From: Clostridia bacterium
GTDB lineage: Bacteria > Bacillota > Clostridia > UBA1212
Length of the DNA stretch: 37,814 bases
Direction of reading: 5' to 3'
Assembly (NCBI GenBank): GCA_017444825.1
Contig: JAFSVU010000017.1
Coordinates: 1-37,814 of the forward strand
A program made the position numbers and the translations under genes. Of the stretch, positions 1-37,814 are shown in pieces (position 1 is the stretch's first letter; each line of letters begins with the position of its first letter). The notes below the pieces were generated by a model. That model was given only the letters and a program-made list of their open reading frames with translations, ran no database searches and was not told the origin of the DNA.

Positions 1-12
1 ATAGCACTATAT

Positions 13-41
13 ATTCTATCACAACAGAAAGATATTGTCAA
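13..41 (-). promoter_or_regulatory. Sigma-A promoter pointing out of the left edge
   Basis: On the minus strand TTGACA (36-41) is followed by 17 bases and TAGAAT (13-18), which is close to the sigma-A consensus. It would drive a gene left of the window. The -35 box lies inside an inverted repeat (35-56). Confidence 0.6.
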
Positions 42-56
42 CACTTTTTTTGACAA
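35..56. repeat. Inverted repeat over the leftward -35 box (operator candidate)
   Basis: TTGTCAA (35-41), eight bases, TTGACAA (50-56) form a perfect 7-base inverted repeat. One arm contains the -35 box of the leftward promoter, so a bound regulator could block it. The A/T-rich arms could also be chance. Confidence 0.35.
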
Positions 57-174
57 AATTTGAAACTATTTTTAGGAAAAAATTGAATTTAAGTGGAAAT
101 TGTAACTCCTAAACTTTTATCGTGCTATTCCTAAAGACGGGCATTATTAAGAAAAAAAGATTAAGCTGATTGTA

Positions 175-203
175 TTGACAAAAAATGAAAATTCGTATAC
201 AAT
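175..203 (+). promoter_or_regulatory. Promoter of the antitoxin-like small RNA
   Basis: TTGACA (175-180), a 17-base spacer, then TACAAT (198-203). Transcription should begin near 210. No good ribosome site or open frame follows before the terminator at 250-295, so the product is probably a short RNA. Confidence 0.7.
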
Positions 204-209
204 GATGAC

Positions 210-295
210 AGGGGAACACCGATGACGGTTGCTCCAATTTAAGCGTTTTGAACTAACTGCCTTATTTGGAGTTCAGGCGGTTAGTTCTTTTTTTT
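210..295 (+). ncRNA. Short RNA, probable type I antitoxin
   Basis: A strong promoter and a strong intrinsic terminator bracket about 85 bases without a credible coding frame. The RNA ends two bases short of the stop codon of the convergent small hydrophobic protein gene (297-407), so it is antisense to that gene's 3' untranslated region. This is the arrangement known for Firmicutes type I systems such as TxpA/RatA and BsrG/SR4, where the RNA pairs with the 3' part of the toxin message. Expression and pairing are inferred, not seen. Both RNA ends are estimated from the boxes and the T-run. Confidence 0.6.
250..295 (+). terminator. Intrinsic terminator of the small RNA
   Basis: GAACTAACTGCC (250-261) pairs with GGCGGTTAGTTC (276-287): a 12-base stem with one G-U pair, a 14-base loop, then eight T (288-295). 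On the minus strand the stem can form, but no T-run follows it. Confidence 0.85.
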
Positions 296-296
296 A

Positions 297-407
297 CTAC
301 TTCACAATCATTACTACGAGCATTGCAATACTTACGATAAGCGTCAATAATGCTATAAGCTCTCCCAGAGTGATCATGTCAGCCTCGGTGCATTTGATTT
401 TGTTCAT
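297..407 (-). CDS. Small hydrophobic type I toxin (holin-like toxin type)
   Basis: A 36-residue protein. About 13 polar residues with one Cys precede a single hydrophobic stretch (about residues 12-34: MITLGELIALLTLIVSIAML and on), ending in a lysine. This is the shape of Firmicutes holin-like and BsrG/TxpA-type toxins, which insert in the membrane. The start is ATG at 405-407, because AAAGGAGG (416-423 on the complement) sits eight bases upstream. The frame stays open to an ATG at 527, but that start has no ribosome site. A promoter (532-560), a leader hairpin (435-470) and a convergent small RNA (210-295) support a toxin-antitoxin locus. Toxicity is inferred from architecture, and sequence similarity at this length is weak evidence. 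A small membrane peptide without toxicity is the alternative. Confidence 0.65.
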   Translation of the reverse strand: MNKIKCTEADMITLGELIALLTLIVSIAMLVVMIVK

Positions 408-434
408 AGGCACCGCCTCCTTTCCCGAAAAGAT

Positions 435-470
435 CGAGTGGAGGTAAAAGAAACAAATTAACTCCACTCG
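435..470 (-). other. Hairpin in the toxin mRNA leader
   Basis: CGAGTGGAG (435-443) and CTCCACTCG (462-470) are perfectly complementary with an 18-base loop, just upstream of the ribosome site of the small toxin. Structured leaders that limit translation are common in type I toxin mRNAs; the role here is inferred. Confidence 0.6.
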
Positions 471-531
471 TAAGAGCAGAGCAACCGCCACCGTTATGGT
501 GTCCCCCCGGGCCGCATCAGCGACCATGTTT

Positions 532-560
532 ATTATATCATTTCGGCGTTCTCAAATCAA
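532..560 (-). promoter_or_regulatory. Promoter of the small toxin gene
   Basis: On the minus strand TTGATT (555-560), 17 bases, then a consensus TATAAT (532-537). The message would start near 525, giving a leader of about 118 bases that contains the hairpin at 435-470. Confidence 0.65.
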
Positions 561-602
561 GTGAAAACAGCCTTAAAACCACCGTTTTTCAAAATAAATA
601 AT

Positions 603-660
603 TACCTATATATAGGTATAATTTATTTTTATTTTAATAGCTATAACTATATTAGTTATA
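603..660. repeat. Two AT-rich palindromes between toxin promoter and helicase terminator
   Basis: TACCTATATATAGGTA (603-618) is a perfect 16-base palindrome. TATAACTA (642-649), TAT, TAGTTATA (653-660) is a perfect 8-base inverted repeat. They occupy the gap between two leftward transcription units. Function is unknown. I see no gene in 561-665. Confidence 0.55.
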
Positions 661-665
661 ACGTT

Positions 666-701
666 AAAAACAGCCCCGCAGAAACACTCTTCTGTGAGGC
701 T
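666..701 (-). terminator. Intrinsic terminator after the SNF2 helicase gene
   Basis: On the minus strand AGCCTCACAGAA pairs with TTCTGCGGGGCT through about 12 positions with one mismatch and a short loop, followed by GTTTTT. It lies just past the helicase stop at 712. Confidence 0.8.
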
Positions 702-711
702 ATAAGATCCG

Positions 712-3700
712 TCACAACCCGCTCTGCCCTAAGATGAATGCTATATCTTCGATTGTCGTATTAGTTACGGAGGAGTCGTCATCTGATATTATTTTATCAA
801 TAAGATCCTTCTTGATTTCCTGGAGTTCGATTACTCTCTGCTCGATGGAGTCCTCGGCGATTAACTTTATGACTTCAACATTGCGCTCCTGCCCTATGCG
901 GTGAGCTCTGTCTGAAGCCTGGTTCTCCGCAGCCGTGTTCCACCATGGGTCAAGATGGATAACCGTGTCGGCACCCGTAAGATTTATGCCGGTACCGCCG
1001 GCCTTAAGAGATATCAAAAAAACGTCGACTCCGGAATCCGAGTTGAACTCGTCGATCATCCTCGCCCTCTCTTCCCCGGAAGTATCGCCTGTAAACATAT
1101 AGTATGGTATGTTTAGCCGACTCAATACATTTTCCACTGTATTCAGACCTTTAACAAACTGAGAGAAGATCAGTATTCTGTGACCGTTTGAAATGTATTC
1201 CGGTACAAGTGACTCGATCAGATCCGCCTTTCCGGAACCGCCGTCATAGTTTTCAACGAACATGCCCGGATCAACGCACACCTGCCTCAGGCGCGTTAAA
1301 TACGACAGCATCTCAAAAGCATTTCCATCCCGTGAAAGCCTGTTTGCGGCATCCTCTCGAATCGCAGAGTATATTTTTCTCTGCTCGGGTGTCATCTCCG
1401 CAGAAAGAACCCTTTCGAATTTTGGAGGAAGGTCATCGAGAACATCCTCTTTCACCCTTCGCAAAATGAAAGGAGCCACTTTTTTTGCCAATTTTTCCGC
1501 AAATCCGTCCTCCAGTGCAGTCTCCGATTTAAAAACGCTGAAATCTTCAAAATAACCCGGCATTACATAGTCGAATATGCTCCAAAGATCCATTACACTG
1601 TTTTCGATTGGCGTTCCGGTGAGAGCAAGCCTATGGCAAACATTCAATTCCTTCACCGACTGAGTCTTCAACGCATTAACATTTTTTATGAACTGAGCCT
1701 CATCCAGTATTCCGAAGTTAAAAGTACCTGTATACAGCGAAACGTCATTTCTGAGAGAATCATATGAAGTGACATAGACTGCTTTTCTACCATAATTTAT
1801 TGAATTTATTATCTCACGGCGTTTTGCAACGCTTCCGTAAATCCCTAAAACAGGTGTATATCCGTCGAATTTCGAAAACTCATGTATCCAATTGAAAACA
1901 AGACTTTTAGGACAAACTATAAGGCTTGGTTTTGATGCTTTGTCGCTCTTTACGAGAGCGATTATCTGGGCGGACTTGCCAAGTCCCATATCATCACCCA
2001 GTATCCCGCCGATGTTGTATTTAGTAAGAATACTGAGCCATCGAAATCCCTCCTCCTGGTAGTCGCGTAGAGGAATCATGAGTTGCGGAATTTCTATATC
2101 GGCGCTTTTGAAATTTCTGATGTCCTCGATCATATTCCTGAGATATTTGTCGATGCGGCAATTCTTCTCATGGGCAAAGGCCTTAAGCGCAATAGACATC
2201 GGAACTGTCTTCTTTTTGTATAAGCTTGAAAAGTTCAGACCAAAGTCTTTCACCGCGTCCCCAAGTTCTCTCGCCTCTTCCCCGTCAAGGTCCACTATCC
2301 TGTCGGAGTCAAGCAAAATGAACTTTTTCTTCTTTTTTATGCCTGCAAGGATCTTTGCAAGTTCCTCTTCGGTAAACTCCCCCTCTTCCAGGAACACCTG
2401 CATAACGGTACTGTCCTTATACTTGACCCGTATAGTCTGTCTCTTCACCGATATTATCTGCTTGCGCTTCAGGGTTTCTGACAGGTACACATTGGCAATT
2501 CTCCGCAAATACGAGAAGTCCATCTTCATAAATGACAGTATCTTAGATTCTTCCTCGATCACGCCGTTTCTGAATCCGATCTCATCAAGATATCTCACAA
2601 ACTGCCCATATTTATCAAGGTCGATCTTTTCTACGATTTCATTTTTCCTTATTTCATCATTGTCCTTGGTTATTGATGTTTTTTCCGTTATTCTGCGATC
2701 GTCATAATCAAAATACACATTGATTTTTATCGCGCTGATTTTCAATTGATCTTTTATGGCCGGATCAACGTCGATGATATCAAAAAACCTTGCATAAATA
2801 TTCTTTCTGAAGTGGGAAAGAATAGGTTTTATAGAAACATCACTATTTTTGCAGGCAAAATCGATGATTTTCAGTTCATCCGATCTCATGTCGGCAATAT
2901 CGATCATATCTTTTTTATCGCCCGGTGATACGATATAGCCTGACGAGCCTAAACAAAAGAACTCTCCCCCGTTTAACTCCGGAATCATTTTGTAAGAGCG
3001 GTCGAGACTGATTTTAACTTTTTGAGGGGCGAGTCTGACCAATGCAGGTCTTTCTTCAAATAAAACAGTCCTCCCTTTCAGGAGTTCAAGTACCTGTTTC
3101 GCAGCGCCTCCGGGAATCGCAAAAAGTCTGTTGCGGTTTTCAAACCGAAACAGCGGATCTTTAACATTTATTGACAAAAGAATTCTCAGGATCGGAATGT
3201 CATCATTACAGAAGTTTGATGTTTTGTGTGTCAATACAAGGCCCTTGCCGTACTCCACTGTGGTCTCATTGGCGAATGCATTCAAAAAATCGGAAACGTT
3301 CTTAACAACATATTCTTTTTCGTTGCCCACTTTGAGTTCGACCATTAGATTGCCTTTATAATCCGTTGAAAAAGCATAGGACAGGTGTACTTTATTGGCC
3401 TCTGTCAGGTTGATGTGAACGTTTTCGAATGAATTGCAGAGAGACGTGTATCGTTCTATAAAGTAACTGTTTTCTCTCCTGAAATTATCTATGTCGATAG
3501 ATTCTCTAGTCTCGGAGTAAAGCCTCTTATAGCCTCCGGTATCAGCTTCAATGCATATTTCAGCTACGATCTCCGGATTGCAAACCTTAAGAACGCAATC
3601 TTTATCCGAAACTGTTGTTTTACCTTCATTCTCTCGGACCGAACTTGCAACGATCGTGCCATGCTCCGGATCAACGATATCGAATGTTGAAATCACATTT

Positions 3701-5250
3701 TTCCCATCTTTTTTGATACTGTAGGCAGTGCGAAAATAACGGGTGATGCACTCTTTTGAGGGAATAGTATACGGGGCGATTTGAGCATTCTTGTCAGCCA
3801 GCTTTTTCCTGACCGCGAGGGTATATGCAGACATAAATCCGGAATCCTTAAGCAGGGAAATGTTCTCATAGAGCAACAGTTCCGCATTGATGCTCAGGTC
3901 AGCACGATAGGATAAAAAAAGAAGATAGTTGGCCTTTTCCCTTTCCTCAGCATCCCCGAGAACGGAGCATAATATGTATTTTATGTTCTCTGCATCAGGT
4001 TTTATTGCTTTGATTATATCTTTTCTGCGTTCAGGCGAGAACTGTTTTACCAATGAAGCATCAACACTTATTCTTCTCAACTTCCGAAGAATCGAATAAA
4101 CAGTTTTTTCGTCACGATCTAACAAAAATGAATTAACCAGTGTCTCCGCACGAGGTAAAAGATCTTCAGGGGCCATGTCAAGCTTTTCCGAGATTGGAAC
4201 AAGAATATTACCGGGGATTTCTACGGGATCCACATTTTTCAGTGCCGCCTCCGCAAGGCTGAACCTGCGGGCATCCATTTTGACTTCGCTTTTCGCCAAG
4301 TATTCCAGCAGTCTTTTGAAATTATCCGTATATGCAAGATAAAACTCCAACATCGGGTTTTCGCTGTTAGGTATCGTCTTATTCGACGACGCCAATGCTT
4401 CATACTTTTCGAGAGACTTGGAAATATCTCTCAAATAAGCTTTGTTACTGGTCACCTGCCTGTCTTCATAATACATTTTTACGAAAATATCTTCGTCTTT
4501 TGAAACGACCTTTCTGATTCTGGAGTCCAGCATCAGCGCAGCCACGGTGAAACGGTGATCGTCAAGGTAGTACTTGTTATAATTGGACGTAGGAGAATGC
4601 AACCGTCCTGTATTGGCGTTGATGAGCATGTTTAATACCTTGCCAATATAATCAGGCGACTCAGACGGGAATGACTTTCCAACCATATCCTTTATTTTAA
4701 GCACCTCGTCATAACCAATTGTTTGCTTCTCATAGTCCTCATCGTCCAGGTATTCAGCTATGGGGAAATATACCATATATTCCCTTTTGAACGGGTAATC
4801 GGAATCGTAGTATTTTCCGATGATATCCCTGCATCTTCTTGTCAGATCAAGAAGCGCAAACGGCACATGCTGACAATTATAAATCCCGCAGGAGCACCTC
4901 GGATAAAAACGATTTGTCAAATCGACAGACACTCTTTCAGTATGGTCTTCTTCACTTAACTGGTATACGATCCTGTCATCGTAAACAACACTTTCTTTGA
5001 CCTTCAGATTATTTATCTTCAGGTATTTTGGATTCAGCTTTTTCCGGTTATTGAATTCGTCCTGCAGAAATAGCCTGAACTGAAACAGTCTGAAAGATTG
5101 AAATTCATGCTCTGTAATATCCGACCCGACATTTAATATCGTTCCGTCTTCGAAGAGGACAGCTCCGGGACCCTTTTTATAAAAATCTGCAAGTCCGATG
5201 CCATATTTTTCATTCACAACAAAGTATGGTCTGCAATAATCTAAACTCAT
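712..5250 (-). CDS. SNF2-family helicase with SWIM zinc finger
   Basis: A 1512-residue protein of the bacterial SWI2/SNF2 group. Residues about 119-128 hold a SWIM zinc finger (CxCx4CxH). The middle is a long region of the type associated with bacterial SNF2 helicases. The ATPase begins near residue 1060, with LRDYQEEGFRW, Walker A GDDMGLGKS (about 1088), DEAQ (about 1184) and LTGTPIEN. The C-terminal helicase lobe has IFSQF, SLKAGGTGINLT and ASDRAHRIGQ. All motifs look intact. It probably moves on DNA and remodels nucleoprotein, in the cytoplasm. Start ATG 5248-5250 was chosen because GGAGG lies six bases upstream; the longer frame to 5277 has no such site. It follows the GNAT gene after 44 bases and ends at a terminator. 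The gene is visibly more AT-rich than its neighbours. Confidence 0.95.
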   Translation of the reverse strand: MSLDYCRPYFVVNEKYGIGLADFYKKGPGAVLFEDGTILNVGSDITEHEFQSFRLFQFRLFLQDEFNNRKKLNPKYLKINNLKVKESVVYDDRIVYQLSEEDHTERVSVDLTNRFYPRCSCGIYNCQHVPFALLDLTRRCRDIIGKYYDSDYPFKREYMVYFPIAEYLDDEDYEKQTIGYDEVLKIKDMVGKSFPSESPDYIGKVLNMLINANTGRLHSPTSNYNKYYLDDHRFTVAALMLDSRIRKVVSKDEDIFVKMYYEDRQVTSNKAYLRDISKSLEKYEALASSNKTIPNSENPMLEFYLAYTDNFKRLLEYLAKSEVKMDARRFSLAEAALKNVDPVEIPGNILVPISEKLDMAPEDLLPRAETLVNSFLLDRDEKTVYSILRKLRRISVDASLVKQFSPERRKDIIKAIKPDAENIKYILCSVLGDAEEREKANYLLFLSYRADLSINAELLLYENISLLKDSGFMSAYTLAVRKKLADKNAQIAPYTIPSKECITRYFRTAYSIKKDGKNVISTFDIVDPEHGTIVASSVRENEGKTTVSDKDCVLKVCNPEIVAEICIEADTGGYKRLYSETRESIDIDNFRRENSYFIERYTSLCNSFENVHINLTEANKVHLSYAFSTDYKGNLMVELKVGNEKEYVVKNVSDFLNAFANETTVEYGKGLVLTHKTSNFCNDDIPILRILLSINVKDPLFRFENRNRLFAIPGGAAKQVLELLKGRTVLFEERPALVRLAPQKVKISLDRSYKMIPELNGGEFFCLGSSGYIVSPGDKKDMIDIADMRSDELKIIDFACKNSDVSIKPILSHFRKNIYARFFDIIDVDPAIKDQLKISAIKINVYFDYDDRRITEKTSITKDNDEIRKNEIVEKIDLDKYGQFVRYLDEIGFRNGVIEEESKILSFMKMDFSYLRRIANVYLSETLKRKQIISVKRQTIRVKYKDSTVMQVFLEEGEFTEEELAKILAGIKKKKKFILLDSDRIVDLDGEEARELGDAVKDFGLNFSSLYKKKTVPMSIALKAFAHEKNCRIDKYLRNMIEDIRNFKSADIEIPQLMIPLRDYQEEGFRWLSILTKYNIGGILGDDMGLGKSAQIIALVKSDKASKPSLIVCPKSLVFNWIHEFSKFDGYTPVLGIYGSVAKRREIINSINYGRKAVYVTSYDSLRNDVSLYTGTFNFGILDEAQFIKNVNALKTQSVKELNVCHRLALTGTPIENSVMDLWSIFDYVMPGYFEDFSVFKSETALEDGFAEKLAKKVAPFILRRVKEDVLDDLPPKFERVLSAEMTPEQRKIYSAIREDAANRLSRDGNAFEMLSYLTRLRQVCVDPGMFVENYDGGSGKADLIESLVPEYISNGHRILIFSQFVKGLNTVENVLSRLNIPYYMFTGDTSGEERARMIDEFNSDSGVDVFLISLKAGGTGINLTGADTVIHLDPWWNTAAENQASDRAHRIGQERNVEVIKLIAEDSIEQRVIELQEIKKDLIDKIISDDDSSVTNTTIEDIAFILGQSGL

Positions 5251-5294
5251 TTTTATCCTCCGACCCGGAAAACGCAACTGATTTCCTAATAAAC

Positions 5295-5804
5295 TTACCC
5301 AACAAACTCAAACGCCATCCTCGGCAAATGCTCTCTCACGTATATCGTCCCGCAGTGCCTGAACCCGTATTTGGTTAAAGCCGCTCTCATTGGCGCGTTA
5401 TTCTCGTGGGTGTCGGCCCTGAGGTGGCCGCAGATGCCTCTTGCGTAATCGCATGCGGTCTTCACGATGCCTCTGCAGCCTCTCTTTCCGGCGATCCGGT
5501 GAATGGTCACGTAGGGCTTGTCGGAGAGCCAATTGCCGTCGTCGATCACAGCGTATGTGGGATCATCACCCTCAAACAGGCAGAAGACCCCGCATATTTC
5601 AACGCCGCGCACAATGACCATGCTTCTGCCCTCCTCAACGTCCTCTTTAACCAAAGAGACGGGCGGGTAGTCACTGCCCCACTGGTTGGGATTGCCGTTC
5701 TTCCGCATGAAGACCCTCGCCCCTTCGTAAATCGAAAGGATCGTGGGCAGTTCCTGCGCAAACGCCTTCCTCACAGTGTATTCGGAAACCTCATCATCAA
5801 ACAC
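5295..5804 (-). CDS. GNAT-family N-acetyltransferase
   Basis: A 169-residue protein with the GNAT layout: an N-terminal helix with RKNGNPNQWGSDYPP typical of a clostridial GNAT subgroup, central strands (SMVIVRGVEICGVFCLFEGD), a degenerate acetyl-CoA pyrophosphate loop near KRGCRGIV (about residues 107-114), and the C-terminal NAPMRAALTKYGF signature. The substrate cannot be told. The start is GTG at 5802-5804 with AGGTGAGG just upstream. It lies between the heptamer-repeat gap (5819-6020) and the SNF2 helicase, 44 bases away, with which it is probably co-transcribed. Confidence 0.88.
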   Translation of the reverse strand: MFDDEVSEYTVRKAFAQELPTILSIYEGARVFMRKNGNPNQWGSDYPPVSLVKEDVEEGRSMVIVRGVEICGVFCLFEGDDPTYAVIDDGNWLSDKPYVTIHRIAGKRGCRGIVKTACDYARGICGHLRADTHENNAPMRAALTKYGFRHCGTIYVREHLPRMAFEFVG

Positions 5805-5818
5805 GTTTTAACCTCACC

Positions 5819-6020
5819 TGTTACTTAGTACCTGTTACTTCTTACCTTTTACTTATTACCTTGAGCGGCACTCCCTTGCGCCAGCCGCCTGTTACTTCTT
5901 ACCTTTTACTTATTACCTGAGCGGCACCCCTTCCGCAGGCACCTATTACCTATTACCTTTTACTTATTACCTAAGCGGCACTCCCTTAAACCTTTACTTA
6001 TTACTTTGTCCGGCACCGCT
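5819..6020. repeat. Intergenic heptamer repeat block A
   Basis: The gap between the ABC exporter and the GNAT gene is built of heptamers of the type TTACCTA, with variants TTACTTA, TTACTTC and TTACCTT. They are interrupted by GC-rich modules beginning GCGGCACTCCCTT or close to it (near 5865, 5921, 5975 and 6011). Block B (26682-26856) has the same two components. I see no coding frame or terminator here. Confidence 0.85.
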
Positions 6021-6027
6021 TATGCCA

Positions 6028-7800
6028 TTACTTTCCTTCAAACTGCAGCTTATACAGCTTCCAGTAATAACTGTGGTGCGACAGCAGTTCCTGATGCGTG
6101 CCTCTCTCGATTATCTCGCCGTTCTGCAGCACAATGATCTGGTCCGAGTGCTGGATGGTGGACAGCCTGTGGGCGACTATCAGCATGGTGCCGATACTGC
6201 GCATCTTCTCCAGGGACTCCTGTATCAGGGCTTCCGTTTCGGTGTCGATATTGGCGGTGGCCTCGTCGAGGATCAGGATGCTGGGCTTGTGGAGCACCGT
6301 GCGGGCAAAGGACAGCAGCTGGCGCTGGCCCTGGGAGAAGTTTTCGCCTCTATTGGCGACGGCGTCCTCATACTGCTCTGGCAGCTTTTCGATAAACGTG
6401 TCGGCATTGACGTATTTGCAGGCCGCCTTGATCTCCTCGTCCGTGATGGATTCGTCGTGGAGGGTGATATTGGTTTTGATGGTGCCCGAAAACAGGAACA
6501 CGTCCTGCAGCATCTGGCCCACGGCGTGGCGGAGCGACTTGATCTTGATGTGCTTTATATCCATGCCGTCGATCAGTATCTGGCCCTTCTGAATCTCATA
6601 ATTTCTTACAATGAGGCCGAGGATCGTAGTTTTCCCCGCTCCTGTGGCGCCAACAAACGCGCACGTTTGTCCCGGCTCGATCACGAATGACACGTCTCTC
6701 AGTATCCAGTTTTCGCCCTCGTATGCAAACCACACGTTCTTAAACTCGATGCGGCCCTTTACGTCCGTGAGATCAACCGCGTCCGGAAGGTCCCTCACCT
6801 CGGGCTTCACGTCAAGGAGATTGAACAGACGCTCTGAGGCGCTCCTTGCCTTCTGGATCTGATTCAGCTGGTCCGCAAGTTGCTGTACCGGGTTGAAGAA
6901 ACGCCCTGTATATAGGTAAAACGCAACAATGGAGCCCGCTGAGAGACCCATCTTTATGCCGAACCAGAATATCATGGCCATGGTGGAAATATACACCAAT
7001 GTCACAAACGGTCTGTAAATACCGAACCCCTTGATGACGTTGAACCTTGACTGGCGCATGGTGTTGTTCTTCTCGTCGAACTCGTCAAGCTTGCCCTTTT
7101 GGCGATTGAAGAGTTTGATGGTCTTCATACCCGACAGAGTCTCGTTCATAAACGCGTTAAGATCGGATATCGCCTGTCTTTCACGCTTGAAAGCGCCGCT
7201 GACGTACTTCGAAAAAATGAGGGATGACACGAATATCAGGGCCACCGAGATGAGCATCAATGAAGCCAGCTTCCAATTGATTACGTACATGATAACGTAC
7301 ACGCTGACCACCGTGAGCAGGTTTCTGATGACGCTGATGATCACATTGGTGAACATGTCGCTCATGGACTGGGTGTATGACGTGACCCTTGTGACCAATG
7401 ACCCCACCGGCATCTCCGTGAACTGCGAAAGGCTCATGCCCTCGATGTGGGAGAAGACCTCGATCCTGAGATTGTAGATTATCTCCTGGCCTGCCTTCTG
7501 AAGTATCATAGATTCAAAGTAGAGGAATACGTTGTTGATCGCGCAGATCAGGAGGTACACCACAGCCATCAGTATCACGTACGAAAGCACAGGCGTGTCC
7601 GACGACAGGTTGTCCGTCACCGCAGCGGTGATAAGGGGCAGAACAACGTCAAGTCCCACGTTTATAAGGATAAGTATGCCGGCAAGTATGAAGCGGCCGA
7701 TCTCGGGCTTAAGATATCCCGCGACCCTCTTTACAAACTCGCCGAGAGGTATTTTCTTGTCGCCCTTCAGGCGGTCTTTTTCGTCAACCATAACAGCCAT
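6028..7800 (-). CDS. ABC exporter half-transporter, catalytic subunit
   Basis: A 590-residue type IV ABC exporter half. Six membrane helices occupy about residues 35-320, followed by an ATPase domain with Walker A GATGAGKTT, Walker B ILILDEA with the catalytic Glu, and an intact H-loop (IVAHRLST). The ABC signature is unusual, FSQGQRQ instead of LSGGQ. Such a change is typical of one half of heterodimeric exporters (BmrCD, TM287/288), where it lies in the non-hydrolysing site. The start ATG overlaps the upstream subunit's stop by one base (TGATG), and its GGAGG lies inside that gene's last codons. Cargo could be drugs, lipids or peptides. Which one is not visible. Confidence 0.93.
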   Translation of the reverse strand: MAVMVDEKDRLKGDKKIPLGEFVKRVAGYLKPEIGRFILAGILILINVGLDVVLPLITAAVTDNLSSDTPVLSYVILMAVVYLLICAINNVFLYFESMILQKAGQEIIYNLRIEVFSHIEGMSLSQFTEMPVGSLVTRVTSYTQSMSDMFTNVIISVIRNLLTVVSVYVIMYVINWKLASLMLISVALIFVSSLIFSKYVSGAFKRERQAISDLNAFMNETLSGMKTIKLFNRQKGKLDEFDEKNNTMRQSRFNVIKGFGIYRPFVTLVYISTMAMIFWFGIKMGLSAGSIVAFYLYTGRFFNPVQQLADQLNQIQKARSASERLFNLLDVKPEVRDLPDAVDLTDVKGRIEFKNVWFAYEGENWILRDVSFVIEPGQTCAFVGATGAGKTTILGLIVRNYEIQKGQILIDGMDIKHIKIKSLRHAVGQMLQDVFLFSGTIKTNITLHDESITDEEIKAACKYVNADTFIEKLPEQYEDAVANRGENFSQGQRQLLSFARTVLHKPSILILDEATANIDTETEALIQESLEKMRSIGTMLIVAHRLSTIQHSDQIIVLQNGEIIERGTHQELLSHHSYYWKLYKLQFEGK

Positions 7801-9596
7801 CAGGCATCACCTCCTTTGATCTCGTCTTCAAGTTGCTGAAGCTCAACCATTTTCGCATAAGTGGGCGAAATCTCGCTCAGTGCAGCCGGCGTGTCGAAAG
7901 CCTCGACCTCACCGTCGTTCATCACAAGAATGCGGTCCGCATGGGCCACTGAGGAGACCCTGGACGCGATGATAATGGTGGTGCGCCCCGCCCTCTCTTT
8001 TCTGATGTTTTCAAGTATATGCTCCTCGGTCCTTACGTCCACCGCCGAAACGGAATCATCAAGTATCAATATCGGAGCATCCTTAAGATATGCCCTTGCA
8101 AGGGAAATACGCTGCTTCTGACCTCCCGAAAGGGTCACGCCCCTCTCTCCCACAACGGTGTCGTAGCCATCCGGGAATGCTTCGATGTTTTCCTCCACGT
8201 CCGCAAACCTCGCGGCATTCTTCATCTCCTCCTCGGTGGCGTCGGGCTTAGAAAACGTGATGTTTTTCCCGACAGTCGAAGAAAACAGGAAATTCTCCTG
8301 GGAAACAAAGGCCACAGAGTCCCTGACGGAGGCGATGTCGCACTTCATGATGTCGTTGCCGTCGATGAACACGCTCTCCTCGGGTATGTTGTAGAGTCTG
8401 GAAAGAGCCGTTACAATAGTGGTCTTGCCGCAGCCAACGCGTCCCACCACGCCAATGAGCTCACCGGCCTTAATAGTCAGCGTCACGTCCTTCAGCACTG
8501 CGGCGTTAGGCTTGTTCGGGAAAGCAAAATTAAGCTTTCTGAACTCGATGTCGCCTTTTACGTCCTTAAGCACCACGGGGTTCTCACAATTCTTAACGTC
8601 CTCCGGAGTGTCAAGAAAGTCGCTCACCCTCTTCAGGGACGCCTTTGCCCTTCCCAGCTGGCTCACCAGCATTCCGAGGGCGATCATTGGCCAGATGAGA
8701 GCGTCAAAATAGCCGATGAACGTGACCAGGTTTCCCGCATTCAGGTTGATCGGATGGCCGAAGATCGACACCGGCGACCCGCTTATGAATGCGTACACGA
8801 ACCAGGCGCCGAAGCCCATGATAAGCGAAAGGATGAGGCCTATAAGAAGCTCGATCAGTGTATCAAACACGATGTGGACTCTGACGTAGCGCAGGTTCGC
8901 CTCTTTGTTCTTCTTCGCCACCTTTGCGAAAGCGTGGATCTCATTGGTTTCTTTCACAAAAGCCTTTATGACGCTGATGCCCGTGAAGTTTTCCTGGGTG
9001 AAGTCGTACATTTTGTCGTATTTTTCCTGGCGTTCCGTCCACCTCTGGGCGGTGAATTTTTCCACCAGAAGGCCCCAGACGAATATGAGCACCATGGGGA
9101 TCATTGCAAACATGGCCATTACCCAGTCGAGGCTGAACATATTGACGATGACCAGAAGTCCCAGGAACATGGAGTCGACGATCTGAACTGTGCCGAAGCC
9201 GGTGTAATCCTGGATCTCCTCAAGGTCCGTGGTGAACCATGACATTATGGAACCAACTTTTGTCTCGTGGTAGTAGCGCTGGGAAAGGCGCTCGGATTTT
9301 TCGAACATCTCCCTCCTAAGCCCCGCTTCAATCCTGAAGGAAGCAGTAAAGAGAGTGAAACGCCAAAGCATCCTGCCGAGGAACATGACTCCGGCAACGC
9401 CAAGGAGCTTAAGGCACAGCACGCCCACAGCCTCAACGTCCACCGGTCCCTCCGCATTCAGCAGATTTACAATATCCCCCAGATACCTGGGGAGGAAGAG
9501 CTGCATGTAGTCGATGGCTACAAGCGCCAGCACCCCCGTTATGAACATGTACCAGTATTTCAGGTAGTATTTGTTTAAGTGTTTTCCTAATAACAT
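7800..9596 (-). CDS. ABC exporter half-transporter, degenerate-site subunit
   Basis: A 598-residue partner of the downstream half-transporter. Membrane domain at about residues 15-320. ATPase domain with Walker A GRVGCGKTT, canonical signature LSGGQKQR, but Walker B ILILDDS, where the catalytic Glu is Asp, and a switch region IIASRVSS, where the H-loop His is Ser. Together with the altered signature of the other subunit these changes fall in one of the two ATP sites, as expected of an asymmetric heterodimeric exporter. Start ATG overlaps the stop of the preceding ATPase gene by one base (TAATG), so translation is coupled through three genes. Confidence 0.93.
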   Translation of the reverse strand: MLLGKHLNKYYLKYWYMFITGVLALVAIDYMQLFLPRYLGDIVNLLNAEGPVDVEAVGVLCLKLLGVAGVMFLGRMLWRFTLFTASFRIEAGLRREMFEKSERLSQRYYHETKVGSIMSWFTTDLEEIQDYTGFGTVQIVDSMFLGLLVIVNMFSLDWVMAMFAMIPMVLIFVWGLLVEKFTAQRWTERQEKYDKMYDFTQENFTGISVIKAFVKETNEIHAFAKVAKKNKEANLRYVRVHIVFDTLIELLIGLILSLIMGFGAWFVYAFISGSPVSIFGHPINLNAGNLVTFIGYFDALIWPMIALGMLVSQLGRAKASLKRVSDFLDTPEDVKNCENPVVLKDVKGDIEFRKLNFAFPNKPNAAVLKDVTLTIKAGELIGVVGRVGCGKTTIVTALSRLYNIPEESVFIDGNDIMKCDIASVRDSVAFVSQENFLFSSTVGKNITFSKPDATEEEMKNAARFADVEENIEAFPDGYDTVVGERGVTLSGGQKQRISLARAYLKDAPILILDDSVSAVDVRTEEHILENIRKERAGRTTIIIASRVSSVAHADRILVMNDGEVEAFDTPAALSEISPTYAKMVELQQLEDEIKGGDA

Positions 9597-10267
9597 TATG
9601 ATTTCCTTTCAACCAGAATACCGTTCTGCATCCTGTAAATAACGTCAAGCTTATCCATCACGTCCACATCATGGGTGACGATAATTACGCAGTAATCGTG
9701 CTCCTTTGCAAGAGTTTTGAGAAGTTCTATTATCTTGTCGGAGTTTTCGGCGTCAAGGTTCCCCGTAGGTTCATCCGCCAATATCAGATGGGTCTCGGAG
9801 GCAAGGGCTCTTGCGATGGCAACTCTCTGCTGCTCGCCGCCCGAGAGGGTCACAGGGAATCTGTACCAGCAGTTTTCCGGTATCTCGACCTCTTTGAGAT
9901 ATTTCTCCGCCCGCGCTTTGGCCTCCTTCTTCGGGACCTTTCTCAGCTCCATCGGGTACATCACGTTCTCAATGGACGTGAGAAGCGGCAGGAGCCTGAA
10001 ACTCTGGTATATCACGGACACTTTGTCCCGTCTGTACTCCTGAAGATTCATGGAGGATGTGGATACGCCCTCGTGGAGCACGTCGCCGCCCTGAGGAAGA
10101 GTGATTCCCGCCATCAGAGAGAGCACCGTACTTTTTCCGCTGCCTGACTTTCCTATAATTCCGTAAACCTTGCCTCTTTCGAAACCGCAGTTCACGCCCT
10201 TTAGCACGTCCACTTTATTCCATTTTGATCTGTAACTGAATGTCACGTCTTTAAGTTCAAGAATCAT
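9596..10267 (-). CDS. ABC ATPase partner of the FtsX-like permease (MacB/LolD type)
   Basis: A 223-residue ATPase with Walker A GKSGSGKST, Q-loop VIYQSFRLLP, signature LSGGEQQR, Walker B LILADEPTGNLD and H-loop His in IVTHD. The ADEPTGNLD stretch is typical of the LolD/MacB/FtsE group that works with FtsX-like permeases. The start is ATG 10265-10267, preceded by AAGGAG seven bases upstream. A longer frame reaching 10357 runs inside the permease gene and is not credible. It starts four bases after the permease stop and overlaps the next gene by one base. Confidence 0.93.
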   Translation of the reverse strand: MILELKDVTFSYRSKWNKVDVLKGVNCGFERGKVYGIIGKSGSGKSTVLSLMAGITLPQGGDVLHEGVSTSSMNLQEYRRDKVSVIYQSFRLLPLLTSIENVMYPMELRKVPKKEAKARAEKYLKEVEIPENCWYRFPVTLSGGEQQRVAIARALASETHLILADEPTGNLDAENSDKIIELLKTLAKEHDYCVIIVTHDVDVMDKLDVIYRMQNGILVERKS

Positions 10268-10271
10268 AATA

Positions 10272-13200
10272 TCACTCCTTGTCGCTGAGAACGTCCAGCA
10301 GATTAGTTTTCGACATTCTGAGAAGCGAAACCAATGAACCCGCCAGGAATCCTCCAATGAAGCTCACCGCAAGTATCGAATAACCGTTTAAGCCGGCAAA
10401 TATCAGAAATACCGCAAACGAAATAGCAGCGCCAATGGCCGCCGGCAGCACCTGCTCCGCCAGGAACAGCAGAAATACGGAAAAGTCCTTCTGTCCGATG
10501 GACCGGAGCGTTGCGATCTCCACCCGCCTTCTGTAGGCCATGAGAGACGCCGCGGCAATGCCCGCCACCGCCACCAGCACTGAAAGAGCCGGCACCATGT
10601 TTTTCAGATAGCCGATGTTTTTCTCTATCTTTTCCACCGATTCGCAATAGTCCCTGTCGGCCAGCACCGGGTACAGCCTGTAGAAGCCTGAGGAATGGAC
10701 TCTGCTGAAGCCCTTGTCCCGGAGCCACTCCTTCGCGGCTCTTATGTCGGAGGTATTGGTCAGTCTGAAAGCGCAGCTGGAATAGCTTGTGCGCACCTTC
10801 ACCTTATTGATGGGGTTTCCCATCTTATCCATAGCCGCCGGAACAAGCTTTGCGGAGTTTGCGATCCTCGTGTATATCGTATCACCGCTGCTCACCGACC
10901 TGAAGGAGCCGATTATAAGATACGTTTCTCTCACCAGATCGGAGCTTATATCCACGGTAATGCGGTCTCCGAGTTCAAGCCCGTATTTTTCCAGGAAGCT
11001 TTCCGAAACCACGGCGCAAAGCTCTCTTTTATCCTCCGTATAGTCGAAATATCTGGTTTCAGTGCTCCGGGACGAGAGTCTGAGTCCTTCAAAAGGCGTT
11101 TCATCGCTCTCAAACCAGCTATCGTCGTAACCTTCAAGATAACTTATCTCCGGGTCGTCCGCCGCAAAAAACTCCGGCGTATAACCAATGGCGTCTGTGT
11201 AGAACATCTTCGGCCCATTCATGAAATTCGTCAGGAAGTTTTCACCTCTGAAGCCGCCGGTCACGGGTTCCCCGGAATACTGCTCCGTTTCGCCCGTCCT
11301 TCTACGTTCTACGGAATAGACGCTGTACGGGTCGTTCAGTGACAGGTGTATATCCGAGAAATATTCGCCGTCTGCAAATCTGTTCAGCATACTGTCGGTA
11401 AACACAAGGTCGTAGCTCTTCTTTCCGCCGTAGTCGGTAAGATATCCCTTTATAACGGTATTATCTTCAAGTTCCTTCAGCCTGTTCTCGTACATTGTGA
11501 TCGCACCTGCCGGGACCAGTATGAAAAGCGTCATGACCGCGCCGATAACCGGGACCGCAACGCTCCTGAGCCCTCCCCTTGTGATGGAAAGGATGAGATA
11601 TTTAAGTCCCGCACCTTTTATGTTAAGCGGTTTTGCGCTTGCGGGAACCCTCGGTCTTTTCTCTTTTTTTGTCTTGATCTTTACCTTTGCGCCGATCTTT
11701 CCCACTGCGTTCTTAAGAAACGCAAGGCATGAGAGAAGACCGAGCAGCGCAACTCCTATGCCGCAGAGGACACCGGGCCACCAGGGCATAGAGACCGTCA
11801 CGTCGATAATGGTTACGGTGCCGAGGCTTGCGGTGCTGTAGAGCTTAAGCAGCGACTGCCCCTGTTCCAATGTCTTTGATATGAAATCCACCAGCTTGTC
11901 CGAGAAAAGGGATGCTGCAGCACAGCCTGCCGCTGCCGCAGGAACCAGCACAGTCCCCGCCGCGATGGCAACGTATGCCCGGAGGGACTTTTTCGGCGTG
12001 CCCATCATATACATGGTGACAAGGGCATCCGACTGCCTTCCGACAAATACGTATCCGAACAGCACCAGCATCGCCGCGGTAGCCGCAAATGCGGCGCCGG
12101 TCACAGCCAAAGCGTCCAGTTCCAGTTTTTCCAGCATCTCAACTATGACGCTGTAGCCCTGGTCTCTCACCGAAATGTCAGCTTTTTCAGGCAGCAGGCC
12201 TTCGAGGGTCTTAAGTTGCTTTTCAGTAATGCCGTTTTTCAGTTTAATTGTCCCAAGCGTGTACCCTGAGAACCCGTTTATCCGTTCAACCGGTATCTTT
12301 GTACCGCAGTCCGAAATGTAGATCAGCGGCCGCTCATTTGACGTTGTCGAAAAAACTCCCGTCACGTAGAAATCTATGCTCGTCGCATTGTCGTGATCGC
12401 TCCAGTATGAATCGATGATGGATGTAAACTCCGTGGACGTTATCTCAAGCGTCAGTCTATCCCCCGCAGCTATGCCCATCCTGTCGGCAATGAAATTCGG
12501 AAGTATGCAGCAGGAGCCATTGGTTTTTATATCCTCTGCGGTCCAGAGCCCCCCGTCCTTGAACACATATTCCTTCTCCACAAAGGGTTCAAGAAAGGCC
12601 GGATCCTCCGAAACCACCGCATAAGTAGAGGTATTTATCTTTTTGTAGTTCTCCGCGGCACTGAAGAAAAAATCGTACCTGGGGTCGCCGTTCTCAAGCA
12701 TGGGATCGTCTGACACGTCAATGCAGTTAAATTCCTGCACAAACCCCTGCTCTTTTCCAAAATTGTTTATGATGTCACCCACCGTAACGTCGATTACACC
12801 CGCAATATTCCCGTCCGTGAACCCTGTCACCAGCATAAATTCGCCTGCGTCCGCATCCTCATTATGGACCCGGATCACACTGTTATCGCCAATGACGTCC
12901 GCATAGATCACCTTATACGCCTTGTACGCCGTGCCCATCCGTCTCACAACGCCAATGAACACGTTCTCCGCGGGAGTCTCATTGATTATCATCGGGAAAT
13001 CAGGCACAGATACCGTGACGGAGCGGCTCATGTCTATTTTTTCGACAAAAGAAAGCTTTTCTATCTCGTCAAAGGGGACAGACTTTCTTATCTCAAAAGC
13101 ATTTTCGTCCGTAACCGCCTTGTAAGGAAACCTTCCCGCACGGTACTCTATGGACGCCTCGGTCACGTACGTCCTTTTGCACTCGTCAATGAGCATGGAA

Positions 13201-13322
13201 CACATACCCACAAGTGCCGAGCCAAGTGTCAGCGCAGTAGTAAGCGACAGCAAAAGTATAAAAAACAATATAGTCTTGACCGGGCTCCTCAGCACCGATT
13301 TCAGACTGTTTCTTGCGATCAT
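10272..13322 (-). CDS. Large FtsX-like ABC permease
   Basis: A 1016-residue membrane protein with two FtsX-type permease modules. An N-terminal helix (about residues 13-35) is followed by a large extracytoplasmic domain, then helices in about 395-540, a second helix near 590-610 with another large outer domain (about 615-880), and a final cluster of three helices ending in LLRMSKTNLLDVLSDKE. This 'one plus three helices' plan, twice, matches MacB-like permeases of Gram-positives that act in peptide export, resistance or sensing. It pairs with the ATPase four bases downstream. Start ATG 13320-13322 has AAGGTG just upstream; the earlier GTG is weaker. A strong GC hairpin (13344-13365) precedes it. 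Confidence 0.9.
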   Translation of the reverse strand: MIARNSLKSVLRSPVKTILFFILLLSLTTALTLGSALVGMCSMLIDECKRTYVTEASIEYRAGRFPYKAVTDENAFEIRKSVPFDEIEKLSFVEKIDMSRSVTVSVPDFPMIINETPAENVFIGVVRRMGTAYKAYKVIYADVIGDNSVIRVHNEDADAGEFMLVTGFTDGNIAGVIDVTVGDIINNFGKEQGFVQEFNCIDVSDDPMLENGDPRYDFFFSAAENYKKINTSTYAVVSEDPAFLEPFVEKEYVFKDGGLWTAEDIKTNGSCCILPNFIADRMGIAAGDRLTLEITSTEFTSIIDSYWSDHDNATSIDFYVTGVFSTTSNERPLIYISDCGTKIPVERINGFSGYTLGTIKLKNGITEKQLKTLEGLLPEKADISVRDQGYSVIVEMLEKLELDALAVTGAAFAATAAMLVLFGYVFVGRQSDALVTMYMMGTPKKSLRAYVAIAAGTVLVPAAAAGCAAASLFSDKLVDFISKTLEQGQSLLKLYSTASLGTVTIIDVTVSMPWWPGVLCGIGVALLGLLSCLAFLKNAVGKIGAKVKIKTKKEKRPRVPASAKPLNIKGAGLKYLILSITRGGLRSVAVPVIGAVMTLFILVPAGAITMYENRLKELEDNTVIKGYLTDYGGKKSYDLVFTDSMLNRFADGEYFSDIHLSLNDPYSVYSVERRRTGETEQYSGEPVTGGFRGENFLTNFMNGPKMFYTDAIGYTPEFFAADDPEISYLEGYDDSWFESDETPFEGLRLSSRSTETRYFDYTEDKRELCAVVSESFLEKYGLELGDRITVDISSDLVRETYLIIGSFRSVSSGDTIYTRIANSAKLVPAAMDKMGNPINKVKVRTSYSSCAFRLTNTSDIRAAKEWLRDKGFSRVHSSGFYRLYPVLADRDYCESVEKIEKNIGYLKNMVPALSVLVAVAGIAAASLMAYRRRVEIATLRSIGQKDFSVFLLFLAEQVLPAAIGAAISFAVFLIFAGLNGYSILAVSFIGGFLAGSLVSLLRMSKTNLLDVLSDKE

Positions 13323-13343
13323 AAAACACCTTACACACACCTA

Positions 13344-13365
13344 CCGCGGGACAGACATCCCGCGG
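13344..13365 (-). other. GC-rich hairpin between trxA and the permease gene
   Basis: CCGCGGGA (13344-13351) and TCCCGCGG (13358-13365) form a perfect 8-base stem with a 6-base loop. No T-run follows on the minus strand, so it is more likely an mRNA processing or stability element than a full terminator. Confidence 0.55.
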
Positions 13366-13403
13366 CAAGTTCATCAAAAGCTATAAGGCAAAATACCGGA
13401 CCA

Positions 13404-13712
13404 TCAGAAAAGCTTCAAAAGATCTTCCTTCTTCTTGTACCCCATAGACTTGTTTACTATCTCACCGTTCTTAAACACCAATATCGTCGGTATCGCATTG
13501 ATCTTGAATCTGTCGGCCAGTTCAGGCTCATCGTCCACGTTGACCTTGCAGACCTTGATCTTATCACCATACTCTTTGTCGATCTCTTCCACGACCGGAG
13601 CCAGCATTCTGCAGGGACCGCACCAGCTTGCCCAAAAATCCACCAGCACAGGTTTTTCGGCTTTCAGAACTTCATTTTCAAAATTGTTAAGCGTAACCGT
13701 AACTTCAGCCAT
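13404..13712 (-). CDS. trxA: Thioredoxin
   Basis: A 102-residue protein of ordinary thioredoxin length. The active site is WCGPC (Cys31 and Cys34), and the cis-proline is in AIPTI. It reduces disulfides in cytoplasmic proteins. Start ATG 13710-13712 follows AAGGAGG, which lies within the last codons of the upstream FTR-like gene; the two genes are one base apart. A flavin-type thioredoxin reductase is not next to it, so the FTR-like protein is the obvious candidate reductant. Confidence 0.96.
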   Translation of the reverse strand: MAEVTVTLNNFENEVLKAEKPVLVDFWASWCGPCRMLAPVVEEIDKEYGDKIKVCKVNVDDEPELADRFKINAIPTILVFKNGEIVNKSMGYKKKEDLLKLF

Positions 13713-13713
13713 T

Positions 13714-13911
13714 TCAAGCCTCCTTATAATATAACATACAATGACAGAACCCCTCGAACTCCGGATCCTTTATCTGGTCACGGAACTCCTTGCACATGCA
13801 TTTTGTGTCCGGTGTACGTTCTCTGCGGCAGGGGCAGTATCCGCCTGTTTGCTCGAGTCCTTCGCGTATCGTCTTCACGATCTCTTTGTCTTCGTTCTCG
13901 GTAATCCTCAT
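13714..13911 (-). CDS. Small ferredoxin-thioredoxin-reductase-like protein
   Basis: A 65-residue protein with three CxC pairs: CPC (26-28), CMC (38-40) and CHC (56-58), the last in GFCHCMLYYK. These resemble the iron-sulfur and redox cysteines of the ferredoxin-thioredoxin reductase catalytic chain. In plant FTR the pattern is CPC-x16-CPC-x8-CHC; here it is CPC-x9-CMC-x15-CHC, the same total span with the middle pair shifted. Start ATG 13909-13911 is preceded by GAGGT; a GTG at 13956 would add 15 residues and overlap the alkaline phosphatase stop. It sits one base upstream of thioredoxin, which supports a role in thioredoxin reduction. No separate FTR variable chain is seen. Confidence 0.8.
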   Translation of the reverse strand: MRITENEDKEIVKTIREGLEQTGGYCPCRRERTPDTKCMCKEFRDQIKDPEFEGFCHCMLYYKEA

Positions 13912-13952
13912 TTCATACCTCACAATCGTTTCATTAAATGACTTTAACCAAG

Positions 13953-16034
13953 TCACTTCTCCGGGCTCACGCCTATCGCGTCAAGTACCTCGAGAGGTAC
14001 GTAGAAGACCGCCGTGGCTTCGCCTTTCTTTGCGTTCTTGCGACCGGAACCGTCCTCAAACTTGTAAGAGACCGGATTGGTCAGATAGATGGGGAGGCCG
14101 CACTTGATCTCGTGCTCCGCGCCGTCAGCGCCAATGTATATTCTTGAATTACGGGTGACCTTGGCGCCGTTGGTAAATGTAAACGTCTCGGTCTCCTCGT
14201 CGTAGGTGCCGTAGCTGTACTTCGTCTGATCATTGTTATCGTAGACCGGAACGAAGAGCTTAGACGTGGCAACGTCAAGCTTTGTGATGCGGGCCGCCTC
14301 GCATATCGCGTGGGCTATATCGCTGTTGTTGATCTGATACGCCTCGTTGAATTCCGACCCGTCGTAAAACTTTCCGGTACGCACCTTTTCGGCCGATGCA
14401 TCAAGGGGCAGTCCCAGCTTCGTGAGGATCATTTCACGAACGGTTTCCGGAGCGTAGAGCCATACCGGAACGTCCTGGGGCGAGTGGCCCACCGCCGCTC
14501 CGCCGACAACGGTATTATCCGTGATGACGCCGTCATGCAGCGCCTGGCAGAGGGAATTAATGTCGGTGAAGGATTTACCGAGCTTGTTGCCCCTGTTGGG
14601 AGCAGTGTTCTGGGTGGCGGGATCGTAAAAGCCGCCGGAGTCATGATCAGGACAGGCTACAACGATGGTGTCGCCTCTCTTTTTAGCGTAATTAACGCAG
14701 TAGCCGAATACCTCGTCAAATGCCAGGTAGTCGCCCACCGCTTCTTTAACGTATCTCTGCTCCGCGGCATTGTCGATGGCGCCGCCCTCGATGACGAGCA
14801 CGAAGCCGTTGGGATTGTCTATATTCTCATCCAGGACCTTGATGGCCGATTTTGCCAGATCCATAAGAGTGATATCCTGTCCCGCCTCGGCGTCCACATC
14901 GTAGAGCAGATGGTGGCCCTGGTAGTCGGTGTTCCAGGCGTCGACGGTCATGTTATAGTTTGTTTTCGTAAGATCCCTTCCCGCTTCGATCATCTTAGCG
15001 TAATCGATCTGGAATTTTGAAAAAAGCTTCTTCGCGCCTGATTCCACCGCCTGATTGAGACTTGCAAGATCCTCGACCACAGTATAGCCGTGGTTTGCGG
15101 CCCGGTCGTCATTGCAAATGAGCTTATCGCTGTACTTGAGAGCCGCCTTGACGTATCCGCCGTCGGAACCGTAGCAGAGCTCCACGTCAATGAGTGAATT
15201 TAGCAGCTGCCTCGATGCGTCAGGCTGGTATGCGCAGTTGTCCTGGTCGGGCCTTCTCAAAACGTGAACGGTGGCTGTGGAAGGTGTTGCGTCCACCAGT
15301 GTCTTTGTGGTGACAAAGCCCGTGGATTTCCCGTCAAGCCTTGCGGCCTCCAGCAGATTTGCAACCGGCGTGAAGTCGGCAATGACCCCCGTCATCGTGT
15401 AATCGGTCTTGTTTCCGCAGAGAAGCGCGGTGCCCGCGGCGGCCGAATCGGTGGCCGAGTGGTCAGCCATGTGGGTCATGGCAGTGTTTGCGTGGGCTAT
15501 CATGTACTTGTCGAGGTATAGGGACGTGACAGTCTCGTTCTCAATGGCATTGGTGGTTATCACCGTGGCCATGGTGGAATTTTCGGTATCTTTTATCCCT
15601 TCCACGATGCCGTCCACGGCTGTGGCCGCAAACTTCTGTTTGTAGGCATTGGCGTAGTCATACGTGCCGAAGCCTGCGCCGTCCGGAATGAGGAAAATGA
15701 CGTTTTTGATCACGGGCTTTTCAGCCAGTGCCTGCATGTACTCTTCTTCGGAAATGTTGACCGCTGCACCGTCCCGGTAGATAAAGTAAAAACCTTCAAG
15801 CTCCAGCGTCTCTCCGTCGGTGACGCCCTCATAGCCCCTGCTCTTCAGAGTCTGATCGTACTCGGAAAAATAGCTCTCTGCAGCAGGTAAAAGAGCGAGA
15901 GCAGCAGCCTTTCTCCGTTCTTCAGCCTCTTTTTCTTCGTCCACCGCAGGTGCGCAGGATGCGAGCATCGCAAGTACCAGCAAACAGATCATCGCAATAA
16001 CCGGAAAAGCTTTTTTCCTGTCATTAAATCTCAT
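13953..16034 (-). CDS. Alkaline phosphatase, lipoprotein
   Basis: A 693-residue exported protein. An N-terminal signal with lipobox LASC (Cys27) predicts a lipid anchor on the outer face of the membrane. The alkaline phosphatase fold is shown by the metal site in NVIFLIPDGAGFG, the phosphoserine motif in DHSATDSAAAGTA (Ser197), CPDHDSGG with metal ligands, and GHSPQDVPVW near the C-terminus. It probably releases phosphate from external esters. It is longer than E. coli PhoA, with an extra C-terminal region. The start is ATG 16032-16034, nine bases after GGAGG; a TTG one codon earlier is possible. It has its own promoter (16068-16096). I recognised no Pho box. Confidence 0.9.
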   Translation of the reverse strand: MRFNDRKKAFPVIAMICLLVLAMLASCAPAVDEEKEAEERRKAAALALLPAAESYFSEYDQTLKSRGYEGVTDGETLELEGFYFIYRDGAAVNISEEEYMQALAEKPVIKNVIFLIPDGAGFGTYDYANAYKQKFAATAVDGIVEGIKDTENSTMATVITTNAIENETVTSLYLDKYMIAHANTAMTHMADHSATDSAAAGTALLCGNKTDYTMTGVIADFTPVANLLEAARLDGKSTGFVTTKTLVDATPSTATVHVLRRPDQDNCAYQPDASRQLLNSLIDVELCYGSDGGYVKAALKYSDKLICNDDRAANHGYTVVEDLASLNQAVESGAKKLFSKFQIDYAKMIEAGRDLTKTNYNMTVDAWNTDYQGHHLLYDVDAEAGQDITLMDLAKSAIKVLDENIDNPNGFVLVIEGGAIDNAAEQRYVKEAVGDYLAFDEVFGYCVNYAKKRGDTIVVACPDHDSGGFYDPATQNTAPNRGNKLGKSFTDINSLCQALHDGVITDNTVVGGAAVGHSPQDVPVWLYAPETVREMILTKLGLPLDASAEKVRTGKFYDGSEFNEAYQINNSDIAHAICEAARITKLDVATSKLFVPVYDNNDQTKYSYGTYDEETETFTFTNGAKVTRNSRIYIGADGAEHEIKCGLPIYLTNPVSYKFEDGSGRKNAKKGEATAVFYVPLEVLDAIGVSPEK

Positions 16035-16067
16035 CAAACACAGCCTCCTTTTATCTTTGTCTAAGAG

Positions 16068-16096
16068 ATTTTACAACTAAGCAGTGCTTTTTTCAA
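16068..16096 (-). promoter_or_regulatory. Promoter of the alkaline phosphatase gene
   Basis: On the minus strand TTGAAA (16091-16096), 17 bases, then TAAAAT (16068-16073). The -35 box overlaps the stop codon of the DUF218 gene, so the phosphatase-FTR-thioredoxin genes can be expressed apart from the upstream genes. Confidence 0.6.
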
Positions 16097-16899
16097 TCCT
16101 CTTCATGGGTGTAGTCGGGGTCGCTCACCACAGGAGTCACCGGGTCATTGGTCACAGAGCCGTCCCCCGTAATGTCAATGGGCTCGCCAAGGTATTTCGG
16201 ATCGGGCCTGAATATGGTGTTGAGAAGGTCCTTGCACCGTCCGAAGATCTCACGTATCTCCCGGTTCAGCTGATTGTGGTAGCGGTGAAGATCCGCCGGC
16301 ACCCCCTCCGCTTCTACTCCGAACGCCTTCGCTATGAAAACAGCTCTGAAAAGATGGTATTTTTGGGTCACGATCACCATTTTTTTGACGCCAAAGACCT
16401 CTTTTGCCCTCACCACGGAATCGTAGGTGCAAAAACCCGCATGGTCCATGAAAATGTCCTCGGAGGGCACCCCCAACTGTTCCGCGTAGGCCTTCATGCA
16501 CCCGACTTCGTTGTAGTTCTCCGAGCCGTGATCGCCGCTCATAAGTATTTTTGGAGCCACGCCTGCCTTGTAGAGGGCCACTCCGGTCTCTATCCTGTCC
16601 CTCAGCATATCGCTGGGGGTGCCGTCGGGTTTGACCGAGCAGCCGAGAACCATTATGCAGTCGGGCTTCTCAAGAGTCACCTTTTCGGCAGATTCTCTGA
16701 TTCCGGATCCTCCCGACGCCAATACTATCACATCGAAAAGTATGGTGAGGAACGCAAGGAACCCGGCAATGCATCCCAGTGTGACGAGTACGCGCTTCAG
16801 CGCTTTTTTGAATTTACTCTTAGCCGGTCTGTCTTTTGCACTCTCTTTTGGCGGTCTTTCCTTTTTGACACGCTCTTTTTTCATTCGTTCTTTCTTCAT
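16093..16899 (-). CDS. DUF218 (SanA/YdcF-like) membrane protein
   Basis: A 268-residue protein. A very basic N-terminus begins with the near-repeat MKKER MKKER VKKER. One membrane helix (about residues 38-62) follows, then the DUF218 domain with CIMVLGCSV, MSGDHG (residues about 123-128), TYDSVVRAKEVFGV and VTQKYHLFRA. Relatives include SanA and YdcF, linked to envelope integrity; the reaction is not established. The domain is predicted outside the cell. Start ATG overlaps the alpha-galactosidase-like gene's stop by four bases (ATGA), so translation is probably coupled. Confidence 0.88.
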   Translation of the reverse strand: MKKERMKKERVKKERPPKESAKDRPAKSKFKKALKRVLVTLGCIAGFLAFLTILFDVIVLASGGSGIRESAEKVTLEKPDCIMVLGCSVKPDGTPSDMLRDRIETGVALYKAGVAPKILMSGDHGSENYNEVGCMKAYAEQLGVPSEDIFMDHAGFCTYDSVVRAKEVFGVKKMVIVTQKYHLFRAVFIAKAFGVEAEGVPADLHRYHNQLNREIREIFGRCKDLLNTIFRPDPKYLGEPIDITGDGSVTNDPVTPVVSDPDYTHEED

Positions 16900-18611
16900 T
16901 GGTCCTTTCTCCTAATCGAGAGCAGCCCGCCTGTGGGAACGTCGAACTGTCTCTTTGCTCCCAGAGTGTCGCCCTCGTCTGAGATCTCTCCGAAAAGATT
17001 GTAAACTCTGTAAGTGTATTCTGATCCGTCAAAGGCTCCGTCTTGAGGCTCTCCGGCCAAAACGTACTTTTTGGCGGTAGAGTTGAAAACATCTTCATCC
17101 ACGCCCTTTAGTTCAAAAGAATTGGTTCCGTAGAGGACCGATATCCTCTTCCCGTCCTTCTCGGCCGCGATGATCTCGTAGTTATAGTCCGGGATGCCCG
17201 GTTCGAAGGTTCCGTGGAGGATTATATCCCGGTTCTCCGTCCAGTATTTCACAAAACTTTCGACCACCCGTTTCTGATCCTCAGTGGATCTTGTAAGCAG
17301 CACCGAGATCTGGGGCACCGAAAACATTACGTCAAGGAGCTGGCGGGCCACGTTTTCACAGGTCTCGTCCCTGCTCCAGAGAAGCATGTCGGAGTGAATG
17401 GCGGTTTCCGGATCCAGCATTCTTAAAGTCGCGATGCCGATGCGGTTGGTGGCTGAATCATAGGCGCAGTCGCACACCCTCAGCATGTTCGCGTGATTCA
17501 CCATCTCGGCTCCCACGTACCATTCCCTGAACTCGAAAAGAAAGTCGGGGTCGATGGCGGTCATGCGGCCGTATATCTCGTCCATGAGCGTCCTCACCGC
17601 GGTGATCATCGACTCGTGGTCCATCTCTTCGTTGTACGGAGGAAGTATCTCCGCAGGGACGTTAAAAGAATCTATGAAATCCAGCTTCAGCCCGTCTATA
17701 CCGTATTTTTCCGCGAACGTCTCGTAGATGCCTATGATGTAGTCCCGGCAGGCCTTGTACCTCACGTCAAGAACTCCCGCTCTCATGCCGTCGACCTTCT
17801 GGGCAAGCCTGGATTCCCACTTCTTGTAGTCCTCAGTGGCATAGCCAACGAAGGGCACCGGGAACCACATGATGAGCTTCATTCCGATCTCATGCACATG
17901 ATCCGCAAAGGCCTTGAAATCCGGAAATTTGTCCTCCGCCACGTGCCAGTCGCCGCACTTGAAATAGTCGCCTGTTCCGCCTCCCTCGATCTGCCAGCCG
18001 TCATCCAGAATAACGGTCTTAAAGCCCATTTTCGAGGCCATGTCGAGTTCTTCCGTCAAAAGCTTCTGATCGGGATCCTGGTGGAAATTGTACCAGGACG
18101 AATAAAGGGGAAGCTGAGCATATTCCGGAATTTTTGCGGAAAATTTAAGATTCTCCCGCATGAAGGCGCCAGCCTCTTTTATTGCCTGATAATAGGGAAT
18201 CTTTCTTCTGTCCACCCTCAGGATCACGCACTTCTCATCTGTCTGAAAGACCCCGTCATTTTGAAGTTCTATCCTGTAGAGAAGCTCGTCCTTCTGGCTC
18301 AGATCGTCGACGCTGAAGGTCATTCTCGCGGTCTTTACCGTGTCCGAAAGAGCCGCAGTCACCACGTTGTTTCCTTCGCCGTCAACTGTGGTCATCACGG
18401 GCGACCCGTACTGGAATTTGGAGTCGTTGATATTGGGATTCCACCATTGGCGCATAAGGTGGTCTCTTATGCATAGCGGCGTCCATATCTCCCGGGCCTC
18501 CGCCATTTTGGTGGCAAACCTGTAAACGCCCTCCTCCAGCCTGAAATACTCAATCCCCTCCTCCGTTTTGAAGGGACTTAAAGCCTCGTTTTTTTCGTTG
18601 AAAATGATCAT
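16896..18611 (-). CDS. GH36 alpha-galactosidase-like enzyme
   Basis: A 571-residue cytoplasmic protein; no signal peptide. The (beta/alpha)8 barrel shows LPLYSSWYNFH, VILDDGWQ, LIMWFPVPFVG and GLKLDFIDSF, where the KxD aspartate is the expected nucleophile. RVCDCAYDSATNR is a likely place for the acid/base residue. This fits the melibiase family (GH36/GH27 clan). It is shorter than typical GH36 enzymes of about 700 residues, mainly in the N-terminal beta domain. Substrate may be an alpha-galactoside. Start ATG 18609-18611 follows GGAGG at four bases; the frame to 18665 lacks a site. It overlaps the DUF218 gene. Confidence 0.85.
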   Translation of the reverse strand: MIIFNEKNEALSPFKTEEGIEYFRLEEGVYRFATKMAEAREIWTPLCIRDHLMRQWWNPNINDSKFQYGSPVMTTVDGEGNNVVTAALSDTVKTARMTFSVDDLSQKDELLYRIELQNDGVFQTDEKCVILRVDRRKIPYYQAIKEAGAFMRENLKFSAKIPEYAQLPLYSSWYNFHQDPDQKLLTEELDMASKMGFKTVILDDGWQIEGGGTGDYFKCGDWHVAEDKFPDFKAFADHVHEIGMKLIMWFPVPFVGYATEDYKKWESRLAQKVDGMRAGVLDVRYKACRDYIIGIYETFAEKYGIDGLKLDFIDSFNVPAEILPPYNEEMDHESMITAVRTLMDEIYGRMTAIDPDFLFEFREWYVGAEMVNHANMLRVCDCAYDSATNRIGIATLRMLDPETAIHSDMLLWSRDETCENVARQLLDVMFSVPQISVLLTRSTEDQKRVVESFVKYWTENRDIILHGTFEPGIPDYNYEIIAAEKDGKRISVLYGTNSFELKGVDEDVFNSTAKKYVLAGEPQDGAFDGSEYTYRVYNLFGEISDEGDTLGAKRQFDVPTGGLLSIRRKDQ

Positions 18612-18642
18612 ATAACCTCCGGAATGAAGTCGTCCGCGTCTC

Positions 18643-19158
18643 TCAGATCTTAAGAGAGTATACAAAATCGTCCATCACAAAACCGCCGCCAATGTCGTTG
18701 ACCTCAGCCCTGATGCATTCAAAGCCCGCGGACTCGTAAAAGCCCATGGTAGTTCCGTTGTTCTTGTTCACGTTAAGCCGGATGCTCGAAAGGCCCTCTT
18801 TCTTTGCCAAGTCCGACAAAAATCCTATTACCTTTGTACCTGCGCCTCTTCCTCTGGACGGCGCCTCGATGTAGAACTTGCTGAGATAAAGGTAGTCGTT
18901 TTTAGGGTAAAACGCGAAAAAACCAATGTCTCTCCCGTCCCCTTTGATAAAGAAGTATTTCACGCCCCGTCCGAGCTGGTCCTTTATGGCGGGCACGGAC
19001 TGGAACATATCAATCATGTAGTCGTTCTGGACTATTCCCAGGATCGGGTCGTAATACTCGCGTACTATCGACATTGCAAGCTCCGACATGCGGGCTGTTC
19101 CGGCATCGTCGCCCGGCTCCAGCTTTTCAAAAACGACTGTTTCGAATTTTTCGGTCAT
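18643..19158 (-). CDS. GNAT-family N-acetyltransferase
   Basis: A 171-residue GNAT enzyme. Central strand DIGFFAFYPKNDYLYLSKFYIE leads to the acetyl-CoA loop SRGRGAGTKVIGFL, then IRLNVNKNNGTTMGFYESAGFECI, the usual C-terminal part. The substrate is unknown; the look is of the general protein or small-molecule class. Start ATG 19156-19158 is preceded by AAGGA; the frame to 19206 has no ribosome site. It lies 31 bases before the alpha-galactosidase-like gene. Confidence 0.9.
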   Translation of the reverse strand: MTEKFETVVFEKLEPGDDAGTARMSELAMSIVREYYDPILGIVQNDYMIDMFQSVPAIKDQLGRGVKYFFIKGDGRDIGFFAFYPKNDYLYLSKFYIEAPSRGRGAGTKVIGFLSDLAKKEGLSSIRLNVNKNNGTTMGFYESAGFECIRAEVNDIGGGFVMDDFVYSLKI

Positions 19159-19237
19159 ACAGTTTATTCCTTCGCATTTTTTAGACCTTTTTACGGTCAC
19201 AGTCATGCTATCAAATATCCATTGAACCGACCTTAAC

Positions 19238-19456
19238 TCAGGGCAGCATATCAGGGTATTCCGGCGATATTTCAGGGTCCTCCGGCTTCCCGGTATCCTC
19301 GATGTAAACTGAGGCCTCTTCTATCATGTCGTCGTAGCCCCGAAGTGCCGCAAAAGGCGAAAACTGGGCCGCGTAGCTCTCCCTTGAAAGCTGAGGGTGC
19401 ACCTTCGAAACATGGTGCGGAAGACCTATTATATCGTCATATTTTCTGTCAGCCAT
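19238..19456 (-). CDS. Small conserved protein next to the Y-family polymerase
   Basis: A 72-residue protein with the conserved core DIIGLPHHVSKVHPQLS and AAQFSPFAALRGYDDMIEEA. Proteins of this kind are commonly encoded beside UmuC-like polymerases in Clostridia and resemble the YolD group. It has an AGGAG eight bases before the ATG and starts 12 bases after the polymerase stop, so it is almost certainly co-expressed. A role as polymerase accessory factor is inferred from this neighbourhood only. Confidence 0.8.
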   Translation of the reverse strand: MADRKYDDIIGLPHHVSKVHPQLSRESYAAQFSPFAALRGYDDMIEEASVYIEDTGKPEDPEISPEYPDMLP

Positions 19457-19468
19457 TGCCGCTTCTCC

Positions 19469-20968
19469 TCAGGCCTTGTGCCCTCCCACCGAATCGTTTC
19501 GCTCCCTCGCAGTCGCGCCTTCCTTGAAGCTCATTCCCTTTATCACCGCGTTTTTTCCGAATCTCTTTTTGATCTCAAGAGCCGCCAGCTGGAGATTTTT
19601 CTCTTTCGCAAGAGCCTCCTTCTCCGCTTCCTCCCTCCGCTCCTCTTCACCGTCAAGGTCGAAAAGGCTGAGTTGCTTTGATTCGGGCTCCTTTGGCGCG
19701 TCTCTCTCCGGGATCACGTGGTTTGCCACCACGTACATTCTCCTCACCGTGAGTTTCTTGTCCACGATCCGGCCAAACAGTTCCACCGTCTTATCGACAA
19801 TGATTCTGGATGACGAAGTGAATCTTCCGAGGTTTATCGAGCCGTGAGCCATCTTCGGAGTCTTGCGGCCGTACCTGTCGATCTCCGTGGGCCCGTCATA
19901 GTTTTTGCCTATATTTTCCACATCATAACCAACGGTGAGCACGATCTGATCCGTGACAAGTCCCTTGTCCACAAGGTCGAGTGAAAGCCCGTCCGACATC
20001 TCCTTTATTATTAGCTCGCCAAGGTCAAATGGGTAAGGCCCCGTGAGCACCTGTCCCACGCTCAGGCTGTTGTTCTCCGGCTTGTAGGCCTTTACGTCGG
20101 CAATGGTAGTCGGCTCGTAGCCCCAGGCGTGGTTTATGATCAGTTCCGCATTGACGCCGAATTCTTTATAGAGAGCCTCCTCGAACTCTACGGAGGTCTT
20201 CGCGATGTCCCCCTGGGTATGGATACCGAGACGCCCGAGCCTCCTTGCGATGCCGGGGCCAATGCGCCAGAAATCCGTGAGAGGCCTGTGGTCCCAGAGT
20301 TTCTCCCGGTAGCTCATCACGTCAAGCTCCGCTATCCTGACCCCGTCTCTGTCCGCCGGGATGTGCTTCGCGACTATGTCCATGGCGATCTTGGCGAGAT
20401 ACATATTGGTTCCGATGCCCGCCGTCGCGGTGATGCCGGTCTCCGCAAGGACCGTCTTTATCATTTTCATGGCAAATTCCCTTGGCGTCAGCTTCAGGTT
20501 CTCAAGATATGCGGTGCAGTCAATGAACACCTCGTCAACGGAATAAGCGAATATATCCTCGGGCGCCACGAATCGCAGGTAGATCGAATATATGTTGCTG
20601 CTGACCCTCATGTATTCGTTCATCCTTGGTTTTGCTCTGATGAAATCAAGGGCCAGGGTCTTGTCGCTTTTAACTTTTTCATTGTCATCGGAGGCACCGG
20701 AAAAATCGGCGCCGTTAAGGGCCCTCTTCCGCTGCCTGTTGACCTCGTTAACCCGCTGTACCGCCTCGAAAAGTCTCGCTCTCCCGGGTACGCCGTAGGA
20801 TTTCAGAGACGGTGAGACTGCAAGGCAGATGGTCTTCTCGGTCCTTGACTCGTCTGCCACCACCAGGTTTGTGGTGAGCGGATCCCGGCCCCTTGCCACG
20901 CACTCAACGGAGGCATAGAAACTCTTAAGATCGATAGCGATGTAGTGTCTTGATCCGTCGTCGATCAC
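19469..20968 (-). CDS. Y-family DNA polymerase (UmuC-like)
   Basis: A translesion polymerase of about 499 residues. The catalytic palm shows YIAIDLKSFYASVEC near the N-terminus and YSVDEVFIDCT (about 146) with the DE metal ligands. A helix-hairpin-helix follows (WRIGPGIARRLGRLGIHTQGD), then the little-finger domain. Near residue 431 the pentapeptide QLSLF is an exact sliding-clamp binding motif, followed by a Glu/Lys-rich tail. The start GTG (20966-20968) is preferred because AAGGGGG lies eight bases upstream; the ATG at 20992 lacks a site but would add only eight residues. No LexA box was recognised. Confidence 0.92.
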   Translation of the reverse strand: MIDDGSRHYIAIDLKSFYASVECVARGRDPLTTNLVVADESRTEKTICLAVSPSLKSYGVPGRARLFEAVQRVNEVNRQRKRALNGADFSGASDDNEKVKSDKTLALDFIRAKPRMNEYMRVSSNIYSIYLRFVAPEDIFAYSVDEVFIDCTAYLENLKLTPREFAMKMIKTVLAETGITATAGIGTNMYLAKIAMDIVAKHIPADRDGVRIAELDVMSYREKLWDHRPLTDFWRIGPGIARRLGRLGIHTQGDIAKTSVEFEEALYKEFGVNAELIINHAWGYEPTTIADVKAYKPENNSLSVGQVLTGPYPFDLGELIIKEMSDGLSLDLVDKGLVTDQIVLTVGYDVENIGKNYDGPTEIDRYGRKTPKMAHGSINLGRFTSSSRIIVDKTVELFGRIVDKKLTVRRMYVVANHVIPERDAPKEPESKQLSLFDLDGEEERREEAEKEALAKEKNLQLAALEIKKRFGKNAVIKGMSFKEGATARERNDSVGGHKA

Positions 20969-21017
20969 AGAGTCCGCCCCCTTTCGGTTCATTGGTTAGT
21001 GGATTTTGTTTGAAGAA

Positions 21018-21051
21018 CGCTTCCGGGCCCGAAAAGCCTTTGCCCGAAGCG
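21018..21051 (-). other. Hairpin in the polymerase gene leader
   Basis: CGCTTC-C-GGGC pairs with GCCCGAAGCG through about 10 positions with one bulge. It lies in the 131-base gap between the divergent polymerase and GH2 genes. No T-run follows on either strand. Role unknown. Confidence 0.4.
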
Positions 21052-21055
21052 ATTT

Positions 21056-21075
21056 AATGTGATAAACTTCACATT
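21056..21075. promoter_or_regulatory. CRP/FNR-type palindromic site
   Basis: AATGTGA (21056-21062), TAAACT, TCACATT (21069-21075). The core TGTGA-N6-TCACA is exactly the CRP consensus half-sites and spacing. It lies between the divergent polymerase and GH2 genes, just upstream of a plausible plus-strand -35 (TTGAAT, 21074-21079). A CRP/FNR-family or other palindrome-binding regulator of the GH2 gene is likely; no such regulator is in the window. Confidence 0.55.
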
Positions 21076-21101
21076 GAATGATATCATATTTTACGTTAGA
21101 T
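21074..21101 (+). promoter_or_regulatory. Possible promoter of the GH2 gene
   Basis: TTGAAT (21074-21079), a 16-base spacer and TTAGAT (21096-21101), with the CRP-like palindrome abutting the -35. The boxes are imperfect, which would suit activation by the bound regulator. Confidence 0.35.
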
Positions 21102-21124
21102 CACAATCGAAAGAGGTAGCTTAA

Positions 21125-23521
21125 ATGACTGTGACTTCTCTTGAAAGCTGGAAGTTTTGCATGTGCGAGAACAGCAGGGTCAGAGCCGGGAACATGGATC
21201 CCAGGACCATTGGCGATGTTCTTAAAACCGGTCTTGAGATAATGCGGGCGGACGTTCCGGGAAATCTCGAGCTGGATCTGATGAAGGCGGGGCGTCTCCC
21301 GAAGGACATTTTTGCCGGGACAAACATTCTGCTCACGCAGGATCTCGAATGCATGCATCTCTGGTATTTTACGAGGTTTGAGCTTCCGGAAATAACCAAT
21401 GACACCGACCCGTTCATCAGGTTCTGCGGCATCGACACCGTTGCCGATATTTACGTCGACGGGACTTTTCTGGCCCGCACCGAGAACATGCTCATCGCCC
21501 ATGAGTTTCCCCTTGCGGGGCTCTCCGCCGGGACTCACGAAATAGTCGTTCACATCATCCCCGTGTCGGTCTACGTGAGGGATCTCGACCTTGAGACCAA
21601 GTCGTGGGCCATGAAGTACACAGGGGATTCGCTGCTTGTCAGGAAGGCCGCCGCCATGTACGGCTGGGACATCATGCCAAGGTGCATCTCCGCGGGCCTC
21701 TGGAAGCCTGTGATCATAGAACTGAAAAAGAAGACGCGGATAGGCGATTTTTACCTTTCGACCCACACTCTTTCCGAGGGCTTTGCCGGGCTTTTGCTGA
21801 AGCTTAAGATCGAGACAGACTTCGACGACCTCCGGGATCTTACGGTAACAGTCAAGGGAAAATGCAAAAAATCCTCTTTTGAATGCTGCGCGACAGTTTT
21901 TTCCTGCAACCAGGTGCTTGAGATACCCCTGAATGACCCGGTTCTCTGGTGGCCCCGGGGTTACGGCGAGCCCGATCTTTACGACGTCACGATAACGCTC
22001 TCAAAGACCCTGTTCGAGGGCGGCGTCCGTGTGTTCAATAAGCCGGGGGAGACACTTGACGAGGTGCATTTCCGCCACGGAGTCAGGATCGTCGAGCTTG
22101 AGAGGACGTCTCTTGCGGGCCCTGACGGAAAGTTCTTTTTCCGCATAAACGGTAAAAAGATATTCGTGCTGGGTTCAAACTGGGTGCCTGTAAACACCTT
22201 CCCTTCGCTTATCGACGAATACACGCTCCGCGGACTTGAGCTTGTAAAAGACATAGGCTGCAATATGATACGGTGCTGGGGCGGCAGTCCCTACCCCTCC
22301 GACGTTCTCTACGACTACTGCGACGAAAACGGCATCCTCGTTTGGCAGGACTTTTCCATGGCCTGCGGCCTTTACCCTGACGATCTCAGGATGCAGGCCC
22401 TCCTTCGGGATGAGGCAATTTTTGTGGTGAAAGCACTCCGGAACCATGCATCCCTTGCTCTCTGGTCCGGCGACAATGAAAACGACATCTTCTGCATGAT
22501 AAGGAACGGCACAGTTTACGGAAGACCCGTTAACCAATACGACCCGAACCACAACAAACTGACACGGGAAGTGCTGGCGGACGTGTGCGAGCGGTACGAC
22601 GGCTTCCGTCCTTACATCCCCAGCTCCCCCTATATGGATGAGGAGGTCTTCAGGACCGGAAAGCTTCCCTCCGAGGATCACCTCTGGGGCCCCCGGGACT
22701 ACTTCAAGGGCACGTATTACAAGGATCAATCCGTGGCTCATTTCGCGTCGGAAACGGGCTACCACGGCTGCCCCTCCCCCGAGACCTTAAGATCATTCAT
22801 ATCGGAAGGCTCCATAAATGACCGTGGTGACGGCACGATATGCACGAACCCCGAATGGCTGGTGCACTCCGCCAGCATGGAAACGGATCCGTCGGCGCCC
22901 TTTGCGTACAGGGTGCCGCTCATGACACGCCAGGTGGAAAGGCTCTTCGGCAAAGCGCCGAAGGACATTGGCAAGTACGCCCTCATGAGCCAGATATCCC
23001 AGGCCGAGGCTATGAAATTTTTCATCGAGCACTTTCGTATCGGGAAATGGTACAGATGCGGCATAATTTGGTGGAATATCATTGACGGGTGGCCCCAGAT
23101 CTCGGATGCGGTGGTGGATTTTTACGGCAGGAAAAAGCTTGCCTATCATTACATCAAATGCTCCCAGCAGAGGTTCTGCCTCATGTGCGATGAGCCGGAT
23201 GGCGAAGGACTTGTGGTCATTGTGGCGGTCTCCGATATACGGCCCGATATCGAGATTGAATACCATGTAGAAGACGTTGTTACCGGGGAGACAGTCATTT
23301 CCGGGAAGTGTACAGCGCCGGGTGACGAGTCGACTCCAATAGGCAGATTTTTCCCTAAAACAGGCCACATTTACAGGCTCACCTGGCGGGGGCTCGGAGA
23401 CAATTCAACAATTATGGGTCAAAACCATTTCACGGGTGACATTGGCGCGGGGCTGGATCTTGACTCTTACGTTGACGCCATGAAAAAGGCAGGACTTTGG
23501 GTCACGCCGGACGGGTTCTGA
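21125..23521 (+). CDS. GH2 beta-mannosidase-like glycoside hydrolase
   Basis: A 798-residue protein, no signal peptide, so probably cytoplasmic. The sugar-binding N-terminal domain ends near residue 200 (GWDIMPRCISAGLW is typical of this family). Immunoglobulin-like domains follow (PVLWWPRGYGEPDLY), then the catalytic barrel with NMIRCWGGSPYPSDVLYDYC. Likely acid/base Glu452 lies in LWSGDNEND and likely nucleophile Glu543 in FASETGYHG. The pattern is closest to beta-mannosidases. The start ATG follows AGAGGT. It is divergent from the polymerase gene and 16 bases upstream of a secreted NlpC/P60-like protein, presumably one operon. Confidence 0.92.
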   Translation: MTVTSLESWKFCMCENSRVRAGNMDPRTIGDVLKTGLEIMRADVPGNLELDLMKAGRLPKDIFAGTNILLTQDLECMHLWYFTRFELPEITNDTDPFIRFCGIDTVADIYVDGTFLARTENMLIAHEFPLAGLSAGTHEIVVHIIPVSVYVRDLDLETKSWAMKYTGDSLLVRKAAAMYGWDIMPRCISAGLWKPVIIELKKKTRIGDFYLSTHTLSEGFAGLLLKLKIETDFDDLRDLTVTVKGKCKKSSFECCATVFSCNQVLEIPLNDPVLWWPRGYGEPDLYDVTITLSKTLFEGGVRVFNKPGETLDEVHFRHGVRIVELERTSLAGPDGKFFFRINGKKIFVLGSNWVPVNTFPSLIDEYTLRGLELVKDIGCNMIRCWGGSPYPSDVLYDYCDENGILVWQDFSMACGLYPDDLRMQALLRDEAIFVVKALRNHASLALWSGDNENDIFCMIRNGTVYGRPVNQYDPNHNKLTREVLADVCERYDGFRPYIPSSPYMDEEVFRTGKLPSEDHLWGPRDYFKGTYYKDQSVAHFASETGYHGCPSPETLRSFISEGSINDRGDGTICTNPEWLVHSASMETDPSAPFAYRVPLMTRQVERLFGKAPKDIGKYALMSQISQAEAMKFFIEHFRIGKWYRCGIIWWNIIDGWPQISDAVVDFYGRKKLAYHYIKCSQQRFCLMCDEPDGEGLVVIVAVSDIRPDIEIEYHVEDVVTGETVISGKCTAPGDESTPIGRFFPKTGHIYRLTWRGLGDNSTIMGQNHFTGDIGAGLDLDSYVDAMKKAGLWVTPDGF

Positions 23522-23537
23522 CATCGGAGGGTAAGGT

Positions 23538-25382
23538 ATGAAAAAGTTTTTTTTCAGAATGATCGTCATATTCATCGTACTTTTGACGGTGGTTCCGCTC
23601 ACGTCATTCTCTTCAAAAAGCAGGACCGACAAGTCAACGGTCATGAAGGGCTACAGGGAGCCTCTCAGCGAAGGGGTTTCCAATACCATAACCAATGCCC
23701 TCTACATGTACAATACCTTCTGGACCCCTCTTTCAAGCATTTCAGCCTGGTCCACATCCAAAAAGTCCACCCGCCAGTTCATCGAGGGTCATACATACCG
23801 GGGCATCCCCTACGGCCAGCCCGTCCACAAGGGAGCTTACGTAGGTTCGATCGCAGGCGTTGAGGATTTCGTGAAAGCTGTAAATGATCCCGAAAGCGCC
23901 CTCTATACCGACCGGGGCGAGAACACCTGGGAATACACCGACCACGGCGGCGATATCAAGTACTCCCCCTACTACTCCAACGACTGCAGCGGTTTCGTGT
24001 CGGCGGCTCTCGGCATTAAGCGGCACACAACCCGTGACATTGGCGGTGACGAGACCCTGTTCCCGAGGCACGGCTCTAATATTTACGACGCAAGGCCCTG
24101 CGATTTCATCAACACCCACGAAGGCGGCCACGTGATAATGGTCCTTGACGTCATTTTTGACGAAAAAGGCGGCAATGTCATCACCATCGCAACCATAGAG
24201 CAGACCCCCGACATCATCACCGTGAGAAGCTACGGCAAAGGCGGCACCAACGGCCCCCTGTCAAAGCTTCAGGAGCGTGTGGACAGCGGCGGTTACTACC
24301 TCTGCCGCTACAGGGATATCGACAGCGTAAAACCGATGAACGGCGCCCTTGATAATCTCCCGAAAATAGTAAACGCCATTTCAGAACCCTCCTCTCTTAT
24401 GGCAGTGGACAAGGCCTGCGTCGGAAACGTCTACGTGGATCTCACCGAAGACTCTTTTGACCTTGAGGGCTTCTCACTTGTTGCAGGCGATCACCTGAAA
24501 TACGAGTATTCCGTTGACGGAAGTGAGTTCAGACAGGTAGACTTATCGGAGGTCTACAGCGAGCTCAGCGCTCCGGTGTGGGGCTTTTCCTACATGTACC
24601 CTCATGGGGAGTATTTTACCGTCACTGTCGCAACGGATGGTCTGAAAGAAGGTTCCAATATCGTCGTGCGCGCCTCTGTTCCCGGAAGCGACGTCACGTA
24701 TGGCGTGGCAGACCTCACCGTAAAGGACGCAAAGGAGCCCCTCAAATACCACGTCTGCATCGATTCCTACAACAAGTATTCCCAGAGCCCCGACGTGATC
24801 GTCATTGACGAGGAGGACAGCGAAATAACTCTCAACGGCTGGTGCATGTCGGACAGTATAGTCCGCTTCGAGATCAAAACAGACGACGGCCTCTGGTATC
24901 AGCTAAGCCAGAACTACCGCCAGGATGTATACGACGCCTACGGTAGGGACTACCCCTCCTGCGTCGAGTGCAACGGTTTCAACTGCGGCAGGGACCTTTC
25001 GGGCTTCACATCCGGTAAGCACACCGTCTCCCTGAGAGCTGTCGCCGCAGACGGCCGCACATTTACAATAGTCACGGTCAATCACGAGGTCAAAGGCAGC
25101 CCTTACCTCATCATCGCCCTTATGATCATCGCAGTAGCCCTGATCGTATTTGCCTATGCTGGCATACCGTTTATTGTAAGAAGCAGAAAGCTTAAGAAAA
25201 AGGCAGCAGATACATCTTCTGAAACTTCATCCGAGACCGTTCCCGACGCAAGTTCTGATACAAATGCAGTCCCGGAACCGGAAGCGATAAACGCTGAAGC
25301 TGAAAATTTGGCAGCTGAAGAACAGGCGACCGGGGACAAAGATCAGGAGCCCGATCCGGGTCCGGAGAAGGAAGAAAACTGA
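23538..25382 (+). CDS. Membrane-anchored NlpC/P60-like protein
   Basis: A 614-residue exported protein. N-terminal signal helix at about residues 5-23. A cysteine-peptidase-like domain has Cys150 in NDCSGFVSAALG and His198 in EGGHVIMVLDV, the NlpC/P60/CHAP-type dyad, suggesting a peptidoglycan or amide hydrolase. Two beta-rich regions follow (about 280-400 and 410-515). Then comes a C-terminal membrane helix (about 521-546) with basic stop-transfer residues and an acidic Ser/Glu/Pro tail of some 60 residues, presumably cytoplasmic. The start ATG has GGAGGG seven bases upstream. The product specificity is not clear, and the domain might be a non-enzymatic binder. Confidence 0.8.
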   Translation: MKKFFFRMIVIFIVLLTVVPLTSFSSKSRTDKSTVMKGYREPLSEGVSNTITNALYMYNTFWTPLSSISAWSTSKKSTRQFIEGHTYRGIPYGQPVHKGAYVGSIAGVEDFVKAVNDPESALYTDRGENTWEYTDHGGDIKYSPYYSNDCSGFVSAALGIKRHTTRDIGGDETLFPRHGSNIYDARPCDFINTHEGGHVIMVLDVIFDEKGGNVITIATIEQTPDIITVRSYGKGGTNGPLSKLQERVDSGGYYLCRYRDIDSVKPMNGALDNLPKIVNAISEPSSLMAVDKACVGNVYVDLTEDSFDLEGFSLVAGDHLKYEYSVDGSEFRQVDLSEVYSELSAPVWGFSYMYPHGEYFTVTVATDGLKEGSNIVVRASVPGSDVTYGVADLTVKDAKEPLKYHVCIDSYNKYSQSPDVIVIDEEDSEITLNGWCMSDSIVRFEIKTDDGLWYQLSQNYRQDVYDAYGRDYPSCVECNGFNCGRDLSGFTSGKHTVSLRAVAADGRTFTIVTVNHEVKGSPYLIIALMIIAVALIVFAYAGIPFIVRSRKLKKKAADTSSETSSETVPDASSDTNAVPEPEAINAEAENLAAEEQATGDKDQEPDPGPEKEEN

Positions 25383-25394
25383 CTTTTGAACATC

Positions 25395-25409
25395 GCCAAT
25401 GACATTGGC
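25395..25409. repeat. Inverted pair of the RCCAATG motif
   Basis: GCCAATG-A-CATTGGC is a perfect 7-base inverted repeat with a one-base centre, 12 bases past the stop of the NlpC/P60-like gene and just before the terminator. It is the only place where two copies of the window-wide motif form a palindrome. Confidence 0.8.
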
Positions 25410-25421
25410 ATCTGTAACAAC

Positions 25422-25459
25422 AAAGGCGCCCGGATCTACAGCCTAAACGGACGCCTTTT
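25422..25459. terminator. Terminator between convergent genes
   Basis: AAAGGCGCCCG (25422-25432) pairs with CGGACGCCTTTT (25448-25459) with one mismatch. TTTT follows on the plus strand; on the minus strand the run is CTTTGTTGTT. It serves the plus-strand NlpC/P60-like gene and probably also the gene ending at 25524. Confidence 0.8.
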
Positions 25460-25523
25460 GTATTACTTTACCAGCCTATATTCGCCTTAATTTAGGCTAA
25501 AAAACTCTGTGTCGGTTCAATCG

Positions 25524-26084
25524 TTACTGTCTGATGCCCTCGGGCAGGTTGGCGATTATGTACTCCTGAGCCTGAATGTCGTAAATGTTAACGTAATAGA
25601 TGTTTCCGTCGATTCCGACTCTCTCCTCGACCTTGATTCCCAGCTGCTCGCCACTCTCTGTGGGGCGCTTTGTAAGTCCGCCTGTCGGTCTCTCTTTTTC
25701 CTCCAGCAGTCCGATGCTGCTCAGCCACTCTGTAATGGCTCTGTAGTGGAGAGGCTTCATCGTTTCAAGATCTACAAGGGTATTGATCCTGTGGGTAAGT
25801 TCCGATATCGTGAGAGGTTCCTGTGAAAATTCGTACCTTGCAAGCTCGTCCGCAGTGATAGAAAATTCGGACTTTCTGGATGTCTTGCGTGTCGCAACTG
25901 ATCTCTGCTGATCATTATTCAAAAGGCCCTGCAGAATTCCCGATACATAAAAAAGGCAACGTGATATCTTTATATCGTTGAGCAGATCTGTTTCAGGCAC
26001 CGGCTCATTGGTAAGCGGATTCATTCCGTTGGCCATCTTGTCAATGTAACTCTTCGCATGTTTCAAAAGTTCTAAATCATTCAT
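25524..26084 (-). CDS. Conserved hypothetical protein
   Basis: A 186-residue soluble protein of unknown function. Its N-terminal 55 residues (AKSYIDKMANGMNPLTNEPV, then ISRCLFYVSGIL) resemble a domain I have seen in other Firmicutes proteins without assigned role. The middle (SELTHRINTLVDLETMKPLH, then AITEWLSSIGLLEE) looks like a winged-helix fold. The C-terminus is beta-rich (EERVGIDGNIYYVNIYDIQA). A nucleic-acid-binding role is possible but only a guess. The start ATG 26082-26084 is chosen as the conserved start; its ribosome site (GGGATT) is weak. A consensus promoter lies at 26136-26164. Confidence 0.75.
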   Translation of the reverse strand: MNDLELLKHAKSYIDKMANGMNPLTNEPVPETDLLNDIKISRCLFYVSGILQGLLNNDQQRSVATRKTSRKSEFSITADELARYEFSQEPLTISELTHRINTLVDLETMKPLHYRAITEWLSSIGLLEEKERPTGGLTKRPTESGEQLGIKVEERVGIDGNIYYVNIYDIQAQEYIIANLPEGIRQ

Positions 26085-26135
26085 TTCAATCCCGTCCAAT
26101 ATTTGAATTAAGGCTCTCAATGCCTACGCTAACAA

Positions 26136-26164
26136 ATTATATAAAAGTAATTCCCCCGGGTCAA
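26136..26164 (-). promoter_or_regulatory. Promoter of the conserved hypothetical gene
   Basis: On the minus strand TTGACC (26159-26164), exactly 17 bases, then TATAAT (26136-26141). It lies 52 bases upstream of the ATG. Confidence 0.75.
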
Positions 26165-26193
26165 GTAAAAAGTCCCGATTAACAAACATTTTT

Positions 26194-26232
26194 AAAAAAA
26201 ACAGGCTATTTAAAAGCCGTTTAAAAAACGGC
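26194..26232 (-). terminator. Terminator after the MutT gene
   Basis: On the minus strand GCCGTTT/AAACGGC forms a 7-base hairpin. It overlaps a GGCT/AGCC hairpin that is followed by TG and eight T (complement 26194-26201). The two hairpins share bases and may alternate. Confidence 0.65.
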
Positions 26233-26267
26233 CAATCATTTATCCGCCTGCATACGTCGATCCGGTT

Positions 26268-26663
26268 TCAGAGCACTTCCCGAATCCTTTCAAGCACCGA
26301 AATATCCGCAGGAAGCCACTTCACGCTGTACAGGTCGTCCTTTCCCAGCCAGGCGGATGCCTCGTGCTCTTTGAGGACAAGATCCCCGTTTTTGACCTTT
26401 GCCCAGTAGCATCTCATGTCAATGTGGTATTCAGGATAATCGTAATGAACCTCTTCCAGAAAGCTCTCTATTTCGATCTCAGCGCCAAGCTCCTCCCTTA
26501 TTTCACGCGCCAATGCCTCCTCCGGAGTCTCATTCCCTTCGATCTTTCCTCCCGGAAACTCCCACCAGTCCTTATAGTTTCCGTATCCCCGTTGTGTCGC
26601 AAATATTTGGTTGCTTTCATTACGCAGCACCGCCGCCACGACTTTTATCGACCGTTCAGACAA
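26268..26663 (-). CDS. mutT: Nudix hydrolase, MutT type
   Basis: A 131-residue Nudix enzyme of normal length. The Nudix box is complete: GGKIEGNETPEEALAREIRE continuing ELGAEI (about residues 38-62). FPGG before it and KWLPADI near the end are typical of 8-oxo-dGTP diphosphatases, which remove oxidised nucleotides. The start is a TTG (26661-26663) with AGAAGG seven bases upstream; no in-frame ATG is better placed. The heptamer-repeat block B lies just upstream, and a terminator follows. Confidence 0.92.
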   Translation of the reverse strand: MSERSIKVVAAVLRNESNQIFATQRGYGNYKDWWEFPGGKIEGNETPEEALAREIREELGAEIEIESFLEEVHYDYPEYHIDMRCYWAKVKNGDLVLKEHEASAWLGKDDLYSVKWLPADISVLERIREVL

Positions 26664-26681
26664 TTAATTACCTTCTTTTTT

Positions 26682-26856
26682 AACTATTACCTGTTACTTT
26701 TTCCCTGCGCGGAACTCCCTTCGCGCAGCGACCTCTTACCTCTTACCTATTACCTATTACCTATTACCTATTACCTACGCGACACTCCCTTCGCGCAGCG
26801 ACCTCTTACCTGTTACCTCTTACCTATTACCTCAGCGGCACCCCTTCGCGCAGCGT
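26682..26856. repeat. Intergenic heptamer repeat block B
   Basis: Heptamers TTACCTA, TTACCTC and TTACCTG in tandem (for example 26731-26775 and 26801-26833) alternate with three copies of a GC-rich module: about 26704-26730, 26776-26800 and 26833-26855. The first module is an inverted repeat, CTGCGCG/CGCGCAG around GAACTCCCTT. The block fills the whole gap between the zinc-ribbon gene and mutT. It is the same element type as block A (5819-6020). Confidence 0.9.
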
Positions 26857-26859
26857 CCC

Positions 26860-27261
26860 TCAAATAAACTCCTCCGGCCTCTTAAGCTCCTTGAAAAAGT
26901 GGAAGCTGAGCATCTTGTTGCAATACGGGCACTCTGCAGCACCCTCCTTGTATCCCTTGCGGCGCTTAAAATCAAAATAGCCGAAATCCACACGCCTCCC
27001 GCAGGAAACGCAATTGGTCGAGTAATACACCTTGGCTTTTTCGGCGACAAGCCTCCTGTTGTACTTTGTAACGTCTATCGCGTTCAGTATTCCCATGACC
27101 AAAAAACTGATGCCCATGATCGAAAGGATCAAACCAATGACCTCAAAGCAGACGACCACCGTTCCGACGTAATCAAGCTTGTAAAACAGTATCGGCATGG
27201 CTATACCCGAGGTCAGCAGCAATCCGCCCCACACAAGCAGTTCAATTCTCTTTCTCTTCAT
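26860..27261 (-). CDS. Two-helix membrane protein with zinc ribbon
   Basis: A 133-residue protein that I cannot assign to a named family. Two membrane helices (about residues 9-27 and 32-60) are followed by a cytoplasmic part with CVSC (84-87) and CPYC (111-114), four cysteines that should bind one zinc. The start is ATG 27259-27261, five bases after GGAGG; an ATG just before it is too close to that site. It lies 30 bases past ThpR and probably belongs to the same operon. Confidence 0.78.
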   Translation of the reverse strand: MKRKRIELLVWGGLLLTSGIAMPILFYKLDYVGTVVVCFEVIGLILSIMGISFLVMGILNAIDVTKYNRRLVAEKAKVYYSTNCVSCGRRVDFGYFDFKRRKGYKEGAAECPYCNKMLSFHFFKELKRPEEFI

Positions 27262-27291
27262 CATATCCTCCAAACAGCGGTCGGGACACTT

Positions 27292-27786
27292 CTATGCCCG
27301 TCCGATCTCGGTGTATTCGATCTCGCCGAGCCGGTTTCGCGCCGATTTCATCAAAGATATATAACCGACCTTCATGGCTCTGCTCTCCAGCGTCAGCTCA
27401 TCCGGCCTTCCGGTGACCTTTCGCGCAAGAGTGATGTGGGGATTAAAGGGTTTGAGATCGTATGGGATACCCGCATCGGCCAGCTTCTGTCTCAGTTTTG
27501 CAACGTATTTTTTCAGCTCATCCGGCACCTTCACCTTACCGCACAGAATATCGCCAAAGTAGCATATACCGCAGGTCTCGATCTCGAAAGGCTCATGGGG
27601 GATGCTCTTCATTATCCCGATGACGTCCGCAGGCTTCTCAAACTCCCCTATAAATGCGAGAGTGACATGCATATTCTTCATCGCGGTCATCCTGCCGCCA
27701 ATGCCCAGCGCCTCCGCGTCCTTCTGCGTTTTTACAAGCGCTTCCGTCAAATGGTCGTTCAGCCTTATCGCAATGAACAGTCTCAT
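27292..27786 (-). CDS. thpR: RNA 2',3'-cyclic phosphodiesterase (ThpR/LigT)
   Basis: A 164-residue 2H phosphoesterase. The two catalytic HxT motifs are HVTL (His40) and HITL (His117), at the usual spacing. MRLFIAIRLND at the N-terminus is also typical. The enzyme opens 2',3'-cyclic phosphate ends of RNA. An AAGGGGG lies 14 bases before the ATG, further than normal. It follows the alpha/beta hydrolase by 17 bases. Confidence 0.93.
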   Translation of the reverse strand: MRLFIAIRLNDHLTEALVKTQKDAEALGIGGRMTAMKNMHVTLAFIGEFEKPADVIGIMKSIPHEPFEIETCGICYFGDILCGKVKVPDELKKYVAKLRQKLADAGIPYDLKPFNPHITLARKVTGRPDELTLESRAMKVGYISLMKSARNRLGEIEYTEIGRA

Positions 27787-27803
27787 TAAGTTGCTTTTCC
27801 CCC

Positions 27804-28556
27804 TTACCGTGAACCGGTCTTTACAAAATCCGTAAACGCCCGCCTTGCCTCAGGCGTAAACTCCCCGTGGCGGCAGCCCTTCATCACCTCAAGGTAGACC
27901 TCATGGCCTTTTTTTCTCATCACTTCGACGTAAGCCTCGATCCCCTCGACAGGAAACAGCTGATCTTCTCCGTCGGCAGTTATGAAATACGGTATAAACG
28001 GCATGTTCTCCGTAAATGCGACCGGCGAAACACCGTCGATGGCATCGCCAATGGGTCCGTCCCCTCCCGCAAAAGTGCTCACCACAGTCCTTGGAATGTC
28101 GTCCTGCACGAACATGGAACCTCTCAGATCTATGCAGGGACACGTCACGGCGCAGGCAGTCACTTTATGCCTTGATTTAGCACAATATGTCAGACCTGCA
28201 AGGCCACCCATACTGCCGCCGGTGGATACAAGAGGCGTATCATCGCCAAGGCCGTATTTTTCTCTTAGCGCATCCACAATGAGGTCCGAAAACCTCACCG
28301 CCCCGCCGTTCATCCAGCTCCAGGGCCCCGCAAAAACATATGCAAGAACAAGCCCCGCGTCTGCAAGCTCCGCCGCATAATCGCCGCCGTAGGGAACCAT
28401 CTCAAGTGTTCCGCCAAGGCAGGAGCCCCCGCCCAGTCCCGGAAACTCGAGAACTATCCCCATTGGCGTGCCTTTAAGGTATTCCTCGTTTGTATTGCAG
28501 TAAAGACGGTAATTATTCCTGTTTATAAAATCTCTGTCTTCTCTGAAGTGCCCCAT
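27804..28556 (-). CDS. Alpha/beta-hydrolase, probable esterase
   Basis: A 250-residue hydrolase. The nucleophile elbow is GGSMGG (Ser115), the acid is Asp198 in TADGEDQLFP, and the base is His230 in CRHGEF, so the triad is complete. The oxyanion stretch is near EFPGLGGGS. No signal peptide. Since it starts four bases after a GH43-like gene, an acetyl- or feruloyl-type esterase acting on imported glycan fragments is a reasonable inference. Start ATG 28554-28556; the longer frame to 28622 overlaps the GH43-like gene and is rejected. The ribosome site is weak, so coupling to the upstream gene is likely. Confidence 0.85.
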   Translation of the reverse strand: MGHFREDRDFINRNNYRLYCNTNEEYLKGTPMGIVLEFPGLGGGSCLGGTLEMVPYGGDYAAELADAGLVLAYVFAGPWSWMNGGAVRFSDLIVDALREKYGLGDDTPLVSTGGSMGGLAGLTYCAKSRHKVTACAVTCPCIDLRGSMFVQDDIPRTVVSTFAGGDGPIGDAIDGVSPVAFTENMPFIPYFITADGEDQLFPVEGIEAYVEVMRKKGHEVYLEVMKGCRHGEFTPEARRAFTDFVKTGSR

Positions 28557-28560
28557 GCGG

Positions 28561-29625
28561 TTACTCGTAATCCTCGATCCTCCACTCGTCGAACCAGTCG
28601 ATATACCCCATTTCACCGTCAAATCTGAAAGGAAGCCAAACGTAGTTCGCCTCCCGTGTCTTCTCCTTGGGGATCCTCTTCATGACCTCGTTTGCGAACT
28701 CCAGTTCCTCCTTCGAAGCGACTCCCGAGAAATGAGCGGCATACATTTTCTCGTAATCTTCATACGGAAGATCCATAGCCTCAGGCATCCATCGGTCTCC
28801 CAAAGCAATGTAAAGATCTTTCTTGCCCGGAACCTTGAAAACACTGGATATCTGGCTGTGGAAGGAAGTCATGGACTTGTCTCCGGGATGGGGATTTCCA
28901 AGAACCTTGTATGGGCCGTGCCAGCTGTCGGCCACCGCAAGCTCCGAAGGATTGGGAAGGTAGCCCGTGGTCCCGGACGTGACGAGATAATGCTTAAAAT
29001 TCCTGTAAAAATGGGAAGTTGCCTCTCTTACGTAAGGCGGATAAGGGTGGGGAAAATGAGTGGTGTAATAGCCCGTTACGCCCGTATAGTCGTCGGTAAG
29101 ATCTGCGCATATCGTCTCCGAGTGCACACGCTCAAAATAGTAATATGCCTTTCCGTCCGGCGCCACCGCAAGGTCAAAATCTCCCGCATCCATGTTGAGG
29201 GGTCTCACACCCTCCCGTGCCACCGTGTAAGGGCCTGTCAGGCTGTCCGCTGTAAGGACCGTCTCGTCCTGCTCTCCGTTCCTGTGCATGATCTTGCACC
29301 AGCACACGAATTTTTTCGTGCGGCGGTTATATATGATATGGGGCCTGTCCATCATCGAATGGGGATTGAGACCCGATTCCTCATTTTCGAGATCCGGCGG
29401 AATTATGAGGCCCAGGTCCTCCCAGTTGTAAAGGTCGTCGGACACATAGCATCTCACACCCCAATGCCAGATACCCTTCGCGGGATCCGTAAATTCCTTG
29501 TTTTCTCCGTACCAGTAGTACCTGCCGTCAAGAAACATCAGGGAGCCTCCGTGGGCCTGGATCCGTTTGCCCTCAGTGTCGAGCCAAACCTCGCCGGGAT
29601 GAAAACTGCTGTACCTCTTTTCCAT
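28561..29625 (-). CDS. GH43-like glycoside hydrolase
   Basis: A 354-residue five-bladed-propeller enzyme of the GH43 type. WLDTEGKRIQAHGG (Asp16 as likely base), GRYYWYGENKE, CYVSDDLYNWEDLG, RPHIIYNRRTKKFVCW and GPYKVLGNPHP are features of the subgroup annotated as beta-1,3-galactan or arabinoside-active. No signal peptide from the chosen start, ATG 29623-29625, which has AAAGGA upstream; the frame to 29709 lacks one. It heads the minus-strand series with the esterase, ThpR and the zinc-ribbon protein. Confidence 0.85.
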   Translation of the reverse strand: MEKRYSSFHPGEVWLDTEGKRIQAHGGSLMFLDGRYYWYGENKEFTDPAKGIWHWGVRCYVSDDLYNWEDLGLIIPPDLENEESGLNPHSMMDRPHIIYNRRTKKFVCWCKIMHRNGEQDETVLTADSLTGPYTVAREGVRPLNMDAGDFDLAVAPDGKAYYYFERVHSETICADLTDDYTGVTGYYTTHFPHPYPPYVREATSHFYRNFKHYLVTSGTTGYLPNPSELAVADSWHGPYKVLGNPHPGDKSMTSFHSQISSVFKVPGKKDLYIALGDRWMPEAMDLPYEDYEKMYAAHFSGVASKEELEFANEVMKRIPKEKTREANYVWLPFRFDGEMGYIDWFDEWRIEDYE

Positions 29626-29801
29626 GTTCAATAGGTCCTTTCCAAAAACATCGCAAAGCCCTCCGGCGTCCCTTCGCCAAGGCCAAACGAACAGTTCATC
29701 TTTGATCACCCAAATGATACACCAAATCCCCGTTTTTTTCTACCGGAAATCAGGTTTCTTTTCCTGCAAAATGTGTTAAAATGGATATGTTAAATATTAC
29801 T

Positions 29802-29821
29802 TCCCTCTGTTTGAAGGGAAA
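29802..29821 (+). other. Leader hairpin before the membrane protein gene
   Basis: TTCCCT and AGGGAA form a 6-base stem with an 8-base loop, about 25 bases before the ATG at 29846. Just upstream are TGTTAAA repeats and a TAAAAT that may be a -10 box. No good -35 was found. Confidence 0.35.
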
Positions 29822-29845
29822 CGGTCGCGAAAGGAGTCAATCAAT

Positions 29846-30745
29846 ATGAACGGTACAGAAAGAACCGATAAGATCCGGATATTGTTCGCCATTTTGTTTT
29901 TCGGCCTTGCAACCATCGGGATCGCAATATTTTTTCAAAACATAAAAGCATCTTTCAGCGGTATCACAAATGCGGTCTTCACGTTATTCTTTGACGGATA
30001 TATGGCTGTTACAGCGCTGGCTGTATTTCTCGGCATCCGCCTACTCGTAAAACAAGACGCTTCTGTGGAAAGATTCGGCTTTATCGCCGGTATTCTTTTT
30101 ATCGCATATTCCCTGTCCTGGGCTGACAGTCTGGCATTGACGAGCAAGCTGGCCATTGACAATATCATAGACTGGACCGGTGTCAAATTCGATTTCTCGT
30201 TTATGTCGCTTCTGTTTCTGGGAACAGGTGTCCTCCTGGTGGTAAAGCCTCTTCGCAACAAACTGAAGAGATTCCTGGGCATCATTTTCTCCGGCGTATT
30301 TGCCACCGCGATATTCATCACCCTTACGAAGTTTCTCATAAACACCATTGCATCTCTGGTGGACAGGACCATCGGGGTTTCGTTCTTCTTCAATCTCTGG
30401 ACGGCAACGATCGCTTCCGCGTCATACGCCTGCGTCATCGCCCTCCTGCTCCCCCAGCTTTTCGTCGCCAAGGCAAACTCCTTCACAAGGAAGATCTGGT
30501 TCGTGCCTGCATTGGTTTATGTTTCGGGCGGACCCTTCGCCAGGGTCTTAAGCACCCTCACCGGCAGAGGCCTGCTGAGGACGGATATCCAGAGCTATTT
30601 CGATCTGTTTTCATTGTCATTCGTAATGGCCCTGCTCATATTCGGTTACTGGTGCGCTTATAACGATGACCTTCTCCACGGTTTCCCCTTCCGCAGGAAA
30701 GCGACCGTGACCAATGACACCTGGGACAGCGTGGTGAACGATTGA
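29846..30745 (+). CDS. Integral membrane protein of unknown function
   Basis: A 299-residue very hydrophobic protein with about eight predicted membrane helices, roughly at residues 12-31, 40-62, 75-95, 117-136, 143-165, 178-205, 222-240 and 250-268. The C-terminal tail is short and polar. I recognise no transporter signature or catalytic motif. The ATG has AAAGGAG nine bases upstream, and the gene stands alone on the plus strand between two minus-strand units, with a terminator at 30777-30815. Confidence 0.8.
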   Translation: MNGTERTDKIRILFAILFFGLATIGIAIFFQNIKASFSGITNAVFTLFFDGYMAVTALAVFLGIRLLVKQDASVERFGFIAGILFIAYSLSWADSLALTSKLAIDNIIDWTGVKFDFSFMSLLFLGTGVLLVVKPLRNKLKRFLGIIFSGVFATAIFITLTKFLINTIASLVDRTIGVSFFFNLWTATIASASYACVIALLLPQLFVAKANSFTRKIWFVPALVYVSGGPFARVLSTLTGRGLLRTDIQSYFDLFSLSFVMALLIFGYWCAYNDDLLHGFPFRRKATVTNDTWDSVVND

Positions 30746-30776
30746 CCGCCAAAACTATAAAATCAAATTTAGACAG

Positions 30777-30815
30777 TTTACGCCGCAGGGTTTGATCTCC
30801 GCGGCGTAAATCATT
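30777..30815. terminator. Terminator between convergent genes
   Basis: TTTACGCCGC (30777-30786) and GCGGCGTAAA (30801-30810) form a perfect 10-base stem with a 14-base loop. TCATTTT follows on the plus strand. The minus-strand tail is poorer, so it may serve the membrane protein gene better than the SDR gene. Confidence 0.75.
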
Positions 30816-30825
30816 TTAACGGAAG

Positions 30826-31614
30826 TCAGCTTCTGTCGATGCCTCCCAGCTTGTTGACCTTTACCAGCCAGTCGCCAAGGGCTGGACTGACCGCGTCGGC
30901 CCACGTGAGAAGGTGGCACGAAAAATACGGTACCAGCATTTCCTTCTTTTTCTTCAGCACGGATTTGATTACAGCTTTTGCTACGATATCCGGACTGAAT
31001 TTGGGTGTGATCTTCGGACATTCAACGTCTGTTATCATGTCGGTGTCGACGCGCGCGGGGCATATAATGCCCACGTGGATACCGTCCGCTTTCAGTTCCT
31101 GTCTGAGGACCTGGAAGAACCCGTTCATGGCAAATTTCGACCCTACGTATGCCCCGTCCGGAGGAACTCCTTTTTTACCGTCCATCGAGCATGTCGCAAC
31201 TATCGAGCCACACTTTTTAGCGGTAAAATAGGGAAGCGCAGCATAGACTGTGTTCAGCGTTCCAAAGTAGTTCACCTCTGTGACACGCCTGATCTCATCA
31301 AGTGTGAGCTCCTTTGCGGGGCAGCGCAGATAAACTCCTGCGTTGCAGTAAATAACGTCCAGTCCGCCCAGCTCTTCTATCGCTTTTTCAACAGCTTTTT
31401 TGATTCCTTCCGCATCGGTCACATCCGCTTCAAGTACCACCGCTTTCCTTCCCAGAGCTCTGATCTCCCCGGCGACGCTCTCAAGCTTTTCCCTTCTTCT
31501 GGCAATGATCGCAACGTCGGCGCCCTCCCTCGCCATCATGATGGCGGTTGCCCTTCCGATACCGCTGGAAGCGCCGGTTATAGCCACTTTTTTATCAAGC
31601 ATTTTCTGTTTCAT
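30826..31614 (-). CDS. Short-chain dehydrogenase/reductase
   Basis: A 262-residue classical SDR. The nucleotide site is TGASSGIG (13-20), with RRR after the second strand suggesting NADP preference. NAG (91-93), Ser143, Tyr156 and Lys160 give the catalytic set. The C-terminal LLTWADAVSPALGDWLVKV hints at a membrane-associated end as in lipid-type SDRs. The substrate is unknown. The ATG has GGAGG five bases upstream, and a promoter lies at 31659-31687. Confidence 0.93.
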   Translation of the reverse strand: MKQKMLDKKVAITGASSGIGRATAIMMAREGADVAIIARRREKLESVAGEIRALGRKAVVLEADVTDAEGIKKAVEKAIEELGGLDVIYCNAGVYLRCPAKELTLDEIRRVTEVNYFGTLNTVYAALPYFTAKKCGSIVATCSMDGKKGVPPDGAYVGSKFAMNGFFQVLRQELKADGIHVGIICPARVDTDMITDVECPKITPKFSPDIVAKAVIKSVLKKKKEMLVPYFSCHLLTWADAVSPALGDWLVKVNKLGGIDRS

Positions 31615-31658
31615 AAATACCTCCGCACCCGCGCAGCGGGTCTGTCATTACTGTTTCA

Positions 31659-31687
31659 ATGATAAAAGCTTTGGGCCGGTTTTTCAA
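31659..31687 (-). promoter_or_regulatory. Promoter of the SDR gene
   Basis: On the minus strand TTGAAA (31682-31687), 17 bases, then TATCAT (31659-31664). A short ACCCGC/GCGGGT hairpin lies in the leader before the ribosome site. Confidence 0.55.
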
Positions 31688-31738
31688 GTGTGATTAAAGG
31701 ATCGCAACAGAGTTTAACCTGCTGAGGCCGGGCAGCAT

Positions 31739-33019
31739 TCAGGTCCCGTCCGCATTTTTCAGGAGCATTTCAATAACGTCCTTAGGGAGTATGATGTAAT
31801 CTCCGGAGGGATTTAACATGATCCCGCTTATCTCTTCCATCTTTGCCACAGTCTCGAAGAATCTTTTCATGCTGCAGCATATCACCCGCACGTCCTCTTC
31901 TTTGCTCAGTTCTTCAACGGTTGTAAAAGCCACTATATATTTACCGTTGTCTTCGGTATCGACAGATTCCATGCGGTACGTCACATCACGTCTTATCGAG
32001 AAAATCTCGCCTATATCGACGTTGCTTGAAAGCGCTATTATCTCGTTTCCTTCATTGGCCTCATACACCGGAACAAAAATATCCGCTCCGTCTGCGATTC
32101 TCTTCGATATGACGCCAAAGAGAGTCAGAAGCGAATCATTTGTCTTCTGTTCAAAAAAATCATTCGCAGCCTCCCCGATAAATTCATTATATCGAAAGTT
32201 TCCCGGCCGCACCGTCACGACCTCGTCTCTGGCATCGTCAAATTTCGCAAGAACTATGGTGAAACTGTCGGGAATACGTGCAATGCATTCATCCTTAATA
32301 TTTCCGGGTATGCCGTAAAAAGCCTCTGCGATGCTCCCGGCTATGCAGGTCAGCGTGTCACAGTCCCCTCCCAGCGAGACGGCAGTCCTTATAACGTCCT
32401 CAAAGTCCTCGCCTTCAAGGAATGCGGTTATAGCCTCGGGGACGGTCTCCCGGCATGACTCCACGTGGAAATATCCGGGCCTTATCTCATCACAGGTCCT
32501 CGACAGATCGTAATGAAACTCTTTCTCGATATATTCTTTGATCTCAGCCTTGGTCTTCCCTTTTCTTGCGAGAAATATCGCACTGGCGACCGATTCCGCG
32601 CCTTTTATCCCCTCCGGATGATTATGGGTGACGCGGGCGGTGAGTCTCGCGTAATGTCTGGTCTCTTCAAGGGTCTTGTACAGCCATCCTGCGGACGAAA
32701 CACGCATCGCGGATCCGTTTCCAAAACTATTATACGGCGGCATGGGCTCTTCCGAGAAAAGCCATTTTATGAATCTCCCGCCGTACCCTGCGTCAGGGTA
32801 TTCTCTGCCCCGGCGCCGCATCGACGCTATTAGTTCGTCGGTTACTTCCCTGTCCGTCTTTCCGATGGTCTTTATGAGAGCCTCCGCCACCGCCACGGTC
32901 ATGACCGAGTCGTCCGTAAAATGGGACTTTTGGGAAAACATCGGAAAATCCTTTGTCTTATCACCTCTGTCGAACTCGTAAGGCGAGCCGACTATGTCTC
33001 CGATAATTGCTCCTATCAT
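31739..33019 (-). CDS. ADP-ribosylglycohydrolase fused to an SseB domain
   Basis: A 426-residue protein. Residues 1 to about 245 are an ADP-ribosylglycohydrolase (DraG type): GDIVGSPYEF, FTDDSVMTVAVAEALI with metal-binding Asp residues, and GGDCDTLTCIAGSIAEAFYG with the second metal site. Such enzymes remove ADP-ribose from proteins or small molecules. From about residue 290 an SseB-like domain follows (DIFVPVYEA, IVAFTTVEELSKEEDV, SGIMLNPSGDYIILP). The start is ATG 33017-33019, nine bases after GGAGG; the frame to 33097 has none. It lies 102 bases after the macrodomain gene, so it is probably in the same unit. Confidence 0.92.
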   Translation of the reverse strand: MIGAIIGDIVGSPYEFDRGDKTKDFPMFSQKSHFTDDSVMTVAVAEALIKTIGKTDREVTDELIASMRRRGREYPDAGYGGRFIKWLFSEEPMPPYNSFGNGSAMRVSSAGWLYKTLEETRHYARLTARVTHNHPEGIKGAESVASAIFLARKGKTKAEIKEYIEKEFHYDLSRTCDEIRPGYFHVESCRETVPEAITAFLEGEDFEDVIRTAVSLGGDCDTLTCIAGSIAEAFYGIPGNIKDECIARIPDSFTIVLAKFDDARDEVVTVRPGNFRYNEFIGEAANDFFEQKTNDSLLTLFGVISKRIADGADIFVPVYEANEGNEIIALSSNVDIGEIFSIRRDVTYRMESVDTEDNGKYIVAFTTVEELSKEEDVRVICCSMKRFFETVAKMEEISGIMLNPSGDYIILPKDVIEMLLKNADGT

Positions 33020-33079
33020 ACAAAAGCACCTCCTGTTTTTTGATCGTCTCCATTGTACGTCAAACTCCGGGAGGTGTGG

Positions 33080-33096
33080 TCGCCTGCCGGGCGACA
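33080..33096 (-). other. Short hairpin between macrodomain and glycohydrolase genes
   Basis: GTCGCC and GGCGAC form a 6-base stem with a 5-base loop in the 102-base gap. No T-run follows, so it need not end transcription. Confidence 0.35.
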
Positions 33097-33121
33097 ATTT
33101 GCATTGGTTACGGGCAGTCCG

Positions 33122-34207
33122 TCAGATCTTGGCTCCGAGACATTCGTACCCGTAGGCATAGAGCGTTGCGTTGATCTCATAAATGTCATATATCTTTTTA
33201 GTCAGATAGTACCTTATTATCAGATCAAAGTTGTTGCTGAAGGACAGGGCATATCCTGCGGTGGAAAGAAGATCCGAGGCTGTGTCTATGTCAAGCTTCA
33301 GCGCGATCGCAAACGCAACTGCGGTCTCCTTCTTGGGCCTGTAGTCCTTTTTTGTCTTTATTTTCGAGAAAACCTTGCGGTCGACATTGGCGCTTTTGTA
33401 CACCGTCACGTCGCTGAGACCCCGCTCGTCGATCAGTTTAAACAAAGTATCGCTGAAAGAGCCGGATCGCCTTTTAAGGTAGTCTTCAAGGGTGCCTGTG
33501 TCGTCGGGGATCGCCTGCTTGCCGTGAACCGCCTTTTTTTCGACTGACTCACGGGCCACATTTCTCACGGGGACGGGAACCGGGTCATAGAAAACATTTT
33601 CCTCTGCGCATATATCGTAACAAGAGCTTTCCTCGCGGGCACGGAGGTTTCTCCGGCCTGAAAGATTATGGTTTTCGACCGCATAGCTGTCGCTTATGAA
33701 CCGATCGATATCGCCAATGACCTTCTCCGAAAGAGCCACCGCCTCCCGGGAGTACACCACCAGAGTGACGAGCATTTCGTGATCCATCAAAAACTTCTGT
33801 ATCTCCGAAAGCGCTGCGGACAGGGCCTCATCCTTCGGAAAACCGTATGCTCCGGAGGAGATAAGGGGAAAGGCCACCGACCCGCACCCGAGACTATAAG
33901 CAAGCTCCAGGGAGTTTTTGTAGCACTCTTTAAGGATCTCAAGCTCGCCGGCCCCTCCGCCCTGCCAGACGGGACCTACGGTGTGTATGATATACTTTGC
34001 TTTGAGGTCAAATGCGGGAGTGCAGGCCGCCTTGCCGCGGTCGATATTGCCTATTTTTAGGCGCGCAGAAAGAAGCCTGTCGTATCCCGCAGCTTTGTAG
34101 ATCAGGCCTTCTGCGCCTCCTCCCGGCACAGGCTCCGGGTTTGCGGAATTTACGATGGCGTCGGCTTTTACCTTGGTTATGTCGTTTCTGATTATGTTAA
34201 ATGGCAT
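33122..34207 (-). CDS. Macrodomain protein with unassigned C-terminal domain
   Basis: A 361-residue protein. Residues 1 to about 170 are a macrodomain: IVNSANPEPVPGGGAEGLIY with the ADP-ribose loop, YIIHTVGPVWQGG, and AFPLISSGAYGFPKDEA. Such domains bind or hydrolyse ADP-ribose or O-acetyl-ADP-ribose; the Asp of MacroD enzymes is replaced by Glu in GGGAEG. A charged linker follows. From about residue 238 an all-helical domain (TLEDYLKRRSGSFSDTLFKL, FSKIKTKKDYRPKKETAVAF, ALKLDIDTASDLLSTAGYAL) looks like a helix-turn-helix relative that recurs in Clostridia without known role. It starts three bases after the esterase lipoprotein's stop with no clear ribosome site, implying coupling. Confidence 0.9.
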   Translation of the reverse strand: MPFNIIRNDITKVKADAIVNSANPEPVPGGGAEGLIYKAAGYDRLLSARLKIGNIDRGKAACTPAFDLKAKYIIHTVGPVWQGGGAGELEILKECYKNSLELAYSLGCGSVAFPLISSGAYGFPKDEALSAALSEIQKFLMDHEMLVTLVVYSREAVALSEKVIGDIDRFISDSYAVENHNLSGRRNLRAREESSCYDICAEENVFYDPVPVPVRNVARESVEKKAVHGKQAIPDDTGTLEDYLKRRSGSFSDTLFKLIDERGLSDVTVYKSANVDRKVFSKIKTKKDYRPKKETAVAFAIALKLDIDTASDLLSTAGYALSFSNNFDLIIRYYLTKKIYDIYEINATLYAYGYECLGAKI

Positions 34208-34210
34208 TGG

Positions 34211-35788
34211 TCATTCACTGTAATTCGGGTTTTTGACTTCCCATGCGGGCATCGCGATCCCGGTGCTGCTCATGATATTGGCGGCTTCGCTTGTCGCGTC
34301 CTGCATCATGCCGTAGCGCACGGAATAGGGAGTCTCCTTGGGGATGATTTTTATGGTAAATGCATCGAGCTGCGAGACCTCGCATTTCATCTTTCCGCCG
34401 TAGCCGTAGTATGGCATGATCCCCGCGATCTCATCGCCCTCGGCAAGGGTAATACCGTCGCCCACGTTCTTCAGCTTAACGATTATCGTGCCGTCGTCAT
34501 TGAAAGTTACGGATTCCGGCTCCGGAGCCAACATATATTCAGCCTGCCCGACACCGTAGGAAACGTATGCCGCAGCCTGCGCCGCCCTGTAGCCGACGTC
34601 AAACTTGTAAAGCGGATGGGCCCACTCAGGGTCGCCCTTCTTGTAGCCTCTGTCCATGGACGTCACGATGTAATAGTTGGGAATTATCTTGGCCGCGTCG
34701 AACTGGGCAGCACGCATGAGAGGCACGTAGGGCCACATTGAAGTGCCTTCGATACCGTAGGAGCTGAGCTGAATATTGATGAACGGAAACTCGATGCCCC
34801 ATATCTCACGGTAGCCCTCGACAGTCTTTGCCAAATGTTCCGCGTAAAAAGTATACTGCTCGCCGCCGCTTTCGGACTCTCCCTGGCAGAAGACCATTCC
34901 GGTGATCCTGTTTTTCGTAAACGGAGCCATCAGAGTGTTGTAGTGGCCCGAGAGAGGCACCATTGCGCCCGCGGTATAACCAAGGTCCTTCGCCACGCTC
35001 TCAGGCATCAGCTCCTGGATCGCAGCGCCGCCGGCTGCAGTCATGATGAGGCCGAGGGGGACATTGGTCAGTTTGCTGAGCTCCTTGCCGAAGTAGTAGC
35101 CTATCGCCGAAAACGGCTGCACATTCGCAAGGGTCGCCTTTTTCCAGCAGTTGTTTGCGTTGAGAATATCCTCGTGGGGCACAGTAGCGTCTATCGTATT
35201 GTTGTTCACGCCGTCAAGCACGTCCTGAGCAGCCTGGGAGAACACCCTGATGAGGTCGTCGCCGCTGATCTCCTTGTCGTATTTAGGAAGCTTCGCCCTT
35301 GCGAGAGAATAGCTGAGCTCGCCGTTGGACTGGCCGGACATGATCCACACGTCGCCCACCAGTATATCGGTAAACTCGGTAACTTCGCCGTTTTGGGGAT
35401 AGACCTTGAGGGTCTGGGGCTCGGCAGTGGCCTCGTGGGAGGAGAACCTGATGTTAAAGCTGCCGTCCTTTTCGATCTTTGCGTAGCGCTTTTCGCCCAT
35501 GAACTCGCCGTAGATGTAGCCTTTTGTCTGATCGGCCCTTCCGAAGACGTTGAAGTAGGCGTTCCGCTGCACCACCATGTCGGATGAGATGGTCCCGTTG
35601 ACTTTGTACGTTATGAGCTCCCCCGCATCGTTTGGTTCCGCCTGTGGTTCAAGCGCGGGAGGCGCGATATTCGTTTTGGGAAGCGGTTCTTTCTCAGGTT
35701 TCACACACCCATCCATGGTCCCTCCGATCGCCGCCAGCAGGACAGCACACGCCAGCAGCCTCAAAACTGTTTTAAGCATTCTCTTCAT
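34211..35788 (-). CDS. Sialate-O-acetylesterase-like lipoprotein
   Basis: A 525-residue exported SGNH-type esterase. Signal peptide with a Cys in MDGC at about residue 28 as likely lipid site, then a Pro/Glu-rich linker. The family signatures are GDVWIMSGQSN (nucleophile Ser), GMVFCQGESES and the late acid/base stretch WAHPLYKFDVG. It should remove acetyl groups from external glycans. Start ATG 35786-35788 has GAGG eight bases upstream; the ATG two codons earlier is too close to it. A paralogue (35988-37661) is encoded divergently. The promoter at 35843-35871 carries an inverted repeat. The macrodomain gene follows three bases after the stop. Confidence 0.9.
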   Translation of the reverse strand: MKRMLKTVLRLLACAVLLAAIGGTMDGCVKPEKEPLPKTNIAPPALEPQAEPNDAGELITYKVNGTISSDMVVQRNAYFNVFGRADQTKGYIYGEFMGEKRYAKIEKDGSFNIRFSSHEATAEPQTLKVYPQNGEVTEFTDILVGDVWIMSGQSNGELSYSLARAKLPKYDKEISGDDLIRVFSQAAQDVLDGVNNNTIDATVPHEDILNANNCWKKATLANVQPFSAIGYYFGKELSKLTNVPLGLIMTAAGGAAIQELMPESVAKDLGYTAGAMVPLSGHYNTLMAPFTKNRITGMVFCQGESESGGEQYTFYAEHLAKTVEGYREIWGIEFPFINIQLSSYGIEGTSMWPYVPLMRAAQFDAAKIIPNYYIVTSMDRGYKKGDPEWAHPLYKFDVGYRAAQAAAYVSYGVGQAEYMLAPEPESVTFNDDGTIIVKLKNVGDGITLAEGDEIAGIMPYYGYGGKMKCEVSQLDAFTIKIIPKETPYSVRYGMMQDATSEAANIMSSTGIAMPAWEVKNPNYSE

Positions 35789-35832
35789 TTTCATTACCTC
35801 GTAAGTATCGGTGACATGATCTGCTCATATCC

Positions 35833-35865
35833 TCTTCCATGGATTTTACAACGGGACGTGGAAGA
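35833..35865. repeat. Inverted repeat around the esterase promoter (operator candidate)
   Basis: TCTTCCA (35833-35839) and TGGAAGA (35859-35865) are a perfect 7-base inverted repeat, 19 bases apart. One arm follows the -35 box and the other lies at the start of transcription of the minus-strand esterase, a good position for repression. Confidence 0.5.
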
Positions 35866-35871
35866 ATTCAA
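35843..35871 (-). promoter_or_regulatory. Promoter of the esterase-macrodomain-glycohydrolase operon
   Basis: On the minus strand TTGAAT (35866-35871), 17 bases, TAAAAT (35843-35848). It lies 54 bases upstream of the ATG. Confidence 0.65.
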
Positions 35872-35916
35872 GAATCCGGGGGAACAAAAAAACCATAGTC
35901 TCCGCAGGCTTTTTCT

Positions 35917-35924
35917 GATATAAT
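35917..35924 (+). promoter_or_regulatory. Extended -10 promoter of the plus-strand esterase
   Basis: A consensus TATAAT (35919-35924) is preceded by a TG, one base away, giving an extended -10. The sequence 17 bases upstream (TAGTCT) is a poor -35. Transcription would start near 35931, 57 bases before the ATG. Confidence 0.55.
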
Positions 35925-35987
35925 CGCCAATAACTCGTCCGGCGCGTGACAGCTTGCCGGAAAACACATTGGTTATCGGAGGTTTTT

Positions 35988-37661
35988 ATGAAAGTTGCGA
36001 GACGCGCATTTATTATGGTTGTTATGCTCTCTCTGGCGGCGGTATTGGCGCTGTCCGGGTGCGGCGTGCTGACGACGGGGCCCAAAACCTGGACGTCGGG
36101 GCGTACTGAGTCAAAGCTTGCCGAAAAGGAAGCGGCGACGGTGATCGAAGATTACACTCTGCAGGAAGGCACGGCGTCTGAATTTACAGTCGCCAATTAC
36201 TTCGGGAACGATATGATCGTGCCGCGGGACCGCCGCATCGAGATCTGGGGCACCGCGCCCGAGTCTGAAAACGGAAAGATCGTAGCCGCGGAGTTCAAAG
36301 ACCTCAAGGGTTCCGGCGAGATCAAAGACGGAGCGTTCTGCTTCGCACTTCAGGGCACCCTCCCCGCAAGCAAGGAGAAAGGCCAGAGCCTCATCGTGAA
36401 AGGCGCTGCAGGAGTTCAGAAGGAATATACAGACGTGCTGGTAGGCGACGTGTGGATCGTTTCCGGACAGAGCAATGCGGACCTCACCTTCTGGGGCACC
36501 CTTTTGCAGACCACCAAGGATATCAAGGCCCTCTACGACGACTACCTCAAAGAAGCCACTGAGGAGGACGACATAAGGATACTCCAGCAGATCAACTGGA
36601 CACTTCTGAACAAAGCGGGCATAGCGCGCATGTCCGAGCCCCAGAACGACATCGGCAAGCAGTCCAAATGGCAGCTTGCCACAAAGCGCAAGGTCTACAG
36701 CACCGGCGCCCAGACCAGCTTTTCCATGCTCGGTTACTTCTTCGCCAAGGAGCTCTACAAGCTGAACCCCTCCGTTCCGATCGGTATAGTGATGGCCGCC
36801 TGCGGAGGCTCACCTCTCGACCTTCTCTGCTCGCCCGAAGCGTACGAAAAGTTCCCCGAACAGATCAAAAACAGGACCATCACCCTTAACGACATCGAGC
36901 TTCCCTACTGCGCCATCTACAATGCTTTCATAGCGCCTCTCCGCCATGTGGGCGTGACCGGAATGATCTTCTACCAGGGCGAATCCGACGCGATGCTCTC
37001 CGCCTATTACGCAGACGCACTCAAGACGACTTTCGAGGACTACAGAAAACAGTTCGGCACCAATATGCTCTTCCTCAACGTGCAGCTCACCTCCTACGGT
37101 TTCGAGAGCGGAGGCGAGACACTGAACGGAGTCTGGGAAGCGGTTCCCGAGATGCGTTTTGCCCAGGCTGAGCTGAAGCTCGACGGCAGTCTCCCGCTTT
37201 ACGAGATCATCCCGACCATAGACGTCGGTTTCAGAAAAGGCGACGGCGACGGGGCACACCCCTATTACAAGTTTGAGATCGGTGAGAGAGCCGCAAAAAT
37301 GGCCGCAGCCATCCGCTATGGTCAGAGCGACCTCGAGTCCGTCGGCAGCCCTGTTCCAAAAGAAATAACCTATACAAAGGACAAAATCACCATCGAATAT
37401 CAGTACGTCGGCGGCGGTCTGAGATCCTCCGACGACAGAATCAATCCCCAGGGCTTTGAAGCTCTCATCAACGGCACGTGGCAGATCGTTTTCCCCACTA
37501 TTGAGGGTGAATCGACCGTCGTGATCGAGGCGGAAAATGCCGAGGGCGTGCGCTATGCGCCGAACCTCAGGTACTTCAACATGAATGCTGCGACACTGGT
37601 TTCGGGCACCGGAAACATTGCGGTTCCCTTCAGCGTGGAGTTCGCTCAGCAGGACGGTTAA
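35988..37661 (+). CDS. Sialate-O-acetylesterase-like lipoprotein (paralogue)
   Basis: A 557-residue exported esterase homologous to the divergent gene. Signal helix with lipobox LSGC (about residue 25). Family signatures: GDVWIVSGQSN (nucleophile Ser), GMIFYQGESDA and GAHPYYKFEIGERAA. Like its partner it has an N-terminal beta domain, and it ends in a further beta-rich region. It should act on acetylated glycans outside the cell. Start ATG 35988-35990 has GGAGG five bases upstream; the frame to 35946 has none. A strong terminator follows at 37699. The gene has none of the RCCAATG motifs common elsewhere in the window. Confidence 0.9.
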   Translation: MKVARRAFIMVVMLSLAAVLALSGCGVLTTGPKTWTSGRTESKLAEKEAATVIEDYTLQEGTASEFTVANYFGNDMIVPRDRRIEIWGTAPESENGKIVAAEFKDLKGSGEIKDGAFCFALQGTLPASKEKGQSLIVKGAAGVQKEYTDVLVGDVWIVSGQSNADLTFWGTLLQTTKDIKALYDDYLKEATEEDDIRILQQINWTLLNKAGIARMSEPQNDIGKQSKWQLATKRKVYSTGAQTSFSMLGYFFAKELYKLNPSVPIGIVMAACGGSPLDLLCSPEAYEKFPEQIKNRTITLNDIELPYCAIYNAFIAPLRHVGVTGMIFYQGESDAMLSAYYADALKTTFEDYRKQFGTNMLFLNVQLTSYGFESGGETLNGVWEAVPEMRFAQAELKLDGSLPLYEIIPTIDVGFRKGDGDGAHPYYKFEIGERAAKMAAAIRYGQSDLESVGSPVPKEITYTKDKITIEYQYVGGGLRSSDDRINPQGFEALINGTWQIVFPTIEGESTVVIEAENAEGVRYAPNLRYFNMNAATLVSGTGNIAVPFSVEFAQQDG

Positions 37662-37698
37662 GACATTTTAACATTAGTATTATGACATGACCAATAGG

Positions 37699-37730
37699 AC
37701 GCCCCGGTGCATTTCCGGGGCGTTTTTCTT
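37699..37730 (+). terminator. Intrinsic terminator after the plus-strand esterase
   Basis: ACGCCCCGG (37699-37707) and CCGGGGCGT (37715-37723) form a perfect 9-base stem, with a 7-base loop and a long T-rich tail. Confidence 0.9.
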
Positions 37731-37789
37731 TTTTTACGCTTTATTATAAAATATTAAATGGTTTTTTAAGGCTTTTTGTGCCGACAGTA

Positions 37790-37814
37790 TTGACAAAACA
37801 GCGGAAAAATGATA
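37790..37814 (+). promoter_or_regulatory. Possible promoter cut by the right edge
   Basis: TTGACA (37790-37795) is followed by 17 bases, then TA at the last two positions, where a -10 would begin. The rest is outside the window. Confidence 0.3.

Follow-up and report, generated by a model that had tools for sequence, protein, structure and literature searches.

We conclude with high confidence that block B, a composite heptamer array, belongs to a dispersed mosaic repeat located at gene 3′ ends. The fuller reading, in which block B represents a BIME-like mosaic repeat, lineage-specific and non-autonomous, that is dispersed at gene 3′ ends, together with a filter acting on its two strands, is probable when taken as a whole. 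Within it, a Rho/translation strand filter would be the most likely single reason for the polarity of the repeat; we advance it tentatively from sequence features, and it ranks first, closely followed by true insertion specificity. Block B lies in the window, the whole stretch of 37,814 nt that was analyzed (contig JAFSVU010000017.1 of Clostridia bacterium assembly GCA_017444825.1). Heptamer arrays recur across bacteria, with no agreed role or spreading route, and the present family raises the question of how a repeat reaches gene ends only, and in one direction only.

Block B is a composite array between two co-directional genes

Block B spans positions 26668 to 26859 and is assigned, like its parts, to the minus strand; read as AGGTAA, it runs in the sense direction of the genes on either side. 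It fills the gap between the stop codon of a 137-aa gene without a Pfam match (26860 to 27273, minus strand), whose TGA stop at 26860 to 26862 abuts the array, and a NUDIX (mutT-like) gene with a TTG start (26268 to 26663, minus strand; PF00293, E = 1.1e-19), and thus sits downstream of the former and upstream of the latter. At the NUDIX side, the array closes with a degenerate heptamer (AAGGTAA, minus strand), and this overlaps the apparent mutT Shine-Dalgarno sequence (AGAAGG-TAATTAA-TTG).

Read on the plus strand, the heptamers have the form TTAC(C/T)TN and are arranged in two runs that are combined with three GC modules. The uninterrupted run (26736 to 26777) begins with TTACCTC at 26736 to 26742 and continues, by direct reading, with five unbroken TTACCTA units; TRF reports it as a period-7 tandem of 6.7 copies with 97% match. 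The second run, TTACCTG TTACCTC TTACCTA TTACCTC (26806 to 26833), was likewise found by direct reading and TRF. GC module 1 (26703 to 26728) contains a perfect 7-bp stem, CTGCGCG/CGCGCAG, with a 10-nt loop, GC module 2 (26778 to 26805) reads CGCGACACTCCCTTCGCGCAGCG, and GC module 3 (26834 to 26859), the stop-proximal GTGCCG module, reads AGCGGCACCCCTTCGCGCAGCG; all three share CTTCGCGCAGCG. Heptamer pairs match 17 times in the window at up to two mismatches versus 0.15 expected, with a maximum of one match in any of 100 dinucleotide shuffles. Rfam matched no family over block B.

These data agree with the sequence-only reading in its account of a TTACCTA tandem without interruption and of three similar GC modules, one with a perfect hairpin. 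The composite array that it delimited is real, but the true span is slightly longer; likewise, the array does lie 5′ of mutT, as that reading had it, but also immediately 3′ of the 26860–27273 stop codon.

All frames of the TTACCT strand are open (LPITYYL repeats), which gives rise to spurious long ORFs, for example at 26364 to 26867 (plus strand) of the window; such ORFs also occur at many array loci of other genomes.

The composite recurs throughout the host genome

The analysis covered one genome of the species (2.45 Mb, 56 contigs, estimated contamination 3%). An 82-nt block B query gave 72 BLAST matches genome-wide, and a three-unit heptamer pattern gave 610 matches at up to two mismatches, with 0 for a reversed-pattern control. 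Within 362 kb of DNA sampled as stretches around the listed sites, 68 sites holding 421 of the 610 pattern matches were read, from which a family of about 100 sites is extrapolated, an estimate rather than a count; the sites are spread over more than 25 contigs. In particular, block A (about 5816 to 6034, minus strand), between the stop of an ABC transporter gene (6028) and a GNAT-like gene (5295 to 5804), is of the same composite kind as block B. Some unrelated loci have identical blocks of up to 81–83 nt in common, which indicates that blocks were copied between loci. Both the likeness of the two blocks and the idea of a dispersed element, proposed from the window alone, are therefore borne out, the latter also by array-free orthologous gaps in congeners described below; a lack of other genomic copies, named at the time as the finding that would speak against it, is contradicted by the BLAST matches.

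The sites follow a common grammar. On the sense strand, a gene stop is followed within 0–40 nt by a GC module of the GTGCCGGAC or GTGCCGCTC type, then by AAAGTAATAAGTAA and (NAGGTAA)n. A small hairpin with a TGC loop leads on to the next GC module, where the series starts again, and some copies also include an 80-bp "module C". The GC modules read GTTWRA-[A/G]G[G/C]G-GTGCCG-GAC or -CTC ahead of AAAGTAATAAGTAA, and their GTGCCG elements point in one direction within any site. The small hairpins between the heptamers and the next GTGCCG module include CACTGCGTG, CTCTGCGAG and CGCTGCGCG. Module C occurs in 22 places at more than 90% identity, in one direction throughout, and carries a compensatory hairpin, TTCACGAAGTGAA/GCACGAAGTGC. 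Most arrays are impure, with mixed C/T and N positions.

Two further regularities are descriptive, being computed on related copies after the sites had been chosen: the GGAC-type module is first or second from the stop in 48 of 64 sites, and in the mini-hairpin NNC-TGC-GNN pair 2 is paired in 83% of cases versus 42% in shuffles. The covariation of the mini-hairpin is suggestive only. Stable RNA structure across the whole array was considered and rejected (mean z about −0.6 on both strands, which is not unusual). Additionally, a TTATAGG-A-rich module, GTTATAGG(G)AAAAA, was seen at eight sites, mostly at the far sense 3′ end (for example, L156, L161, L162, L181 and L183).

Arrays follow gene ends in one direction

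Genes were placed with a dicodon gene caller that had been trained on the sampled stretches. With the arrays set in TTACCT orientation, the right-hand gene lies on the minus strand at 64 of 67 sites. The median distance from its stop codon to the last heptamer is 14.5 nt, to be read with the caveats that TAA/TAG of the AGGTAA strand can end frames at the array edge, most stops nonetheless preceding the array, and that a few lone heptamer-like words (such as AAAGTAA at a gene's own stop) were scored as array ends by chance. Between co-directional genes, AGGTAA is the sense strand in 36 pairs versus 2 with the opposite arrangement (p = 5e-9). The array-bearing gaps comprise 38 co-directional, 22 convergent and 1 divergent, versus 79, 8 and 25 among array-free gaps of at least 30 nt; arrays are frequent in convergent gaps and nearly missing from divergent ones (p = 6e-8), although the loci were picked for holding arrays, which biases occupancy fractions and leaves orientation unbiased. 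Overall, 26 of the 67 sites lie between convergent genes, and in convergent gaps the array is nearer to one of the two stop codons.

Replication direction was rejected as the cause of this polarity, because both array directions occur inside single loci of 10–20 kb (L143, L149, L160, L161 and L181). Stop codons may not be the only anchor, which could be the 3′ end of the transcription unit: at L177, a site with a distant predicted stop, an array in sense direction (about 3039 to 3216) begins about 22 nt after a 6S RNA gene (2817 to 3017, plus strand; RF00013, 56 bits) and shares its strand. At L183 and L184, the frame of the upstream protein continues into the array, where a heptamer or array TAA terminates it, which indicates that array copies altered protein C-termini. 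Annotation should take account of such altered C-termini, as well as of the spurious open frames that arrays create.

The diversity of these places speaks against phase variation, which the sequence-only reading had raised for the gene downstream of block B and in which heptamer slippage would switch the NUDIX gene on and off. The five identical TTACCTA units could slip, and other heptamer repeats are reported to differ between strains by 7-nt indels (PMC4679880). However, units are mostly impure, and the arrays are tied to the preceding gene's stop or 3′ end; the same arrays stand behind many unrelated genes, including the 6S RNA gene, and are common between convergent genes, which offer no downstream start. 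Unlike phase-variable contingency loci, the 68 sites lie beside diverse genes and are anchored at stops rather than in the reading frame or promoter of such loci. Phase variation was also judged unlikely for analogous heptamers by Rehm et al. (PMC4692102). The proposal thus finds no support here, and we regard it as very improbable.

A role in translation, as 3′ UTR elements that place stops in all frames behind one gene and an SD-like AGGTAA before the next and that are kept by selection for read-through protection or re-initiation, would fit several of the same observations. Tandem TAGGTAA puts stops in every frame, the stop of the gene falls inside a heptamer at about ten sites, and of the arrays extending as far as the next start codon, about half have a heptamer AGG at SD distance. 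Yet an SD sequence is unneeded at the 26 convergent sites, the arrays are far longer than such a role requires, and a published test in eubacteria is reported to have detected no selection for additional downstream stops (PMC6764699). We therefore consider this explanation rather unlikely.

The family spread within the host lineage

The composite motif was found in 0 of 397 other genomes of the phylum sample and in 0 of 8 other genomes of the family; none of 30 other genomes of the order contained heptamer triplets, and none of 390 others in the class contained module C. Viral contigs gave no match to the composite or module C, and phage origin was discarded. Tandem TTACYT was likewise absent from 651 kb sampled of the congeners G004 and G007, a sample mostly of G004, which has runs of N.

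These two congeners are close to the host, with ABC transporter identities of 90% (G007) and 86% (G004). For eight sites of the host genome, both flanks were found in one G004 locus. Six of them, including block A, are cleanly read as array-free in G004 (block A, L141, L151, L173, L183 and L184); at L168, G004 is missing a gene as well, and L166, the eighth site, is outside the six clean readings. Specifically, the block A gap measures about 220 nt in the host versus a 150-nt unaligned gap in G004 and about 38 nt in G007, and G004 has an intrinsic terminator where the host has the array. The ancestral stop codons in the congener are mostly TGA. Because the congener has the same flanking genes without an array at six sites, we infer that the family spread recently within the lineage. 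For block B, the G005 homologue of the upstream gene is 36% identical and lies in another neighborhood, and no orthologous gap was found there.

The matched flanks also bear on an assembly or binning artefact, or a foreign contig, as the source of the arrays. The assembly is in 56 contigs with 3% estimated contamination, but the arrays lie inside contigs, beside unique genes and on more than 25 contigs, and eight loci have both flanks resembling one congener locus. Such an origin is extremely unlikely.

Outside the host, at least 118 stretches from many phyla match a four-unit TTACCT pattern exactly. Among the matches listed, and with a cruder gene caller, TTACCT arrays of other genomes stand in the two directions 32:31 between same-direction genes. 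The polarity was therefore rejected as a general trait of TTACCT arrays and is a property of the host family, not of the heptamer. The reversed control pattern, CCATTNTCCATTNTCCATT, has 15 exact matches in another genus of the order (G023), which may carry a heptamer family of its own.

A strand filter or guided insertion may account for the polarity

We propose that the repeat would spread by copying of existing blocks, through recombination or insertion, together with local tandem slippage, and that, because its two strands are not equivalent, copies would survive solely at the 3′ ends of genes and in a single orientation. In mRNA the AGGTAA strand would be harmless, with UAA/UAG in all frames and an SD-like AGG/GAGGU usable by the next gene. 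The TTACCT strand, in contrast, is rut-like (C-rich, G-poor and YC-spaced) and would cut off any gene transcribed past it. An array after a gene would thus be tolerated and may even shield that gene from antisense transcription, and an array upstream of genes read in the TTACCT direction would be barred. If Rho does load on TTACCT transcripts, arrays should be allowed after genes and between convergent genes and excluded between divergent ones, which is the pattern observed.

The composition of the TTACCT strand is consistent with this proposal. Rut sites combine a high C and a low G content with spaced YC dimers (PMC9160355). On the TTACCT strand, C minus G averages 19.5 in the best 78-nt window versus 8.4 in coding-antisense and 4.2 in intergenic sequence, and 88% of the arrays pass a regular-C-spacing test on this strand versus 18–47% of controls and none on the AGGTAA strand, which has the opposite composition. 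By composition, then, the TTACCT strand has both the C>G bubble and the regularly spaced YC dimers, and a rho gene is present in the host genome.

The evidence nevertheless speaks against the filter as the whole story. TTACCT arrays of other genomes lack orientation bias, also in groups normally having Rho, which means that the heptamer alone does not force the polarity and that the longer composite or the insertion route does; additionally, the position of convergent-gap arrays nearer to one stop codon is unpredicted by a Rho filter alone. A general replacement of intrinsic terminators was rejected, with a terminator-like hairpin after 23–30% of arrays versus 29–31% of array-free stops.

The alternative, which we hold possible at a lower probability than the filter, is an element, mobile or retro-copied, whose insertion is truly specific for gene 3′ ends, and in which the polarity comes from insertion and not from selection: a machinery would recognize the 3′ end of a transcription unit (the stop codon, the terminator or the RNA itself) and insert the mosaic sense-wise. 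The stop-proximal head grammar with its early GGAC-type module, the nearly uniform 22 copies of module C in a single polarity, the array after a non-coding RNA, the TTATAGG-A-rich distal end recurring at eight sites and a group II intron-type reverse transcriptase in the genome all favor such a route. Conversely, there is no target duplication or constant terminus at the sites read, where heads vary (P or MP), array ends blend into flanking sequence, and no enzyme is tied to the repeat. Insertion guided by TAA microhomology was rejected, as the congener stops are mostly TGA. A RAYT-mobilized REP was rejected as well: Y1_Tnp/RAYT (PF01797) had no match in the host's own genome, with matches in control genomes. 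In its strongest form, which we consider unlikely, the family would be a new type of selfish element, inserting with fixed orientation at the 3′ ends of transcription units, whether these encode proteins or 6S RNA. It would have rewritten the C-termini of genes and intergenic sequence at about 100 loci of a single species, with no known REP-type transposase involved.

Two reverse transcriptases were noted, their types assigned by reading the sequences, and nothing found links either of them to the repeat. One, at L198 (G000:C29, about 20.6–21.2 kb), is a group II intron-type reverse transcriptase/maturase with a YADD motif and no array nearby. The other, at L199 (G000:C36, about 49.4–50 kb), is beside a protein whose C-terminus, SWSSSYGVRLCYRPLSA, is near-copied in an adjacent frame; the arrangement resembles a diversity-generating retroelement, including its template and variable repeats.

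The strand filter, as the leading candidate, and guided insertion can be set against each other in this system, since a young and dense family with array-free congener sites makes the choice between guided insertion and strand-specific selection on termination testable.

Comparison with known repeat families

Cyanobacterial STRR are short tandem heptanucleotides dispersed in one lineage; the host repeat differs from them in unit, phylum and composite build. TAACTGA direct repeats of Beggiatoaceae, cyanobacteria and Bacteroidetes (MacGregor 2015, PMC4679880) are similarly intergenic heptamers with stop codons on one strand only and a lineage-patchy distribution. They lie mostly just upstream of start codons, with 2–6 units in the type genome (PMC4679880), whereas the host arrays are mosaic and anchored downstream of stop codons.

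BIMEs are high-copy, intergenic combinations of palindromic and other modules (PMC2817692), and the host family, with about 100 extragenic mosaic copies, is alike in these respects. However, the REPs in BIMEs alternate in orientation and are tied to RAYT (TnpA-REP), whereas all host modules point in one direction and the host genome is without Y1_Tnp.

The closest parallels in placement are the GGGAATC and GGGGA(C/T)T heptamers of Xanthomonas and Nostoc, which are intergenic and dispersed across the genome, mostly within 50 bp of a stop codon, have their G-containing strand as the coding strand and are under-represented between divergent ORFs (Rehm et al. 2015, PMC4692102). The host repeat shares with them 7-nt intergenic arrays near stops, a fixed relation to the coding strand and rarity between divergent genes. 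It differs in its unit (AGGTAAN/AAGTAAN, with at most GG), which, having no runs of three G, is no G-quadruplex former, and in being a composite with GC modules and the 80-bp module. Its positions are also not conserved, being absent from the G004/G007 orthologous gaps read, whereas 83% of the Xanthomonas repeats are common to two species (PMC4692102). Proximity to stop codons on the coding strand has already been published for the Xanthomonas and Nostoc heptamers; the strict polarity of the family is the new point here.
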